This document shows positions 1 through 64,000 of a DNA stretch of 64,000 nt, one piece after another. Position numbers and translations under genes: made by a program. Source of the stretch: Brumimicrobium mesophilum. Lineage in GTDB: Bacteria > Bacteroidota > Bacteroidia > Flavobacteriales_D > Crocinitomicaceae. The stretch is taken from positions 186,001-250,000 of the forward strand of contig NZ_PVSS01000005.1 of the NCBI RefSeq assembly GCF_003025005.1, in the 5' to 3' direction. Below the pieces are notes generated by a model. The model had not been told where the DNA came from, searched no databases, and saw nothing but the letters and a program-made list of their open reading frames with translations. Each line of letters begins with the position of its first letter. Position 1 is the stretch's first letter.

Positions 1-1012
1 GCTTAAAGTGATAACTCCAAAAACGACCTCCTGAAGGCTCAGATTTCCCGGTGAATTTAAACAATCCTCTAAATTGATACCCAGTTATATCACCGATTTT
101 TAATTTTTCGAATTTTGGAAGAACTGCAGGATGATTTTGAGTCCCCATATAAACTCCCTCCATTTCATGACTCGTGTAATATTTCAATATAGTATCACGC
201 ATCATCATTAAATTGTAAGGATTTAACTGCCTTTCATCCGTGTACGGATATTGCCAAACCATAACTCCACTTTGAATAAAATTTGCTCTTGAAGTACTGT
301 AAGCACCAGAAGTTTCCATTTCCATTTGACGTGTTCTATCAGGAAACATAATAATAGCATATTCGTCATCAATTGATTCGTAGCTAAATTTAGATGGCAA
401 TGTTAAATCTATTCCAAATTTAGATTTCAATTTATTTCGTGTGGTTGCATTCTTTTTTGAAGGATGTCTGTAATATTCTCTTTTCCATTCTTGTCGATCA
501 TAAACTTGAAAAAGGTAATCAACTTCTTTTAATAACAAATCATACAAATCACTTATGTCATGCGCTTGAAGCTTGGTGTAAATTTGCGTTTTAGCATAAT
601 AGTTTTCATACACATGCATTGTTGGAGCTCCTTTTTCAATCTTCTCATCAATTTTTAGTTCAACAACATTTCTTAAGCGCGTTGACAAACGTTTAAAATC
701 TTGTGGAGAACGTTGATAGACTTCAAAATATGGAGTTTTTGGATAAAATGGTCGAATTGGCGCTGCAAATATTGAGTCAAAGAGAAAAGCAATTTCGTCA
801 ATATATTCTGTTGGCTCAGCAACAACAATCAATCTTCCTGGCTTACCAGTATATTGAGAAACAGAACCTGCATTAATAATTTTCCTACCTCCTTTTTGGG
901 TAGAATCCTGAGCAATTTCAGCTTGAGTAGAAGTTTCATTTTTAGGCTGATTTTCATCTAAACATGAAGAGCAAACGAGTAGTAATGATAGAAAAGCAAA
1001 GCAATATTTCAT
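1..1012 (-). CDS. DUF4837 family lipoprotein, 3' end outside window
   Basis: This reading frame starts at the ATG at 1012 and is still open at the left edge, so the C-terminus is missing (about 337 residues are visible). It begins with a lipoprotein signal: a hydrophobic stretch ending LVCSSC, with the modified cysteine at residue 17. A Ser/Thr/Gln-rich linker follows, then a domain containing GRLIVVAEPTEYID and, later, GVYMGTQNHP. These resemble the DUF4837 proteins of Flavobacteriia, whose function is unknown. It is the last visible gene of the tatA-gatA-transglycosylase operon, 73 bases downstream of the LysM transglycosylase. That position suggests a cell-envelope role, which is inference. 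Family assignment is from memory of its characteristic sequence and neighbourhood. Confidence 0.8.
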   Translation of the reverse strand, partial: MKYCFAFLSLLLVCSSCLDENQPKNETSTQAEIAQDSTQKGGRKIINAGSVSQYTGKPGRLIVVAEPTEYIDEIAFLFDSIFAAPIRPFYPKTPYFEVYQRSPQDFKRLSTRLRNVVELKIDEKIEKGAPTMHVYENYYAKTQIYTKLQAHDISDLYDLLLKEVDYLFQVYDRQEWKREYYRHPSKKNATTRNKLKSKFGIDLTLPSKFSYESIDDEYAIIMFPDRTRQMEMETSGAYSTSRANFIQSGVMVWQYPYTDERQLNPYNLMMMRDTILKYYTSHEMEGVYMGTQNHPAVLPKFEKLKIGDITGYQFRGLFKFTGKSEPSGGRFWSYHFK

Positions 1013-1085
1013 ATTCTAAATGTTTTTTTGAATAAAATCAATTACAAAAACTGTGCTAAAACATCACGAATAAAGTAATTGTCGC

Positions 1086-2561
1086 CTATTTCACACGGAT
1101 TTTTTGTCCCACTTTTAAATCCCTATGATTTAGTCCAGGATTTAATTTTTCTAATTGTTCAACAGAAATTCCAGTACGATTGGCAATTGCCCATAAGCTT
1201 TCACCTTGTTTTATTGTATGCATTTGAGCACCTGAAGGTGGTGTTTTTGTTGAAGTAGAATTACTCGCTTGTTGAACTTGTGGTTTCGGTGCTGCACCTT
1301 TACCATAAATCTTTAATTTCTGTCCAATTGCCAAACGCGTAGATCGCAAATTATTCCAATCCATAATTTCTCGAACCTTAACACCATATTGATCAGCTAT
1401 AACTCCTAAGGATTGCCCTCTTCTTACAGAATGAACCGTCATTTCATTACTTAGCTTCTCTTCTTCTGGAACGCTTTCATAAATTAAGGAGTCCAAGGTG
1501 TAAATACTGTCCTCCATACTCACCCATTTCCCTACATATTGAATTGGAATAGAAATACATTGTGGTGGTGTAGTTTTAGGAATGTATGTTGTTTTATAAA
1601 TAGGGTTTAGCGCTTGAATCTCTTCAACTGGCCACTTAATTAATGAATCAATAACATTCATATGCATCCCTTTATTTAAGCAAACTGTATCAGTTTCGAA
1701 GTCAAAAACTTTGGCTTCCCTCGCAACAACGTTATGTTCCGCATGATAAGTTAGCATATATGACATGGCTATAAAATTAGGGACATATCCTTGTGTTTCT
1801 CTTGGTAAAAAAGGACGAATTTCCCAATAGGTCATTTTACCTCCAGAACGACGGATAGCTTTATTGACATTTCCTGGGCCAGCATTGTAAGCTGCCAATG
1901 CCATATTCCAATCACCATACAAACTATGCAACTTTTTTAAATACAAACATGCTGCTTCAGTGGCTAATTCTGGATCCATTCTTTCATCAATGTAAGAATT
2001 TTGATCCAAGCCATAGTATTTTCCTGTACGATACATGAATTGCCAAAGACCTAACGCCCCTGCTCTTGACTTTATTTGTGGACGTAAACCACTTTCAATA
2101 ACTGATAAATATTTTAACTCAATAGGAAGATTATGCATTGCTAGTTTTTCTTCAAACATTGTAAAATACAATTTCGAACGACCTAAAACAACACTTGTAA
2201 ACCCTCTTCTATTTTTGGTAAAGAATTTTAAAACGCTTAAAACATCAGAATTACAATCCAGTTGAAATGGACTCATCTCATTCATTTCATTAAGACGCTG
2301 GCAATAAACAGAATCTGGAAATTCCGGAACATCTTCTTCATCGTAACCCAAAGATTTGATAATTGAATCTGTTTGGCGATCTGTAGATGAATAATCTCTA
2401 TAATATCCTTCTAAAGTACTTTCTACAACTCTTAAAAACTGTTCATATTCTACAACTTCAGCAGTATCTTTTGCTATAATAGTATCCGTTTGAGAATAAA
2501 CAGAAAAGCCAATAAATAGCATTGAAATTTGAACTGTTATATACTTTAAGTGTCTTATCAT
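1086..2561 (-). CDS. Lytic murein transglycosylase (MltD-like) with two LysM domains
   Basis: The 491-residue exported protein is predicted to cleave the glycan strands of peptidoglycan. A signal peptide (residues 1-23, ending VYSQ) is followed by an acidic linker. A GH23/SLT lysozyme-like domain covers about 135-300, with the catalytic glutamate in VIESG at E156, then ALGLWQFM and AAYNAGPGNV. Two LysM peptidoglycan-binding repeats lie at about 375-420 and 446-491, the second starting HTIKQGESLWAIA. The start codon directly abuts the gatA stop, so the two are co-transcribed and may be translationally coupled. The layout is that of MltD-type enzymes. A second SLT protein without clear LysM repeats lies at 13561-14487. 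Confidence 0.93.
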   Translation of the reverse strand: MIRHLKYITVQISMLFIGFSVYSQTDTIIAKDTAEVVEYEQFLRVVESTLEGYYRDYSSTDRQTDSIIKSLGYDEEDVPEFPDSVYCQRLNEMNEMSPFQLDCNSDVLSVLKFFTKNRRGFTSVVLGRSKLYFTMFEEKLAMHNLPIELKYLSVIESGLRPQIKSRAGALGLWQFMYRTGKYYGLDQNSYIDERMDPELATEAACLYLKKLHSLYGDWNMALAAYNAGPGNVNKAIRRSGGKMTYWEIRPFLPRETQGYVPNFIAMSYMLTYHAEHNVVAREAKVFDFETDTVCLNKGMHMNVIDSLIKWPVEEIQALNPIYKTTYIPKTTPPQCISIPIQYVGKWVSMEDSIYTLDSLIYESVPEEEKLSNEMTVHSVRRGQSLGVIADQYGVKVREIMDWNNLRSTRLAIGQKLKIYGKGAAPKPQVQQASNSTSTKTPPSGAQMHTIKQGESLWAIANRTGISVEQLEKLNPGLNHRDLKVGQKIRVK

Positions 2562-3971
2562 TTAGCAAAAATCCATTAAGTAAGCTGAAGTATCTAATAA
2601 TTCCTTTTCACCGAAGTGCTTACCAATTAACTGTAATCCAAATGGCATTCCGTTACTGTGCTTACCAATTGGCAAAGATATAGCAGGATTTCCGGCCAAA
2701 TTAGCTTGAACAGTATATATATCTTGCAAGTACATTTGAATTGGATCTTTCACAGAATTTAATTCAAATGCTGTTGTAGGCGTAGTAGGAAGTAAAATCA
2801 CATCATTTTGCTCCAAAATTTCATTTGTACGGTCTTGAATTAATCTTCTAACCTTTTGAGCTTTCGCATAATATGCTTCAAAATAACCTTGTGACAGTAC
2901 AAACGTTCCTGCCATAATTCTTCGTTTTACTTCATCGCCAAAACCTTCAGTACGAGATTTTACATAAGTTTCTTCAACCCCTTTTGCCTCGTTACTTCTG
3001 TAACCAAAGTGAACTCCATCAAAACGAGAAAGATTAGAAGAAGCCTCTGCTGTTGTTAAAACGTAATATGTTGGCACCATTTGCTCTACATAAGCAAAAG
3101 AAACAGGAATTAACTCGTGTCCGTCTGCTCGTAAACAGTTTATCAACTGTTCAATTCTTTCTTTTATTTCAGTGTCGATTCCATCACTATCTAACGTCTC
3201 TTTGATGTATGCAATCTTAAGCTTATTTTTCAGTGGGTTTGGAGCCAATGCAGGAACTTCCTTTGAAGAAGCTGTTCCGTCATACTCATCTTCTCCAGCC
3301 ATAATTTCAGTCACCAATGCAATATCGGCAACATCATTTCCAATTGGTCCAATTTGATCAAATGAAGAGGCATAGGCAATTAAACCGTAGCGACTAATTC
3401 TACCATAAGTTGGCTTAAGTCCGATTGTACCAGTAAAAGATGCAGGCTGGCGGATTGAACCTCCTGTATCACTACCTAAAGCGACAGTACATAAGTCTCC
3501 AGCCACTGCTGATGCTGAACCACCAGAAGATCCTCCAGGAACGTAATCTTCGTTTAATGCATTTCGAACTACTCCATAAGCCGAGTTTTCATTAGAACTT
3601 CCCATTGCGAATTCATCACAATTAAGTCGACCAATGATTACAGCGTCTTCAGCCAATAACCTTTCAACAGCAGTTGCCGTATAAATTGACTCAAATCCTT
3701 CTAAAATTTTGGATGCAGCGGAAACCTTATGTCCTTTGTAGCATAAATTATCTTTAATTCCGATAACCATTCCTGCTAATCGACCTGCGGTTCCATTTTT
3801 GATTTTTTCATCAACAGCTAAAGCTTGTTCTTTTGCTGAAGTTTCAAAAACTTCTAAAAACGCATTTAAATCTTTTCGTTCTTCGATATTATTCAAATAG
3901 CATTGAAGAATATCTTGAACAGTCCGTCCTTTTTCAAGGGCAGACTTTATATCTGTAAAAGTTTTATACAT
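2562..3971 (-). CDS. gatA: Asp-tRNA(Asn)/Glu-tRNA(Gln) amidotransferase subunit A
   Basis: This 469-residue amidase-signature protein is the glutaminase subunit of GatCAB, which converts mischarged Glu-tRNA(Gln) or Asp-tRNA(Asn) to the cognate amide form in the cytoplasm. The Lys-cisSer-Ser triad is visible: K73 in GIKDNL, S148 in PGGSSGGSA, and nucleophile S172 in SDTGGSIRQPAS. Their spacing matches characterised GatA proteins. Length is normal for GatA. gatB and gatC are not in the window. The gene follows tatA by 17 bases and abuts the lytic transglycosylase. Other amidase-signature enzymes are possible, but full-length similarity and the GRISRYGLIAYASSFDQIGP segment fit GatA well. Confidence 0.95.
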   Translation of the reverse strand: MYKTFTDIKSALEKGRTVQDILQCYLNNIEERKDLNAFLEVFETSAKEQALAVDEKIKNGTAGRLAGMVIGIKDNLCYKGHKVSAASKILEGFESIYTATAVERLLAEDAVIIGRLNCDEFAMGSSNENSAYGVVRNALNEDYVPGGSSGGSASAVAGDLCTVALGSDTGGSIRQPASFTGTIGLKPTYGRISRYGLIAYASSFDQIGPIGNDVADIALVTEIMAGEDEYDGTASSKEVPALAPNPLKNKLKIAYIKETLDSDGIDTEIKERIEQLINCLRADGHELIPVSFAYVEQMVPTYYVLTTAEASSNLSRFDGVHFGYRSNEAKGVEETYVKSRTEGFGDEVKRRIMAGTFVLSQGYFEAYYAKAQKVRRLIQDRTNEILEQNDVILLPTTPTTAFELNSVKDPIQMYLQDIYTVQANLAGNPAISLPIGKHSNGMPFGLQLIGKHFGEKELLDTSAYLMDFC

Positions 3972-3988
3972 GAATAAGGGATTTTATC

Positions 3989-4171
3989 CTATTTCTTGTT
4001 GCTTTCATTTTCTCTACCTGGCTCTTCGTCCTCTTTGGTAGCTTCCTTGAAATCTTTCATTCCTTTTCCTAAACCTTTCATCAGTTCAGGAATTTTTTTA
4101 CCTCCAAAAAGAAGTAAAATAACTACTACAACTAGAACAATTTGCCAAGTACCAAACATTCCTAAAATCAT
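3989..4171 (-). CDS. tatA: Sec-independent translocase subunit TatA/TatE
   Basis: A 60-residue protein with one N-terminal membrane helix (about residues 7-22, rich in Val, Leu and Ile). It continues with FGGKKIPELMKGLGKGMKDF, the TatA hinge and amphipathic helix, and ends in a charged, disordered tail. TatA oligomers form the pore for folded twin-arginine substrates in the inner membrane. It is the first gene of the operon tatA-gatA-transglycosylase-DUF4837 and has its own promoter just upstream. The signature is clear. It cannot be separated from TatE or TatB by sequence alone, but the short length and FGGKK motif favour TatA/E. Confidence 0.93.
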   Translation of the reverse strand: MILGMFGTWQIVLVVVVILLLFGGKKIPELMKGLGKGMKDFKEATKEDEEPGRENESNKK

Positions 4172-4193
4172 ATCGTTTCAAATTTATTTTCAG

Positions 4194-4201
4194 CAAAGTT
4201 A
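4194..4201 (-). promoter_or_regulatory. Candidate -7 box of the tatA operon promoter
   Basis: Read on the minus strand, TAACTTTG matches the Bacteroidota -7 consensus TAnnTTTG exactly. It ends 22 bases before the tatA ATG. I see no good -33 TTG at the expected distance, so only the -7 half is supported. Confidence 0.5.
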
Positions 4202-4268
4202 CGCAATACTTTATAAATCTACGACCATAGCGAATAAAGTTTGTGAAGAAATTAAAATGGGAAATTTT

Positions 4269-4296
4269 GGAGAATGTTGGAGAATGTTGGAGAATG
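4269..4296 (+). repeat. Short 10-bp tandem repeat (2.8 copies)
   Basis: The unit GGAGAATGTT is present twice in full and once in part, back to back. It lies in the gap between the divergent tatA and YhiN-like genes, upstream of the latter's promoter. It is probably a slippage-prone microsatellite with no assigned role. Confidence 0.7.
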
Positions 4297-4395
4297 AAAA
4301 GTTAAAAGTGAAAAATGTTGGCGAATGGTAAATGAAGAAATAGAAATCCAAAATGATGAATAGTTCGGGAAATAAAGATTAGACAAATTTGACAA

Positions 4396-4424
4396 TTGTG
4401 ATTGAATTTCGATTACTAACTTTG
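4396..4424 (+). promoter_or_regulatory. Promoter of the YhiN-like flavoprotein gene
   Basis: TTG at 4396-4398, an 18-bp spacer and TAACTTTG at 4417-4424 fit the Bacteroidota promoter consensus. The predicted start of transcription, about 7 bases later, leaves a leader of only about 12 bases before the ATG at 4443. Confidence 0.65.
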
Positions 4425-4442
4425 CGACCAAATAAGTAGAAA

Positions 4443-5651
4443 ATGAAAATTGGAATAATTGGAGGTGGTGCAGCAGGTTTTTTTGCTGCCATTCAAGCAA
4501 AAACGAATCATCCTGACAGCACAGTAATTATTCTTGAGAAATCCAAGAAACTTTTAGCGAAGGTTAAAATCTCTGGTGGTGGAAGATGTAATGTTACCAA
4601 TGCAACTACTTCAATTTCTGAATTAAGTAAAGCTTATCCGCGTGGTGGAAAGCAACTTAAAAAACTATTCCAAGCATTCAACACTTTACATACCCATGAA
4701 TGGTTTACCTCACGTGGTGTGGAACTTTACGCCCAAGAAGATGGACGCGTATTTCCTGTTTCGGACAACTCCCAATCTATTATTGATTGTTTGATGGATG
4801 AAGTGAATAAATTAGGAATTACCATAAAAACGGAAACTTCTGTAAAGAAACTAGAAACCACAGTAGAAGGAATCAACGTCTTTTTGGATGAAAAAAACAG
4901 CTTATTTTTCAATAAAGTGATTGTGGCCGCTGGTGGAAGTCCTAAGAAAAGCGGTTTGCAATGGCTAGAGGATTTAGGTCATGAAATTAAGAACCCGGTT
5001 CCTAGTTTGTTCACATTTAATATGCCGAAAGAAAAAGTTAATACTTTGATGGGCGTAGCGGTTGAAAATGCTACAACTCGAATTCAAGGTGAGAAATTGG
5101 TTGGAAATGGGCCTTTATTGATTACGCATTGGGGAATGAGTGGCCCAGCGGTTTTGGTTCTTTCATCTTTTGGCGCAAGACTATTAGCTGATAAAAACTA
5201 TCAATTTAATCTTCAAGTGAATTGGACAAATGAGCAAAATCAAGAAATTGTAAGAGAAGAAATTCAAAAAATAATCTCGGAACACGGTCAAAAGCAAGTA
5301 CAAAATATTCGTCCTTACAATTTACCCTCTAGATTATGGCATTTCTTACTTGAAAAAGCTGAACTTCCACTTGTTCAAAAATGGGATGAGATTGGGAAAA
5401 AAGGAGTCCATAAATTAATTGAAGTTCTTGCAAATGATGTTTACGATGTTAGAGGAAAAACAACTTTCAAAGAAGAATTTGTGACTTGTGGTGGCGTGAG
5501 CTTGAATAGCGTAAATATGAAAACACTAGAAAGTAAACACATGTCTGGATTATATTTCGCAGGAGAAATTTTAGATATTGATGCGATAACCGGAGGATAT
5601 AATTTTCAAGCGGCTTGGACTACTGGTTTTGTGGCTGGGAAACTTAAATAG
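4443..5651 (+). CDS. NAD(P)/FAD-dependent oxidoreductase, YhiN/HI0933 family
   Basis: A 402-residue cytoplasmic flavoprotein. The N-terminus MKIGIIGGGAAGFFAA is a classical FAD-binding Rossmann GxGxxG motif. It is followed by the family motif KISGGGRCNVTN near residue 45, and by the C-terminal segment DAITGGYNFQAAWTTG, where the second FAD-contacting region lies. This family is annotated as YhiN or aminoacetone-oxidase-like. Its physiological substrate is not settled, so the reaction is left open. It is monocistronic, with its own promoter at 4396-4424, divergent from tatA. The ATG chosen starts directly at the dinucleotide-binding strand, as in relatives. Confidence 0.9.
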   Translation: MKIGIIGGGAAGFFAAIQAKTNHPDSTVIILEKSKKLLAKVKISGGGRCNVTNATTSISELSKAYPRGGKQLKKLFQAFNTLHTHEWFTSRGVELYAQEDGRVFPVSDNSQSIIDCLMDEVNKLGITIKTETSVKKLETTVEGINVFLDEKNSLFFNKVIVAAGGSPKKSGLQWLEDLGHEIKNPVPSLFTFNMPKEKVNTLMGVAVENATTRIQGEKLVGNGPLLITHWGMSGPAVLVLSSFGARLLADKNYQFNLQVNWTNEQNQEIVREEIQKIISEHGQKQVQNIRPYNLPSRLWHFLLEKAELPLVQKWDEIGKKGVHKLIEVLANDVYDVRGKTTFKEEFVTCGGVSLNSVNMKTLESKHMSGLYFAGEILDIDAITGGYNFQAAWTTGFVAGKLK

Positions 5652-5719
5652 TTAATTACGAATTGTAGGGTGTAGATAAAAAGTAAGATAGACGCAATTC
5701 ACAATGAACTAATTGGAAT

Positions 5720-5747
5720 AAAAAAATCCAACCTAAAATAGATTGGA
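5720..5747 (-). terminator. Rho-independent terminator of the 5782-8198 operon
   Basis: Arms at 5727-5734 and 5740-5747 pair over 7 of 8 positions around a 5-base loop. Read on the minus strand, the hairpin is followed by seven T residues (5726-5720). It sits 35 bases downstream of the lipoprotein stop codon. Confidence 0.7.
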
Positions 5748-5781
5748 CTTTGTGATCTTTTAAAAATGTAAGGATTAGAAT

Positions 5782-7059
5782 CTAATCTTTCAGAATCAAC
5801 CTGCAATGCACAATTCCTTGGTTCAATTCGATGTTAGTGCTTGAGAAATTCTTGTTTGAATTTAATGAAATGATTTTCTGCTTGTCCAAACCTTGAGCAA
5901 TCAAATAATTTTTCACTACGATAGAACGTTGGTTGATTAGAGCTAAATCTGTTTCAGTTGTATCGCTTTTATCAACTCTGCTAGACAAATGAAGAATGTA
6001 ATTGCTTTTCTTTGCTTCTTTTACTAATTCAGTTAAGCTTTCCTTGTTGCTTTCATTTAACTCGACAATTGTTGAATCGAAAAATACAGCGTAAAACAAA
6101 GTGTCTGATTCAGAAATATTTGCATTTGAATCGACAGCTGCCTCATCTAAAATAATTGGAGAAGTGCTTGCTTTATTTTGCTTAACATCCTCTCTTGATA
6201 TTGAATCAGAAATCATTTCTAAACTATCGCTTAATGAAATTCCAATTTGTTTATCTTCCTCAATAACAACTTCCGTTGTGTCGATTTGATTAGCATCAAG
6301 AGGAGTGGCCTTTAAATTTGATTCACTTGTATTGATAATTATTGGAGTTTTCGATTTAACTCTTCTTTTATTCGTGTCTGTTACAACGATATTGGTCTTG
6401 TTTAAGCTATCATTTTGTGCTTTTAATTGAAGAATCTGTTCATTTTGAGTCAAAATCCTTGTAGTATCTGCTTTTTTAGAAATAAGAATAGAATTGGTTT
6501 CAACTAAATCATTTTCCTTAATATTCGCTCGATTTATACTATCGTTTCGTTCATTCAACAAGTTAATCTGCTCTTCTTGCGTTAAAATTTTAGTCGTATC
6601 CACCATTTTTACGGAAGAAGAATCTAAACTCTCTAAATATTCTTTTTCTTGGGTGGTTTTAATCCTTGGTAAAGTAGGTTTTTCACTAACCACGATTCTC
6701 TGTGTAATTGTAGTATCCACAGAAATTCTTTCAATCAAATACAAAGTATCTAAATTGCTTTTCGGAAATCCTATTTCGTTCTTTTTACCTATTGAATTTA
6801 GAGTATCTAGAGTGTCCAGAGTATCCAAATTATCATCATTTAGTTTCTCTTCTTTAAAGCGGTCATCATGCTCATCTAAATAATCATCAACATTTGACAA
6901 AGACAAATAATCATCAACTGTCAATTCTTTATTCGAACTTGTATCACTTAATGCTTCACTCCCTGAAAAATAGAGAGAACCGTAGCTCCCTTTATTTGAG
7001 CACGAAGCTAAAATCAACGTTGCTATAAATATTATTCCTATTTTCTTACTCCAATCCAT
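5782..7059 (-). CDS. Asp/Ser/Thr-rich lipoprotein with OmpA-like C-terminal region
   Basis: This 425-residue protein has a lipoprotein signal ending LASC (C20). A long, low-complexity, acidic middle follows, including the run DTLDTLDTL near residue 79. A 27-residue direct repeat starts DTTKILTQ (about 154-180) and DTTRILTQ (about 198-224). The last about 105 residues (DTLFYAVFFDSTIVELNESN onward, with INQRSIVVKNYLIAQGL) resemble an OmpA/MotB-type peptidoglycan-binding fold, though the match is weak. It overlaps the upstream gene by 22 bases, so the two are probably translated together. A role anchoring the outer membrane to peptidoglycan is inference. Confidence 0.75.
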   Translation of the reverse strand: MDWSKKIGIIFIATLILASCSNKGSYGSLYFSGSEALSDTSSNKELTVDDYLSLSNVDDYLDEHDDRFKEEKLNDDNLDTLDTLDTLNSIGKKNEIGFPKSNLDTLYLIERISVDTTITQRIVVSEKPTLPRIKTTQEKEYLESLDSSSVKMVDTTKILTQEEQINLLNERNDSINRANIKENDLVETNSILISKKADTTRILTQNEQILQLKAQNDSLNKTNIVVTDTNKRRVKSKTPIIINTSESNLKATPLDANQIDTTEVVIEEDKQIGISLSDSLEMISDSISREDVKQNKASTSPIILDEAAVDSNANISESDTLFYAVFFDSTIVELNESNKESLTELVKEAKKSNYILHLSSRVDKSDTTETDLALINQRSIVVKNYLIAQGLDKQKIISLNSNKNFSSTNIELNQGIVHCRLILKD

Positions 7060-8198
7060 GCGTCTAATTCTAATGCTACACCAAACGTTGGTATAAACTT
7101 TAATTTATTTGTTGAATTACTTAAATTACTCACCATTAAGGTCCCTGCATTAACTCTAATTACCTTAAAAACATTAACTCCTAAAGCTGCATAAACCGGT
7201 AACTTTATCGTTGGCGCACCATAACGATCGCCATCAGCATCCTCAATTTTAGAGGTCAACACACCCAAAGAAATACCTAAAGAAGTTATCGATTTCCCTT
7301 TGACATTAAATGATCTTTTAAAGGGAATTGTTATTCCAACCCCTGGAGTTAACCCTGTGCTTGATAAATTTACGTTATTAATATTTGAGTTAAGATTCCA
7401 AGCATATAGACCTCCATTAATCGGAAGAGTGAATCTAGCTTTTTTAGTTTTCACACTCGAAATATCATACCTTCTATATTGTTCCACTAATTCAGAAGAA
7501 ACAAATGGCTTTACCTCTGTTAAAATCAACTCTAATAAATAATCGATTTTTTCATTCAACATTGCTGTAGAAATTGAATCTTTTTCAATTCCTTTTTTCT
7601 TACGTAGAATTTTCTTCACCTTAAAATTATCCAGTTTATTGATTTCGTTTTCGACTAGTCCAGACAGTTCTTTAAATTCAATTCCGTTTCTAGATCTTTG
7701 AAGAACTATTCCTTGATGAACAATTTCATTTAACCCTTTAATTAAATCTTTAGCATTATCCACTTCAATATCTTTCCCATCAACTGTGATTTCGCTTCTA
7801 AGTAAATGTTGACTTCTCGTTAATATATTTCCGATAATTCGTTTTTTAGATTCTGTGTCTAAGGATTTAAAAGTTGTCACTGTAAAATCATAAGTTTCAC
7901 CAGCTTCTAAAGGTTGGGTCACCAAGACTTCGAAATTCCCTGAGTTATTATGCAATGATCGATTCCAGCTGTAAACCACAGGGTCATTTCCTGAATTTTC
8001 TTCTTTAATGGTAACTTCCACAAGCTTAATTGAGATATCAACTTCTCCTTCAATCGAAAAAACTTCATTGTCGGGAAGAACAGGAAAGTTTTTAAACGAT
8101 CCATTCTCACTATCGAGTTTAATGATTTGTGATTGTGCATTTGCGTATGCAATTGAAAAGACCGATAAGGTCACAATAAGTAATTGTTTTAATTTCAT
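7038..8198 (-). CDS. Exported protein of unknown function, possible C-terminal membrane barrel
   Basis: A 386-residue protein with a signal peptide (about residues 1-21, ending IAYANAQ). The first about 110 residues look beta-rich, and a lysine-rich helical middle follows. The last about 130 residues alternate short beta segments with glycines (GGLYAWNL, GVGITIPF, LGISLGVL, FGVALELDAW), as in small outer-membrane barrels. I do not recognise a family. It overlaps the OmpA-like lipoprotein gene by 22 bases, which suggests the two products act together at the outer membrane (inference). Confidence 0.7.
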   Translation of the reverse strand: MKLKQLLIVTLSVFSIAYANAQSQIIKLDSENGSFKNFPVLPDNEVFSIEGEVDISIKLVEVTIKEENSGNDPVVYSWNRSLHNNSGNFEVLVTQPLEAGETYDFTVTTFKSLDTESKKRIIGNILTRSQHLLRSEITVDGKDIEVDNAKDLIKGLNEIVHQGIVLQRSRNGIEFKELSGLVENEINKLDNFKVKKILRKKKGIEKDSISTAMLNEKIDYLLELILTEVKPFVSSELVEQYRRYDISSVKTKKARFTLPINGGLYAWNLNSNINNVNLSSTGLTPGVGITIPFKRSFNVKGKSITSLGISLGVLTSKIEDADGDRYGAPTIKLPVYAALGVNVFKVIRVNAGTLMVSNLSNSTNKLKFIPTFGVALELDAWIGVRK

Positions 8199-8217
8199 TT
8201 TCGTATTTATTTATTAG

Positions 8218-8837
8218 AGTGAAATTACACCTAAAATATAGTATAATTAATGTTTTCCTTTTTCGACAAAAAATAAATGCTAATACTGAAAGATTCACTT
8301 AATCATTTCAAAAAAGTCTTTTCCGCATTTATTCGCCGCTCATTAAAAAGTACTCATTATTAAGCTAGGAAGCACCATTGTTGAGGAAGTTTTATATTTT
8401 TTTCTGAAATAAATAACAATACGCTCACCCTTTCAGATAACATGACTTAATTTGAAAAAAGAGTCCACGATGGTTATCGGAACCTCAGTTGCTGAAATCA
8501 TAGATTTTCTCAACTATCGGAATGACAATCGATTGGTTTGAAAGTCAAAAAAGGGAGGAAAAATGAAGCTGCGTGTCATTTTTCCTCCCTTTTTTGATAA
8601 GTCCCTCCCTTAGACTGTCATCCTATGTTTGCAAGACGGATCAATTTAATTGATAATTAGACTTAGTTTGGTAACCTAATTTAAGAAATAGTAGGGTCTC
8701 ATTATTTAATGGTCAATCAAACCTTGATTTAAGTGTGAAAAGTACTGAGATTTAAATGGGTTATCCTAATAATAAACACTAAAAAAAAGCGAACTTGAAA
8801 ACTCAATTCCGCCCTTTAAACTCTTAAATTAAACCAC
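8218..8837. other. Intergenic region, about 620 bp, no gene seen
   Basis: No reading frame with coding character is visible on either strand between the two minus-strand genes. The only clear structure is the long perfect inverted repeat at 8546-8596. The rest is AT-rich sequence without a recognisable RNA gene. Confidence 0.6.
8546..8596. repeat. Perfect 21-bp inverted repeat, terminator-like
   Basis: Arms at 8546-8566 and 8576-8596 are exact reverse complements around a 9-base loop (AGCTGCGTG). The stem core is AAAGGGAGGAAAAATGA, and the arms end in A6/T6. On either strand the transcript would form a hairpin followed by a short U-run, so it could act as a bidirectional terminator. It lies about 240 bases downstream of the META-domain gene's stop. 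Confidence 0.75.
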
Positions 8838-9854
8838 TTAGCGTTCAAACAACACCAATTTCTTTCCGTCCTTATCCAACATTACTAATTGATTACTTTG
8901 AATCTTATAGCTTACGACTTGATCCAAAGCCAATAAAAACTGATTAGACGTCTCCATATCTGGGCACATCATTTTCGTTGAAGCCACTTGACCAATTTCT
9001 AAATCAGCGTTTGATAAAGTCTCGATTTGAGCGTTAAAATTGTTGCAACCATCTTTCCCTGAAACCGTCATTTTATCCAAATCGAAAGTTATACTTGGTT
9101 TTGATTTCACTTCTAACAAAGCGTTATCGTTAATTTTCATAATATTCCAAACGCCACTCAAATCCGAACTTGCTTTGGACACTTCAACTTTCAAATATGT
9201 TAAAACTGTGTTCCCGTCTTGGTCATAGAACTCTAATTTATTATCAGAAATTTCATATTTTTCAACTTTTGAAAGCGCTTTGTGATATTCACTTTCTATA
9301 TTTTTATTATTGCAGGCCTTCAAAGTACCTAAACCTTGTTTTATTTCTATTTTCTGAGTTGTTAATTCTCCAATTTGAGCAGAATATAAATTACAACCAC
9401 CATTTCCAGAAATTTTCATTCCTTCAAGATCAAACATCAAAGTTGGAAGAACTACCATTTTATTGATAACACCTTCATTAATTGAAGTTAACACCCAATT
9501 TCCTTTCAATTGTGCTCGAGGATCCTCTTTTCTCTCTATTTCATTAATTAAAGTATACTTAATTGTTGAGGCATCGGCTGGAGTATTCTTGGCTTTTCTC
9601 TCTTCCTTTTTCACCTCTATTTTCTTCATAACTCCTTCTTCGAATTCGAAACCTTGAATGCCAGCATACATGTTCTTCCAGTTTTCATCTTTAAGGTCCT
9701 CCCCTTCAAAAACGTTTAAACATTTTCTCATTCCACTACCGGCATCACATTGAGTTTTGATTCCTCCAACCCACATAATTTCATTTTTAGGCGTTGAGCA
9801 TGATTGTAAGATTATTAATCCTGCAACAAATGGTAATACACTTTTAAATTTCAT
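8838..9854 (-). CDS. Lipoprotein with DUF4377-like domain and two META domains
   Basis: 338 residues from the ATG at 9854. An in-frame ATG at 9878 would add eight residues. I prefer 9854 because MKFKSVLPFVAGLIILQSC is a compact lipoprotein signal. The mature N-terminus (KTQCDAGSGMRKCLNV and GIQGFEFEEGVM) resembles DUF4377. Two META/HslJ-like domains follow: one with LKGNWVLTSIN and ISGNGGCNLYSAQI, the other with LSGVWNIMKIN and VSGKDGCNNFNAQI. META-domain proteins such as HslJ are envelope proteins linked to stress or antibiotic tolerance, and their biochemistry is not settled. The two META copies are clear internal paralogues. It is probably monocistronic. Confidence 0.85.
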   Translation of the reverse strand: MKFKSVLPFVAGLIILQSCSTPKNEIMWVGGIKTQCDAGSGMRKCLNVFEGEDLKDENWKNMYAGIQGFEFEEGVMKKIEVKKEERKAKNTPADASTIKYTLINEIERKEDPRAQLKGNWVLTSINEGVINKMVVLPTLMFDLEGMKISGNGGCNLYSAQIGELTTQKIEIKQGLGTLKACNNKNIESEYHKALSKVEKYEISDNKLEFYDQDGNTVLTYLKVEVSKASSDLSGVWNIMKINDNALLEVKSKPSITFDLDKMTVSGKDGCNNFNAQIETLSNADLEIGQVASTKMMCPDMETSNQFLLALDQVVSYKIQSNQLVMLDKDGKKLVLFER

Positions 9855-9974
9855 ATTTACTTTTTTAAATTTTTTCAAAATATGTTAATTGGTTTTGTTA
9901 AGCATTTGCAAAGAACGCACCAATTTCCGTAAGGAATTGTTACAAAATGTTAAGCATGCATAATTAAGTTGACT

Positions 9975-10667
9975 TTAAAAATTAGGCGTGAGCGAATGCG
10001 TTTTAAAAAATTCGTCGATATATTTCACTGCTTCCACTTCGTCATCACAAACTTTAAATAAATCTAAATCTCCTTCAGAAATATTCCCTTCCTCTAACAT
10101 TGTATTTTTGATCCAATCAATCAGTCCTTGCCAATATTTCACGCCAATAAAAACAACTGGTTTACGAGCGATCTTTTTGGTTTGAATTAATGTCAATGCT
10201 TCAAAAAGTTCATCCATCGTTCCAAACCCACCAGGTAAAACCACAAATGCTTGAGAATATTTCACGAAAACTACTTTTCTAACAAAAAAGTAATCGAATT
10301 TAAGATTAGAATCTAAATCGATATATTTATTTCCGGTCTGTTCGAATGGCAAATCAATATTTAAACCGATAGACTGTCCACCACCTTCTTGGGCTCCTCT
10401 ATTTCCAGCTTCCATAATACCAGGTCCACCACCAGTGATCACTCCATAGCCTCTTTCGGCAAGCATTCTTGAAATATTTACTGCTTTTTTATAATAATCG
10501 TGGTCATTGATTGTTCTAGCAGACCCAAAAACAGATACACTTGGTCCAATTCGCGCCATGCTTTCATATCCTTGAACAAATTCTGCCATAATTTTAAAAA
10601 TAGCCCAACTGTCGTTTGACTTAATTTCGTTCCAATCTTTTCCAGGTTTGTGACTCATATACTCCAT
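9975..10667 (-). CDS. LOG-family Rossmann-fold protein (TIGR00730, nucleotide phosphoribohydrolase-like)
   Basis: 230 residues. The signature PGGFGTMDE (145-153) and the upstream GGGPGIMEAGNRGA (about 79-92) define the LOG/lysine-decarboxylase-like fold. Characterised members hydrolyse cytokinin riboside 5'-monophosphate or other nucleoside monophosphates to base and ribose 5-phosphate. The bacterial role here is probably nucleotide salvage or cleanup (inference). The gene starts three bases after the uvrA stop, so it is in the same transcript as uvrA. An internal ATG (residue 4) is an equally possible start. Confidence 0.9.
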   Translation of the reverse strand: MEYMSHKPGKDWNEIKSNDSWAIFKIMAEFVQGYESMARIGPSVSVFGSARTINDHDYYKKAVNISRMLAERGYGVITGGGPGIMEAGNRGAQEGGGQSIGLNIDLPFEQTGNKYIDLDSNLKFDYFFVRKVVFVKYSQAFVVLPGGFGTMDELFEALTLIQTKKIARKPVVFIGVKYWQGLIDWIKNTMLEEGNISEGDLDLFKVCDDEVEAVKYIDEFFKTHSLTPNF

Positions 10668-10670
10668 TTA

Positions 10671-13472
10671 TTATCTTTCTAATTCAATTTTCAAATATTT
10701 TGCTGTGATAGAATCTTTGGCTTTCTTCACCAATTGTTCTGGTGTTCCTTCTCCGACAATTCTACCCCCTTCTTTTCCTCCTTCTGGTCCAACATCAACA
10801 ATGTAATCTGCTACTTTTACAATATCCAAATTGTGTTCAATTACTAAGACAGTATTGCCATCATCCACTAAGCGATTCAAAACATCCAACAACATGCGAA
10901 TATCCTCAAAATGTAAACCTGTTGAAGGTTCATCCAAAATATAAATTGTTTTCCCTGTACTTTTCTTCGATAATTCAGTAGACAATTTTATACGCTGTGC
11001 TTCTCCTCCTGAAACTGTAGTTGACGGTTGACCCAATTTTATATAACCTAGCCCAACAGAAAGCAAAGTAGACAATATACGATGAATCTTTGGAATTGGC
11101 TCGAAAAAGACCGTTGCCTTTTCGATGGTCATATCTAAAACATCAAAAATTGACTTTCCTTTATAGCGAACTTCTAAAGTTTCTCTATTGTATCTTTTTC
11201 CACCACATGTTTCACATTCTACATAAACATCTGGTAAGAAATTCATTTCAATTTGTCTTAAACCTCCTCCTTTACATGTTTCACATCTTCCTCCTTTCAC
11301 ATTAAATGAGAAACGACCTGGTTTGTAACCACGAATTTGCGCTTCTGGAATTGTAGAAAACAAAGTTCTAATTTCATCAAAAACCTTGGTATAAGTTGCA
11401 GGGTTGGAACGCGGCGTTCTTCCGATAGGATCTTGATTTATTTCAATCACTTTATCCAAATGCTCCATTCCTTCGATTTTCTTGTAAGCCAAAGGATCTT
11501 TAACTCCATTATATATGTGAGCATTCAAAATAGGATAAAGCGTATGATTCACCAATGAAGATTTACCACTTCCCGAAACTCCTGTTACGCACGTGAAAGT
11601 ACCCAAAGGAATTTTCAAATCAACATTCTTTAAATTATGACCTGTAGCGCCTTTTAAAACCAATTTTTTACCGTTTCCTTTGCGTCGCTTTTTAGGGTTT
11701 TCAATTTTCTTTCTATCAGACAAATATTGAGCACTTAAAGAATCACTTTTCATGAGTTCATCCCACGTACAAGCATTGATAATTTCTCCTCCGTGTACAC
11801 CTGCTCCTGGACCGATATCAACAATAAAATCGGCAGCTTCAATCATTTCTCTATCATGTTCTACCACGATTACCGAATTTCCAGAATCACGTAAATGTTT
11901 TAAAGACTCAATCAATCTCGTGTTGTCTCTTTGATGTAAACCGATACTTGGCTCATCTAAAACATACAAAACGTTCATTAATTCAGAACCAATTTGCGTT
12001 GCCAAACGAATACGTTGACCTTCTCCACCAGAAAGCGTTCTTGCCGAACGATTTAACGTTAGGTAATTTAAACCAACAGACAAAATAAATGAAAGTCTGT
12101 CGTTTATTTCCTTTAATATCTCCTTTCCAATAATCATTTCTGATTTACTCAACTTTTTAGGCAGTTTTTCAAAGAAATGGGCCAATTCATCGATGTCTTT
12201 TTCGACCAACTTTCCAATATGCTGACCGTCAATTTCGAAATAATGGGCTTCTTTTTTTAGTCTAGAACCTTCACAAGATGGACAGGTTTTCTTGTTCATA
12301 AATGATTGCGCCCAACGTGTAATTTTGGCTGATGTTTTTTCTTCGATGTGGCGCGTCAAAAAATCAATAATTCCTTCAAAAGAAGCTACGTTTTTACCTT
12401 GCTTATTTCTTGTCGCCTCACGACCATAAAGAATAGCAGTCATTAAATCATCAGGGATCTCTTCAAGGGAAGTATTCAGAGTAAATCCTTCATCCAATAG
12501 GAATTTTTCCAATTCTTCAAAAATCCAAGTTCTTTTGTATGGACCTAAAGGAGCTAAACCACCTTTTTTGATTGATAATTTCTTATCTGGAATAATTTTA
12601 TCGAGGTCAATTACAGAAACTTCTCCTAACCCATTACAAGTTTGACAAGCACCGTAAGGAGAATTGAACGAAAATAAATTTGGTTCTGGGTCCGGATAAC
12701 TAATTCCAGAAGAAGGACACATTAAAGTTCTACTAAAATGTCTAATATCAGCAGAATCATGATTTTTTAGCATCATTGATTTTTCACCAATATCCATACT
12801 AGTTTCAACGGCCTTTTTTAACCTTTTCCTGTCTTTTTCATCGACTTTTAGTCTATCAACAACCAATTCAATGTCATGAACTTTGTAACGGTCAACTTTC
12901 ATTCCTGGTGTAATATCCACGATTGCACCATCGATTCTCATTTTCGTAAACCCTTTTTTGAGCATTCTTTCGAAGAGTTCACGGTAATGTCCTTTTCTAC
13001 CTTTCACTAAAGGTGCTAAAAACAACACTTTTTCTCCAGAAAAATCATCAATAATCAGGGAAACAATTTGATCATCAGAATATTTCACCATTTCTTCACC
13101 AGAAACGAAAGAGTAAGCTGTTCCGATCCTAGCAAAAAGCAATCTCATGAAATCATACACTTCAGTAATTGTACCGACTGTAGAACGAGGATTTTTTGAA
13201 ACCGTTTTTTGTTCGATGGAAATTACTGGAGAAAGACCATCAATTTTATCGACGTTTGGCCTATCCATTCCCGATAAAAACTGTCTTGCGTATGCAGAAA
13301 AAGTTTCTATGTATCGGCGCTGACCTTCAGCAAAAATTGTATCAAAAGCCAGGGAGGACTTTCCACTTCCACTGAGTCCTGTAAAAACAACAAGTTTATC
13401 CCGAGGTATAACCAAATCTATATTTTTAAGATTGTGTTCTTTCGCACCAAGAATTGTTATTTGATCTTTCAT
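10671..13472 (-). CDS. uvrA: Excinuclease ABC subunit A
   Basis: This 933-residue protein is the damage-sensing ATPase of nucleotide excision repair, which loads UvrB at lesions. It has two ABC ATPase modules: Walker A at about 32-39 (GLSGSGKS) and again near residue 630 (GVSGSGKS), with signatures [12 protein letters not shown] and [11 protein letters not shown]. The C-terminal zinc module is intact (RCETC and [12 protein letters not shown]). In the first zinc module the leading CxxC reads CPSS, so one ligand cysteine is replaced, while the second pair (CQTC) is present. The gene leads a two-gene transcript with the LOG-family gene. Length is normal. Confidence 0.97.
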
Positions 13473-13560
13473 ATTTTATGCTCTCTTATTATTGAAATCG
13501 CAACTAAAACTTGCGACAAAATCTCGTAGGTTTATCAAATAAAATAACGACAGTTATAGT

Positions 13561-14487
13561 TTAACCTTTAAACAGTCCAAGTTGTTCATTGTCTTTAGGA
13601 ATTTTAAAAGTAAAAACTTCACCTTCTTCGACAATAAAATCTCTTCCTTTGATCCAAGGATTTAATTTTCGTAATATTTTGATTGTTATTCCATGTTCGA
13701 TAGACCACTCATATAAATCTGGAATTGAAGAATCAATAATTACATCTTTGGTTTTATATTCAGGATATAAGCTTTCGTTATTGATATAAAAACCATAATT
13801 ATTCGGATTTTCAAAGACTAATTTAATGGCCATTAACCTAAAAATATAGCGTGCTGTTTCGGTATTTAATGAAAGGTCGAAATAATTATCTACTTTTTGC
13901 CTTTTTAAATTATCTGCCATCCCAAACATACCTAAATTATAGGAAGCAGCGGCTAAAATCCAACTTCCAAATTTCCCATTTGCGGTTTTCAAATATTGAC
14001 AAGCTGCCCTCGTGCTTTTTTCAACATTGTAGCGCTCATCCATCTGGGAGTTTATAATTAAACCATACTCATCGCCAGTTCCTTCCATGAATTGCCAAAA
14101 TCCTTTTGCTCCTCTTGGACTCGTAACATTTTGGAGACCACTTTCAATAACAGCGATGTAAACTAGATCTTCAGGAACGTTTTCATCTTTAAAAATAGTT
14201 TTCATAACGGGAAGCCACCTGTTTGAACGCTTCATCATCATGATGGTGTTGGAATGCCAAAAATTATTGATCACCAATTCATTATCCATTCGTTCTTTTA
14301 AATCTAAATCTTTGAAGGAAATAACTTCTCCGGCAAAATTTATTTCGCTTGGAACTTCGGGAATAACAAAGTGGTTTTCAATGGACGCAACGGTTAACTC
14401 TTGTATTTCTTGAGGTTTTTCAACTTCTTGTTCACAAGAAATTAAGGTAAAAACCATCGCAATAAATAATACAAATCCTTTTCTCAT
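13561..14487 (-). CDS. Lytic transglycosylase (SLT/GH23) lipoprotein
   Basis: A 308-residue protein with a lipoprotein signal ending LISC (C18). An SLT domain spans about 85-240, with catalytic E115 in IAVIESGLQN, then GAKGFWQFMEGTGDEYGL and AAASYNLGMFG. The C-terminal about 60 residues (EWSIEHGITIKILRKLNPWI to FTFKIPKD) look like one degenerate LysM repeat. It is predicted to act on peptidoglycan from the outer membrane inner face. It is shorter than and distinct from the two-LysM enzyme at 1086-2561. It is separated from uvrA by 88 bases and probably has its own promoter. Confidence 0.9.
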   Translation of the reverse strand: MRKGFVLFIAMVFTLISCEQEVEKPQEIQELTVASIENHFVIPEVPSEINFAGEVISFKDLDLKERMDNELVINNFWHSNTIMMMKRSNRWLPVMKTIFKDENVPEDLVYIAVIESGLQNVTSPRGAKGFWQFMEGTGDEYGLIINSQMDERYNVEKSTRAACQYLKTANGKFGSWILAAASYNLGMFGMADNLKRQKVDNYFDLSLNTETARYIFRLMAIKLVFENPNNYGFYINNESLYPEYKTKDVIIDSSIPDLYEWSIEHGITIKILRKLNPWIKGRDFIVEEGEVFTFKIPKDNEQLGLFKG

Positions 14488-14558
14488 TTACTTTAAACTT
14501 TTAGAAAAGTAAAAGTAATGAAAGTATAGGGATTTTTGTTTACTGGAGGATAACAAGC

Positions 14559-14608
14559 GAGCTATTAGCTCCCCACGAGCTAAAAGCTAGCGGTAGCTCG
14601 GCAGCTCG
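14559..14608. repeat. Nested AGCT palindromes (fold-back sequence)
   Basis: AGCT occurs six times in about 50 bases. GAGCTA/TAGCTC (14559-14564 and 14566-14571) and CGAGCTA/TAGCTCG (14576-14582 and 14594-14600) are perfect inverted pairs. The structure resembles a REP-like or remnant mobile sequence, but no function is assigned. Confidence 0.6.
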
Positions 14609-14684
14609 TTTAATAAAGTTTAAATGCCTATCGGGATCTTTGCCAGTAGTGAAATCAATTAAGCTCCTTTACCTAGCAAATGGT

Positions 14685-14784
14685 TTGCGCTGTAATGGAA
14701 CGCGGATGACACGGATGCAAGCAACGCGGATAATCTCGGATTTTCACCTCAGGTGAGTTCGGATAATCTCGGATTGCTTGCGTC
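14685..14784. repeat. Dispersed composite repeat, copy 1
   Basis: The first 21 bases (14685-14705, containing CTGTAATGGAACGCGG) match 36963-36983 with one mismatch. Inside, the 16-mer CGGATAATCTCGGATT is directly repeated exactly (14727-14742 and 14760-14775) around the palindrome CACCTCAGGTG (14745-14755). GATGCAAGCAA and TTGCTTGCGTC (14714-14724 and 14774-14784) pair at its ends with one G-T wobble. It is a non-coding repeat family member. Confidence 0.75.
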
Positions 14785-14909
14785 ATGAATCCTAAATATT
14801 GTCATATCTTGAAATTAATAATATACCATATTTTATAAATCTCTGTTTTTATGGAGGATTGAAGTTTAATTCAAAATTTACTGGTAAAGTATAGGATACG
14901 GATTAAAGT

Positions 14910-15980
14910 TTATTCTGGAGCCTTATATTTTATCGTATTTCTGTACAAAAGAATGAAAACGATTAAAAAGAAAACCAATGCTATAACCGAAGGAAATATA
15001 TACGTTTGACTTACTAAATAGCTTAATACAATCGCTATAATTGATGACAGCACACTAATCAAAAGAAATATTAACCACACTTTAAAATCTGAATTCCCTT
15101 TGTAGACCAAATGGTGTGTAGTGTGGTCTTTCCCTCCTAACATAACGGAAACCCCTCTTTTTGTTCTATTAATTACAACTGTTAAGGTATCTGCAATTGC
15201 AGGAGTAAAAGCAGCAAGAATTAACAAAACGCTTGTCCATGAAGGTAATTCATAGCTTGCAGGAAGATTCCAAAGCGCTTTTATACCGAAGAAACTTACG
15301 AAAAGTGCAAGAAACTGACTCCCTGTGTCACCCATAAACATTTTTGCAGGGTGAATATTATAGACTAAAAAACCAATCAACGCACCTATTTCAGCTGCAA
15401 TCAGAATTGTCCAAAGTATATTTCCCGGGTCATTAAAGAATCCAAATACGACCAAACAAGTAAGTAAAATAAATAAGGAAACAGTTCCTGTGATTCCATC
15501 CATGTTATCCAACATATTGAGACTATTCATAACAGCCACAACCCACAAAATAGTGATTACTCCATCGATAAAGGGAATATGGAAAACATCCACAGCATTA
15601 TCGGTAAAGACAAAAATAACACCACATAAAATCTGCCCGAACAATTTCAAAAGTGGATTGGTGTCGTAGGCGTCATCAGCCACTCCGATAGCAAAAGCAA
15701 TTGTTGCGGCAAGGAGTAATCCTAAGAATTCAATTTGATTGAATATATCTTTGTCTGCAGAAAGTGAGGCATAAAAAAGTACAGCAACAACAAAAGTAAA
15801 ATATAAACTAATTCCTCCTAAAGATGGTTTCGAGGTATTACTCCAACGCACTACAACGTCGTTCTTATTTCTTATCCCTAAGCTTTTTGCAAACCTTAAT
15901 ACCAGTTTATTAATTATTAAGGATAGCACAAAAGCTCCTAAAAGATAAATTATGTGTTCGATTATGAGGTTAGTCATCAT
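14910..15980 (-). CDS. Undecaprenyl-phosphate sugar-1-phosphate transferase, WecA/MraY family
   Basis: 356 residues with about ten hydrophobic segments. The enzyme transfers a sugar 1-phosphate (usually GlcNAc-1-P) from its UDP donor to undecaprenyl phosphate, starting a polysaccharide on the inner membrane. Metal and catalytic motifs are present: DDAYD (D102, D103), NMLDNMDG (D158, D161), HPAKMFMGDTGS (D218) and GGKDHTTHHL near the C-terminus. It sits last in the exopolysaccharide operon, 19 bases after rmlC, so it is the likely initiating transferase rather than the cell-wall MraY. The sugar it uses cannot be told from sequence alone. Confidence 0.9.
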   Translation of the reverse strand: MMTNLIIEHIIYLLGAFVLSLIINKLVLRFAKSLGIRNKNDVVVRWSNTSKPSLGGISLYFTFVVAVLFYASLSADKDIFNQIEFLGLLLAATIAFAIGVADDAYDTNPLLKLFGQILCGVIFVFTDNAVDVFHIPFIDGVITILWVVAVMNSLNMLDNMDGITGTVSLFILLTCLVVFGFFNDPGNILWTILIAAEIGALIGFLVYNIHPAKMFMGDTGSQFLALFVSFFGIKALWNLPASYELPSWTSVLLILAAFTPAIADTLTVVINRTKRGVSVMLGGKDHTTHHLVYKGNSDFKVWLIFLLISVLSSIIAIVLSYLVSQTYIFPSVIALVFFLIVFILLYRNTIKYKAPE

Positions 15981-15999
15981 TTTAGATCCTTTTTTTTAG

Positions 16000-16545
16000 T
16001 TAAAAAGGTGAAACAAAATTAATAAAATCTTGATAAAACCTATCTTTTTCTGAAAGAATAGGATGGTCTATACCCCAATCGATGTTTAATTTGGGATCAT
16101 TCCACATCAAACCACCTTCACTTTCTTGATTATATAAATTAGTACATTTATAACTAAAAATTGTATTGTCTTCTAAGGTCAGAAAACCGTGAGCAAATCC
16201 TTCAGGAACATAAAACTGTTGCTTATTTTCACCAGAAAGTATCATTTTATAATGTTGTCCATATGTAGGAGAGTCTTTTCTCAAATCAACTGCAACATCT
16301 AAAACACTTCCTTGAATTACACGCACTAACTTTCCTTGTGAATGAGGAGTCTTTTGAAAATGTAATCCACGTAAAACACCTTTATGAGACATAGACTCAT
16401 TGTCTTGAACAAAATTAGGTAAATCGCCTACGTTTTCTTTCCAAGTTTTCTCATTAAAAGATTCAAAGAAATAGCCTCTTTCATCTCCAAAAACTCTTGT
16501 TTCAATTCCTATTAAACCTTCAATTCCTGTTTCAATAATTTTCAA
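16000..16545 (-). CDS. rfbC: dTDP-4-dehydrorhamnose 3,5-epimerase
   Basis: A 181-residue cupin-fold enzyme that epimerises dTDP-4-keto-6-deoxyglucose at C3 and C5 on the way to dTDP-L-rhamnose. Diagnostic segments are FGDERGYFFESFN, HKGVLRGLHFQ (active-site His), GKLVRVIQGSVLDVAVDLR and YVPEGFAHGF. Length is normal. It lies between the Wzc-like kinase and the WecA-like transferase in the exopolysaccharide operon. rfbA, rfbB and rfbD are not in the window, so the pathway must be completed elsewhere or the substrate differs. Confidence 0.94.
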   Translation of the reverse strand: MKIIETGIEGLIGIETRVFGDERGYFFESFNEKTWKENVGDLPNFVQDNESMSHKGVLRGLHFQKTPHSQGKLVRVIQGSVLDVAVDLRKDSPTYGQHYKMILSGENKQQFYVPEGFAHGFLTLEDNTIFSYKCTNLYNQESEGGLMWNDPKLNIDWGIDHPILSEKDRFYQDFINFVSPF

Positions 16546-16574
16546 AATATTCCTTTTATTTGGTTGATTGTTAT

Positions 16575-18890
16575 TTATTCTTCTGAGTAGTATGTGCCGT
16601 ATCCATAACCATATAAACTCTTTTTTGCGTCTACACCATTTAGTATCACATTGACATTCTTTAAATCTTTAATCTCAGCTAATTCATGTAATTTTTCTAA
16701 ATAATTTCGTTTAGAATAATTTGACCTAAAAACATAGATAGGAACATCAGCCTTTCTCAACATTTGCACACCGTCTGAAACTAATCCAACAGGTGGGTTA
16801 TCGAATACAATAATGTCATAGGCGTCCTTGAATTCTTCAATTAACTCATCAAATCGTTTCCCCAGCATTAACTCCGAAGGATTTGGTGGAATTGGACCAG
16901 CTGGAATAAAGTCCAACCCTTGAATTCTTGTTTTTTGAATCACCTCTTCTTTATCACATAATCCTGCCAACAAATTACTCATCCCGATTGCATTAGAGGC
17001 TTCTAAACCAAGGTGAATAACAGGTCTGCGCATGTCTAAATCGACAACCAACACTGTTTTTCCAGACATCGCTAAAATTCCAGCCATATTAAGAACAATG
17101 AAAGTTTTTCCTTCACCAGAAACAGTTGAAGTTACTGTAATGGTTCGGGTTTCATTTTTCACAAATGATAAATTGGTACGAATGGTTCTAAAGGATTCAC
17201 TAATCATAGAACGTGGATTTCTATCTACCACCAACATGGAATGAGAGGCCTTATTTTTAAAAAAAGGTATTGATCCAAGCACTCCAACATTATTTGGCAA
17301 TAAGTTCTTTAAATCTGAGATTTGATTCACCTCATTAAATGTTAAATAACGCAATAATAAGAAGGCAATAGATAGACTAAAAGCAAAAAACAAGGTTACG
17401 CCATAAATCATTCCTTTTTTTGGAGACACCGGCACGCCAGATACGGAAGCATCATTCAATATTTTATTATCTGATGCGTACCCTGCATTTGAGATGGAGT
17501 AAACAACTCTTTTATCAGTTAGTAAGGAGAAATATTTCTCATTCAATTCTTTAATATTCATTAAACGAGATAATTCCATTTGCTTTTCTGGCAATTCAAA
17601 ATACTCTTCTTGATATTGAATTAAATCTTTACCCATAGATTTAATTTTCTCTTTCAATCTTCTCGATAATAATTCAATAACCTCATCAATATTGTTTTTA
17701 CGAATTTCAATGCGCATATTCAACTTCTTGATATTGTCATTTTCTGGAGTTACTTGATAAAGCAGGTCCTCTTTTTCGTCAATTAATTTATAAAGCTCTT
17801 CGATTTGCTGATTTAAACTGGATTCATAAGACCTTCCAATAATAATGGGTATTAATCTATAAACGTCCAAACTATTTGGGTTACTCGCTAATTTTTCTTC
17901 AATATTATTTAGGATGCGTAATTCTTCCAACGCTACCTTCTCTTCTTTCCTTAATAATTCAATTTTTTGAGCTGTTGAAGTCGAAAGGTATTCAGGATTA
18001 GTAATGTTTTCTTGTCGTTGATAAAACATAATACTGTCCTTAGAAGTAGAAAGTTCATTCGTTAAAGAATCCAATTGAGTGGAAATAAAATCTAATATAT
18101 TATCAGCGCTTTCTTTCTTTATATTTTCATCGTATTTAAAGAAATTATTAACCAAGGATTGAATAATATCTTTTGCTAAACTTGGACTATGACTTTTAAA
18201 ACTCACTTGAACTGTTCTTGCGTTCTGATCAATTGGAGTTATTGTAAGTCCAGACCTTAACTGCCTTGAAATTCTTGTAATTTCGTTTATTTCAAAATAA
18301 AGCTGATTATTTTTTGAATTCGTTTCAAATTGTTTCCAGTCGGTTACTTTAACCTGTGCATCAAAAAATGGGGTTTTTAATATAGTATTTGGTGAAAATT
18401 TATATACAAACGTATCATTTTTATGAGTAAAGCTGATTACAGCTTTTTGTCCACTAGAAGACAGGTAAATTGGAGTACCTCGCATCAAGTCATCCTTAAC
18501 TTCAACAGGAATTATTTCAATAGGACCTTGTTTATATAATGTTTCAGTTAAGAATTCTCCTTTTGAGAAATATGAAATAGAAAGTGGCAAATCTGCAATT
18601 GCTTTTTCAAACAACATTTGAGATCTCAACAATTCAATTTCTTTTGCAATACTTCTATCTTGTCGTGCATCTTGAAAATCTAAGATATCAGCACCTTGAT
18701 TTTCACTATTGAGTTGAATCAACATATTTGATTCATAAACTGGTTTGGTATAACGTAAGTACAGGAATGCTAATAAAAAAAGTAAAATTGAAATAAGTGC
18801 ACACCAATACCAATTCCTTTTAATTACAATTTTTAGAACCTTGAGATCAAAGTTAGTATTTACAAATATTTTGCTTTTTTGACTACTCAT
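16575..18890 (-). CDS. Polysaccharide co-polymerase/tyrosine autokinase (Wzc-like)
   Basis: A 771-residue inner-membrane protein. TM1 is at about 30-50 and TM2 at about 493-515, flanking a long periplasmic Wzz-type region with coiled coil. The cytoplasmic BY-kinase domain follows, with Walker A SGEGKT (about 591-596), Walker A' VLVVDLDMRRP (about 613-623) and Walker B YDIIVFDNPP (about 691-700). The C-terminal tail carries the expected tyrosine cluster (LYGYGYGTYY), the autophosphorylation site that controls polymer length. Its ATG shares one base with the stop of the Wza-like gene, so translation is coupled. Together they form the trans-envelope export machine. Confidence 0.95.
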   Translation of the reverse strand: MSSQKSKIFVNTNFDLKVLKIVIKRNWYWCALISILLFLLAFLYLRYTKPVYESNMLIQLNSENQGADILDFQDARQDRSIAKEIELLRSQMLFEKAIADLPLSISYFSKGEFLTETLYKQGPIEIIPVEVKDDLMRGTPIYLSSSGQKAVISFTHKNDTFVYKFSPNTILKTPFFDAQVKVTDWKQFETNSKNNQLYFEINEITRISRQLRSGLTITPIDQNARTVQVSFKSHSPSLAKDIIQSLVNNFFKYDENIKKESADNILDFISTQLDSLTNELSTSKDSIMFYQRQENITNPEYLSTSTAQKIELLRKEEKVALEELRILNNIEEKLASNPNSLDVYRLIPIIIGRSYESSLNQQIEELYKLIDEKEDLLYQVTPENDNIKKLNMRIEIRKNNIDEVIELLSRRLKEKIKSMGKDLIQYQEEYFELPEKQMELSRLMNIKELNEKYFSLLTDKRVVYSISNAGYASDNKILNDASVSGVPVSPKKGMIYGVTLFFAFSLSIAFLLLRYLTFNEVNQISDLKNLLPNNVGVLGSIPFFKNKASHSMLVVDRNPRSMISESFRTIRTNLSFVKNETRTITVTSTVSGEGKTFIVLNMAGILAMSGKTVLVVDLDMRRPVIHLGLEASNAIGMSNLLAGLCDKEEVIQKTRIQGLDFIPAGPIPPNPSELMLGKRFDELIEEFKDAYDIIVFDNPPVGLVSDGVQMLRKADVPIYVFRSNYSKRNYLEKLHELAEIKDLKNVNVILNGVDAKKSLYGYGYGTYYSEE

Positions 18891-19663
18891 TATTTTGAAG
18901 TTGTAAAGAGTGTTATAATCAATATAGCAGAAGAAAGTAAGGAAATTATCGGGGTTACTTCTTTTAAGAATTCTCTTGACAATTGTTTAGTTGGTTCAAC
19001 ATAAATATAATCATTAGATTGAACAATCATGTCAGCATATTTCAAACCATCCATAGTACTCAAATCAATTTGGTAAACCTTTCTTCCTTGATTTGATTGA
19101 CGCATCAATTTTATCACTTTCGCTTTTCCTCTTTCAGTAATTCCACCAGCTAGAGCTATGGCTTCCATTAATGTGGTGTTATTGTTAACAATTGGAACCA
19201 CTTTTGCTCCTCCACCTGAACCTGGAAAGACAATTACTCGACGGTTTGTTACCTCAACTTGTACAAAAGGATCTATATAATCTACTGAATAAAGCATTTT
19301 TAGCTTTTCCTGAACTTCAATAATTGATAACCCATCTACTTTTACTACTCCGACCATTGGCAATTCAACATTTCCGTTTGGTCTTACTAGGTAGGAAATA
19401 TTTCCAACTCCTAACCTTTGGTTACCGGATTCCATTCCAACTCCAGTGGACATATCAATAATCCTCTTTCCATCTTCAACGAATAATGAAAATGAAATTT
19501 TATCATCTGGGGCCAAACGAAAATCATCTGTTGGTGAAATAGGTATATTTTCGGTGATCACCTCAGTATCTGTAGATTTAAACATTACATGGCTATTCAC
19601 ACCACAAGATGTAGAAACGATTAAAACGCCAACAAATATTATGAGTGATATAATTAACTTCAT
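18890..19663 (-). CDS. Polysaccharide export lipoprotein (Wza-like, SLBB domain)
   Basis: 257 residues. A lipoprotein signal ends STSC (C20). A Poly_export domain (SYLVRPNGNVELPMVGVVKV) is followed by an SLBB-like domain (VIVFPGSGGGAKVVPI, LMEAIALAGGI). The C-terminal hydrophobic stretch (ISLLSSAILIITLF) is typical of Bacteroidota members. It is predicted to form the outer-membrane exit channel working with the Wzc-like kinase encoded next. It overlaps the glycosyltransferase gene by four bases (ATGA) and the kinase gene by one base. Confidence 0.93.
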   Translation of the reverse strand: MKLIISLIIFVGVLIVSTSCGVNSHVMFKSTDTEVITENIPISPTDDFRLAPDDKISFSLFVEDGKRIIDMSTGVGMESGNQRLGVGNISYLVRPNGNVELPMVGVVKVDGLSIIEVQEKLKMLYSVDYIDPFVQVEVTNRRVIVFPGSGGGAKVVPIVNNNTTLMEAIALAGGITERGKAKVIKLMRQSNQGRKVYQIDLSTMDGLKYADMIVQSNDYIYVEPTKQLSREFLKEVTPIISLLSSAILIITLFTTSK

Positions 19664-20832
19664 TTTTTCAATAGCGATTTATAATAGTTCCTCGTGTCAT
19701 CTACTAATCTGTGATAACTATACTTATACTTAACATTTTCTTGACCAAAAATAGAAAATTTTTCGCGTAAGGTACGGTCTTCAACTAATAAACGAAGCTT
19801 TTCTGTGTAAGTTTCAATATCTTCCCTTTTTATCACAAAACCTGCTTTCCCTTCTTCAAGAATATCTCGAACCCCTCCAACGTCAGTCGAGATAACAGGA
19901 ATACCAGAAGCCTGCGCTTCAATAATACTCACAGGAGTACCTTCATTTTTAGAGGTTAGACACATAATATCCATTCCTTGATTGAATGAAGCAATGTCTA
20001 AAATCCAAGAAGTCATTTCGATGGTATTGGGATATTTTTGATGAATTTCTGCAACTCTTTCTTCAATATGTAATTTTTCACTTCCGTCTCCCACAATGAA
20101 AATTCTAATTTTTTGTTTTGTTTGACTCAATAAATCCTCAACAACTTTTAAAAAGTAATCATGATCTTTAACCGGAGCAAGTCGGCCAACAATAGCAATG
20201 GCAACTTCATCTGGTTCTAATTTATATTCAAGTCTAATTAAAGCCCGATTGGTTACCTTATCTTGTGAGAATTTCTCTAAATCAAATCCCAAAGGAATAA
20301 CCTTAAATTTTTCTGCTGGAGCAATTTTATGAACTTCACTTAATTCTTCTTTCTGAAGGTTACTGATTGCTATAATTCCAGTTGATTTCTTGGCTAAATA
20401 ACGTTCTATTTGCTTAAACAATTGTGTTTTTGCATTTCCGAAATAAGAATGAAAAACATGGCCATGAAATGTGTGAAGAATTACGGGAATATTTAAAGAA
20501 ATAGCAGCTGCTCTTCCAATAAAACCAGCTTTAGAAGCATGCGTATGCACAATATCTGGTTGAATTTCCTGTAATAATCTTTTGATTTTCTTGTAAGCTT
20601 TATAATCAATTTTAGGGTTCAGACTTCTTTGGATTTCAGGAATGATGATTGGGGTAATTCCATATTGTTCCAAAATATGATGTGAGTCTTTTTCACCTTC
20701 ATCCGGAACTCCACCAATTAAGGTCGTTTCAAATTCATCGCCCAAAAACTTAGTCAAAAAAGTAGCATTGAAAGTTGGTCCTCCAATGTTGAAACGATTA
20801 ATTATTCTTACAACTTTTATTTTTTTGTCCAT
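19660..20832 (-). CDS. Glycosyltransferase family 4 (GT-B fold)
   Basis: 390 residues. The N-terminal acceptor domain starts with IKVVRIINRFNIGGPT and contains HTHASKAGFIGR. The C-terminal donor domain has GRLAPVKDHDYF and the E-x7-E motif EGTPVSIIE near residue 292-300, then SGIPVISTDVGGVRDIL. These are GT4 hallmarks of retaining transferases that use nucleotide sugars. It overlaps asnB by 16 bases and the wza-like gene by four, so it is part of the exopolysaccharide operon and probably adds a sugar to the lipid-linked repeat unit. Donor and acceptor are unknown. Confidence 0.93.
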   Translation of the reverse strand: MDKKIKVVRIINRFNIGGPTFNATFLTKFLGDEFETTLIGGVPDEGEKDSHHILEQYGITPIIIPEIQRSLNPKIDYKAYKKIKRLLQEIQPDIVHTHASKAGFIGRAAAISLNIPVILHTFHGHVFHSYFGNAKTQLFKQIERYLAKKSTGIIAISNLQKEELSEVHKIAPAEKFKVIPLGFDLEKFSQDKVTNRALIRLEYKLEPDEVAIAIVGRLAPVKDHDYFLKVVEDLLSQTKQKIRIFIVGDGSEKLHIEERVAEIHQKYPNTIEMTSWILDIASFNQGMDIMCLTSKNEGTPVSIIEAQASGIPVISTDVGGVRDILEEGKAGFVIKREDIETYTEKLRLLVEDRTLREKFSIFGQENVKYKYSYHRLVDDTRNYYKSLLKK

Positions 20833-22670
20833 CGTTCAAACCAATTTTGAAATACTATATACGCCCACATCGTTACCGTTGCTTCTTCCTCTTCTCCTTT
20901 ATCAAAATCTACTTTCAATTGCTTTACTCCATTAAAAGAAAATACATTTTGATGTTCAATAAATTCTTTGAAAAACCATGATTTCTTAACCACATCTTTC
21001 CACACACTTTGAATCCAATCTTTTAAAGGAATTTCAAATCCTTTTTTGGATCGTGAGAAAACCTCATCAGGTAAGACATCTCTAAAAGCATCACGTAAGA
21101 TTCTTTTCCCTACACCATTTAAATATTTATATTCATCCGGCAATCCATTCACGAAATCCACAACTTCCTTATCTAAAAAGGGTGTTCTTACTTCAACAGC
21201 ATGATTCATACTCATCAAGTCTACTTTTTTGAGCATGTCATTTGGCAATACAAATTGCTGATCTGTCATTAAAAAACTCTGTAAACTTTCTTTACCAGGT
21301 CCAACTTTAGTTTTGTAAGGTTTACTTTCTAAAAGAAGATGATCACGTCTATTTTTAGAGATAAATTGAGCCAACATCCAATAAGAATTTGGCCATTTTT
21401 CCTGCAATAAAACTCCAAACTTTTTCATTTGACGAATGCGATTGGAAATTTTTCCTGTTCTGTTTCCTCCAGACATTTGACCAGCAAATTTTGAAGCTAC
21501 TTTTAATAGAACACCTGGCTTCTTACTTCGTATATATGCTTTGTGCTTGTTGTAACCTGCAAAAAGTTCATCTGCACCGTCACCCGATAAACAAACAGTT
21601 ACTTGTTTCTTTGCCTCGCGAGATAAAAAATACATGGCAACAGCGCTTGAATCAGCAAATGGTTCGTCATAGGCATCTAAAACCTTTTGAAAAGACTCTA
21701 CAATGCTTTCCTTAGCTAATTGCACGGGGTGATGAATTGAACCTATATGTTCCGCAACATTTTTGGCATATTCTGATTCATCAAAAAAGTCATTTCCCAC
21801 AAAACCTATTGAAAATGTATTCACCGAAGATTTAAAATCGGTGGTAATTTGAGAAACTATTGAGCTGTCTACTCCTCCACTTAAAAATGTACCAATTGGA
21901 ACATCTGCATTTAACCTTTTGATTACAGCGTTTTCGATTCTCTTCTTTACCTCAAGAACAGCTTCTTCATATGGCATTTCAATTTTTGGAGCATTTCTAA
22001 CCGAATAATATTCCAAAACATCCACATTTTTACCTTTGATTTTTAAATAGTGGCCCGGCAATAATTTATGTACACCTTCAATCATAGTGTCGGGTGCAGG
22101 AACATATGTAAACTGAAAATATGCGTTTAAAGCTGCATTATTTATTTTCGTTTCCTTCAACATATGTTTGAAAGGAGTTAATTCTGAAGCAAAAAGAATT
22201 TCATCTTCTTGAATTGAAAACAGCAGTGGGTTTATCCCTAGATGATCTCTAACCAAAAGCATTTCATCTTCTAATTGATCATAGAAAGCAAACGCAAAAC
22301 AACCTTGTAAATTATTGATTCCAGCAGTTCCATTTTCAATAATATGGTATAAAAGAACCTCCGTATCTGAAGAAGTTTCAAACACATATTCTTTTTTTAA
22401 CAAATCATTTTTTAATTCTGGATAATTATATATCTCTCCATTAAAAACAATAGAATATCGCTTTGACTTATCATAAAATGGCTGATTAGATCTTTCATTC
22501 AAATCAATAATTGCCAAACGGTTATGCCCTAAAATTGAATTCCCAACTACTTCTAAAGAAGTATTATCAGGTCCACGGTGATTTTGACTTAAAAGGGCCT
22601 TTTTCAAGCCATTTATATCGTTATCTTTAGGGGTTTCGGAAAATTTTTTCAATCCAACTATGCCACACAT
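20817..22670 (-). CDS. asnB: Asparagine synthase (glutamine-hydrolysing)
   Basis: 617 residues. The class II glutamine amidotransferase domain begins MCGIVG, with nucleophile Cys2. The synthetase domain carries the pyrophosphate loop LSGGVDSS near residue 262 and SGDGADELFAGY. AsnB makes asparagine from aspartate, glutamine and ATP. In polysaccharide clusters, such as this first gene of the operon, relatives often amidate a uronic or amino-sugar acid instead, so the substrate is uncertain. It overlaps the downstream glycosyltransferase by 16 bases. Its start lies only 39 bases from the divergent PBP4-type gene. Confidence 0.93.
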   Translation of the reverse strand: MCGIVGLKKFSETPKDNDINGLKKALLSQNHRGPDNTSLEVVGNSILGHNRLAIIDLNERSNQPFYDKSKRYSIVFNGEIYNYPELKNDLLKKEYVFETSSDTEVLLYHIIENGTAGINNLQGCFAFAFYDQLEDEMLLVRDHLGINPLLFSIQEDEILFASELTPFKHMLKETKINNAALNAYFQFTYVPAPDTMIEGVHKLLPGHYLKIKGKNVDVLEYYSVRNAPKIEMPYEEAVLEVKKRIENAVIKRLNADVPIGTFLSGGVDSSIVSQITTDFKSSVNTFSIGFVGNDFFDESEYAKNVAEHIGSIHHPVQLAKESIVESFQKVLDAYDEPFADSSAVAMYFLSREAKKQVTVCLSGDGADELFAGYNKHKAYIRSKKPGVLLKVASKFAGQMSGGNRTGKISNRIRQMKKFGVLLQEKWPNSYWMLAQFISKNRRDHLLLESKPYKTKVGPGKESLQSFLMTDQQFVLPNDMLKKVDLMSMNHAVEVRTPFLDKEVVDFVNGLPDEYKYLNGVGKRILRDAFRDVLPDEVFSRSKKGFEIPLKDWIQSVWKDVVKKSWFFKEFIEHQNVFSFNGVKQLKVDFDKGEEEEATVTMWAYIVFQNWFERWTKK

Positions 22671-22709
22671 AATATTTTATCGATTTTTATAAAAATTTAA
22701 AATCTCGCC

Positions 22710-24182
22710 ATGAAGATAATAGTTGTTAGTGTATTCTACTTGTTTTTTCTGAATTTATCATTTGTACAAGCGCAAAACAACGCTGTACAGCAAGCTATTA
22801 ACAGTTTCAAATCTCTTGAAGCACTTGAAAACGCTGGGATTAGCTTTCTTGCTTATGATATTGACAACGATGAAATTATTGCTGAATACAATTCGAAAAC
22901 TGCAATTATGCCTGCATCAACTGTAAAACTTTTTACTACAGCCGCAGCTTTTGAAATTTTAGGCAAGGATTATCGTCCGAAAACCACCATTTACAAAACT
23001 GGAACTATCGATTCTTCGGGTGTTTTGAATGGTGATATTATTATTAGAGGATTAGGTGACCCAAGTTTAGGAAGTCGCTATTTTAATAAAGATGAAGATG
23101 TAAATCTATTTCTCACAGAATGGGTTGATTTTATAAAAGAAAAAGGGATAAAAGAAATCAATGGTAAAGTTTTGGCCGACGGGTCCGCATTTGGATATCA
23201 TGGTGCGCCTGATGGTTGGTCATGGTCCGACATGGGAAATTATTATGGAGCAGCTGCAAGTGGGTGTGCTGTTTTCGACAACATGACGTATTTACATTTT
23301 TCAACTAGTTCGAACTTAAATGGGCCAACCGCATTAGATTCAATGACACCGAGAGTTCCGGGCTATCATTTACACAATCAAGTAACAACTTACGCATCAA
23401 GTAGAGACAATGCATATATTTATGGAACACCGTTTTCTTATGAGCGTTTTGCAGTAGGAAATTTACCAATAAGCAAATCAAATTTCGAAGTTAAAGCAAG
23501 TGTTCCAGATCCAGAATTATTGTTGGCTCAAGTTTTTGAAGCTGCTTTGGTTCAATCCGGTATCAAGGTTAAAAACCCAGCATTTGGAATGCGATTATTG
23601 CTTCAAATTAATTCTGATTCAACAATTAATTACCAAAAACTTGAATCATTATTCACTTTCGAAGGAAAAACAGTTGAGGACATTGCTTATTGGACAAACA
23701 TGAGAAGTGTGAATTTTTTCGCCGAGCAATTATTGTGTCTTGCCACATACGAAGCAACAGGATTTGGCGGAAGTCAAGAAAGCGAAAAATTTATCAATTC
23801 ATACTGGGAACCAAAACTGGGAATCAAAATGATGCAAACTGACGGAAGTGGATTGTCGCGAACGAATGCATTTAGCGCTATGCATTATGTGCAGCTATTG
23901 AAATATATGCACAAGTCTGGAAATTTCACTGCTTTTGAAGAAACTTTACCCGTTGCAGGAATGAGTGGAACGCTAAGAAGTGTTTGTCGAGGTCAAGCCG
24001 CCCAAGGAAGACTAAAAGCGAAAAGTGGAACAATGAATCGCATCAAATCTTATGCTGGATACGTGGACAGTAGAAATGGTAAAAAAATTGCTTTTGCGCT
24101 GATGGTAAACAATGATACTTTGAGTAATTATCAGTTGGTACAGAAAATGGAGGTGGTTTTTAATGCTATTGCGAATTATTGA
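22710..24182 (+). CDS. dacB: D-Ala-D-Ala carboxypeptidase/endopeptidase, PBP4 (DacB) type
   Basis: 490 residues with a signal peptide ending SFVQA (about 1-22). The S13-family penicillin-binding motifs are SxxK at S70-K73 (PASTVKLF), SxN in MRSVNFFAEQ, and KSG in LKAKSGTMNRIKSYAG. The insert between SxxK and SxN is long, as in PBP4. It trims D-Ala and cuts cross-links in periplasmic peptidoglycan. It is monocistronic and divergent from the exopolysaccharide operon, with only 39 bases between the two start codons. Confidence 0.93.
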   Translation: MKIIVVSVFYLFFLNLSFVQAQNNAVQQAINSFKSLEALENAGISFLAYDIDNDEIIAEYNSKTAIMPASTVKLFTTAAAFEILGKDYRPKTTIYKTGTIDSSGVLNGDIIIRGLGDPSLGSRYFNKDEDVNLFLTEWVDFIKEKGIKEINGKVLADGSAFGYHGAPDGWSWSDMGNYYGAAASGCAVFDNMTYLHFSTSSNLNGPTALDSMTPRVPGYHLHNQVTTYASSRDNAYIYGTPFSYERFAVGNLPISKSNFEVKASVPDPELLLAQVFEAALVQSGIKVKNPAFGMRLLLQINSDSTINYQKLESLFTFEGKTVEDIAYWTNMRSVNFFAEQLLCLATYEATGFGGSQESEKFINSYWEPKLGIKMMQTDGSGLSRTNAFSAMHYVQLLKYMHKSGNFTAFEETLPVAGMSGTLRSVCRGQAAQGRLKAKSGTMNRIKSYAGYVDSRNGKKIAFALMVNNDTLSNYQLVQKMEVVFNAIANY

Positions 24183-24444
24183 GAGATTGTGGATTTGTTT
24201 TTTGTTGATTCGTGAATTTGCTTAGAACGCACAAGCAGGATGAGCAGTTTTTAGATAAATCGTTCAATTGGGAGTGCGTTTTGATATTTCCTCCTATTTA
24301 CGCTTGTTGGATCATCTCTTTGCTCTTTCACAGCACTCCTACTCAAACAAGGTTTATTACAGAAAGAGGGTCTCATCTTAAAACTTCAATTTTATCCGAT
24401 ACACACGTGATCATCAAGCTCCTTTCTGATGTTTCCGATTGAAC

Positions 24445-25416
24445 TTATTTCACAACTCGTTTAACACTAATATTGTTGTTTATTGTATAGACTTTCAATA
24501 TATAATTTCCTTTTGGGAGTCCTTTTAATGAAATCTCTGCTTCAGTTAATTTATCCAATTGCATCTGCAGAATTTGATTTCCCATAATATCTAACAGAAT
24601 CAACAATTCAATTCGCTCACTACTACTGATGTTAATTCTATCTTCTGCTGGAATAGGCCAAACGCTAATTTCAACACCTTTGCTTGTATTCTCTTTTACA
24701 TTCAAGTTTGACGCGCAATTTTCAGAGTATCTCGGTGAAATTAATCCATTTGCATTTGCCCAACCATCAAAAACAACATTCCCATCTATAGAAAAACACA
24801 GCGTTGCACTTGATTGCTCAAACGGAATTTGAATTGGTAAATTAAAACCCATCGTAGAACCTACACCTTCAAGAATAGATACGAATCCAGAATCATTCGA
24901 ATTGGAACCCAAGGTCCATCTTTCATGATAAAGTCCATCATTCAGCATAACTGAATCGTAGGCCATAACTAAAATTTGGGGATAATTCATGTTGTTGAAA
25001 GTTTGAGGATAAGGTTGACCAACTACTAGATTTCCAAAATCATATAATATATGTTCTTGGTTTGTGATGGCGTCCCATTGATAAACAATTTTATTAGCAA
25101 CATCTTGTCGGAAAACGACCCTCGTTTCATCCGAAATAAAATCAGTTCCTTCTTGATAATTTTGTTGACTTCCCCAACCATCAATCCAATCGGCATAGGC
25201 ATGACCATGTAAAGTACGATAAACTTCCCCGTTGATCAAAGTATCATTTCCATAACTCAATGGCTGAGTTATAGTTGCATGTTCATGATTATTGTAGGCA
25301 GAATATAGAAATTGACCTTGTATCCAAACTGCGTTTGAAACTGGAATAGGAAGATATGACTGAGAATAAATAAAGTTACTCGTCATGAAAAGCGCAATCA
25401 CATAAAGCAGTTTCAT
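24445..25416 (-). CDS. Secreted protein with type IX sorting domain (Por_Secre_tail)
   Basis: 323 residues. A signal peptide (about 1-18, ending NFIYSQ) leads into an aromatic-rich domain of about 220 residues that I do not recognise. It contains paired Trp/Asp/Gly stretches such as WIDGWGSQQNYQ. The last about 75 residues are a T9SS type A sorting domain: ISVWPIPAEDRINI, LLDIMGNQIL, LKGLPKGNYILKVYT and a basic end VKRVVK. The protein is therefore probably exported by the type IX system and attached to or released from the cell surface. It is flanked by its own short intergenic regions and is likely monocistronic. Confidence 0.9.
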   Translation of the reverse strand: MKLLYVIALFMTSNFIYSQSYLPIPVSNAVWIQGQFLYSAYNNHEHATITQPLSYGNDTLINGEVYRTLHGHAYADWIDGWGSQQNYQEGTDFISDETRVVFRQDVANKIVYQWDAITNQEHILYDFGNLVVGQPYPQTFNNMNYPQILVMAYDSVMLNDGLYHERWTLGSNSNDSGFVSILEGVGSTMGFNLPIQIPFEQSSATLCFSIDGNVVFDGWANANGLISPRYSENCASNLNVKENTSKGVEISVWPIPAEDRINISSSERIELLILLDIMGNQILQMQLDKLTEAEISLKGLPKGNYILKVYTINNNISVKRVVK

Positions 25417-25521
25417 AATGTTATTTTTAACACGAATATAAGCACTTTAAATAAAATAATGATTGTTTGAGAAATTAATTAGAGATTCGCACAAACACCA
25501 TAAACAACTGAATATAAAGCA

Positions 25522-26616
25522 CTATTCTTCTTCACTTTCATTTAATTTATCTCCACAACATGAACAATAAGGTAAATGAGCAAAGTTTTCTTCACCACAT
25601 TTATTACATTTTTTAAAAAGTTCGAGTCCACAGAAGCGACAAAAATCAGTTACAATTCCATACGTCGAAGTTTTGTCTTTTTTACCGGCAGATTTATCCC
25701 ATTTTTTAACAATAAAATCTTTACCACAAGAAGGACACATGTGATCATCAAGCGCTTTTTCAGCTGTCTCAATTTGAACCTTTTTGGCTCTTTCTGTAGT
25801 TGAAACCTCAAGTTCTTTCTTTTTATTCTCAATAAATGCCTTAATTCGATTAATGGCATAAATCCCAAATAGGATACTTAAAATTATTCCGACAGTATAA
25901 CGAATATAACCTCCGTAACTTGGAAGATAAGGAACTAACCCAACGAAGAATGCATAAAATGAGAAAAGTACAAACCCCAAAAACAAAGGCCAGTATTTGT
26001 GTTTTCTAAATTTAATTATGAATAGAATTCCCAGCAAAAGAATAGGTAAAATAAATAATAAACGGATTAGGAACACTTTTAAGTCATAGGCTCTGATGGC
26101 CTTTTCTCTCTCTTCATAAGCTCGCTCATTCTCTTTATTAATAGATTGTTGAATTGTTCGTCTCTGTTTCGACAATTCTTCTATTTCATTAGAGATTTGA
26201 TTCAATTCTACTTTCCATTCTTGTTGCGTTTCATAAAACTCATCAAGTTCCTTGGCCCGCGACAGCACTTCTTTATCTTCTTTAGGAGAGCCAACTGTTT
26301 TTCTTGCTTCCAACCAATTATCATAGGACTTTTTGGCGTTTGTATAGTTACCATTAACAATCCTAATTGTGTTTTGAACACCTGAACGTTTTTCATCTTT
26401 TAGATCAATTAAAATCTCAATTTCTTTAATTTGAGCTTCCTTGGCATTCAGCAATTCGCGGTTTTGAAATTCCTCAACCAAAGGTTGTTCTTCCCACTCA
26501 TCCACATCATCAATCAATTTTCCGGAGAGTGAAATCAAGAATCCACAAAGCACAATCGCAATGATGTAATTAATGAGTTTTGATGTTTTCTCTAACTTCT
26601 TGTTATTAAATTCCAT
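25522..26616 (-). CDS. Membrane protein with coiled coil and C-terminal double zinc ribbon
   Basis: 364 residues from the ATG at 26616. The frame could start ten residues earlier at 26646, but MEFNNKKLEK is the more natural N-terminus. A membrane segment (IIAIVLCGFLISLSG) is followed by a coiled coil (about 50-165) and three further hydrophobic stretches (about 180-260). The soluble tail has CPSCGKDF, DFCRFCGLELFKKCNKCGEEN and YCSCCGDKL, that is, four CxxC pairs able to bind two zinc ions. I recognise no specific family. Zinc ribbons of this spacing often mediate protein or nucleic-acid contacts. Its role is unknown. Confidence 0.75.
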   Translation of the reverse strand: MEFNNKKLEKTSKLINYIIAIVLCGFLISLSGKLIDDVDEWEEQPLVEEFQNRELLNAKEAQIKEIEILIDLKDEKRSGVQNTIRIVNGNYTNAKKSYDNWLEARKTVGSPKEDKEVLSRAKELDEFYETQQEWKVELNQISNEIEELSKQRRTIQQSINKENERAYEEREKAIRAYDLKVFLIRLLFILPILLLGILFIIKFRKHKYWPLFLGFVLFSFYAFFVGLVPYLPSYGGYIRYTVGIILSILFGIYAINRIKAFIENKKKELEVSTTERAKKVQIETAEKALDDHMCPSCGKDFIVKKWDKSAGKKDKTSTYGIVTDFCRFCGLELFKKCNKCGEENFAHLPYCSCCGDKLNESEEE

Positions 26617-26739
26617 AATATTATAGGCTGTACAAATTATTTTCAAAAGGTCTGATAGTAGCTAACTTCAGAGTTTATCCTTAAATATAGTTTACGAAGT
26701 TAAGAAAAGTTATATCATCAAAAAAAGGACAATTTTGCT

Positions 26740-27237
26740 TTAGAACTTTGATAGTCTAACTTTATTCGCAACACACCAGGTATCGGTTTTATGGCATCCT
26801 GGCAAAAACAAAACATAAGTTTTTCCTTCTGATTTAATTCTAATTGAAATATCAGATCGTTTTATTCCAATTTGACTCCTGGACTCTTCAAGTATTTTAA
26901 CTATTTGAGCCTTTTCCCAATCCAAGTTTAATTCTTCAGAAATCGAGAGAACATGATTGAAATTTTCTTTTGATTGACTACGCAAATGAAATACAGCACC
27001 TTTACCCTGCTTTCTAAAAATCTGTTTCGTACTATCTTCTGCATCTAAGTTGTTTAGTATAAATTCGAATTTCGATTCAGACAACAAAAGAGATTCAAAC
27101 AACTCCAAATCTGCAGTTTGGAAAGAGAAAAATACGGCCTCACCCAATTGATCAATATTTTGTAATTTTAAAGAATCTTGAGCAATCGAGCTTATAGTTG
27201 TTAAAACTAATAGGAATGTAAATAGTTGCTTTTTCAT
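26740..27237 (-). CDS. Small exported protein of unknown function
   Basis: 165 residues with a clean signal peptide (MKKQLFTFLLVLTTISSIAQ). The mature part is helical at first (LGEAVFFSFQTADLELFESLL) and ends with beta-like segments (ISIRIKSEGKTYVLFLPGC). The helical part and the overall size recall small periplasmic NTF2-like or DUF4878-type proteins. This is a weak impression. Nothing about its neighbours (zinc-ribbon protein downstream, GH3 enzyme upstream) points to a role. Confidence 0.65.
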   Translation of the reverse strand: MKKQLFTFLLVLTTISSIAQDSLKLQNIDQLGEAVFFSFQTADLELFESLLLSESKFEFILNNLDAEDSTKQIFRKQGKGAVFHLRSQSKENFNHVLSISEELNLDWEKAQIVKILEESRSQIGIKRSDISIRIKSEGKTYVLFLPGCHKTDTWCVANKVRLSKF

Positions 27238-27361
27238 ATTTTTAGCTTACTTTCTAGACATTTAGAACTCAACTTTCACTCTAAAATTGCACACATAATT
27301 TTCGATCCCAAAAGTAATATTTACTTTATAATTAAACCTAAGTTTAAGAGCTAAGTGTAAT

Positions 27362-27395
27362 TGAACCACTATGGATTCAAAGTACCATAGGTTCA
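27362..27395. repeat. Imperfect hairpin in the GH3 downstream region
   Basis: CTATGG/CCATAG (27369-27374 and 27385-27390) extend to TGAAC/GTTCA (27362-27366 and 27391-27395), leaving a 2-base bulge and a 10-base loop. There is no T-run on either side, so it is only a weak terminator candidate for the GH3 gene. Confidence 0.4.
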
Positions 27396-27521
27396 GGTGA
27401 TAATAACAATTCTATAACTAATGAATAAAGTCTAAAATTAGTAATAAAGTTATTATAAAAGATAAAACAAACAGTACGAAAGTGAATAGATTTAACTCTA
27501 TCTGAGTCCAATAAACAAGCA

Positions 27522-29042
27522 CTATATTTCACGAATTAAAAAAGACTCCCATTCTAAAGCTTGTACTTTATTCAAAACCCTTGGAAACTTATGCTGAGCA
27601 CCTAGCTTTCCTTTTCTATCCATGAATTCATAAAACCTTTCTACAGGGATCATTTTTACCCTTGGCGACTTCAATAAATACTTTCGAACAGATCTATAAT
27701 CGTCATTTATTTCTTCAAGCATTTGATTGAGATAAACAGAATATTGTCGAGGGTCTACAATACTATTTGAACCGATATACCAATAATGTCTGTCGTCTTT
27801 TTTTGCGGGCAAAACACAATATTCTTCCGCTGTAATACCGAATCTTTCATTCGTCTTCTGAACTGCTTTATTCATATTTTCCAAAGAAAGATGTTCACCA
27901 ACAACATTTAAAGTATGTTTTACACGACCAACTATTTTGATTTCCAAATTTTCAAGATCGGTGAATTTGATGACATCCCCCATAAAATACCTCCAGAGTC
28001 CGGATGATGTCGTGATCACCAAACCATAATTTGCATTTTCCTTTAATTCATTTAAGACATAAGTCGGAAATTGACTTAAATCACCATCAGTTCTCAAAAG
28101 ATCAAAATACTTTTCGTCAATAAATTCATAATACACTCCGTGATTTGTTAAAAGTGTCATACTATTATTATTCGGATTTTTTTGATATGCGAAGAATCCC
28201 TCACTTGCTAAATATGTATTTTTAAAAAACACACTATTGGAACAAAGTGCTTTGATTTTATCTTCATAAGTTTCCAAAAATACTCCTCCGTGTAGAAAAA
28301 TTCTAAAATTAGGCCATATCTGGTGAATACTATCCACTTTATAAGTTTTTACAATCCTTTCTAAAAGAATTAACACCCAAGAAGGTGCGCCTGCAATAAC
28401 TCCAATATCCCATTTTTTAGCATTTTTGACTATCTCATCCAATTTAGAATTCCAATCGGTCATTTGAGAAATTTTACTTCCGGGTTTAGAAAACAAACGA
28501 TACAGAAAACGCTTGTTCTTTTGTAAAATCCCGCTTAAATCTCCTTCAAAATAAGTGTTGATTTCTTTCAGTTTTGTAGAGCCCCCAACAGTTAAAACAG
28601 TGGATTGATAAAAACTTGAAGGCAAGTTTAACTCATGCAATTGAAGTAATTGTTCTAAGGTCGTTTTTTGAAATTGTTTAATCATTTGATCAGACACAGG
28701 AATTCTTTTCGAAGAATCTGTTGTGGTTCCTGACGAAAGCGCAAAATGATTGATTTTGTTTGGCCAGGCAATATTTGTTCCGCCCTCCAACTGCTCAACT
28801 ATATATGGGTTGAAAAATGATTCATAGGTAAAAACTGGAACATTCTTTCGAAATGAATCACAAACATCTTCGTCTTGCAACAATCGGCTAAAGTCAAAAT
28901 CGACACCAAATTTGGTTCTCTTTGCTTTGCTTAAAAGATCAATCAAAACCATAGATTGTTCAGTGTTATTTGCTTTTCTTTTAACACCATAACTATAGCC
29001 AACTCGTGTTGTGTTCTTCAAAAATGTTCCTACAAATGCCAT
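27522..29042 (-). CDS. GH3-family acyl-adenylating enzyme
   Basis: 506 residues. The ANL-type motifs of GH3 proteins are present: SSGTTTDSSKRIP (about 101-113, phosphate-binding), YLASEGFFAYQ, and GLWRYFMGDVIKFTD, followed by IKIVGRVKHTLNVVGEHL. Plant GH3 enzymes adenylate carboxylates and form amino-acid conjugates. Bacterial members are common in Bacteroidota, and their substrates are generally unknown. Length is normal for the bacterial family. It is probably monocistronic, with non-coding sequence on both sides. Confidence 0.92.
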   Translation of the reverse strand: MAFVGTFLKNTTRVGYSYGVKRKANNTEQSMVLIDLLSKAKRTKFGVDFDFSRLLQDEDVCDSFRKNVPVFTYESFFNPYIVEQLEGGTNIAWPNKINHFALSSGTTTDSSKRIPVSDQMIKQFQKTTLEQLLQLHELNLPSSFYQSTVLTVGGSTKLKEINTYFEGDLSGILQKNKRFLYRLFSKPGSKISQMTDWNSKLDEIVKNAKKWDIGVIAGAPSWVLILLERIVKTYKVDSIHQIWPNFRIFLHGGVFLETYEDKIKALCSNSVFFKNTYLASEGFFAYQKNPNNNSMTLLTNHGVYYEFIDEKYFDLLRTDGDLSQFPTYVLNELKENANYGLVITTSSGLWRYFMGDVIKFTDLENLEIKIVGRVKHTLNVVGEHLSLENMNKAVQKTNERFGITAEEYCVLPAKKDDRHYWYIGSNSIVDPRQYSVYLNQMLEEINDDYRSVRKYLLKSPRVKMIPVERFYEFMDRKGKLGAQHKFPRVLNKVQALEWESFLIREI

Positions 29043-29586
29043 ATAATTGCTTTAGAATACAATTATAATTGCATAAAACGAAAATTAGATTATTGTAAGA
29101 TTATCGAATAATTAATGATGTTTTTTTTGTTAAAACAGATTTAATCTATCGATAAAAAACATCAAATCATGTTCAAATTAATAGGAGAAAATTGCTTTAA
29201 CTCATTTCGAAACTAATTGAAGATCTTAACCAAATGAAATCAATGCGGCTTCATTAGAAATAAAAAATGGAGAGCTAATGAATTATAATTTGCATATGTT
29301 GAGACATCGGTAAACAAAAGAAATTTCAAAAACCTGGAATGCAGAAGTTATTTGGAAATAAACTTGTAATAAACTTCACTCCTAACGTCATCATTACAAA
29401 TCAATTCCGCAAATATAAATTTGAGTGTGCAATTTTTCATAACGGGATCGGGCTACGAAACGTGCAGCTCACTATCCAAGTTATTCTTTCGAAGTTAAGA
29501 ATAGATTTTTAAACCAAAAACGATTTTCCGAAGCAAAATTCCACATGGTTTGTAGGACGTGTTATACACCTTATTTCAATCTTCGA
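29043..29586. other. Intergenic region, about 540 bp, no gene seen
   Basis: It lies between the GH3 gene and the accessory island. I see no coding frame or RNA gene. An 11-bp inverted repeat, TGATGTTTTTT/AAAAAACATCA (29116-29126 and 29154-29164), may terminate transcription. The right-hand about 130 bases (29455-29586) have a different texture from the AT-rich left part and may mark the island edge. Confidence 0.5.
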
Positions 29587-30444
29587 TTACTTAATCAATT
29601 CTTTCCATCTGGAAGGGTGATAAGAATTAAGCAGTGTTACTTTTGGTTCTGCATTAAATTTGTCTAAAGTAGGCTGAATTACTTCTGATAAGGGAGTTGT
29701 GCTTTCTAAAGGATCGAGACAGTAATCCTTTTCATTCTTTATTTGAAAATCAACAATCCGTTCTCTTTTTTTTGAAGGGCCACCAATTGTGCAAGCGTTA
29801 ATGAAGTAGAAACTTTCACAGTTCGAATCTTCAAGTTTCGATTGAATTTTCGACTCGAATAAAACTTTACCGCCCAAATCCCACAAAAGCCGAAATAAGA
29901 CTGTTCTATATTCATCAGTTGTGTGTCCTAAAGATGTTTGGAAGGAAACTGCATTGAGGATATATATTTCGTAAGTCCCATTTGAAAAGCACTTTTTGTT
30001 AAGATTAAACAAATCTAAAACGTCCAAAATAGATTTGTTGAAATTACCTCCCGCACTACCCGAAGATGTTCCATTCGCGGGTCTGATACCATTACCGGTC
30101 GAATCGTATTCATCCTTGTGCGGACTTTCCAATATGAAGAATATTTTCTTATTCTGTTTAGATTCTGGACTACTCTTAACCTTTGAAAATTTCGTACCGT
30201 CAAAAGTGACCAATAACCTTGGTTTTTTGTCGTCTGGACATCTCTTTGAACTGAACCTCTTAAAGGCTTTAAGTTTCTTTCGTTCTGCTAATTCCTTTGG
30301 TTCTTTTACTCCTTTTGTCTTATGAGATTTGTCTAGAGCAACTATCTCTTTTGAGAAGTTTTCTTTTTCGGCGCCCACAAAGGACGTTAAGAAACGGGAT
30401 AAAACCGATTCAATGTTTGTGCTTTCTATCGTATTCAAACTCAT
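29587..30444 (-). CDS. Uracil-DNA-glycosylase-superfamily-like protein
   Basis: 285 residues from the ATG at 30444. The open frame continues to a TTG at 30504, but that part overlaps non-coding, hairpin-bearing leader sequence. The N-terminal about 95 residues are lysine-rich. The core starts KIFFILESPHKDEYDSTG (ESPHKDEY at 106-113), then YILNAVSFQTSLG, and ends NSYHPSRW (H276). The order of an acidic/Pro motif after a hydrophobic strand, an N-containing strand and a C-terminal HPS resembles UDG-superfamily motifs 1 and 3. Fold assignment is inference, and glycosylase activity is not established. It lies beside the TrlF-like ATPase gene on the same strand, 162 bases downstream. Confidence 0.65.
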   Translation of the reverse strand: MSLNTIESTNIESVLSRFLTSFVGAEKENFSKEIVALDKSHKTKGVKEPKELAERKKLKAFKRFSSKRCPDDKKPRLLVTFDGTKFSKVKSSPESKQNKKIFFILESPHKDEYDSTGNGIRPANGTSSGSAGGNFNKSILDVLDLFNLNKKCFSNGTYEIYILNAVSFQTSLGHTTDEYRTVLFRLLWDLGGKVLFESKIQSKLEDSNCESFYFINACTIGGPSKKRERIVDFQIKNEKDYCLDPLESTTPLSEVIQPTLDKFNAEPKVTLLNSYHPSRWKELIK

Positions 30445-30531
30445 CCTGTGTTTATCTTTGATGGCATACGTGTTTGTAAATGGTTTGTTGCGTGGTTTAA
30501 GCAACTAATTTAGTAAATAATTACCGACCAA

Positions 30532-30571
30532 GAAAGTCCGCGAGGACTTTCGTAAGTAGGCTAGAACTAGC
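30532..30571. repeat. Two short hairpins between UDG-like and TrlF-like genes
   Basis: GAAAGTCC/GGACTTTC (30532-30539 and 30544-30551, loop GCGA) is a perfect 8-bp stem, and GCTAG/CTAGC (30560-30571) follows at once. They lie in the leader of the UDG-like gene and just beyond the 3' end of the TrlF-like gene. Confidence 0.6.
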
Positions 30572-30586
30572 AATAAATTATATACG

Positions 30587-30602
30587 GTGTTGCCAGTAGT
30601 GC
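30587..30602 (+). repeat. Left copy of the inverted motif bracketing the TrlF-like gene
   Basis: GTGTTGCCAGTAGTGC on the plus strand. Its reverse complement matches 33423-33438 at 14 of 16 positions, including the unbroken TACTGGCAACA. It lies three bases beyond the TrlF-like stop codon. Confidence 0.75.
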
Positions 30603-30605
30603 TTT

Positions 30606-33410
30606 TTAAAATCCGTATTTTTCTTTTCGTAAAATGAACGCTTTTTCACCACCTTCCATAATAGTTGTTATTTCATTTTTGATTTCGGCATTATCTATTG
30701 AACCTTCAAATTTGATTTCTCCTTGAGTTTGCTGACTGGATTCTTTATAATCGCAACAAACAACTAATTCGGCATCTCCATTTACTACAAGGTTAGCATT
30801 ATGACTAGTAAAAATTAATTGTCGCTTACTTTTAGCTTCCCAAATATTTTTAGTTATATCATTTATTGCTCTATTGTCAATATCATCTTCTGGTTGGTCT
30901 ATAAGTAATGGAATTCCTTCTTGGTTAAGAAGAACAGATAATAATGCTGTTGCTTGTTGACCTGCTGAAGCCTCTGCAAAAGGAATTGTATCTTCCATTT
31001 CGTTTCCAGTTGAATAGAAGAAAGATGGCTCAAATTCTATTTCTTGTGTCATCATAGATAACCAATTTTCAGGCTTGAACAATTCTACTATTTTTTCTCG
31101 ATTACCATCATTAAGCCCAGCTTCTGTCAAAATTTTTGTCTCTGGCAATTGAATTGGTTTGTCTTCAGTAATTTTATATTCAGCGAGTAACCTTAACTCT
31201 TCTAAAAGTGATTTCCAAGTTTCTAATGGATTTTCACTTTGAGTTATTCGCTCACATATCGCATCTATTTTATCTCTATTTATTCGAGAGCCTGTAAAGG
31301 AATTTACTAGTTGCTCTCTGATTACTTCTATGCTAATATTTTTAGTTACTTCTGCCTTAATGATACCATTTGATAGTTTGGTGAATTCTGTGGCTTGATT
31401 GTCTAATAAATCTACCTTATTTCTATGAAATTCATACCAATTTTCTTTCTGTTCAGAGAAATTAGTTTCTGGATTTCCAAGTTCTTTAATTTTAGTCAAT
31501 CTTTCATTGACCGAATTAGTGATTTCACGAATTCGATTTTCAAGATTATTTATTTCTTTAATTGTGCTTTCGTTCGATGTAGCCTTTTCCTTTATCTGAT
31601 TATAGCTAGCGTCATATGTCGTTTTAAGAGTTGTCCAATCCGAAACCAATTTGTTAAACTCAATTAATTTTTCATCTTTAAATTGTTCTAGTAATTCTGA
31701 TAATTTAGACTTTATTGTGTCAAATTTCGCAATTTTCTCTTTTTCTATTTTGTCGATTAAATCTTTATTTTTAATAGCTGTTGCACTATCAAGTAAATTT
31801 GGATAATCCTCTAATGACGATTGGATTTCTTCAAACTTATTCTTGAATAAATTAATTTCGTTTTTAGATTCTTGAATGTATGTTTTTTCGTTTTCGTAAA
31901 GCTGTTTCGTTTGTATTACTTTTTTATCCTCCTCACTAATCCCTTTTAAAGACTTCCTTAGGTTCTCAACTTGTTCAGTTATTGATTTTGATTGTAGATT
32001 TAATTCCACATTCTCGGTCTGAATCTCTTTTTTTCTAATTAAGTTATTGTAAGCTAATTTGATGTTTTTAGATACCTCTCGCAGATTAAAACGAATATCA
32101 TTTAGTTCATTAGAAATCGGTTGTTGAATAAACCTTTTGAGTTCATCTGTTCTTACACCAACGCTACTCAATTGTTTTTGACTGTAAGCCTGAATTGGAA
32201 TCAATCTGCGAATTTCATCTTCTGATACCTTAGAGAATTCACTTGTACCCATTTTTAATTGAATCTCTTTAGTAACTGAATTTCTTTTTACGATGTGCTC
32301 AATACCATTTATTATACAACTAATACGAACTTCTCCCGAAAATGGAATTAATGTTTTGTCTATTAAAACTTGTCTTCTTTTTAATATTTCCGACTGATTT
32401 TCTAAATTTTGTGAACCAATAATTTGGTCACAAAGTCCCCAACGAATATATTCTAAAACTGTCGATTTTCCAGTTCCTCTACCACCAATGAAGGCATTGT
32501 ATTGCTGATTTAATTCTAATTCTATTCTTCCTAAAAATTTTGAATTTGTTACGCTTATTTTATTAATGAATACTTGAGGAAGTTCAGGTTCATTAATAGA
32601 CATTCTTGATTCTTTTGCAAGACTAGCTTGTCTTAAAGCTTCTGCTGTTGGTGTTGCCCATTTTACCCATGTAGTACTTGTTCCTAGGTCTTCAAAAGTT
32701 TCTTTTCTGTTATCAGATGTTTGAAATACAGCAACAGATTTAAAACCATAATTTCTATCCTTTCCATTGATTATATTTAAATAACCTTGGTCATTTTCTG
32801 GTATTGAACCATCCTTATATCCACTAACACAAGGCATTTTTTTATAATGTTCATAAAAATCACGTCTTAATAGACCTTTATGTCCTTTTGATATATGTGG
32901 TAGTACAATGTACTTTCCTTTCAGTATGTCAATTGTATTAAGCTTTATGTGTAAATCAGGAATTCCATTTATAACATCTGATGGAATTGGAATTGTGGGT
33001 TGCGTTGAAGGTTCTTCGACTGGGCTTGGTTCTAGAGCAAGTTTAAATAAGATTCTAGTAAATTGGTCTTCTGGAAAATCTGCATCTAAAATTAAGAGTG
33101 CTTGACAAGGTGGATTACTCAAAGTCAATTCTATTCCAGGAAAAACAACTAATTTCTTCGCTTCAGGAACAGGTGTTCCACTTGAATCAACTTCATTGTT
33201 CGAAGCATTTTTAATATATGTAAAAAAAGTTAAGTCGTGATGGTCTGTTATAGCAACTGCATTAACATTTTTATCTCGGCAAGCTAATACAAATCTTTCT
33301 GCATATGCATTTCGGTCTTCATCAGAACTTGGTTTTACTCCAGACCAATTTATATCTCTTGGCGAGTGTACTTGAAAATCACAATTATAGAATTTAGTTC
33401 CTTTGTTCAT
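30606..33410 (-). CDS. PHP-phosphoesterase/ABC-type ATPase (TrlF-like)
   Basis: 934 residues. The N-terminal PHP (polymerase/histidinol phosphatase) domain has DFQVHSPRD (H15; the first His of the usual HxH is Gln), ITDHHD (D56-D59), FPGIELTL (E94), VLPHISKGHKG and TSDNR. From about residue 285 an SMC/Rad50-like ATPase follows: Walker A GGRGTGKST (near 307-315), a coiled-coil arm (about 430-690), signature ASAGQQATAL (near 810), Walker B PLLIDQPEDDIDNR (near 830) and the switch TSHNANLVVNGDAE. The architecture matches the TrlF family, thought to act on nucleic acids and often found in defence regions. It has its own promoter at 33481-33511 and is bracketed by inverted 16-nt motifs. Confidence 0.88.
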   Translation of the reverse strand: MNKGTKFYNCDFQVHSPRDINWSGVKPSSDEDRNAYAERFVLACRDKNVNAVAITDHHDLTFFTYIKNASNNEVDSSGTPVPEAKKLVVFPGIELTLSNPPCQALLILDADFPEDQFTRILFKLALEPSPVEEPSTQPTIPIPSDVINGIPDLHIKLNTIDILKGKYIVLPHISKGHKGLLRRDFYEHYKKMPCVSGYKDGSIPENDQGYLNIINGKDRNYGFKSVAVFQTSDNRKETFEDLGTSTTWVKWATPTAEALRQASLAKESRMSINEPELPQVFINKISVTNSKFLGRIELELNQQYNAFIGGRGTGKSTVLEYIRWGLCDQIIGSQNLENQSEILKRRQVLIDKTLIPFSGEVRISCIINGIEHIVKRNSVTKEIQLKMGTSEFSKVSEDEIRRLIPIQAYSQKQLSSVGVRTDELKRFIQQPISNELNDIRFNLREVSKNIKLAYNNLIRKKEIQTENVELNLQSKSITEQVENLRKSLKGISEEDKKVIQTKQLYENEKTYIQESKNEINLFKNKFEEIQSSLEDYPNLLDSATAIKNKDLIDKIEKEKIAKFDTIKSKLSELLEQFKDEKLIEFNKLVSDWTTLKTTYDASYNQIKEKATSNESTIKEINNLENRIREITNSVNERLTKIKELGNPETNFSEQKENWYEFHRNKVDLLDNQATEFTKLSNGIIKAEVTKNISIEVIREQLVNSFTGSRINRDKIDAICERITQSENPLETWKSLLEELRLLAEYKITEDKPIQLPETKILTEAGLNDGNREKIVELFKPENWLSMMTQEIEFEPSFFYSTGNEMEDTIPFAEASAGQQATALLSVLLNQEGIPLLIDQPEDDIDNRAINDITKNIWEAKSKRQLIFTSHNANLVVNGDAELVVCCDYKESSQQTQGEIKFEGSIDNAEIKNEITTIMEGGEKAFILRKEKYGF

Positions 33411-33422
33411 TGGTTAGTTTTT

Positions 33423-33438
33423 GCATTACTGGCAACAA
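33423..33438 (+). repeat. Right copy of the inverted motif bracketing the TrlF-like gene
   Basis: GCATTACTGGCAACAA, inverted relative to 30587-30602. It falls in the predicted 5' leader, 12 bases before the TrlF-like ATG. Confidence 0.75.
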
Positions 33439-33465
33439 TTGGCTATACGCATTGCGCATAGCCAA
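33439..33465 (-). repeat. Leader hairpin of the TrlF-like transcript
   Basis: Arms 33439-33450 (TTGGCTATACGC) and 33454-33465 pair at 11 of 12 positions around a 3-base loop. It lies just after the predicted transcription start and could protect the 5' end or regulate translation. Confidence 0.65.
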
Positions 33466-33480
33466 CATATATTCTTCACC

Positions 33481-33511
33481 CAAATTTAACATTTCAATTC
33501 AACTTTCGCAA
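33481..33511 (-). promoter_or_regulatory. Promoter of the TrlF-like gene
   Basis: On the minus strand, TTG (33511-33509), a 20-bp spacer and TAAATTTG (33488-33481) fit the Bacteroidota consensus. The predicted start near 33474 gives a leader of about 64 bases carrying the hairpin and the 16-nt motif. Confidence 0.65.
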
Positions 33512-33649
33512 GCTATAATGATTTTACCCTACTCCTTTATAAATTTCAACACTTTTACCTCACACCATCGCTCTAAAAGGAAAATTCGCAAACATCCGCC
33601 TGCTCCCCCACCCAACATTCTAAAAATAACCCTATTTTCGCTTTAAGAA

Positions 33650-36600
33650 ATGACAGCAATACGAAAGCAAATAGAAGAATGGAGGGATGGTCTTTTGACA
33701 CCTAATAAAAACGACGTTTTGTTGAATCTTCTTCCTGATGTCAATGCTTTTGCCATTGATGAAGTTTATCAAGAAGAAAAGACTTTTAGCCTGGAAGAGA
33801 ATCCGTTTCTAAGAAAAATCTATAAACAACATCAAACTTCGATAAAAGAAAGTGGCTCTCCAATTTTTGGAATTGCAAAAGGTAAAATTGCTTTTGAATT
33901 TGAAAGTCAGAATTATGAAATGCCGTTTTTACTTGCGGATGCATTCATTCAACGCAATAGATTTAATGGCAACTTTGAAATTAAACAAACCGAAGATTTT
34001 TATATCAATCCTTTATTGCTCCACAATTTAGGAATTCAGGAATTACCAGATGAAATTGAAGCAGCCGCAAAAAAATTAGACGAACTAGGATTAAAATCGA
34101 CTTTTGAAAATGGAATTTGGATTGCTAATTTTCATCCCCATCGTTTTGTTCTTCAGAAAGAATTTGATGCCATTTTAAACGCTCCTAAAATCAGTGAATC
34201 TCTAAAAAGTCTATTTGGTGAAAGCAGTGAAAATGTAGAATTGGCAATGGCAAACTACTGTTTATTCCCGTCTGATGTGACTCAACAAGCAGCAATTGAA
34301 AAAGTAAAAACCAACAATACGGTTATTCAAGGACCTCCTGGAACAGGAAAATCTCAAGTCATTACCAATTTGATTGGAAAATCTTTGGGTGAAAACAAAA
34401 GTACTTTGTTGGTTGCTGAGAAATCCGTAGCCTTACAGGTGATTTATGACAAGATGAAAGAAAAAAAACTTCATCATTATTCCATTTTTTATCACCACGA
34501 ATTGAAAGCCAAGCAATTTGTTCGCTCTATTCAAAGTACTTGGAATTATATAGAAAGTTTGCAATCCAAACTAATTGTAGTTGGTGAACAATCTAATTTA
34601 TTGGAAAAAGGTCTTGATTTAACTTTAGACCGATTACGTCAAAAAGATTTAATTGGAGGAATTTCTTTTAGTGCATTTAAATCGGAATATAATGCTCAAA
34701 ACGTATCGATTTACGTTTACAAAAAGCCAACTATTTCAACATGGAAAAAGGATAGAATTGTGCTTGGAAAATTAGAGAAAGATGGATTTCCTGTTTTTGG
34801 AAGTTGGTTAAACATCAATTTTTTGCAGATTTCATTTCCTGACATACAACAGGCCGTTAAAAGAACAATTCAGCAACTAAAATCAATAAAAAATAAAGAA
34901 ATCTCGATTTCCGATATTGAGCATAAAATCAAATTAAACGGATTGGTTTCTTTGTTTTATCACAACGATCAGGTTTTACCTGTTTCGGTATTCGAAAGTG
35001 AAAGCAGACTCCAAAAACAGTTTCTAAAACTTTTCAATTCTTTCATAACATTAACTGAAAAAGAAACCGAGTTAAAAGCCGAAGAAGGTTTATGGGACAA
35101 AGCTTTTAGTTTAACAGAGCTGAATGAATATATTTTAGCATTGTCCAACACAAAAAAGTACAGTATTAAATCTTGGATGACGAGAAACAAGCTTTCTAAG
35201 TTCACACATTTGAACATGTTGGATACCAAAAAGGCTTTGGAAAACCTCGTAGAATTAAACTCCGTTAAACGAGACCTTATTTCAACAAAAGAAAAGCTAC
35301 GGAAGCTAAAACTTCCTGATGAAATTGCTGTTTTAAATCATATTAATTATGCGATTAACAGAATCAATTCAGTCGATAAAAATGACTTTCAGAACCTTCT
35401 TGAAATGTCAGAGAACGAAAGATTGATATTAAAAAATTCAGGTCAGGATTTAAGTGATATTCAATATTCATTGCGACATTATTTTTCACTAAATGATGGT
35501 CCAATTCTAGATCAATTAGAGGCGATCGAAAGTGAAATTCCATTAATGATTGAAAACCTTTCAGAGCTAAAAGAGATTTCAATTGAAACTAAAAGTGTTT
35601 TACAAGAAACACAATCAATAGCAGAAGCTAATTCTGCCATTTACAATTCCCATTGGAAAGATTTTAAAGGTCAATTTCCAACATTAGCTGAAATTTCAGG
35701 TAAAGAAATAAAGCAAAAAATTGAGAATATTATTGAATCTTTCATTCAAGAATCAATAGATTTTGGGGAATCAATCACACAAGAAATCAAAAGGAAATTT
35801 GAGCAATCCCATACCTTATTGCAAACTCCGGCTTCAAAATTATCAGATGAAGAAAAACAATTAAAAAAAGATTTACGAAAAGGGAAATCCATTTTGGTTA
35901 AAGCATTTGATAAAAAACGCGTTTTCCCAAGTGTTAGAGAATTATTGAAAAGCGAAGCAAGACTTTGGATCCAGCTTTTACATCCTGTTTTCTTGTGTAG
36001 TCCATATAGCGTAGCCAAAAGTTTACCTATTGATTATCAATTTGATTTGGCCATTTTTGATGAAGCAAGTCAAATTCCTTTGAGTCATATTGTGGGAACA
36101 GTACAACGCTCAAAACGAATTGTCATTTCGGGAGACCAGCAACAAATGGCACCACAGTTTTATTTTCAAAAGAAAGCGCTTCATCAATCTGACGCATTGC
36201 ATCATGCAAGCTTCTATTGGCAAAATGTGATTTTAACCCATCATTACCGATCTGTTCACCCCAATTTAATTGAATATAGCAATCAATATTTTTATGAAAA
36301 TCAATTAAAAACCTTTCCTACTCCATTTTCAAAAAAACCAATTGATTTAATTACCACAGATGGAATTTTCAACGAAAGAACGAATGAAAAAGAAGCGGAA
36401 ATAGTTTCTAAAATCATTATTGATAAAATCAAAAATGAAGCATTTAATTTTGGACTGGTGGCTTTTAGTCAAACCCAATTGAAAGCTATTTTAGAAAAAA
36501 TTCCAACGAAATATTTAGAGCAATTGGAAAACAAAGATTCTATTTTTGTTCAATCGCTAGAAAATGTTCAGGGAGATCAATGCGAACATTTGATTATTAG

Positions 36601-36973
36601 TTTGGGTTACGCCAAAAACGAAAATGGTGATTTTCATAAACGTTTTGGACCTCTGAATCAAGAACAAGGTCACAGAAGGCTGAATGTTTTAATGTCTCGA
36701 GCAATTTCAAAAATCACATTTGTTCGAAGTGTGACTTCAGCAGATTTTTCAATTTCTAGTAACGAAGGAGTTGAGAGCTTAAGAAAACTAATGATGTTTT
36801 TAGAGCAAGAGGAAAATACAGAAATAGTAACACATTTCAAAAATGGAATTGAGCGTAAAGAGGATATTTTAATAATAAAAGATATTGCTTCAAGTTTTAA
36901 AAGTGGAAATGAGGTGGTAGACTTTTATCGGACATCGGTGAGTAGAGGTTGGAAAGTGGAGATTGCTCTGTAA
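33650..36973 (+). CDS. Superfamily 1 helicase (DNA2/NAM7-like, AAA_11/AAA_12)
   Basis: 1107 residues. The N-terminal about 200 residues have no recognised domain. Walker A QGPPGTGKSQV is near 227-237. A long helical insert (about 300-740) precedes Walker B FDLAIFDEASQIPL (about 797-810), GDQQQMAP (about 828), THHYRSVHPNLIEY (about 864), VQSLENVQGDQCEHLIISLGY (motif V, about 967-987) and RRLNVLMSRA (motif VI, about 1010). This is the SF1 layout of UPF1/DNA2-like helicases. Many relatives carry a C-terminal nuclease domain. Here the protein ends GWKVEIAL, and its last codons lie inside a dispersed repeat, so a C-terminal domain may have been lost. It is divergent from the TrlF-like gene. Substrate (RNA or DNA) is unknown. 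Confidence 0.9.
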   Translation: MTAIRKQIEEWRDGLLTPNKNDVLLNLLPDVNAFAIDEVYQEEKTFSLEENPFLRKIYKQHQTSIKESGSPIFGIAKGKIAFEFESQNYEMPFLLADAFIQRNRFNGNFEIKQTEDFYINPLLLHNLGIQELPDEIEAAAKKLDELGLKSTFENGIWIANFHPHRFVLQKEFDAILNAPKISESLKSLFGESSENVELAMANYCLFPSDVTQQAAIEKVKTNNTVIQGPPGTGKSQVITNLIGKSLGENKSTLLVAEKSVALQVIYDKMKEKKLHHYSIFYHHELKAKQFVRSIQSTWNYIESLQSKLIVVGEQSNLLEKGLDLTLDRLRQKDLIGGISFSAFKSEYNAQNVSIYVYKKPTISTWKKDRIVLGKLEKDGFPVFGSWLNINFLQISFPDIQQAVKRTIQQLKSIKNKEISISDIEHKIKLNGLVSLFYHNDQVLPVSVFESESRLQKQFLKLFNSFITLTEKETELKAEEGLWDKAFSLTELNEYILALSNTKKYSIKSWMTRNKLSKFTHLNMLDTKKALENLVELNSVKRDLISTKEKLRKLKLPDEIAVLNHINYAINRINSVDKNDFQNLLEMSENERLILKNSGQDLSDIQYSLRHYFSLNDGPILDQLEAIESEIPLMIENLSELKEISIETKSVLQETQSIAEANSAIYNSHWKDFKGQFPTLAEISGKEIKQKIENIIESFIQESIDFGESITQEIKRKFEQSHTLLQTPASKLSDEEKQLKKDLRKGKSILVKAFDKKRVFPSVRELLKSEARLWIQLLHPVFLCSPYSVAKSLPIDYQFDLAIFDEASQIPLSHIVGTVQRSKRIVISGDQQQMAPQFYFQKKALHQSDALHHASFYWQNVILTHHYRSVHPNLIEYSNQYFYENQLKTFPTPFSKKPIDLITTDGIFNERTNEKEAEIVSKIIIDKIKNEAFNFGLVAFSQTQLKAILEKIPTKYLEQLENKDSIFVQSLENVQGDQCEHLIISLGYAKNENGDFHKRFGPLNQEQGHRRLNVLMSRAISKITFVRSVTSADFSISSNEGVESLRKLMMFLEQEENTEIVTHFKNGIERKEDILIIKDIASSFKSGNEVVDFYRTSVSRGWKVEIAL

Positions 36974-37059
36974 TGGAACGCGGTCCCGAAAACTTTCGGG
37001 AACACGGATGCATCGACAAGCTCAACAGAACTGCAAGCAGCTTGGATAAACGCGGATTT
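36963..37059. repeat. Dispersed composite repeat, copy 2, with inserted palindrome
   Basis: It starts with the same 21 bases as copy 1 (one mismatch) and shares ACACGGATGCA, GCAAGCA and CGCGGATTTT in order. It carries an 18-bp near-perfect palindrome, TCCCGAAA-AC-TTTCGGGA (36984-37001), that copy 1 lacks, and a second 20-base insert (about 37013-37032). The first 11 bases encode the last residues and stop codon of the helicase gene. Confidence 0.72.
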
Positions 37060-37063
37060 TTTT

Positions 37064-38533
37064 TTAATCTTTCACTCTATCATAACTCTCCCAAAAAAGT
37101 TTCAAAAACTCTTCCATTTCCTCGAAATTCCAATGCGCAAAGCCTAAGCGAAGTGCTGTTTGTTTTTTGTTTTGATACATGCAAATTCTTGGGAGAAAAA
37201 TGTCTCTAGATTTCATTTCCTTAGCGAGTTGAGTTAAAGAAATTTGTTCCTTAAATTCAATCCAAAATGCAAACCCATTCACTGGTCTTTCAAATCGGAT
37301 AGATTTCCCAAAAAAATGCCGTAGCAATTCTTCAAAGTGCAACATTCTTTCTCGGTAGATTTTGATTGCTTTCTTCTGATAACGAAATAAATCTCCCTCT
37401 GCAATCATTTCTCCCAAGACTTGTTCCAAAACAAAATTTCCTTGCGGATTGAGCACTGAAACATGCTTTTTAGATTCCGCAATAAAATCTTGTGGAGCCA
37501 TCATAAAACTCAATTGAAATGTTGGATGAAGATGTTTTCCGATCGATCCCATATGAATAATTCTACCATTCGAATTATTGGTTGCCATTGGTAAACCAAC
37601 TTGTTTTTGGTAGTTAAATTCGAAATCTTCACTGTCTTCGATAATCACAAAATCATATTCTTCTGCTAAATTGCTCAATTCCCTTCTTTTCTCTTTTGAC
37701 AAAACTGTAGTCGTTGGATAACTTTGTTGAGGATTCAAATAAATACAACGAATGTCTCCTTTTTTGTAATTGTTTCTGATGTACGAAATATCCATTCCAT
37801 CTTCTTCTAATGGAACTGGTTTTACCTTCACTTTTTCTTGAGTAAATACCATATTCATCTTGAAGAAACTTAATTCACCAACCAATACAATGTCATTTTC
37901 ATTGAACAACATTTTTGCAAGTGTATAAAAAATCATTTCTCTGCTTTTAGCAACAAGCAATTGATTTTTTGAAATATGAAATCCACGGGTCAAATTCAAG
38001 TAATAACTCAATTGCTCTTTGAAAAACTCATTTTCTTGAACAGCATAATTTCCAATTTTACTTTGGATATTCCTGCGCTTTAAAGCTCCTGTATAAAATC
38101 GAGATAATTCTTGTGTTTTTATTATCCTAAAATCCGGTTGACCATCATTACATACCAAACGATTGTTTTCTTTTTCAAATGGAGAAGTCAGGATAAATGA
38201 CTTGTTAAATGAAAAATTTGCTTTTTCACCTGTTTTTTCAAGATTTAAAGAAAGATCAGCATCTTTTTTAGCCCTTAAATCGGGGTTTTCAACAAAAGCC
38301 CCCACTTTAGCGTGAATCCTTATCCAACTTTGCGCTTCCAATTCTTCAAAAGCAGCAACAATTGTTTTTCTATGAACACCCAATTCTTCACTCCAAACTC
38401 TTGTTCCAGGCAACTTAACACCAACAGGAATCAGCCCTCTCTGAACAGCATTTATAAATTGGTAAGCTATCTGAAGATAAAGCGAATCTGACTTTCTTCT
38501 GTCTATCCTGATAAATTGAGCTATTGAAATCAA
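37064..38533 (-). CDS. MocR/GntR-family regulator with aminotransferase-like domain
   Basis: 489 residues. The N-terminal winged helix (about 12-80: PVGVKLPGTRVWSEELGVHR, TIVAAFEELEAQSW) is GntR-like. The rest is a fold-type I PLP aminotransferase domain with LNPQQSYPTTTVLS, VIIEDSEDFEF and GSIGKHLHP, where the PLP-binding Lys is near residue 330. MocR regulators bind PLP or its adducts and control nearby genes through paired direct repeats. Such a pair lies between this gene and the divergent TonB-receptor gene. The start codon is TTG (38533). An in-frame stop lies just upstream and there is no ATG at the expected N-terminus. Confidence 0.92.
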   Translation of the reverse strand: MISIAQFIRIDRRKSDSLYLQIAYQFINAVQRGLIPVGVKLPGTRVWSEELGVHRKTIVAAFEELEAQSWIRIHAKVGAFVENPDLRAKKDADLSLNLEKTGEKANFSFNKSFILTSPFEKENNRLVCNDGQPDFRIIKTQELSRFYTGALKRRNIQSKIGNYAVQENEFFKEQLSYYLNLTRGFHISKNQLLVAKSREMIFYTLAKMLFNENDIVLVGELSFFKMNMVFTQEKVKVKPVPLEEDGMDISYIRNNYKKGDIRCIYLNPQQSYPTTTVLSKEKRRELSNLAEEYDFVIIEDSEDFEFNYQKQVGLPMATNNSNGRIIHMGSIGKHLHPTFQLSFMMAPQDFIAESKKHVSVLNPQGNFVLEQVLGEMIAEGDLFRYQKKAIKIYRERMLHFEELLRHFFGKSIRFERPVNGFAFWIEFKEQISLTQLAKEMKSRDIFLPRICMYQNKKQTALRLGFAHWNFEEMEEFLKLFWESYDRVKD

Positions 38534-38535
38534 AT

Positions 38536-38573
38536 CTGGACTATTTAATATTTAAAAACTGGACTACTTAATA
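38536..38573. promoter_or_regulatory. Candidate MocR operator: two 15-bp direct repeats
   Basis: CTGGACTATTTAATA (38536-38550) and CTGGACTACTTAATA (38559-38573) differ at one base and start 23 bp apart, about two helical turns. The second copy lies where the -33 region of the TonB-receptor promoter should be, with a -7-like CACCTTTG at 38588-38595. The layout suits binding by the adjacent MocR regulator. Confidence 0.65.
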
Positions 38574-38625
38574 AAATACGAATGTAGCACCTTTGCACCG
38601 AAAAATATAGTTCAGAAATAAAAAT

Positions 38626-40488
38626 ATGAAAAAGTTTATTGCATTTACATTACTTTCGATAACACAATCTATCTCGTTTTCACAAGAAGATACCACCGTT
38701 TTTAAAGAAGTAATTATTCAACAAAATCGATTAGATATTCCAGTGAATCAAGCTACTCGGAATATTGAAATTCTTTCAGCAGAAGAAATTAAGAAACTGC
38801 CTGCAAGAACAGTTAATGAATTATTAGCTTATGTTGGTGGAGTCGACATTCGTCAACGTGGACCTTTTGGAAATCAAGCTGACATTAGTATTGACGGGGG
38901 TTCATTCGAACAAACACTTGTCTTACTCAATGGTGTAAAATTATTGGATGCGCAAACAGCGCACAACATGATGAATATTCCAATTCCATTAGACGCAATT
39001 GAGCGTATCGAAGTTTTGAGAGGTCCTGCTGCTCGGGTTTATGGAATTAATGCATTAACAGGGGCTATTAACATTGTAACTAAGAGTTCTAAGGAATCTT
39101 TTGTGGCCCTGAATACTTTCGCAGGATCTTCTTTTGAAGAAAAAGCAGACGGAGATGGCGATGGAATTTATGGTGGTGGTGGAGTTCAAGTTACTGGTAA
39201 TTTCAACACTAAAAAACAGAATCATCTAATTACAATGAGTCAAGATTCGTACAATGGTCAGCGATTCAATACAGCCCAAAATAACACGCGCTTATTCTAT
39301 GCTGGAAAGCATAATATAAACAACAAAAACAGCATCCAATGGATGGGTGGTCACACCTACAATGACTTTGGGGCGAATAGTTTTTATGCTGCTCCTGGAG
39401 ATATAAATTCACATGAAACTGTAAAAACAACACTTTTTAGTCTTTCGTCAACTCATGAAATTGGTCGACTTAAAATTTCACCAAGAATTAGTAATCGCTA
39501 CAATGAAGATGATTACAGATATTTAGGAAAAGACATCGACGTTGCCCGATCAAAACATTATGCGAACGCTTTGATGGCTGAATTAAACACAAGTGTTGAA
39601 ACATCAATTGGTGATTTCGGTTTAGGATTTGAATCTAGATTTGATGAAATCAATAGTTCAAATATTGGTCAGCACAAACGAGACAATTATGGAATTTCTT
39701 TAGAATACCGCAAAGTATTTTGGAGAAAATTAATTCTTACCGCTGGAACTTACGTGAATTACAATACAGATTATGACTGGCAAGTTTATCCAGGAATAGA
39801 TTTTGCATATCGTTTTTCTCCAAATTGGAAAATTTATGCGAGTGCTGGGTCAGGACAAAGAATTCCATCTTTCACAGATTTATATCTGAATCAATTACCG
39901 GGAAATGTTGGAAATCCGAATATTCAACCGGAAGATGCTTGGGCGTATGAGGCTAACTTTCAATATACGAGGAAAACATTAAAAATTAAAGGTGGATACT
40001 TCTATCGTTCTATCAGTAATTACATAGATTGGGTTCGAGATATGCCTTCTCTTCCTTATTCGCCTATTAATATTGGAGAGAATTTAGTTCATGGAATTCA
40101 TGCGGATATTTCACAACAATTCGAGATTAAGCAAAAACATAAAATCGGATACAAAGTGAATTACACCTTTTTAAATCCAAGCTATAATTCAGAGGAAGAA
40201 ATTCAATCTAAATATGTTTTAGAGTCTCTAAGAAATCAATTAATTGTCGGGGTAAACTATGCCTATGCCAACTTCTCTATTCAAATCAACAACAGATTTA
40301 TTGAAAGAGAATTAAATGACCCTTATCATTTATTGAGTGTTCGTGCAAATTATGATATCAACAATTTCTCAATTTACACTGACGTTAGTAACATTTTTAA
40401 TTCCGAATACATAGAGGCCGGAGCAGTTCCTATGCCACCTCGATGGTTTACATTGGGAGTTAGATATGTCTGGAAGAAAGGAAAATAG
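38626..40488 (+). CDS. TonB-dependent outer-membrane receptor
   Basis: 620 residues with a signal peptide (about 1-19). The plug domain (about 40-155) contains VNELLAYVGGVDIRQRG, VLLNGVKLLD and IERIEVLRGPAARVYG, then NALTGAINIVTK. A 22-strand-type barrel follows, ending FTLGVRYVWKKGK with aromatics on alternate positions. It imports a ligand across the outer membrane using TonB energy. The plug resembles the BtuB/colicin-receptor group, and the ligand is unknown. The divergent MocR regulator and its direct-repeat operator suggest control by a PLP-related or amino-compound signal (inference). Length is short for TonB receptors but complete. Confidence 0.92.
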   Translation: MKKFIAFTLLSITQSISFSQEDTTVFKEVIIQQNRLDIPVNQATRNIEILSAEEIKKLPARTVNELLAYVGGVDIRQRGPFGNQADISIDGGSFEQTLVLLNGVKLLDAQTAHNMMNIPIPLDAIERIEVLRGPAARVYGINALTGAINIVTKSSKESFVALNTFAGSSFEEKADGDGDGIYGGGGVQVTGNFNTKKQNHLITMSQDSYNGQRFNTAQNNTRLFYAGKHNINNKNSIQWMGGHTYNDFGANSFYAAPGDINSHETVKTTLFSLSSTHEIGRLKISPRISNRYNEDDYRYLGKDIDVARSKHYANALMAELNTSVETSIGDFGLGFESRFDEINSSNIGQHKRDNYGISLEYRKVFWRKLILTAGTYVNYNTDYDWQVYPGIDFAYRFSPNWKIYASAGSGQRIPSFTDLYLNQLPGNVGNPNIQPEDAWAYEANFQYTRKTLKIKGGYFYRSISNYIDWVRDMPSLPYSPINIGENLVHGIHADISQQFEIKQKHKIGYKVNYTFLNPSYNSEEEIQSKYVLESLRNQLIVGVNYAYANFSIQINNRFIERELNDPYHLLSVRANYDINNFSIYTDVSNIFNSEYIEAGAVPMPPRWFTLGVRYVWKKGK

Positions 40489-40497
40489 TTATTTGCT

Positions 40498-40580
40498 GTT
40501 GTTTTAGAACAAGTTTTAAAACAACTAAAACAGATTGGGCAAAATCAATTTAATATAGCAGGATGGAGACGTCCTGCTAT
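40498..40580 (+). repeat. Two hairpins downstream of the TonB-receptor gene
   Basis: GTTGTTTTA/TAAAACAAC (40498-40506 and 40517-40525) and ATAGCAGGA/TCCTGCTAT (40555-40563 and 40572-40580) are perfect 9-bp stems. Neither has a T-tract, so they are weak terminators or REP-like elements. Confidence 0.5.
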
Positions 40581-40683
40581 TGATATATAATTTCAACCTA
40601 AACGAAACAAAAAGGCTTGATTCTAACAAATTCGTATCTACAATTCTTCTTAATTTCCTTATCTTCACCCCAAAATTTTGAAT

Positions 40684-41526
40684 ATGGCAAGTGCAGAATG
40701 GAAAACAGTAAAAGAATACGAAGATATAACATATAAGAAGTCAAATGGTGTAGCAAGGATCGCTTTCAACAGACCAGATGTTAGAAACGCTTTTAGACCA
40801 AAAACAACATCAGAATTATACGAAGCTTTTTATGACGCTCAAGAAGACACTTCAATTGGAGTTGTATTATTGTCAGCTGAAGGACCAAGTAGTAAAGATG
40901 GAGTTTATTCTTTCTGTTCTGGTGGAGATCAAAAAGCAAGAGGACACAAAGGATATGTGGGAGAAGATGGAATGCACCGTTTAAATATTCTTGAAGTTCA
41001 AAGATTGATCCGTTTCATGCCAAAAGTTGTTATCGCTGTTGTTCCAGGTTGGGCTGTGGGTGGAGGTCACTCTCTTCATGTTGTTTGTGATATGACTTTA
41101 GCGAGTAAAGAGCACGCAATTTTCAAACAGACAGATGCTGATGTTACAAGTTTTGATGGTGGATACGGTTCTGCTTACTTAGCAAAAATGGTTGGTCAGA
41201 AAAAAGCACGTGAAATTTTCTTTTTAGGAAGAAACTACTCGGCTCAAGATGCAGTTGATATGGGCATGGTAAATGCAGCAGTTCCTCACGCAGAATTGGA
41301 GGACACAGCTTTCGAATGGGCGCAAGAAATTTTGGCTAAATCTCCAACCTCTATTAAAATGTTGAAATTTGCAATGAATTTAACAGATGATGGAATGGTT
41401 GGTCAACAAGTATTCGCTGGCGAAGCTACTCGTTTGGCTTACATGACAGATGAAGCAAAAGAAGGGCGTAATGCATTTTTAGAAAAACGCAAACCTGACT
41501 TCAAAGACATCAAGTGGATTCCTTAA
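40684..41526 (+). CDS. menB: 1,4-dihydroxy-2-naphthoyl-CoA synthase
   Basis: 280 residues from the ATG at 40684. The frame reaches a TTG six bases upstream, but MASAEWKTVKEYEDITY is the usual MenB start. It is a crotonase-fold enzyme that cyclises o-succinylbenzoyl-CoA to DHNA-CoA in menaquinone synthesis. Family segments include IAFNRPDVRNAFRPKT, FCSGGDQKARG, GWAVGGGHSLHVVCDMTLAS, DVTSFDGGYGSAYLA and the C-terminal FLEKRKPDF. Other men genes are not in the window. A strong terminator follows at 41550. It appears monocistronic. Confidence 0.95.
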   Translation: MASAEWKTVKEYEDITYKKSNGVARIAFNRPDVRNAFRPKTTSELYEAFYDAQEDTSIGVVLLSAEGPSSKDGVYSFCSGGDQKARGHKGYVGEDGMHRLNILEVQRLIRFMPKVVIAVVPGWAVGGGHSLHVVCDMTLASKEHAIFKQTDADVTSFDGGYGSAYLAKMVGQKKAREIFFLGRNYSAQDAVDMGMVNAAVPHAELEDTAFEWAQEILAKSPTSIKMLKFAMNLTDDGMVGQQVFAGEATRLAYMTDEAKEGRNAFLEKRKPDFKDIKWIP

Positions 41527-41549
41527 TCAACTTATAGAATAATGATTCC

Positions 41550-41576
41550 TCCCGAAGTTTTACACTTCGGGATTTT
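41550..41576 (+). terminator. Rho-independent terminator after menB
   Basis: TCCCGAAGT/ACTTCGGGA (41550-41558 and 41564-41572), a perfect 9-bp stem with a 5-base loop, is followed by TTTT. It lies 24 bases after the menB stop. Confidence 0.8.
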
Positions 41577-41612
41577 AAATACATCCGAATTTCAGACGGT
41601 TAACAAGATAGA

Positions 41613-42227
41613 ATGAGCGATTTAAAAACAGCATTAGAACAACGATTTGGCTCACACCGAGTAAGTGATTACCCGATTAGCGAAGAGGATTATATCGATT
41701 TATTAAAAATCGAAGTTGAAAAGAAATTTCCGCTTACCATTATTTGCACGAATGGACTTTCATCTTACGAAATGCCGGTTATAGACAGATATAAAGACAG
41801 AAAACATACAGAATTATTTTTCTGTCTACCTGGGTATTGGGATTTAAATGATGTTGAAAATGAAAGCATGATGTGGCCATTGAAAGTTATTCAAAAACTA
41901 ACAAAAAACGTCATTGAAGGTGAAACTTGGTATGGTCCTGGTCATACAATTTCCAACGGAAACCCTTCCACCAATATTTCAAAAACAATGATGCAAGATA
42001 ATTTCCTACTTTCAGAACCCATAGAATTGGAAGATTTTTTCTCGCCAATAACCGTAAACAGTACAACAGTTAATTTTTTAGCAATAATTCCAATATTCCA
42101 CAAAGAATACGAACAAAAAGTACATCAAGGTTACCCTAAATGGATTAAGAAATTTCGCAGTAAAAACGGAAATGAAATTTTGGACGATTACAGACGTTCA
42201 ATCTATAAGAGTAGATGGTTTAAATAA
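41613..42227 (+). CDS. Suppressor-of-fused (SUFU)-like domain protein
   Basis: 204 residues, no signal peptide, so cytoplasmic. It has the pattern of bacterial SUFU-domain proteins: an N-terminal helical segment, then TIICTNGLSSYEMP, TELFFCLPGYWDL, MMWPLKVIQKLTK, a GHTI motif (YGPGHTISNGNP) and NFLAIIPIFHKEYEQKV. Bacterial SUFU proteins often appear as immunity-like or accessory proteins, and their biochemical role is unknown. It is preceded by the menB terminator and followed convergently by engB. Function here is not inferred. Confidence 0.8.
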   Translation: MSDLKTALEQRFGSHRVSDYPISEEDYIDLLKIEVEKKFPLTIICTNGLSSYEMPVIDRYKDRKHTELFFCLPGYWDLNDVENESMMWPLKVIQKLTKNVIEGETWYGPGHTISNGNPSTNISKTMMQDNFLLSEPIELEDFFSPITVNSTTVNFLAIIPIFHKEYEQKVHQGYPKWIKKFRSKNGNEILDDYRRSIYKSRWFK

Positions 42228-42278
42228 TTTATTTTTAAATGTAGAAGTACAAAGCATAGCGCCTCTAGATAAAAAAAA

Positions 42279-42884
42279 TTACATCGGTTCAAATGCTTCG
42301 TTTATTTCAGAAATATAATCCATAACTTCATCTCTTCCTTTTGCAGAAACACTTGAGGTTACAAAATGCGGTGGCATAACCTCCCATTTTTTCAACATTT
42401 CTCTTTTATACTTTGCCAGTTTTTTGTCTAGTTCAACCGCAGACAATTTATCCGTTTTAGTGAATACCATAGAAAAAGGCAAACCTTCAGTAGCGCACCA
42501 CTCCATAAATTCAACATCAATTTTTTGAGGTTCTAAACGACTATCAATCAAAACGAAAGTATTTAACAAATTCTCTCTCGTAAGTAAATATTCTTCAATA
42601 AAAGTTTGCCATTTTTCCCTATTGGTTTTGGATGTTTTAGCATATCCATAACCCGGTAAATCAACTAAATACCACTCCTTATTAATAACAAAATGATTAA
42701 TCAATTGAGTTTTTCCAGGTCTTCCTGAAGTTTTAGCCAACTTTTTATGGTTGGTTAACATATTGATTAAAGAGGACTTACCTACATTTGAACGGCCTAT
42801 AAAAGCATATTCAGCAAGTTTGGGAGCTGGACACTTTTCCACCTCAGTATTACTAATTACGAACTCCGCAGAATGAATCACCAT
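42279..42884 (-). CDS. engB: Ribosome biogenesis GTPase EngB (YsxC/YihA)
   Basis: 201 residues. A TRAFAC GTPase with G1 [10 protein letters not shown]2/switch region with [14 protein letters not shown]3 [10 protein letters not shown]4 TKTDKL and G5 TSSVSAKGR. EngB is needed for late assembly of the 50S subunit in the cytoplasm. The C-terminus ends NEAFEPM and length is normal. It is monocistronic on the minus strand between two plus-strand transcripts. Confidence 0.95.
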
Positions 42885-42900
42885 GACATCAAATTTTCCA

Positions 42901-42908
42901 CAAAGTTA
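42901..42908 (-). promoter_or_regulatory. Candidate -7 box of the engB promoter
   Basis: Minus-strand TAACTTTG, an exact TAnnTTTG match, ends 16 bases before the engB ATG. The nearest TTTG upstream gives a spacer of only 15 bp, so the -33 half is doubtful. Confidence 0.45.
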
Positions 42909-43047
42909 TTTTTTTAAAATCAGCAAACATAAATTTGATGTCTAAAATCATTTTTTTTTCTATCTTTAACGCATTACTAAATGTTTTAGTAATAAAAATT
43001 ATGCCCTAGAAGGCAACCATATTAAGTAAACCTTGGGTAAAAAAAGT

Positions 43048-43079
43048 TTTGCAAAGTATTATTTCATGTTTTAATTTTG
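43048..43079 (+). promoter_or_regulatory. Promoter of acpP-fabF-rnc
   Basis: TTTG (43048-43051), a 20-bp spacer and TAATTTTG (43072-43079) match the Bacteroidota consensus fully. The predicted start near 43087 leaves a leader of about 53 bases before acpP. Confidence 0.75.
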
Positions 43080-43139
43080 AATTTAAGAACATAACTTATT
43101 TCTTTGCAGGCTGAAAATAACCCTTTAAAATAGAAAAAA

Positions 43140-43376
43140 ATGTCTGATATCAAATCAAGAGTTGTATCAATTATCATTGATAAGTTAGGAGTAGAAGAAG
43201 CAGAAGTAACTATCGAAGCTTCATTCACAAATGATCTAGGAGCAGATTCTCTAGATACAGTAGAGTTAATTATGGAATTCGAAAAAGAATTTAACATTGC
43301 TATTCCTGATGACCAAGCAGAAAACATTCAAACAGTTGGTCAAGCAGTTACTTACATTGAAGAACACGCAAAGTAA
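43140..43376 (+). CDS. acpP: Acyl carrier protein
   Basis: 78 residues, acidic and helical. The 4'-phosphopantetheine attachment serine is S37 in [11 protein letters not shown]. It carries growing acyl chains in fatty acid synthesis in the cytoplasm. It is first in the conserved acpP-fabF-rnc operon, with fabF starting 49 bases later. Length and motif are canonical. Confidence 0.97.
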
Positions 43377-43425
43377 TCTATAAAGATTATTAAGCAAATT
43401 GTTATTATAAATTTAGATTTTATTC

Positions 43426-44676
43426 ATGGAACTTAAACGAGTTGTTGTAACAGGATTAGGTGCATTAACACCTATTGGTAATACAGTAGAAGAGTATTGG
43501 AACGGATTAATTTCCGGGAAAAGTGGTGCTGCCCCTATCAAACAATTTGATGCTTCTAAGTTTAAAACCCAATTTGCCTGTGAAATTAAAGACTTCAATG
43601 TAGAAGACTTTATTGATAGAAAAGAAGCTAGAAAATTAGATCAATTTTCTCAATATGCCATGGTTTCCTCTTCGGAAGCCATGGCTGATTCTAAACTTAT
43701 GGAATCAGATCCGAATAAAGACCGCATTGGGGTTATTTGGGGGTCAGGAATTGGTGGTTTAAAATCATTGCAGGATGAACATGAAAACTTTCTAGATGGC
43801 GATGGAACTCCTAAATTTAATCCATTCTTTATCCCTAAAATGATTGTTGATATCGCCGCTGGCCACATCGCAATTAAATATGGATTACGCGGACCTAATT
43901 TCGCTACAGTTTCAGCTTGCGCTTCTTCTTCTAATGCAATTATAGATGCTTACAATCTAATTCGATTAGGAAAAGCAGATGCAATTGTATCTGGTGGTTC
44001 AGAAGCTGCCGTGACAATAATGGGAGTTGGTGGATTTAATGGATTGCGTGCCCTTTCTATGCGTAACGACTCTCCAGAAACTGCTTCTCGCCCATTTGAT
44101 AAAGACAGAGATGGATTTGTTCTAGGTGAAGGAGCTGGAGCATTGATCCTTGAAGAATATGAACATGCTGTTGCACGTGGTGCAAAAATTTATGCAGAAG
44201 TAGCCGGTGGAGGAATGTCATGCGACGCTCACCACATTACAGCACCTCACCCTGAAGGACTTGGAGCAAGAAACGTAATGATAGAAGCATTGAAAGATGC
44301 AGAATTAACCCCAGAGGATGTAGATTACATTAATGTACATGGAACTTCAACTCCATTGGGAGACATCTCAGAAACAAAAGCAATTAAAGATGTTTTTGGA
44401 GAAAATGCTTACAACTTAAACATATCATCTACTAAATCAATGACAGGTCACCTTTTAGGAGCCGCAGGTGTTATTGAAGCAATCGCTTGTATTCTTTCAA
44501 TAAAAAATGATATCGTACCTCCTACTATTAATCACTTTACAGATGATCCCGAATTTGATAGCAAGTTAAACTTTACGTTTAACAAGGCTCAAGAGCGCAA
44601 AGTCAATGTAGCATTATCTAATACTTTTGGCTTTGGTGGTCATAATACTTCTACCATTTTCAAAAAGTTAAAGTAA
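43426..44676 (+). CDS. fabF: 3-oxoacyl-ACP synthase II
   Basis: 416 residues. The thiolase-fold condensing enzyme elongates acyl-ACP with malonyl-ACP. Catalytic residues are C165 (TVSACASSSNA), H305 (NVHGTSTPLGD), K337 and H342 (SSTKSMTGHLLGAAG). The N-terminus KRVVVTGLGALTPIGNT is typical of FabF. It is second in acpP-fabF-rnc, and rnc begins six bases after its stop. Confidence 0.97.
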   Translation: MELKRVVVTGLGALTPIGNTVEEYWNGLISGKSGAAPIKQFDASKFKTQFACEIKDFNVEDFIDRKEARKLDQFSQYAMVSSSEAMADSKLMESDPNKDRIGVIWGSGIGGLKSLQDEHENFLDGDGTPKFNPFFIPKMIVDIAAGHIAIKYGLRGPNFATVSACASSSNAIIDAYNLIRLGKADAIVSGGSEAAVTIMGVGGFNGLRALSMRNDSPETASRPFDKDRDGFVLGEGAGALILEEYEHAVARGAKIYAEVAGGGMSCDAHHITAPHPEGLGARNVMIEALKDAELTPEDVDYINVHGTSTPLGDISETKAIKDVFGENAYNLNISSTKSMTGHLLGAAGVIEAIACILSIKNDIVPPTINHFTDDPEFDSKLNFTFNKAQERKVNVALSNTFGFGGHNTSTIFKKLK

Positions 44677-44682
44677 TAGGAT

Positions 44683-45405
44683 TTGAAACCTTTGTTTTCA
44701 TTTAGAAGAAGCCCTAAAAGCAAAAATGATCTTAAATTAATACGATTCATAATTAAGCAATTTGGTTATAGACCAAAAAAGTTATTACTTTTTAAAATTG
44801 CATTGACCCATAAATCGATTTCTAATTCTTCAGATAAACTCATCTCAAATGAGCGACTTGAATTTCTTGGTGACACCATAATTGATGCTATTGTAGCCGA
44901 TTTCCTTTACCATAAATTCCCTGAAGAGGACGAAGGGCATTTAACCAAGGTAAAATCCAAAATGGTGAGTCGTAAAACTTTGACAAGTATTGCTCAATCG
45001 ATGCAAATCTCCGACCACATCGTCTACCAAACAGGAAGAAGTATTAGATTAGCCACTCTCGAAGGGAATGCATTTGAAGCTTTGATTGGTGCTATTTATC
45101 TTGATTCAGGCTATGATGCCGCTAAAAAATCAATTAACCATTCTGTTTTAAGAACACATTTAGATTTACCTACGCTTTTAGAAAAAGAAATCGATTTCAA
45201 AAGTAGGTTATATATTTGGGCTCAGAAAAACCGTTTAGAAATTGAATTCAAATTATTCAATGAAAAGTTTGCTGACGGAAAATGGAACTATGGCATTGAA
45301 GTATTTATTAATTCTAATCCCTACGGAAGAGGTTCGGGAGATTCTAAAAAAAGTGCAGAACAAGCAGCTTCAAGAGAAACTTTACAATTGATGGGTATGA
45401 TCTAA
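44683..45405 (+). CDS. rnc: Ribonuclease III
   Basis: 240 residues. The nuclease signature NERLEFLGDTIID is followed by the second acidic site EGNAFEALIGAIYLD. The C-terminal double-stranded RNA-binding domain (about 165-238: DFKSRLYIWAQKN, GRGSGDSKKSAEQAA) is complete. It processes rRNA precursors and structured RNAs. The start codon is TTG, six bases after the fabF stop, and no ATG is available upstream or near the N-terminus. The N-terminal basic extension is common in Bacteroidota. Confidence 0.95.
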   Translation: MKPLFSFRRSPKSKNDLKLIRFIIKQFGYRPKKLLLFKIALTHKSISNSSDKLISNERLEFLGDTIIDAIVADFLYHKFPEEDEGHLTKVKSKMVSRKTLTSIAQSMQISDHIVYQTGRSIRLATLEGNAFEALIGAIYLDSGYDAAKKSINHSVLRTHLDLPTLLEKEIDFKSRLYIWAQKNRLEIEFKLFNEKFADGKWNYGIEVFINSNPYGRGSGDSKKSAEQAASRETLQLMGMI

Positions 45406-45549
45406 AACCCAATGCACCATTTCTATAATGGCTTGATTTGATGTAACTTTCCTACCGAACTAGCTTTTATTGTACTTATTAAAACACTTCCAGCATCATC
45501 TATTCTAAATATTTGTTAATTTTACAAATTGATAATTTCCAACCCTACT

Positions 45550-47688
45550 ATGATGATTCAAAATCTTAGAAAAATTTTCACTTTGTTATTGCTTACTCCT
45601 TATTTGCTGGTAGCACAAGATAGTACATTCAACAACTTTAAGACTACCTTATCCTCAGGAGAACCACCAGCGATATTTGTAACATCTTTTAAAGATAAAA
45701 TAGCTGCTAAAATTGAAAGCAAGTCCAACTTAGGAGAAGACGATATAGAAAATTTCGCACTCTATACCAATTACGCATTAAATAATTTACTTCAATCTGG
45801 CTCTGTTTTATATGGAGATCCAATGACACAATTTGTCCAAAAAATTGCCGACAAGCTTTTAGAGAATGATGCTAAATTGAAAAGCGAGTTACAGTTTTAT
45901 GTAATAAAAACGAATATCACAAACGCACTTTGTACAGACCCTGGGGTAATATTTATCACTACAGGGTTAATTTCTCAAATTGAGAATGAAGCCCAATTGG
46001 CTTACATAATTGCCCATGAGATTGTACATTATCAGGAAAAACACCTTGAAGAATCTTATTCTAAATCTAAGGAGAATGATTTAGATCCAAACTCCTCCTA
46101 TGAGGATTTGGTTTTACTTTCTAAAGACCATGAATTTGAAGCTGATAAAAATGCTTTAAAAATTTATCATTCAGCGGGTTATTCTCACAAGGAAATCAAC
46201 ACCGTTTTTGATGTACTAATGTATTCCTATTTATCTTTTGATGAAATAAATATTGATCAAAGTTTTTTCGGAAATCCAAACATTTATGTCCCAGAGTCGC
46301 TTTTCCCTGAAAACGCAAATCCAATATTGGCTTTTGAAGATTACGATGACAGGAAAAGTACACATCCAAATATTAGAAAAAGGAAAGACGCCATTGCTAA
46401 GGAAATAGACAAATATCAAGATTGGAAAAACAACACAAATTACATTTCTTTAGAGGAATTTAATCATGTGCAAAACATTTCTAGACTTGAGTCTGTTCGT
46501 GGTAATTTGATTACAGCCAACTATGTTAAAGCATTATATGAAATATATATTTTAGAAAAGATAATTCCAAATAATGAATATCTTCAAACTTCAAAAGCTT
46601 TTGCATGGAACGCGATGAGTCAAACGTCCATTTCAGGTAAAAAAAGAACATTCCTTAATAACTTAGACGAAAAAGAAGGAGCTATTTCAATGCTATATGG
46701 CTTTTTAAATAACTTGAGCAGGGAGGAAATGGCTTTAATGGCTGTTAGGCAAGCGGAAGATGCTTATCTAAAATTCCCTTCATCTACACAATTAAAATCC
46801 ATCAGAAATCAAACAATCTCGAACTTAGCACATTTAAGAAATTTTGAAATCAAAACACTTGAAAAAATAAGTTTTAATGCTGCAATTGATTTAAGAGAAA
46901 ATAATGATAAGGATTCAATCATTTCTGACACTTTAGAAATAGAAGAAGAAACAAAATATGATAGAATCAGAAGAATTCGTGAACAACAAAGTTCTTCGGG
47001 AAGCACAGCTGAACTAATAGATGAAAACTTCTCTACTTTTTTACTCTTCGACTTGGCGTCAAACCGCGAATTTTATGAACTATATGAAAAAGAACAAGAA
47101 GATTTAAAGCTTCAAAAAGAAAATAAATTAAGCAGTAAGTCAAAAAAAGAACGTAAGGAGATTGTCAAAATCGAAGAACAAAAATTAAAGGAAAGTGATA
47201 TAATTTTAATTACACCTCATTTAGAGGCTTCCAAAAAGGGTAGATTTGATTTAGAACAAACTTTGACATTTTATGAAATAATGACAGAGGAAGTTTTAAA
47301 ATACGCTCCAAAAGACAGACTCCATAATAAAGATATTGCGCTAGGAGAAAATTTCACTACTAAAAAGCATAATGAATCTAGTCTTATCAATTCGTTTTTA
47401 ATTCAAATATCCAACCTTGAAAACAGCAAATTTGGAACATTAATTTTCGATTATGAAGAGTTTGATCAATTATTCGCAAATTATAAAAATCCTTATCTTC
47501 TATTAATAACAGGTAAAGCCAACAAATCATCGTCTCTCAGTAATAGTCTTTCAGGACAAGCACAATACATTGAAGTTTCAACAGGTGAGGTGTCAGGGTC
47601 TGGTTACTATTCTGTTCCAATGAAAATTAGAAAAGAATCAGTTGGTGGATTAGCATTTGAAATATTCTCTAAATTTAATTTGAAATAA
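45550..47688 (+). CDS. Exported M48-family metalloprotease (copy A)
   Basis: 712 residues from the ATG at 45550 (the frame reaches a TTG at 45529; a second ATG follows at 45553). A signal peptide (about 1-22, ending LLVAQ) is followed by the peptidase domain, with zinc site H156-E-I-V-H160 (AHEIVHYQEKH) and third ligand E195 in EFEADKNAL. The C-terminal about 450 residues are helical, with lysine/glutamate-rich stretches. They end in a beta-rich module containing GQAQYIEVSTGEVSGSGYY. Without membrane helices it is probably periplasmic or outer-membrane-associated, like BepA-type M48 enzymes. The gene is first of seven packed genes and is paralogous along its length to 53117-55225. Confidence 0.88.
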   Translation: MMIQNLRKIFTLLLLTPYLLVAQDSTFNNFKTTLSSGEPPAIFVTSFKDKIAAKIESKSNLGEDDIENFALYTNYALNNLLQSGSVLYGDPMTQFVQKIADKLLENDAKLKSELQFYVIKTNITNALCTDPGVIFITTGLISQIENEAQLAYIIAHEIVHYQEKHLEESYSKSKENDLDPNSSYEDLVLLSKDHEFEADKNALKIYHSAGYSHKEINTVFDVLMYSYLSFDEINIDQSFFGNPNIYVPESLFPENANPILAFEDYDDRKSTHPNIRKRKDAIAKEIDKYQDWKNNTNYISLEEFNHVQNISRLESVRGNLITANYVKALYEIYILEKIIPNNEYLQTSKAFAWNAMSQTSISGKKRTFLNNLDEKEGAISMLYGFLNNLSREEMALMAVRQAEDAYLKFPSSTQLKSIRNQTISNLAHLRNFEIKTLEKISFNAAIDLRENNDKDSIISDTLEIEEETKYDRIRRIREQQSSSGSTAELIDENFSTFLLFDLASNREFYELYEKEQEDLKLQKENKLSSKSKKERKEIVKIEEQKLKESDIILITPHLEASKKGRFDLEQTLTFYEIMTEEVLKYAPKDRLHNKDIALGENFTTKKHNESSLINSFLIQISNLENSKFGTLIFDYEEFDQLFANYKNPYLLLITGKANKSSSLSNSLSGQAQYIEVSTGEVSGSGYYSVPMKIRKESVGGLAFEIFSKFNLK

Positions 47689-47689
47689 A

Positions 47690-48550
47690 ATGAAAATAAC
47701 TTGTTTACTTAGCTTTGTATTTATTTCTACTGTATTTAGCCTTTCTGTAACGGGACAAGATTCATATTTTTTTAATCAAAAAAATATGTTTTCTGTTCGT
47801 GCTAGCTTTAATCCAAGGTTAATACCTATGCGACAAGACAATAACAGTTATTCGCAGGATGGGATAGGACGTGGAACGTACTATCAGTATTACGATGAAA
47901 GCAATAAACTTTATGAAAATAATCAGAGATATAACTTAATGTTGAATACTTCTTATGCTAGATTATATGATGGAAACAAAATAATCGGTGTTGAATTCAA
48001 TTATCAAAAACACAATCTCACCATGAATGAGAATGCAAATTGGTACAGTTATCAAGAAATAGATGGTTCTTATATCACAGAGCCATTCTTAATTTCTACT
48101 CCAGTTTTTAACGTTTTTGATATTCAAATACTTTCTGGAAGATTTAATGGTAATTTCATTTCTCCCAATAAACACTTATGGACTTATGGTCTTGGCGTGA
48201 GAATATTTTCACTTGACCAAAATCAGAATTATCGCATGGATGTCGAGACCCCAATTACTGATTTGGAAAACTTAATAGAAGATTTTGATAGGGTCTACGT
48301 CTTCACTAGATTATCCATTAATTACACCTACCGTATTCTAATTACTAAAAGTTTAAGTTTAGATCTTGGTATTAATGCAAACTTTGGTCTGTACCAAGAA
48401 ATGGATCCTGTTTATGGAAACCCGGGGCAATCATTCTATGATGGAGGAAATTCACCTATTTATTCAAGGTATTTTGTAAAGAACAAATTAGGACATGAAA
48501 CTTTCTTCAATATCCTTTATTTCAGAAGTGGATTGTCTTTTGCATTATAA
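47690..48550 (+). CDS. Exported barrel-like protein (copy A), partner of M48 protease
   Basis: 286 residues, starting one base after the M48 stop. A signal peptide ends SVTGQ. The mature protein starts DSYFFNQKNMFSVRASFNPRL. It shows alternating aromatic beta segments (YNLMLNTSYARLY, GVEFNYQKHNLTM, LWTYGLGVRIFSL, LSLDLGINANFGLYQ) and a terminal aromatic-containing strand (FRSGLSFAL). This pattern suits a small outer-membrane beta-barrel. No named family recognised. Its paralogue is 55231-56061, which also directly follows an M48 gene. Confidence 0.75.
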   Translation: MKITCLLSFVFISTVFSLSVTGQDSYFFNQKNMFSVRASFNPRLIPMRQDNNSYSQDGIGRGTYYQYYDESNKLYENNQRYNLMLNTSYARLYDGNKIIGVEFNYQKHNLTMNENANWYSYQEIDGSYITEPFLISTPVFNVFDIQILSGRFNGNFISPNKHLWTYGLGVRIFSLDQNQNYRMDVETPITDLENLIEDFDRVYVFTRLSINYTYRILITKSLSLDLGINANFGLYQEMDPVYGNPGQSFYDGGNSPIYSRYFVKNKLGHETFFNILYFRSGLSFAL

Positions 48551-48559
48551 GAAGAAGCT

Positions 48560-50086
48560 ATGTTAAAAAAGCTATTTACATTCCTTGCGGTCGTCTTAAT
48601 TTCATTATCGGCTATATCACAAACTGTTATTTCAAGTGAAAAAACCGTTAAAAATAAACCATCAAAAAGGAGTTTATTGCATTTCCATAATGATTTAAGC
48701 ATCTTTTCGAAACGTTCCCTTGTCGCAAATCCAGGAGCTACCGGATATATGCTTCAAGTGTTTAAAGGAAAGAAAAAAGAAATAAAACGCTTCAATGCAA
48801 GTACTAAATTCAATGGTGATTTTTCTAATGTTACAGATTATATTTTTAGAGAAGAGTCCTTCCTAACAATTAACGAGTCGAAAATTGAAAATGTAATTAC
48901 TTTTCATTTACAAGAGTTTGACTACAATTTTAAAAAGATAGGTGAGCCAATAAAACTGGTAGAGATAGAAAATGAAACGAATAAACCTTTCGCAGCAGGA
49001 AATTATAATACTATTGGTATTTTTCAAGGTAAAACTTATGCTAAAAAATCTATACAATTCCAATACAACAAGGAGTCTAACCGTTATGTTTTGATTGTGG
49101 AAGTGGACATTTCTAATAGAATGGGATATTTGGAAATATTCGTATTTGATAGCGATTTTTCATTAATTACTTCCCACAATATTAAAGCAGAAAATGAGAA
49201 AGATAATATTACTGTTAGCGAGATAACGACATTACCACATGGCGAGATTTTGGCAATAGTTAAAAACATCAATGGAAGCCAAATTAATGAGTTTTATCTC
49301 CTTCATCTATTTGATGATGGTAACTATCAAGTTAATGATTTAAGACCTAACGAATCAACTTTAATCGATACTCAATTTAGCAATTATGGTACAAATGATA
49401 AAATCATAATTTCTATACTTTCTCAAAATTCAAATGGAAATTTAAGTGAAGGAACAATTCAAAATTACACCTATGACTGCATTTCATCTGAATTGACAGA
49501 AAAATCTATTGAAATCGACATTGAAGAAATAATCACAAGCGAATACAATAGTCTCACGACCATGGAAATTCAAAGGATTCATTATTTAAAAGATCAGTCT
49601 GTAGTGGCGCAATTATGTGAAACAAATTATAGTTACGGAAATGATGTAGCATCATCTCTTTCCAGCAAAAATATGGTAATTTTTAAAATTGAAAACGGGA
49701 ATGATTTGGCATGGATAAGACCAATAGAGAGGTATGGCTTTTTTAATTGGACTGAGACTTTCGGTGCTAATTTAGATTATCTTACCGATGATAACGATCT
49801 TGAAATTATTTTTAATGGCTCAGAAAGAGACTTTAGAGATGGATATTATTCAGCCAATAATTACGGTGTATTCAATAAAACAGGTACGAACTATAGGGCA
49901 ATTCCTGTAAAAGCAAAAATCAATTTAGCAAATGGTGAGGTTGAAATAAAACGCATTCTCCCTGATGAATATCTAAGTAACTTCTCTTTAGGGGACGCAC
50001 AAAAAATGGATGGAATAGGAGTTTATAAGCTGTTTGTTAAAAACGCCGGAAAATATAATGTTTCAGTAATAGATTTTAAGAAATAA
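48560..50086 (+). CDS. Exported protein of unrecognised family, tandem paralogue 1
   Basis: 508 residues with a signal peptide (about 1-21, ending LSAISQ). The mature protein is rich in beta-type segments and has no known domain that I can see. Near the C-terminus are LDYLTDDNDLEIIFNGSE, INLANGEVEIKRI, and the end GIGVYKLFVKNAGKYNVSVI then DFKK. These segments recur in the next two genes, so the three form one family. It starts nine bases after the barrel-like gene. A periplasmic or surface role is inferred only from the signal peptide. Confidence 0.75.
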   Translation: MLKKLFTFLAVVLISLSAISQTVISSEKTVKNKPSKRSLLHFHNDLSIFSKRSLVANPGATGYMLQVFKGKKKEIKRFNASTKFNGDFSNVTDYIFREESFLTINESKIENVITFHLQEFDYNFKKIGEPIKLVEIENETNKPFAAGNYNTIGIFQGKTYAKKSIQFQYNKESNRYVLIVEVDISNRMGYLEIFVFDSDFSLITSHNIKAENEKDNITVSEITTLPHGEILAIVKNINGSQINEFYLLHLFDDGNYQVNDLRPNESTLIDTQFSNYGTNDKIIISILSQNSNGNLSEGTIQNYTYDCISSELTEKSIEIDIEEIITSEYNSLTTMEIQRIHYLKDQSVVAQLCETNYSYGNDVASSLSSKNMVIFKIENGNDLAWIRPIERYGFFNWTETFGANLDYLTDDNDLEIIFNGSERDFRDGYYSANNYGVFNKTGTNYRAIPVKAKINLANGEVEIKRILPDEYLSNFSLGDAQKMDGIGVYKLFVKNAGKYNVSVIDFKK

Positions 50087-50111
50087 AGTGAACGCAATAA
50101 AAAATAACAAA

Positions 50112-51578
50112 ATGAAAAAAACAATATCAGTTTTAACGATTTTGATGTTGTCCTTGTCAATTAATGCTCAAGATATCATATCTTCTAACAAGGCCAAAAG
50201 AGTAAAAACCCTCAAAGGAGAAGGCTTGATTTATGCCAATGAAAACATTTATCTACAAAAGGTAAAAAGTAATAAAATAAGCATTTATAAAGATGGAAAT
50301 AAGGTTGGAAGTCAGAACTTCAATAAAAAAATTGATGGAGAACACACTAAGACTGTAGAAACCATTTATAGCAAAGAAGGAATTACGAGAATATACAGTG
50401 TAGAACAAGATCAATCTATTGAACTGTACACTCAGAAATATACTCTGGAATACAATCCGGTTGGCAGTCCGATGAAATTTGCTAATATTGAAATGGATCA
50501 AAACAACTTATCCACAACACAATACTATGCTGAAAACAATGAGCAAACTGGAAACACATTAATTTCTATTCATCTAAAATATCGAAATACCCCGAACCAA
50601 TTACAACTTTTCCTCTTCAATCAAGATTTCCAAGAATTAAATGCTTTGCATGCAACTGGTTCAACAAATTTCAGTCAATTTGAAATTATCACCTCTAAAG
50701 TATTAACCAATGATAAGGCAGTATTTCTAGTAAGAGAGTATGAACAAACTACCTCTGGATATACGACTACAAAAAACATTTTCGCTTCAAACATGATCAC
50801 TTTTAGTCAGGAAGAAGACCCTAAAATCAACGAAATACTACCTGATCATAGTAAAATAATTAAATACATAATTAGTGAGAACATAGCCGACAGCAAGGTC
50901 TTGATTGCTATTCAATCTCAACTAATCAATGATGACGCTGGGGAGCAAAACAACGAAAGAGATAAAAATATACTAGGAGTCTACACTTATAATTTTAAAA
51001 CTTCTGAATTATCCCGAAAAGCATACCCATTAGATCTCGAAATTAAAAAAACCAGAAGAGGTATTGGTTCTATCGCAAAGGTCATCTATGATAAGGAGGC
51101 CTCAAGTTATTTTGTATTTACATTACCCGGTTCTATTGGAGGAGTAGAATATGGAGCGCTAACCCTTAAATTGGATGAAGATGGTAAATACCTTTGGGGA
51201 AAACCTCTCACTAGAAAAGATGTTGCTAGCGTCACCTACAATCTAAATGGATATTTGATGTACATTAATGATCAAAATGAGTTAGAAATGATTTTCAACA
51301 GTAAGAAAAATGTCTTTAAAAAAGGAGAATATGAACCCAATGATAGCAATGGAATATGGTTTTTTCATAAAATGGACGTAGGAAAAAAAATCGTTCCTAT
51401 CAAAGCTACATTCAATTCTGAATCTGGAGAAATAGAGATTAATAGAATTTTCGAAAATGCAAATGTAAATTCAATTTCTTATAAAAATGCAATTGAAACT
51501 AATGAACAAGGCGTTTATTATACTATTCATAATATAGGAGGTAAAACATTTGTTTCAAAAATCAACTTTAAGAATTAA
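50112..51578 (+). CDS. Exported protein of unrecognised family, tandem paralogue 2
   Basis: 488 residues from the ATG at 50112. The frame extends to a GTG at 50088, but the ATG begins a good signal peptide (MKKTISVLTILMLSLSINAQ). C-terminal family motifs are LMYINDQNELEMIFNSKK, FNSESGEIEINRIF and GVYYTIHNIGGKTFVSKINF, followed by KN. It lacks the HFHxDL segment near the N-terminus that paralogues 1 and 3 have (LLHFHNDL, FRHFHDDL), and it is the shortest of the three. The gap to the next gene is four bases. Confidence 0.75.
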   Translation: MKKTISVLTILMLSLSINAQDIISSNKAKRVKTLKGEGLIYANENIYLQKVKSNKISIYKDGNKVGSQNFNKKIDGEHTKTVETIYSKEGITRIYSVEQDQSIELYTQKYTLEYNPVGSPMKFANIEMDQNNLSTTQYYAENNEQTGNTLISIHLKYRNTPNQLQLFLFNQDFQELNALHATGSTNFSQFEIITSKVLTNDKAVFLVREYEQTTSGYTTTKNIFASNMITFSQEEDPKINEILPDHSKIIKYIISENIADSKVLIAIQSQLINDDAGEQNNERDKNILGVYTYNFKTSELSRKAYPLDLEIKKTRRGIGSIAKVIYDKEASSYFVFTLPGSIGGVEYGALTLKLDEDGKYLWGKPLTRKDVASVTYNLNGYLMYINDQNELEMIFNSKKNVFKKGEYEPNDSNGIWFFHKMDVGKKIVPIKATFNSESGEIEINRIFENANVNSISYKNAIETNEQGVYYTIHNIGGKTFVSKINFKN

Positions 51579-51582
51579 AAAT

Positions 51583-53103
51583 ATGAATAAAATAATATCA
51601 GTGGTTACAATAGTGTTGGTGTCAATATCAATCAATGCGCAAGAGATTAGTTCATCTCAAAAAACAAAGAGACAAAATGAAGTAAAAGTTCAATTCCGTC
51701 ACTTCCACGACGATTTAATTATTAACGACTTATCAAATACTTTTATAGGAGGGGTTACAGATTTTAAAACATGGGGAACAACTCTTGGTAAGATAAATAT
51801 AGTAAAAGGTGAAGAGGTAATAGTAAAAAAATTCGACCCTCTTTTTTTAACCAGTAAAGGAGATAAATATGCCCGAGGCTTAATATTTAAAGACGACCGA
51901 TTTGGCATTTTAAATACAGCCATAAAGAGTGGAAGAATATCAATTGTAATGCAGGATTTTGATTACAAATTGAATAAAGCGGGAAGCCAAAGAGAAATTC
52001 TTGAAACCAATTTAACTATCGACGAGAAAACATTAGGTTTTGGTAGAAATATATCAACTCAAAACACTCACATTCACCACGATAAAAAAACAAATTCTGT
52101 TTTTTTAGAGTTAGAAGTAAAAAACTCTGAAAAAAGATCATTCTTAACATTGATGGTGTTAAATGAGGAATATGAAGAAATAAGCAGAATTACGATCCCT
52201 GCACAGGATCACAAAAAGGGTGTACAATTAGTAACCCATAAAGTGCTAGAAAATGGTGAGGCCTTTGCTATTGTTGAAGAAACTGATGGTTACGGTGACA
52301 TTCATGCATATAATTTCATACATTTTGCAAATGACGGAAGTAATAACCACGTAATAAAAGAGATTCTACCTGCCAAAAAAAGTATAATTAATAGTCAAAT
52401 CAGTGAGAATTCATTCGATGACAATGTAATCATTAGCATATTGTCTAGTGGTACTTTAAAGGATAAAGAAAGAGATAGTGGTGCATTAACAGCTTACAAA
52501 TACAACCTAAAAACTGGTGATATGGATTATATCACTTACGCTCTAAACAAGAACCAAGTATTAACTGGAAATGATAATAACTTACAAAATTTGAGGGATA
52601 TGAAAACTGAATTCCTTCCAGATGGTTCTGTTTTATTCTACATGTTTGGAGCTTACAAATCAGTAGCTTTATACCATGACAGAAGTATAATCGTAATAAA
52701 AGTTGATAAAAACGGAGAATTTCAATGGTTAAACACTATTGGCAGAAATTCTAAGAGTGTTGTGAAAAACAATACAGTAGGATATCTAACTTACCTTAAT
52801 GGAGAAGGCGATTTAGAAGTTATCTTTAATACTTCAAAATCAGCATTAAAAGGAGATTCATACTCACCTAATCTAGACGGCAATCCAGATTATTTAAATT
52901 TGGGAGGAACAGTTAAACCAGCAAAAGCAAAAATTAATCTGGAAACTGGAGAAATGGAAATTAAAGCAATCAATTTTGCTTCAAATATTAATTCGTTTTC
53001 TTTTCCATCTGCAAGAGAAATGGAAGAAGTGGGTGTTTATAAAATAATGCACAGTAAAGGAAAAGATACATATATTTCAACAGTTGATTTTAAAGATCAA
53101 TAA
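51583..53103 (+). CDS. Exported protein of unrecognised family, tandem paralogue 3
   Basis: 506 residues from the ATG at 51583. A TTG at 51550 is in frame but overlaps the previous gene. A signal peptide (MNKIISVVTIVLVSISINAQ) nearly repeats that of paralogue 2. Family motifs are FRHFHDDLIINDL at the mature N-terminus, LTYLNGEGDLEVIFNTSK, INLETGEMEIKAI and GVYKIMHSKGKDTYISTVDF near the end. It precedes the second M48 gene by 13 bases. No domain recognised. Confidence 0.75.
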   Translation: MNKIISVVTIVLVSISINAQEISSSQKTKRQNEVKVQFRHFHDDLIINDLSNTFIGGVTDFKTWGTTLGKINIVKGEEVIVKKFDPLFLTSKGDKYARGLIFKDDRFGILNTAIKSGRISIVMQDFDYKLNKAGSQREILETNLTIDEKTLGFGRNISTQNTHIHHDKKTNSVFLELEVKNSEKRSFLTLMVLNEEYEEISRITIPAQDHKKGVQLVTHKVLENGEAFAIVEETDGYGDIHAYNFIHFANDGSNNHVIKEILPAKKSIINSQISENSFDDNVIISILSSGTLKDKERDSGALTAYKYNLKTGDMDYITYALNKNQVLTGNDNNLQNLRDMKTEFLPDGSVLFYMFGAYKSVALYHDRSIIVIKVDKNGEFQWLNTIGRNSKSVVKNNTVGYLTYLNGEGDLEVIFNTSKSALKGDSYSPNLDGNPDYLNLGGTVKPAKAKINLETGEMEIKAINFASNINSFSFPSAREMEEVGVYKIMHSKGKDTYISTVDFKDQ

Positions 53104-53116
53104 AACTATCATAGGA

Positions 53117-55225
53117 ATGAATTACAATTTTTTAAAAACACTTTGCATAATTACGATTTTTATTCCATCGTTCTTAACTGCACAAAAGGATTCCTTTTCC
53201 AACTTTAAGACAACTCAATCTGTTGGAGAACCTCCTACTATTTTCACAACTTCATTTAAGGATAAAGTTGCAGAACGTGTTGAATCATCTAAGGATATTG
53301 AGAAAAATGACAGAGAACAATATGCATTATATACAAACTACTCTGTTAATTCTTTATTAAATTCTGGGCATATTCTATATGGCGACCCAATGACTAAATT
53401 CGTAAATAAAGTAGCGGATAAATTGTTGGAAAACGAACCGGGTTTAAAAAGAAAACTGCAGTTTTATGTAATCAAAACTAATACCACAAATGCTTTATGT
53501 ACTGATCCAGGTATTATTTTTATTACAACTGGTTTACTTTCTCAAATTGAAAACGAGGCACAATTGGCTTATGTAATTTCTCATGAAATTGTTCACTATC
53601 AAGAAAAACACCTTCAAAAATCTTTTAAAAAATCTAAAGAACAAGAATTAGAACCAACTTCATCTTATGAGGACATGGTTTTACTTTCAAAAGATCATGA
53701 GTTTGAAGCTGATGCAAATGCTTTAAAATTTTATCATGCAGCCGGTTATTCAGACAAAGAAGTAAACGTCGTTTTTGATGTTTTAATGTATTCCTACTTG
53801 TCGTTTGACGAAATCAATATTGATAGCACTTTCTTTGCTAAAAATGATGCTTTTATACCTCAATCTTATTTCCCTGAAGCAGCGAATCCAATTTTAGCTT
53901 TTGAAGACTATGATGACAGTAAAAGTAGCCATCCAAATATTCGAAAGAGAAGAGATGCCATATCAGAAGAAATCAAGAAATATGACAATTGGAAAGCCAA
54001 TTCTAACTTCATTGCTTTAGAAGAATTTAAGCACGTTCAAAATATTGCCCGATTCGAGTCTATTAGAGAAAATATATTGGTAGGCAATTATTTAAAAGCT
54101 CTTTATGAAATTTATATCTTAGAAAAAACATTTCCTAACAATGAATATTTGCAAACAAGTAAAGCACTTACTTGGGCAACAATGAATCAAATTTCTGTTG
54201 GCAGAAGCTTAAGAAGTGTTGTTAAAGATGATGATGAAATAGAAGGCCAATTATCACTTCTTTATGGCTTTTTCAAAAAGTTGAATAAAGAAGAAATGGC
54301 TCTATTGACTATCAGAATCGTTCAAGATGTTTGTCTAGAATTTCCAGCATCAGAAAGGTTAAAAGAAATTAAAAAAGAAAGCATTGAAAATTTAGCTCAT
54401 GTTAGAAATTTCAAATTTGAAGAATTAAAAAGTAAATCTTATACACAAGCTAATTTAGATTTTGAACTTAGTTTGAATGATACAATTGCTGATATTGATA
54501 CGATTGTTCCAGAAAATGAATCCAAATATGATAGAATTAAACGAATTAGGGAAGAGCAAGTAATTTCTGTAAACGAAAGCCATTTAGAAGAACAATTTTT
54601 CTCTCTTTTTCTTTTGCACGATCTTGTGAATGATGAGGAATTCAAAAAAACAATCGAGGAAGAAAAAGAAAAGCTCGTACTTTCAAGAACTTCTAGTTAC
54701 AAAAAGTCTAATTCAGATGATGATAACAAATTGATAGGAGATATTATCTTAATTACCCCAAAATTGAAAGCTAAAAAAAATGGAGATTTTGATTTGGAAT
54801 CTACTTTGTTGTTCTATGAATATTTAAAAGGAGGCGTAGATAGACATGCTCCTAAAGAACGATTAAAATTAAGAGATAATCTGGAAGTTGAAGATTTCAC
54901 TACAGAAAAACACAATGAAGTAAGTATACTCATATCTTACATAATTCAATTTTCAAATTCGAAAAATAAAGATTTTAAAAATTTATTGGTGGATTATGAA
55001 GAAATGAAATCAATTATTGCCAAATATGACAATCCACAACTCTTATTGATTTCTGGAGATTATTATTACAATAAATTAACCGACAAAGCTATTTCGGGAA
55101 ATGCCAGTTATATTGAACTCAAAACAGGTAATATTTATAGTACCCGAAATTACATTTCCAAATACAAACTAAATAAGATCTCTGTTGAAGGATTTACACA
55201 CCTTATTTTCAACCAACTAAAATAA
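53117..55225 (+). CDS. Exported M48-family metalloprotease (copy B)
   Basis: 702 residues from the ATG at 53117. The frame extends to a TTG at 53084 within the previous gene. A signal peptide ends PSFLTAQ. The zinc site is H156-E-I-V-H160 (SHEIVHYQEKH) with third ligand E195 in EFEADANAL, at the same residue numbers as copy A. The C-terminus carries a parallel beta-rich module (GNASYIELKTGNIYSTRNY). The two copies share long conserved blocks (YGDPMT, TTNALCTDPGIIFITTGLLS, MYSYLSFDEINID) but differ at the DNA level, so the duplication is not recent. Periplasmic proteolysis or chaperone-like quality control, as in BepA, is an analogy only. Confidence 0.88.
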   Translation: MNYNFLKTLCIITIFIPSFLTAQKDSFSNFKTTQSVGEPPTIFTTSFKDKVAERVESSKDIEKNDREQYALYTNYSVNSLLNSGHILYGDPMTKFVNKVADKLLENEPGLKRKLQFYVIKTNTTNALCTDPGIIFITTGLLSQIENEAQLAYVISHEIVHYQEKHLQKSFKKSKEQELEPTSSYEDMVLLSKDHEFEADANALKFYHAAGYSDKEVNVVFDVLMYSYLSFDEINIDSTFFAKNDAFIPQSYFPEAANPILAFEDYDDSKSSHPNIRKRRDAISEEIKKYDNWKANSNFIALEEFKHVQNIARFESIRENILVGNYLKALYEIYILEKTFPNNEYLQTSKALTWATMNQISVGRSLRSVVKDDDEIEGQLSLLYGFFKKLNKEEMALLTIRIVQDVCLEFPASERLKEIKKESIENLAHVRNFKFEELKSKSYTQANLDFELSLNDTIADIDTIVPENESKYDRIKRIREEQVISVNESHLEEQFFSLFLLHDLVNDEEFKKTIEEEKEKLVLSRTSSYKKSNSDDDNKLIGDIILITPKLKAKKNGDFDLESTLLFYEYLKGGVDRHAPKERLKLRDNLEVEDFTTEKHNEVSILISYIIQFSNSKNKDFKNLLVDYEEMKSIIAKYDNPQLLLISGDYYYNKLTDKAISGNASYIELKTGNIYSTRNYISKYKLNKISVEGFTHLIFNQLK

Positions 55226-55230
55226 ATATT

Positions 55231-56061
55231 GTGACTCTAAAAAAAATATTTATAGTATTTAGTCTAATAATATGTTCTTCACTTCAATTGTGGTCTCAAT
55301 ATGACTACTTTTTTGGTAACAGGAATATATTTGCTATCCATCTCAATGGAAACCCTCGTTTAAAAGCAACTATTATGGATAACAAAATCCCTTCATTTGT
55401 TAGCGATTCAGAATATGGAACATATTATTATGAACGTGATAATAACGATGAGCTAGTTGTTAAACAACAAAAAGTAAATTTGATGTTAAATTTATTTTAT
55501 GGTCGACTCGTAAGAAATAGAATTTTATTGGGAGTAGATTTCAGTTATCAAAAACATCATATCACTGCTTTCGAACATGAACTTAACCCAGAATACGATA
55601 TAGTTAACCCTGTATATAACATTATTGAAATTCAAGGTTCTTTCGGGATTTTTTTAGGACAATCTATTGCTCCAAACAAGCATTTGCTGCAATTCCAATA
55701 TGGTCCAAGATTGTTTTTTATTAAAAATAATTATAACTCCGATGATGGAAATAGTGAAACAGAACTAGATCAACTTTACACCACAGTTGATTATAAAATA
55801 CCCATGCACTTCATGCGTTTTTCAGTAAACTATACCTATCGTCAAATGCTAACAGAAAATCTTAATTTAGACCTCGGTGTAACAACCAACTTTGGAATAT
55901 ATAGTACATTTTTAGACCCATACTCCCCTTTTTATTATGATTATTATACAGGATCTATCAATTTTTTAACTTATAGCCCTTCTTATATGAAAAGTAGATT
56001 AGCCAGAGAAACCATGAGAAACATTCTATATTTCAAGGTTGGACTTTCTTATAATTTTTAA
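55231..56061 (+). CDS. Exported barrel-like protein (copy B), partner of M48 protease
   Basis: 276 residues, with GTG start codon at 55231, five bases after the M48 stop. A signal peptide ends LQLWSQ. The mature protein starts YDYFFGNRNIFAIHLNGNPRL, matching the start of copy A. Conserved blocks include GVDFSYQKHHIT, IAPNKHLLQFQYGPRLF, FSVNYTYRQML and NLDLGVTTNFGIY, and it ends LYFKVGLSYNF. A small outer-membrane barrel is likely from the strand pattern. It closes the seven-gene cluster. Confidence 0.75.
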   Translation: MTLKKIFIVFSLIICSSLQLWSQYDYFFGNRNIFAIHLNGNPRLKATIMDNKIPSFVSDSEYGTYYYERDNNDELVVKQQKVNLMLNLFYGRLVRNRILLGVDFSYQKHHITAFEHELNPEYDIVNPVYNIIEIQGSFGIFLGQSIAPNKHLLQFQYGPRLFFIKNNYNSDDGNSETELDQLYTTVDYKIPMHFMRFSVNYTYRQMLTENLNLDLGVTTNFGIYSTFLDPYSPFYYDYYTGSINFLTYSPSYMKSRLARETMRNILYFKVGLSYNF

Positions 56062-56133
56062 ATCCCAGAAACAGAAAATAGAACTTTTTGACAATATTAA
56101 CACCACGTTAAGATGGCAAGTAAAAAAATAATA

Positions 56134-56163
56134 TTGGAATTCGAAATAATTTAATTACATTTG
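56134..56163 (+). promoter_or_regulatory. Promoter of rimP-nusA-infB
   Basis: TTG (56134-56136), a 19-bp spacer and TACATTTG (56156-56163) match the Bacteroidota consensus. Transcription should start near 56171, giving a leader of about 54 bases that contains the hairpin at 56193-56218. Confidence 0.75.
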
Positions 56164-56192
56164 CACTGTTTTATATGTAAAATTAATAGAAC

Positions 56193-56218
56193 GAGGGGAC
56201 ATTTTGTCCCCTCTTTTT
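56193..56218 (+). terminator. Terminator-like hairpin in the rimP leader (candidate attenuator)
   Basis: GAGGGGACA/TGTCCCCTC (56193-56201 and 56205-56213) is a perfect 9-bp stem with a 3-base loop, followed by five T residues. It lies between the promoter and the rimP ATG (56225), so it is placed to stop transcription early or to mask the translation start. Because nusA is in the operon, feedback by NusA is plausible. Confidence 0.75.
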
Positions 56219-56224
56219 GTAGGT

Positions 56225-56707
56225 ATGCTGAAGAAAAAAGTAATAGAAGAGTTGGCCATAGAAAGAATAAACGAGCTTGATAAAGGCTTGTTCATTGTTG
56301 AGATTTCGATCTCTTCAAAGAATGTTATTCATGTAGAGCTAGACACCGAAGAAGGGCATGTAGCCATTAATGATTGCGTTTCCGTTTCAAGAAACATTGA
56401 GCACAATTTAGACAGAGAAGAACAGGATTTTGAACTTTCTGTATCCTCTGCAGGTTTAGATAAGCCATTTCGTGTTTTACAACAATACACTAAAAACATC
56501 GGAAACGAAGTTAAGGTACAGCTGAAAGAAAAAAACAATACTGTTGAAGGCGTGTTAAAACATGTTGATGAAAACGGAATTAAACTAGAGACTACTTCGA
56601 AAGAACGTGTTGAAGGTAAAAAGAAAAAGGAAATTGTTGTTCGTGAATACGACTTCACTTTCGAAGAGATTAAGGAAACAAAAATTGTAATATCATTTAA
56701 AAAATGA
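56225..56707 (+). CDS. rimP: Ribosome maturation factor RimP
   Basis: 160 residues from the ATG at 56225. The frame extends to a TTG at 56204, which lies in the loop of the leader hairpin and is unlikely to be used. N-terminal segment FIVEISISSKNVIHVELDTEEG and the family motif DFELSVSSAGLDKPF are present, with an SH3-like C-terminal domain. RimP assists 30S assembly. It is the first gene of the conserved rimP-nusA-infB operon, four bases before nusA. Confidence 0.93.
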   Translation: MLKKKVIEELAIERINELDKGLFIVEISISSKNVIHVELDTEEGHVAINDCVSVSRNIEHNLDREEQDFELSVSSAGLDKPFRVLQQYTKNIGNEVKVQLKEKNNTVEGVLKHVDENGIKLETTSKERVEGKKKKEIVVREYDFTFEEIKETKIVISFKK

Positions 56708-56711
56708 ACTC

Positions 56712-57947
56712 ATGAATAGTATGAACTTAATAGAAGTTTTCACTGAATTCAAAGAATTTAAAAGTATAGATAGACAAACAATGATGCGTGTTCTAGAAGA
56801 CGTATTTCGTACTATCTTGAAGAAAAAATACGGTACTGACGAGCATTGTGACGTTATTATCAATATTGATAAAGGTGATTTCGAAATTTGGGTAAACAAG
56901 GAAATTGTTCCAGATGGAGAGGTTGAAGATCCTAATATCGAGATTGCATATTCTCAAGCTGTAAAAATCGAACCAGATTTTGAAGTTGGAGAGGATGTTT
57001 CTGAGGAGATTAAATTTGAAGATTTTGGAAGAAGAAATATTCTTTCTTTGCGTCAAAACTTGATTTCTAGAATTCTTGAATTAGAGAAAGATCAATTATA
57101 CAAAATTTACAAAGACCGTATTGGAGACATCATCACTGGTGAAGTTTACCAAGTATGGAAAAAAGAAATCCTTATTTTGGATGACGAAGGAAACGAGTTG
57201 ATTTTACCAAAATCAGAGCAAATTCCTTCAGATTATTTCAAAAAAGGAGAACCTGTTCGCGCAGTTGTGTCGAAGGTAGATATGAGAAACAGTACTCCTG
57301 TTATTATCCTATCTCGTTCAGCTCCGGAATTTTTAGAGCGTTTATTTGAATTGGAAGTACCAGAAGTTTTTGATGGTTTAATTACTATTAAGAAAATCGT
57401 ACGTGTTCCTGGTGAGCGTGCTAAAGTAGCGGTTGAATCTTATGATGATAGAATCGACCCTGTTGGTGCTTGTGTTGGAATGAAAGGATCTCGTATCCAT
57501 GGTATTGTTCGTGAATTACGTAATGAAAACATTGATGTAATTAACTACACCAACAATATGCAATTGTATATTCAACGTGCGCTTTCACCAGCAAAAATTA
57601 CATCGGTAGAATTACTTGAAGAAGAAGAACGCGCAAACGTTTATCTTAAAAATGATCAAGTTTCTTTAGCGATTGGTAAAGGAGGATTTAATATCAAGTT
57701 GGCAAGCCGCCTAACGGGATACGAAATAGATGTTTATAGAGAAGGTGCTGAGGACGTTGAAGATGTTGACTTAGAAGAGTTTGCAGATGAGATTGACAGC
57801 TGGATTATTGATGAGTTGAAAGCAATAGGTTGCGATTCAGCGAAGTCTGTACTTGAGTTGGATGTGGCAGAATTGATAAAAAGAACTGATTTAGAAGAGG
57901 AAACAATTCGCGAAGTCTTTAAGATTTTGGAGTCAGAGTTTGAATAG
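56712..57947 (+). CDS. nusA: Transcription termination/antitermination factor NusA
   Basis: 411 residues. N-terminal polymerase-binding domain (FTEFKEFKSIDRQTMMRVLEDVF), S1 domain (about 130-200, GDIITGEVYQVWKKE), then two KH domains (VGACVGMKGSRIHGIVRELRN, and VSLAIGKGGFNIKLASRLTG). A short acidic C-terminal region of about 60 residues follows. NusA controls pausing, termination and antitermination. Start at 56712 is used; M4 at 56721 is an alternative. The protein may act back on the terminator-like hairpin in its own leader. Confidence 0.96.
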   Translation: MNSMNLIEVFTEFKEFKSIDRQTMMRVLEDVFRTILKKKYGTDEHCDVIINIDKGDFEIWVNKEIVPDGEVEDPNIEIAYSQAVKIEPDFEVGEDVSEEIKFEDFGRRNILSLRQNLISRILELEKDQLYKIYKDRIGDIITGEVYQVWKKEILILDDEGNELILPKSEQIPSDYFKKGEPVRAVVSKVDMRNSTPVIILSRSAPEFLERLFELEVPEVFDGLITIKKIVRVPGERAKVAVESYDDRIDPVGACVGMKGSRIHGIVRELRNENIDVINYTNNMQLYIQRALSPAKITSVELLEEEERANVYLKNDQVSLAIGKGGFNIKLASRLTGYEIDVYREGAEDVEDVDLEEFADEIDSWIIDELKAIGCDSAKSVLELDVAELIKRTDLEEETIREVFKILESEFE

Positions 57948-58013
57948 ATTCAATACAAACCTTAACTTAGGCGTTTTATAAAGAATAATAGATTAATAGG
58001 AAGGACGTAATAT

Positions 58014-60887
58014 ATGGCCGGTAAAGTAAAAAGATTAAGCAAAGTTGCACGAGAATTAAACGTAGGAATATCTACGTTAGTAGAATTCTTGAAAACCAAA
58101 GAGATTTCAATAGACTCAAGCCCTAACACCAAGTTGGAGCCTGAGCACTATGAGATTTTGAGTGAACAATTTGCTGATGATCAATCGCTTAAACAAGAAG
58201 CGGAGAAAACAACAGTAAAACGCGAAAAAAGGAAAACTGTTTCTTTGAAAACAAAAGAAGAGGAAAGTTCTAAACAAGAGGAAGAAGACGATGAAGAAAT
58301 CGTAATTCCTAAAAAAGAAACTGCACCTCCTAAAGCGCCTGAACCTAAACCTGAAGTAACTGAAGCTCCCGTAGCAGAGGTTAAAGAAGAAGTGAAGGAA
58401 GAGCCTGTTGAAGAAGAAAAGAAAGAAGAACCTGTAGCTGAAAAACCTGTTGAAAAAGAGGATAAAGCACCAAAATTAATTAAGGAAGACCCTAAGTCTA
58501 ATGACGAAAGAAGCGGTGGACTTAATGTAATTGGTAAAATAGATCTTTCTAACATCGACACACGCACGCGTCCTGATAAGAAGAAAAAGGAGAAGAAAAA
58601 AGACGATAAACCAACTGCCAAGAAGCATGAAAATGTGAAAAAGCATAATCCGAAACCTACTCCTGCTCCCGAAAAGAAAGTTGAAAAGAAAGTTGAAGAA
58701 AAACCAGCTGCTGAAACTCCTGAACCTAAAAAAGAGGAGAAGAAAGTTGATTTGATTTCCGTTTCAAGAACAAAATTAGCTGGACCTACTGTTGTTGGTA
58801 AAATTGTTTTACCTGAGAAAAAAGAGCCTAAGAAAAAGGAACACGACAATAAAAGAAAGCGTAAGCGTATCAAAAAAGTTGATCCAAAGAAACCTGGAAC
58901 AGCTTCAACTCCGAACAAAGGTCCAAGAAGAGACGTAGTACCTGCTAAAGGAAGAGGTAAGAAAAAACCTGAACCAAGAAAAGAGGTTACTGCTAAGGAT
59001 ATTGAAAAAGAAATTAAGGATACACTAGCACGTTTATCTGGTGGTGGAAAATCTAAAGGGTCTAAAAACAGACGTGCCAAAAGAGATTCTTATGCTGAAA
59101 AACGTGAGAAAGAATTAGAACAAGAAGAAAAAGAACAATCAATTTTAAAGCTTACTGAATTCGTTTCGGTTTCAGAATTAGCTTCAATGATGGATGTCGG
59201 ACCAACTCAGGTTATTTCTGCTTGTATGTCACTAGGAATATTTGCTTCTATCAATCAACGTTTAGATGCTGAAACAATTCAAATTGTTGCAGAAGAATTC
59301 GGATTTGAAGCAGAATTTGTTTCGGCAGACGTTCAAGATGCAATTAAAGTTGAAGAGGATAATCCAGAAGATTTAGTTGATCGTCCACCAATTATTACGG
59401 TAATGGGACACGTTGACCACGGTAAGACATCTTTATTGGATTATATCCGTAAAGCAAAAATTGCTGATGGTGAAGCGGGTGGTATTACACAGCACATTGG
59501 TGCATACTCAGTAAAATTAAAAGGAAAACAATTAACTTTCCTTGATACTCCAGGTCACGAAGCCTTTACAGCAATGAGAGCCCGTGGTGCTCAAGTGACG
59601 GATGTCGCAATTATTATTGTAGCCGCAGATGATGACGTGATGCCACAAACAAAAGAGGCAATATCTCACGCTCAAGCTGCAAACGTACCTATGGTTTTTG
59701 CAATCAACAAGATTGACAAACCAGGAGCAAATCCAGATAAAATTAAAGAACAACTTTCTCAAATGAACATTCTTGTTGAAGAATGGGGTGGGAAATATCA
59801 ATGTCAGGAAATTTCAGCTAAACATGGTAAAAACATCGAAGAATTACTTGAAAAGGTAATCCTTGAAGCAGATTTACTTGAATTGAAAGCGAATCCAAAC
59901 AAAAACGCAATCGGTACAGTATTGGAATCATCTCTTGATAAAGGAAAAGGTTACATTACTAACATGCTTGTTGAAGCTGGTACTTTGAGAATTGGAGACA
60001 TTATTTTAGCTGGTAAACATACAGGTAGAGTTCGTGCAATGTTGAATGAGAAAGGTAAAAACCTTGATGTTGCACCTCCATCAACTCCAATATCTATTTT
60101 AGGTATCAATGGAGCGCCAAGTGCAGGTGACAAGTTCTATATCATGAATGATGAGCGTGAGGCAAGAAATATTGCATCTCGAAGAGAACAACTTTATAGA
60201 GAGCAAGGTTTACGTACTCAAAAACACATTACTCTTGATGAGATTGGACGTCGTTTAGCAATTGGTGACTTTAAAGAATTAAACATCATCGTAAAAGGTG
60301 ATGTGGATGGTTCTATCGAGGCATTATCTGACTCATTATTGAAGTTATCAACTGAAGAGATTCAAGTAAACATCGTTCACAAAGCCGTAGGTGCAATTAC
60401 TGAAGCCGATGTGAATTTAGCTTCTGCGTCTGATGCAATAATTATTGGTTTCCAAGTTAGACCGACCGTTTCAGCTAAGAAATTGGCAGATGATGAGCAA
60501 ATCGATATCAGATTGTATTCTATTATCTACAAAGCCATCGAAGAACTGAAATCTGCAATGGAAGGAATGTTATCTCCAGACATCAAAGAAGAAATTGTTG
60601 GTACTGCAGAGGTAAGAGAAACCTTCGACATTACAAAAGTTGGAACAATCGCAGGTTGTTATGTAACTTCAGGTATTATTCAACGTAATTCAAAAATACG
60701 TTTGATCAGAGATGGAATTGTAACCCACGAAGGTAAACTTGGTTCTTTAAAACGATTCAAAGACGACGTAAAAGAGGTGAAAAACAACTACGAATGTGGA
60801 TTGAATATTGAAAAATTCAATGACATTAAAGAAGGTGATATCATCGAAGCTTACGAAGAAAAAGAAGTAGCTAGAAAGCTTAAATAA
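58014..60887 (+). CDS. infB: Translation initiation factor IF-2
   Basis: 957 residues. The N-terminus ([22 protein letters not shown]) is the IF2N fold. A long Lys/Glu/Pro-rich linker (about 60-380) follows, then a second IF2N-like segment. The GTPase has G1 GHVDHGKTS (about 465), G3 DTPGHEAF and G4 NKIDKP. The C-terminal domains complete a normal Bacteroidota IF-2. It places fMet-tRNA on the 30S subunit. A strong Shine-Dalgarno, AGGAAGGA, lies eight bases before the ATG, which is unusual in this window. Confidence 0.97.
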
Positions 60888-60911
60888 CCAAAGTTTTCAA
60901 ACAAATATTAT

Positions 60912-60942
60912 AAGCTGTTCCATTTGGAGCAGCTTTTTTTTT
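60912..60942 (+). terminator. Rho-independent terminator of rimP-nusA-infB
   Basis: Arms 60912-60921 (AAGCTGTTCC) and 60926-60935 pair over ten positions with one T-G wobble, around the loop ATTT. The second arm runs into nine T residues. It lies 25 bases after the infB stop. Confidence 0.9.
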
Positions 60943-60957
60943 GGAAATAATTTACAC

Positions 60958-60988
60958 TTGTCAATAGCAATGTTTTTTCGTAAGTTTG
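60958..60988 (+). promoter_or_regulatory. Promoter of the lipoprotein-TPR operon
   Basis: TTG (60958-60960), a 20-bp spacer and TAAGTTTG (60981-60988) match the Bacteroidota consensus. The predicted start near 60995 leaves a 16-base leader before the ATG at 61011. Confidence 0.75.
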
Positions 60989-61010
60989 GATAAATAAAAA
61001 TTGAATTAAT

Positions 61011-61562
61011 ATGAAATGGTATTTTGTTGCAATTATGGGGCTTTCATTGACAGTTACAAGCTGTAAAAATGAGAACAAAAAAGAGCTATTGTCGGAAATT
61101 GACAAAATGGAAAACACATTAGATAGTCTTGAAACGGTTGCCAATGACACCACTAGATATGGATCAAAAGATATTGTGACCTCTGTGCGTGAAACCATTC
61201 TAAAAGTGAAAAATAATTACATGCCTGACACCATAGATTACGTTTTGGCAGACCAAATGAATTCTTATAAAGAGATAAGAAAAGCAATTTCAAAAAATTC
61301 TGGAAATTTAGCTAAAGCAAAGCAAACGATTCCTGAAGTTAAAATTAAACTTGACGATTTAAAACATGATATTGAAAATGGTGTAAATGATAGAGACAAA
61401 TATGAAGAGTTTATTAATTATGAAAAGTCAAAAATTAGTGAAATAAAGCAGGTTCTCTCCTACTACATCGAAACAACTGCCTTGTATTATGACAGATATG
61501 ACTCTTTACACCCTATAATCGAAAACATAGGTGATTCTTTACAGAACCTTCCAAATGATTAA
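61011..61562 (+). CDS. Small helical lipoprotein of unknown function
   Basis: 183 residues with a lipoprotein signal ending TVTSC (C19). The mature part is almost wholly alpha-helical, with heptad-like segments (LLSEIDKMENTLDSLETVAN, IPEVKIKLDDLKHDIENG). It ends IENIGDSLQNLPND. No family recognised. It overlaps the TPR gene by eight bases, so the two are translated from one transcript and probably interact. Location is presumably the periplasmic face of a membrane. Confidence 0.75.
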   Translation: MKWYFVAIMGLSLTVTSCKNENKKELLSEIDKMENTLDSLETVANDTTRYGSKDIVTSVRETILKVKNNYMPDTIDYVLADQMNSYKEIRKAISKNSGNLAKAKQTIPEVKIKLDDLKHDIENGVNDRDKYEEFINYEKSKISEIKQVLSYYIETTALYYDRYDSLHPIIENIGDSLQNLPND

Positions 61563-63357
61563 ACTATTCTTAAATATCGCTTTTGTTTTTTCACTTTCGA
61601 TTGTTCTTAGTCAAAACACCGACGAACAATTAGCTAATTATTACTTTAATGAAGGTGACTGTGAAAAAGCAATACCATATTTTGAAAAAATATACAGTAA
61701 CAACCCCAACGAATTCATTTACAAACGATATTTATCTTGCTTGAAAGAATCGGAACAAGACAAGGAAGTAATTCAATTAATAGAAAAACAGATCTCTTAT
61801 CATCCCCACATACATAGTTATCAAGTTGAATTAGGTGATGAATATGAAATTCAAGGGAACTTAAAAAAAGCTGAGAAAACTTATCAGGATTTAATCAACA
61901 ACTTAAATGCTAATCCGCGTGTGATTATCGATTTACAGAAAGCTTTTTCAAATTTAGGCAAGAATGATTTGGCTTTGCAAACTTTAGAAAAAGGGAATCA
62001 AGTACTAAATGGAAACTATCCATTGAATATTCAATTTGCTGAAGTTTATGGTGCATTAAATGAAACAGAAAAAATGATTCAACAATATATTGATTTGTTG
62101 GATTATAATCCTGGAATGATTTCTTCACTAAAAATCCTCATCCCTCGCATGATTGACTTTGATGATGAAAATAATGAAAGATTCAAAATGTTTCAAAATG
62201 AATTAATCCGAAAGATTCAGAAAAATCCAAATGACGCCATATACTCGGAACTATTGGTTTGGGCATTTGTTCAAAAACGTAATTTTCCTGCTGCTTTAGT
62301 TCAATCCAAAGCTTTAGATAAACGAACAGCCAATGATGGAAGAGAAGTTTTTAAAATTGGAAACCAAGCGAGTCAAAACAACGATTTTTCAACAGCAAGA
62401 GCTGCATTCAAGTATATAATTGACCTAGGAATAGATAAGCCATATTATTATGCTGCTGAGCAATTGCTTTTGAATACGCGTTACATGGAAATAACCACAT
62501 TGAGAAATTATTCCTCACAAGAAGTTAGCGAAACAATTCAAGAGTATCAAACAACGCTTGAGCGCATGCCAGAAAACGGAAAAGCCCTTCCAATAATTAG
62601 AGAATTGGCATTTATTCAAGCATATTATGGTGAACAACCGGATTCTGCAATTTTAACTTTAGAAAAAGCTTTAGAATTGCCTAAATACAATGATGTAGAA
62701 GAAGCAAAGATCAAGTTATTGATGGCTGATGTTATGGTATTGATCAATAACGTTTGGGATGCTTCATTGCTCTATATGCAAGTTGAAAAACAATTCAAAT
62801 TTGAACCAATTGGACAAGAAGCTAAATTTAAAAATGCAAGAATATTCTATTATGATGGTGATTTTATATTTGCTCAATCCCAACTGGATGTTTTAAAAGA
62901 AGCCACTACCCGACTCATTGCTAATGACGCAATGAATTTGTCTATTTTAATAACCGATAATCTGGGTTTGGATTCAAATTATGTTGCAATGTCTCAATTT
63001 GCTAAAGCTGACTTATTGTTGGAGCAACATAAATATGATGAGGCCTTTAAAATGTATGACTCCATCACAGATATTTTTCCAGATCACAATTTAAAAGATG
63101 AAATTTTAATGAGAAAATCTCAGGCATTTCGCTTTAAAGGGGAATGGAATACAGCCATTACTTTATTGCAAGAAATTGTTGAAAAACACGGAGATGACAT
63201 TTTAGCTGACGATGCATTATACCAAATTGCACAGATATATGAAAATCATATTTTTGATAACAAAAAAGCAGCAGAATTCTACTTTCAATTGATGAGGGAC
63301 TATCCTGGTAGTTTGTTTGTAACGGAAGCTAGAAAAGCATACCGGAAAATCAATTAA
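61555..63357 (+). CDS. Exported tetratricopeptide-repeat protein
   Basis: 600 residues from the ATG at 61555. The frame extends to a GTG at 61531, but the ATG gives a clean signal peptide (MIKLFLNIAFVFSLSIVLSQ). TPR-like repeats cover most of the protein: for example LANYYFNEGDCEKAIPYFEKI, LGDEYEIQGNLKKAEKTYQDL, LLEQHKYDEAFKMYDSI and the last IYENHIFDNKKAAEFYFQLM, a YbgF/BamD-like tail. TPR scaffolds bind peptides or assemble envelope complexes. The overlap with the lipoprotein gene suggests a complex. Function is otherwise unknown. Confidence 0.88.
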   Translation: MIKLFLNIAFVFSLSIVLSQNTDEQLANYYFNEGDCEKAIPYFEKIYSNNPNEFIYKRYLSCLKESEQDKEVIQLIEKQISYHPHIHSYQVELGDEYEIQGNLKKAEKTYQDLINNLNANPRVIIDLQKAFSNLGKNDLALQTLEKGNQVLNGNYPLNIQFAEVYGALNETEKMIQQYIDLLDYNPGMISSLKILIPRMIDFDDENNERFKMFQNELIRKIQKNPNDAIYSELLVWAFVQKRNFPAALVQSKALDKRTANDGREVFKIGNQASQNNDFSTARAAFKYIIDLGIDKPYYYAAEQLLLNTRYMEITTLRNYSSQEVSETIQEYQTTLERMPENGKALPIIRELAFIQAYYGEQPDSAILTLEKALELPKYNDVEEAKIKLLMADVMVLINNVWDASLLYMQVEKQFKFEPIGQEAKFKNARIFYYDGDFIFAQSQLDVLKEATTRLIANDAMNLSILITDNLGLDSNYVAMSQFAKADLLLEQHKYDEAFKMYDSITDIFPDHNLKDEILMRKSQAFRFKGEWNTAITLLQEIVEKHGDDILADDALYQIAQIYENHIFDNKKAAEFYFQLMRDYPGSLFVTEARKAYRKIN

Positions 63358-63804
63358 TGCTAATTAAAACCTTTTAACCGCCCAATTATTACCTTAACTC
63401 TAATTACTTATTCTTTTTGGATTCAGAAATAAGCACAACTAATTATTGTTCATTTTAGTTCAACAAATGTAAAAGTAAATTGTGATATAAATAAAATTAA
63501 ACATTGATCCTATCTGCTAATTCTGCAGGAACATATTATACAATTTATTTTGCTTCTAGAATGAGAATAATACAATTAAATTATGATAACTTAGCCTATG
63601 TTATAAATTTGGTTTCATAAAGTTGAACTGGTATTTACAGAAGCTTACGAAGTAAAAAATATTAGGAAGTAAATTAAAAATACACTTAACTTATAAAAGA
63701 TCCATTCTTGTAAAAAATAGAATAGACAGTTGTAAATTACATAATTACAGATTAATTAAGTGTAATTATAGAATTATATAGATTAGAATCATAAAATTGA
63801 GCTT
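63358..63804. other. Intergenic region, about 450 bp, no gene seen
   Basis: Very AT-rich, with many stops in all frames. A -7-like TAAATTTG occurs at 63604-63611, but without a good -33 and about 190 bases before the pirin gene. No RNA gene or repeat recognised. Confidence 0.55.
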
Positions 63805-64000
63805 ATGTCAAATTTAGAATTAATTATTGAAGAAAGGGCTGCAGATATTGGTAATTTCATGGTTGGCAGACTACTACCTTTTAAACGTAAACGAGCAATT
63901 GGACCATTCGTATTTATCGATCATATGGGACCAGAGCATTTAGGAAAGGACGAACACCTAGATGTGCCACCGCATCCACATATTGGACTTTCAACTTTGA
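63805..64000 (+). CDS. Pirin-family protein, 3' end outside window
   Basis: The frame starts at the ATG at 63805 and is open at the right edge (65 codons visible). It shows the pirin N-terminus: a short strand (LELIIEERAADIG), RLLPFKRKRAIGPFVFIDHMGP, and the cupin metal-binding motif DVPPHPHIGLSTL, whose two histidines are expected metal ligands. Pirins are iron-binding bicupins with quercetinase or regulatory activities. Which applies here is unknown. Confidence 0.9.
   Translation, partial: MSNLELIIEERAADIGNFMVGRLLPFKRKRAIGPFVFIDHMGPEHLGKDEHLDVPPHPHIGLSTL

Follow-up and report, generated by a model that had tools for sequence, protein, structure and literature searches.

What are seven closely packed genes for seemingly secreted proteins doing between two core operons of Brumimicrobium mesophilum, and do they make up one system? 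The source genome carries the tree label Crocinitomicaceae, and its closest relatives found among named species were B. glaciale, B. oceani and B. aurantiacum. In the window, by which we mean the whole stretch of 64,000 nucleotides that was analyzed, the seven genes run along the forward strand in the order M48-A, barrel-A, paralogues 1, 2 and 3, M48-B and barrel-B, and the stop-to-start gaps between them are 1, 9, 25, 4, 13 and 5 bases. The preliminary description of the locus had reported just such a one-strand cluster with gaps of 1-25 bases, and its existence, intermediate coordinates included, was confirmed, as were the flanks, which NCBIfam models identify as acpP, fabF and rnc upstream and rimP, nusA and infB downstream. 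That all seven products have signal peptides was also borne out, in that 7/7 pass a simple heuristic for a signal-peptide-like N-terminus, albeit a loose one that 494 of 1328 control ORFs pass as well; a motif scan found a lipobox in none of the seven. A role as a defense system was considered and rejected, as PADLOC gave only a 14.6-bit match to Lit (E 0.0037) at residues 150-183 of M48-A and nothing for the other six products.

The two proteases, M48-A (45550-47688; 712 aa) and M48-B (53117-55225; 702 aa), are 56% identical to each other, and both match Pfam PF01435 above its cut-off (E 1.1e-15 and 1.2e-14, respectively). Their zinc sites are intact and identically numbered, as had been claimed from the first, with H156 and H160 in the motif HEIVH (156-160) and E195 within HEFEAD; residues 272-278 of both read HPNIRKR, which corresponds to the HPx4R active-site plug described for M48 proteases (PMC7950410). 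Among 131 M48 relatives, HExxH is kept in 128 and the BepA-type plug likewise in 128, and a lipobox-like motif occurs in three and in neither M48-A nor M48-B. The AF2 model of M48-A consists of the protease domain, a helical region (residues ~300-545) and a C-terminal alpha/beta domain (~542-712), and in a structure search the predicted fold of the latter resembles PelC, CsgG, the TolB N-domain, LptE and PqiC, although at the level of sequence families these residues gave no match; here such a domain would be fused to a protease.

BepA (YfgC) of E. coli is among the best solved-structure matches of M48-A, and its chains align to the model over residues 56-598 at 5-8 Å rmsd; a BepA equivalog has a TPR domain behind the protease, and it is there that the M48-A model is helical. 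Like BepA, the proteins described here are secreted M48 proteases with HExxH...E, an HPx4R plug and then a predicted helical region, but they differ from it in the additional, predicted PelC/CsgG/TolB-N-like domain at the C-terminus, in having a barrel gene next door and in being almost confined to one order, and they score far below the curated cut-off of the NCBIfam BepA equivalog NF052400 (57.6 and 53 bits vs 570). Two other E. coli M48 proteases of outer-membrane protein biogenesis, LoiP and YcaL (PMC13067283), are lipoproteins, whereas M48-A and M48-B lack a lipobox and are much longer. The source genome also encodes a separate short M48 of 279 aa (locus L064).

Is the barrel-like gene that follows each protease a peculiarity of this locus? 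We chose 140 regions from part of the M48 places listed, 119 of them by an M48 match and 1 + 20 by a paralogue match. These contained 133 M48 genes longer than 350 aa, of which L216 and L219 (350-600 aa) were dropped to leave 131, shorter fragments being uncounted. Adjacency was counted for M48 genes longer than 600 aa, and a barrel was scored if the next gene on the same strand matched profile A4, which was built from 37 sequences of the first loci and applied to 80 further regions. In the loci held out from profile building, many of which share genera with the training loci and so are not independent lineages, a barrel homolog lies directly 3′ of the M48 gene in 57/59 cases within the Crocinitomicaceae and in 16/22 in other families of the order; three of the remaining six have a size-matched neighbor without a profile match and three have none. 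The training loci gave 40 of 49, with eight misses and one M48 at a contig end. By comparison, background matches to the profile among ORFs away from an M48 amounted to 4/706, 4/550, 4/143 and 0/339 in four sets.

The same association is seen at the level of whole genomes. A hand-made cross-table of 36 genomes of the family has both genes in 22, M48 alone in two, the barrel alone in none and neither in 12, so that in 34 of 36 the two genes are either both there or both missing (Fisher p 7e-8, kinship ignored), and by hand count 28 of 32 barrel places abut an M48, two probably do and two have no M48 listed. On its contig 9 the source genome encodes one more M48-barrel pair, its third and a divergent one (locus L062). 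With respect to range, the M48 was found in 102/200 genomes of the family (E 1e-30), in 123/399 of the order (E 1e-20, at which matches near the limit may be other M48s) and in 2/395 of a phylum sample (E 1e-30), one of which is the source genome. It is thus strongly supported that in this family, whose members are mostly aquatic, the conserved unit is a module of two genes, M48 and barrel, and to see a unit in all seven genes was an over-reading. Among the papers listed by our literature searches, no title or abstract opening describes an M48-barrel operon. Directly 5′ of the pair in several genera is a gene of ~257 aa (L070:9001-9771, and many other loci), which a single HMM check identified as nadE (NAD synthase).

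M48 peptidases are widespread, and Pfam recognizes the M48 domain alone in these proteases, so one might ask whether we are dealing with a commonplace peptidase, secreted for digestion or housekeeping, beside a generic porin. We consider this very improbable, because similarity over the full length, including the long C-terminal region, goes with barrel pairing across families of the order, and because the plug has been kept.

What, then, is the partner? Barrel-A (47690-48550; 286 aa) and barrel-B (55231-56061; 276 aa, with a GTG start) are 39% identical, and end in L and F, respectively. These are the usual last residues among 124 barrel homologs (F 49%, L 40%) and account for 9% each in 1328 other ORFs longer than 150 aa; the signal heuristic is passed by 106 of the 124 homologs versus 494/1328 controls. 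Pfam OMP_b-brl matches 3/37 members of the barrel family weakly, barrel-A has just one sub-threshold Pfam match, to an unrelated domain, and searches of the PDB by sequence returned nothing significant for the barrels. Profile-profile comparison with hhalign showed the Brumimicrobium barrels to be homologous to those of other genera (99.5%, E 2e-22; reversed control 6.8%); the barrel set in that comparison included one stray non-barrel ORF from L064, which alignment A4 does not contain. From these sequence features we infer that the product of the partner gene probably is a true membrane barrel.

If so, is the barrel the place where the protease works or the thing it works on? In the latter case the M48 would be a dedicated clearance protease for one porin or transporter, expressed together with it and controlling its level or quality, and the propeller-like proteins would be independent of it. 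There is one barrel per protease, the genes overlap or lie a few bases apart, and the substrates identified for BepA, namely BamA and LptD, are themselves barrels (PMC13067283), all of which would suit such a relationship. We nevertheless think it unlikely, since a transporter ought to turn up in the absence of its protease as well and only 2/32 barrel places have no M48 listed, and since M48 copies that have lost their zinc site keep the barrel. In two genomes of the genus (L060:9506-11512 and L061:8565-10586) H156, H160 and H272 of the M48 are replaced by R, V or I, and F; the identity between the two proteins is 56% across 668 residues, and each gene is directly followed by that of a barrel. 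Their retention of the barrel would fit a role of the M48 beyond cutting. A third zinc-dead copy (L168), from another family of the order, has kept H156 and lost H160 and H272, and its neighbor is of barrel-like size without matching the barrel profile. BepA has a chaperone-like activity, and this activity is impaired in a BepA active-site mutant (PMC8423444).

We conclude that the M48-barrel unit is probably a module for assembly or quality control of the cell envelope, and for the cluster as a whole, judged from its sequences, proteolysis or assembly in the periplasm or outer membrane is our best guess at function. A more specific proposal, for and against which we find the balance roughly even, is that a periplasmic BepA-like M48 and an outer-membrane barrel that serves as its dedicated dock together handle outer-membrane proteins, with a propeller-like adaptor added in Brumimicrobium. 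Via its PelC/CsgG/TolB-N-like C-terminal domain, the M48 would dock to its own barrel at the periplasmic side of the outer membrane, and there it would deal with outer-membrane proteins that are being assembled or are damaged; while the HPx4R plug shuts the active site a client would be held, and once the plug opens the client would be cut. In Brumimicrobium a duplication at the rnc-rimP site would then have doubled the module, and a secreted, tandemly expanded propeller-like protein would have been added to it, most likely as a substrate-binding adaptor. A bolder version, which we regard as rather doubtful, is an order-specific assembly device, in which the M48 has a helical clamp and a docking domain on the same chain and a barrel of its own as a seat in the membrane, with a propeller adaptor added in certain lineages, and in which zinc-dead copies act purely as holdases, their protease fold having become an assembly factor.

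The resemblance of M48-A residues 542-712 to PelC and CsgG raises another scenario, an export or maturation machine in which this domain and the barrel form an export ring in the outer membrane and the M48 trims the product, in this genus perhaps the propellers. Four genomes of the genus do have propeller genes flanking the modules or separating them; even so, we judge such a machine quite improbable.

How does the proposed dock with its BepA-like protease compare with what is known? That M48 proteases take part in outer-membrane biogenesis is established; new here are a C-terminal domain predicted to be fused to the protease, the linkage to a barrel gene and the occurrence of zinc-dead copies. 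How BepA-type proteases recognize stalled outer-membrane proteins is an open question (PMC13067283), and with a linked barrel, an extra domain of outer-membrane type and natural zinc-dead copies, the division between holding and cutting becomes accessible to direct tests. The BAM complex of Bacteroidota (BamA, D, G, H and lineage-specific subunits) shares the outer membrane as its site of action with the proposed module. Its subunit BamG is FadL-like and reported to be universal in the Bacteroidota (PMC12611786, PMC12578637), phylum-wide as against a pair that roughly half the genomes of a single family carry, and BamI of Bacteroides and Porphyromonas, which has a beta-propeller (PMC12578637), is a lipoprotein, whereas paralogues 1-3 lack a lipobox. 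The cluster matches none of the Bacteroidota BAM subunits, in type or distribution, that appear in the portions of the literature available to us. Across a whole bacterial family, the proposal offers a hypothesis of function for two groups of proteins to which Pfam gives no clear name, and it would be a further sign that Bacteroidota use components of their own to build the outer membrane.

The middle of the cluster is a different matter. Paralogue 1 (48560-50086; 508 aa), paralogue 2 (50112-51578; 488 aa) and paralogue 3 (51583-53103; 506 aa) belong to a secreted, propeller-like family of ~520 aa. For paralogue 3 the AF2 model is all-beta and propeller-like, but its propeller matches are generic, with EMC1, DPPIV and WD40 proteins placed level with or above the others; sequence searches of the PDB with the paralogues gave nothing significant, and no sequence relation to BamB or other beta-propellers was found. 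Paralogue 2 groups with the single copies of two relatives (L038 and L039), and paralogue 3 is closest, at 41% identity, to the copy of a third (L040), which there lies directly 5′ of the first M48. The family as such is found in 198/200 genomes, against 102/200 for the M48, and one of its members abuts an M48 in 8/131 M48 loci. Hence, of the three families that the preliminary description had joined into one system, the M48s and barrels do belong together (34/36 genomes, in addition to their adjacency) but the paralogues, mostly located elsewhere, are not part of the core, and seven genes as a conserved system were rejected. The preliminary description had itself named a mostly separate occurrence of the families as what would refute it, and for the paralogues this test goes against a core role. 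The middle paralogues are a separate, widespread family that joins the M48-barrel module in few lineages.

Are they, then, mere passengers, sharing an operon with M48-barrel pairs and having an unrelated function? The rarity of abutment and the far wider distribution of the family speak for this, as do the at least 15 of 35 members of the paralogue tree that lie near purB, a label that denotes a sequence motif within three genes, was checked once by HMM and missed at least one purB-like neighbor (L105). Yet where paralogue and M48 abut they are on the same strand with gaps of 0-18 bases, the paralogue is 5′ in seven of the eight cases, and the abutting paralogues fall in separate parts of a tree that has long branches, which makes a link to the M48 likely in those lineages. 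We therefore lean somewhat against the passenger explanation, while regarding it as a real possibility, and retain an adaptor as the candidate role for the propeller-like proteins.

Some other members of the family deserve mention. Behind purB in L111 (5868-12594) there are four in tandem, a separate expansion, and the source genome has a further one (L102:9811-12105) beside a gene for a 222-aa secreted barrel-like protein. The latter showed no BLAST relation to the L045 representative of a ~217-aa secreted barrel-like protein with DDIFDDG near its start, which is encoded 5′ of a paralogue-M48-barrel unit in L045 (6872-7522), L057 (12711-13355) and L213 (9779-10441); identity between the copies in L045 and L057 is 27%, and at the L213 place there are two short ORFs.

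How did the module come to lie between rnc and rimP? Three named Brumimicrobium genomes have related, non-identical layouts at this site, which rules out a chance arrangement: M48-A, barrel, one paralogue and M48-B with no second barrel in L038 and L039, and paralogue, M48, barrel, M48, barrel in L040. Another genome of the genus (L121) has one M48 and one barrel and, right behind them, a 40-codon match to the paralogues with two stops. In the M48 tree a branch with support of 99/97 separates the 13 proteins from the rnc site from the rest; M48-B clusters with the second M48 copies in L038-L040 (85/100), and the first copies form no resolved group. Another genus, too, has M48 genes of the same clade behind acpP-fabF-rnc, in four genomes (L065, L066, L068 and L069), accompanied by a barrel in L065 and L068, and it follows that the M48 at this site is older than the genus Brumimicrobium. 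This weakens the case for a recent insertion of the cluster, and the earlier wording that it was "inserted" between the core operons is doubtful.

With regard to expression, a sigma-70 promoter scan performed no better than on shuffled sequences, and no TANNTTTG box is present between rnc and M48-A, so that read-through from rnc is possible. At the right boundary (56156-56213, forward strand), just 5′ of rimP, a promoter-like TACATTTG box is followed by a strong hairpin and a T-run. Most other loci end short of rimP; in four genomes of the genus the box and hairpin are nearly invariant (fold z -4.6), and the hairpin may act as an attenuator within the rimP-nusA-infB leader or as the terminator of the cluster.
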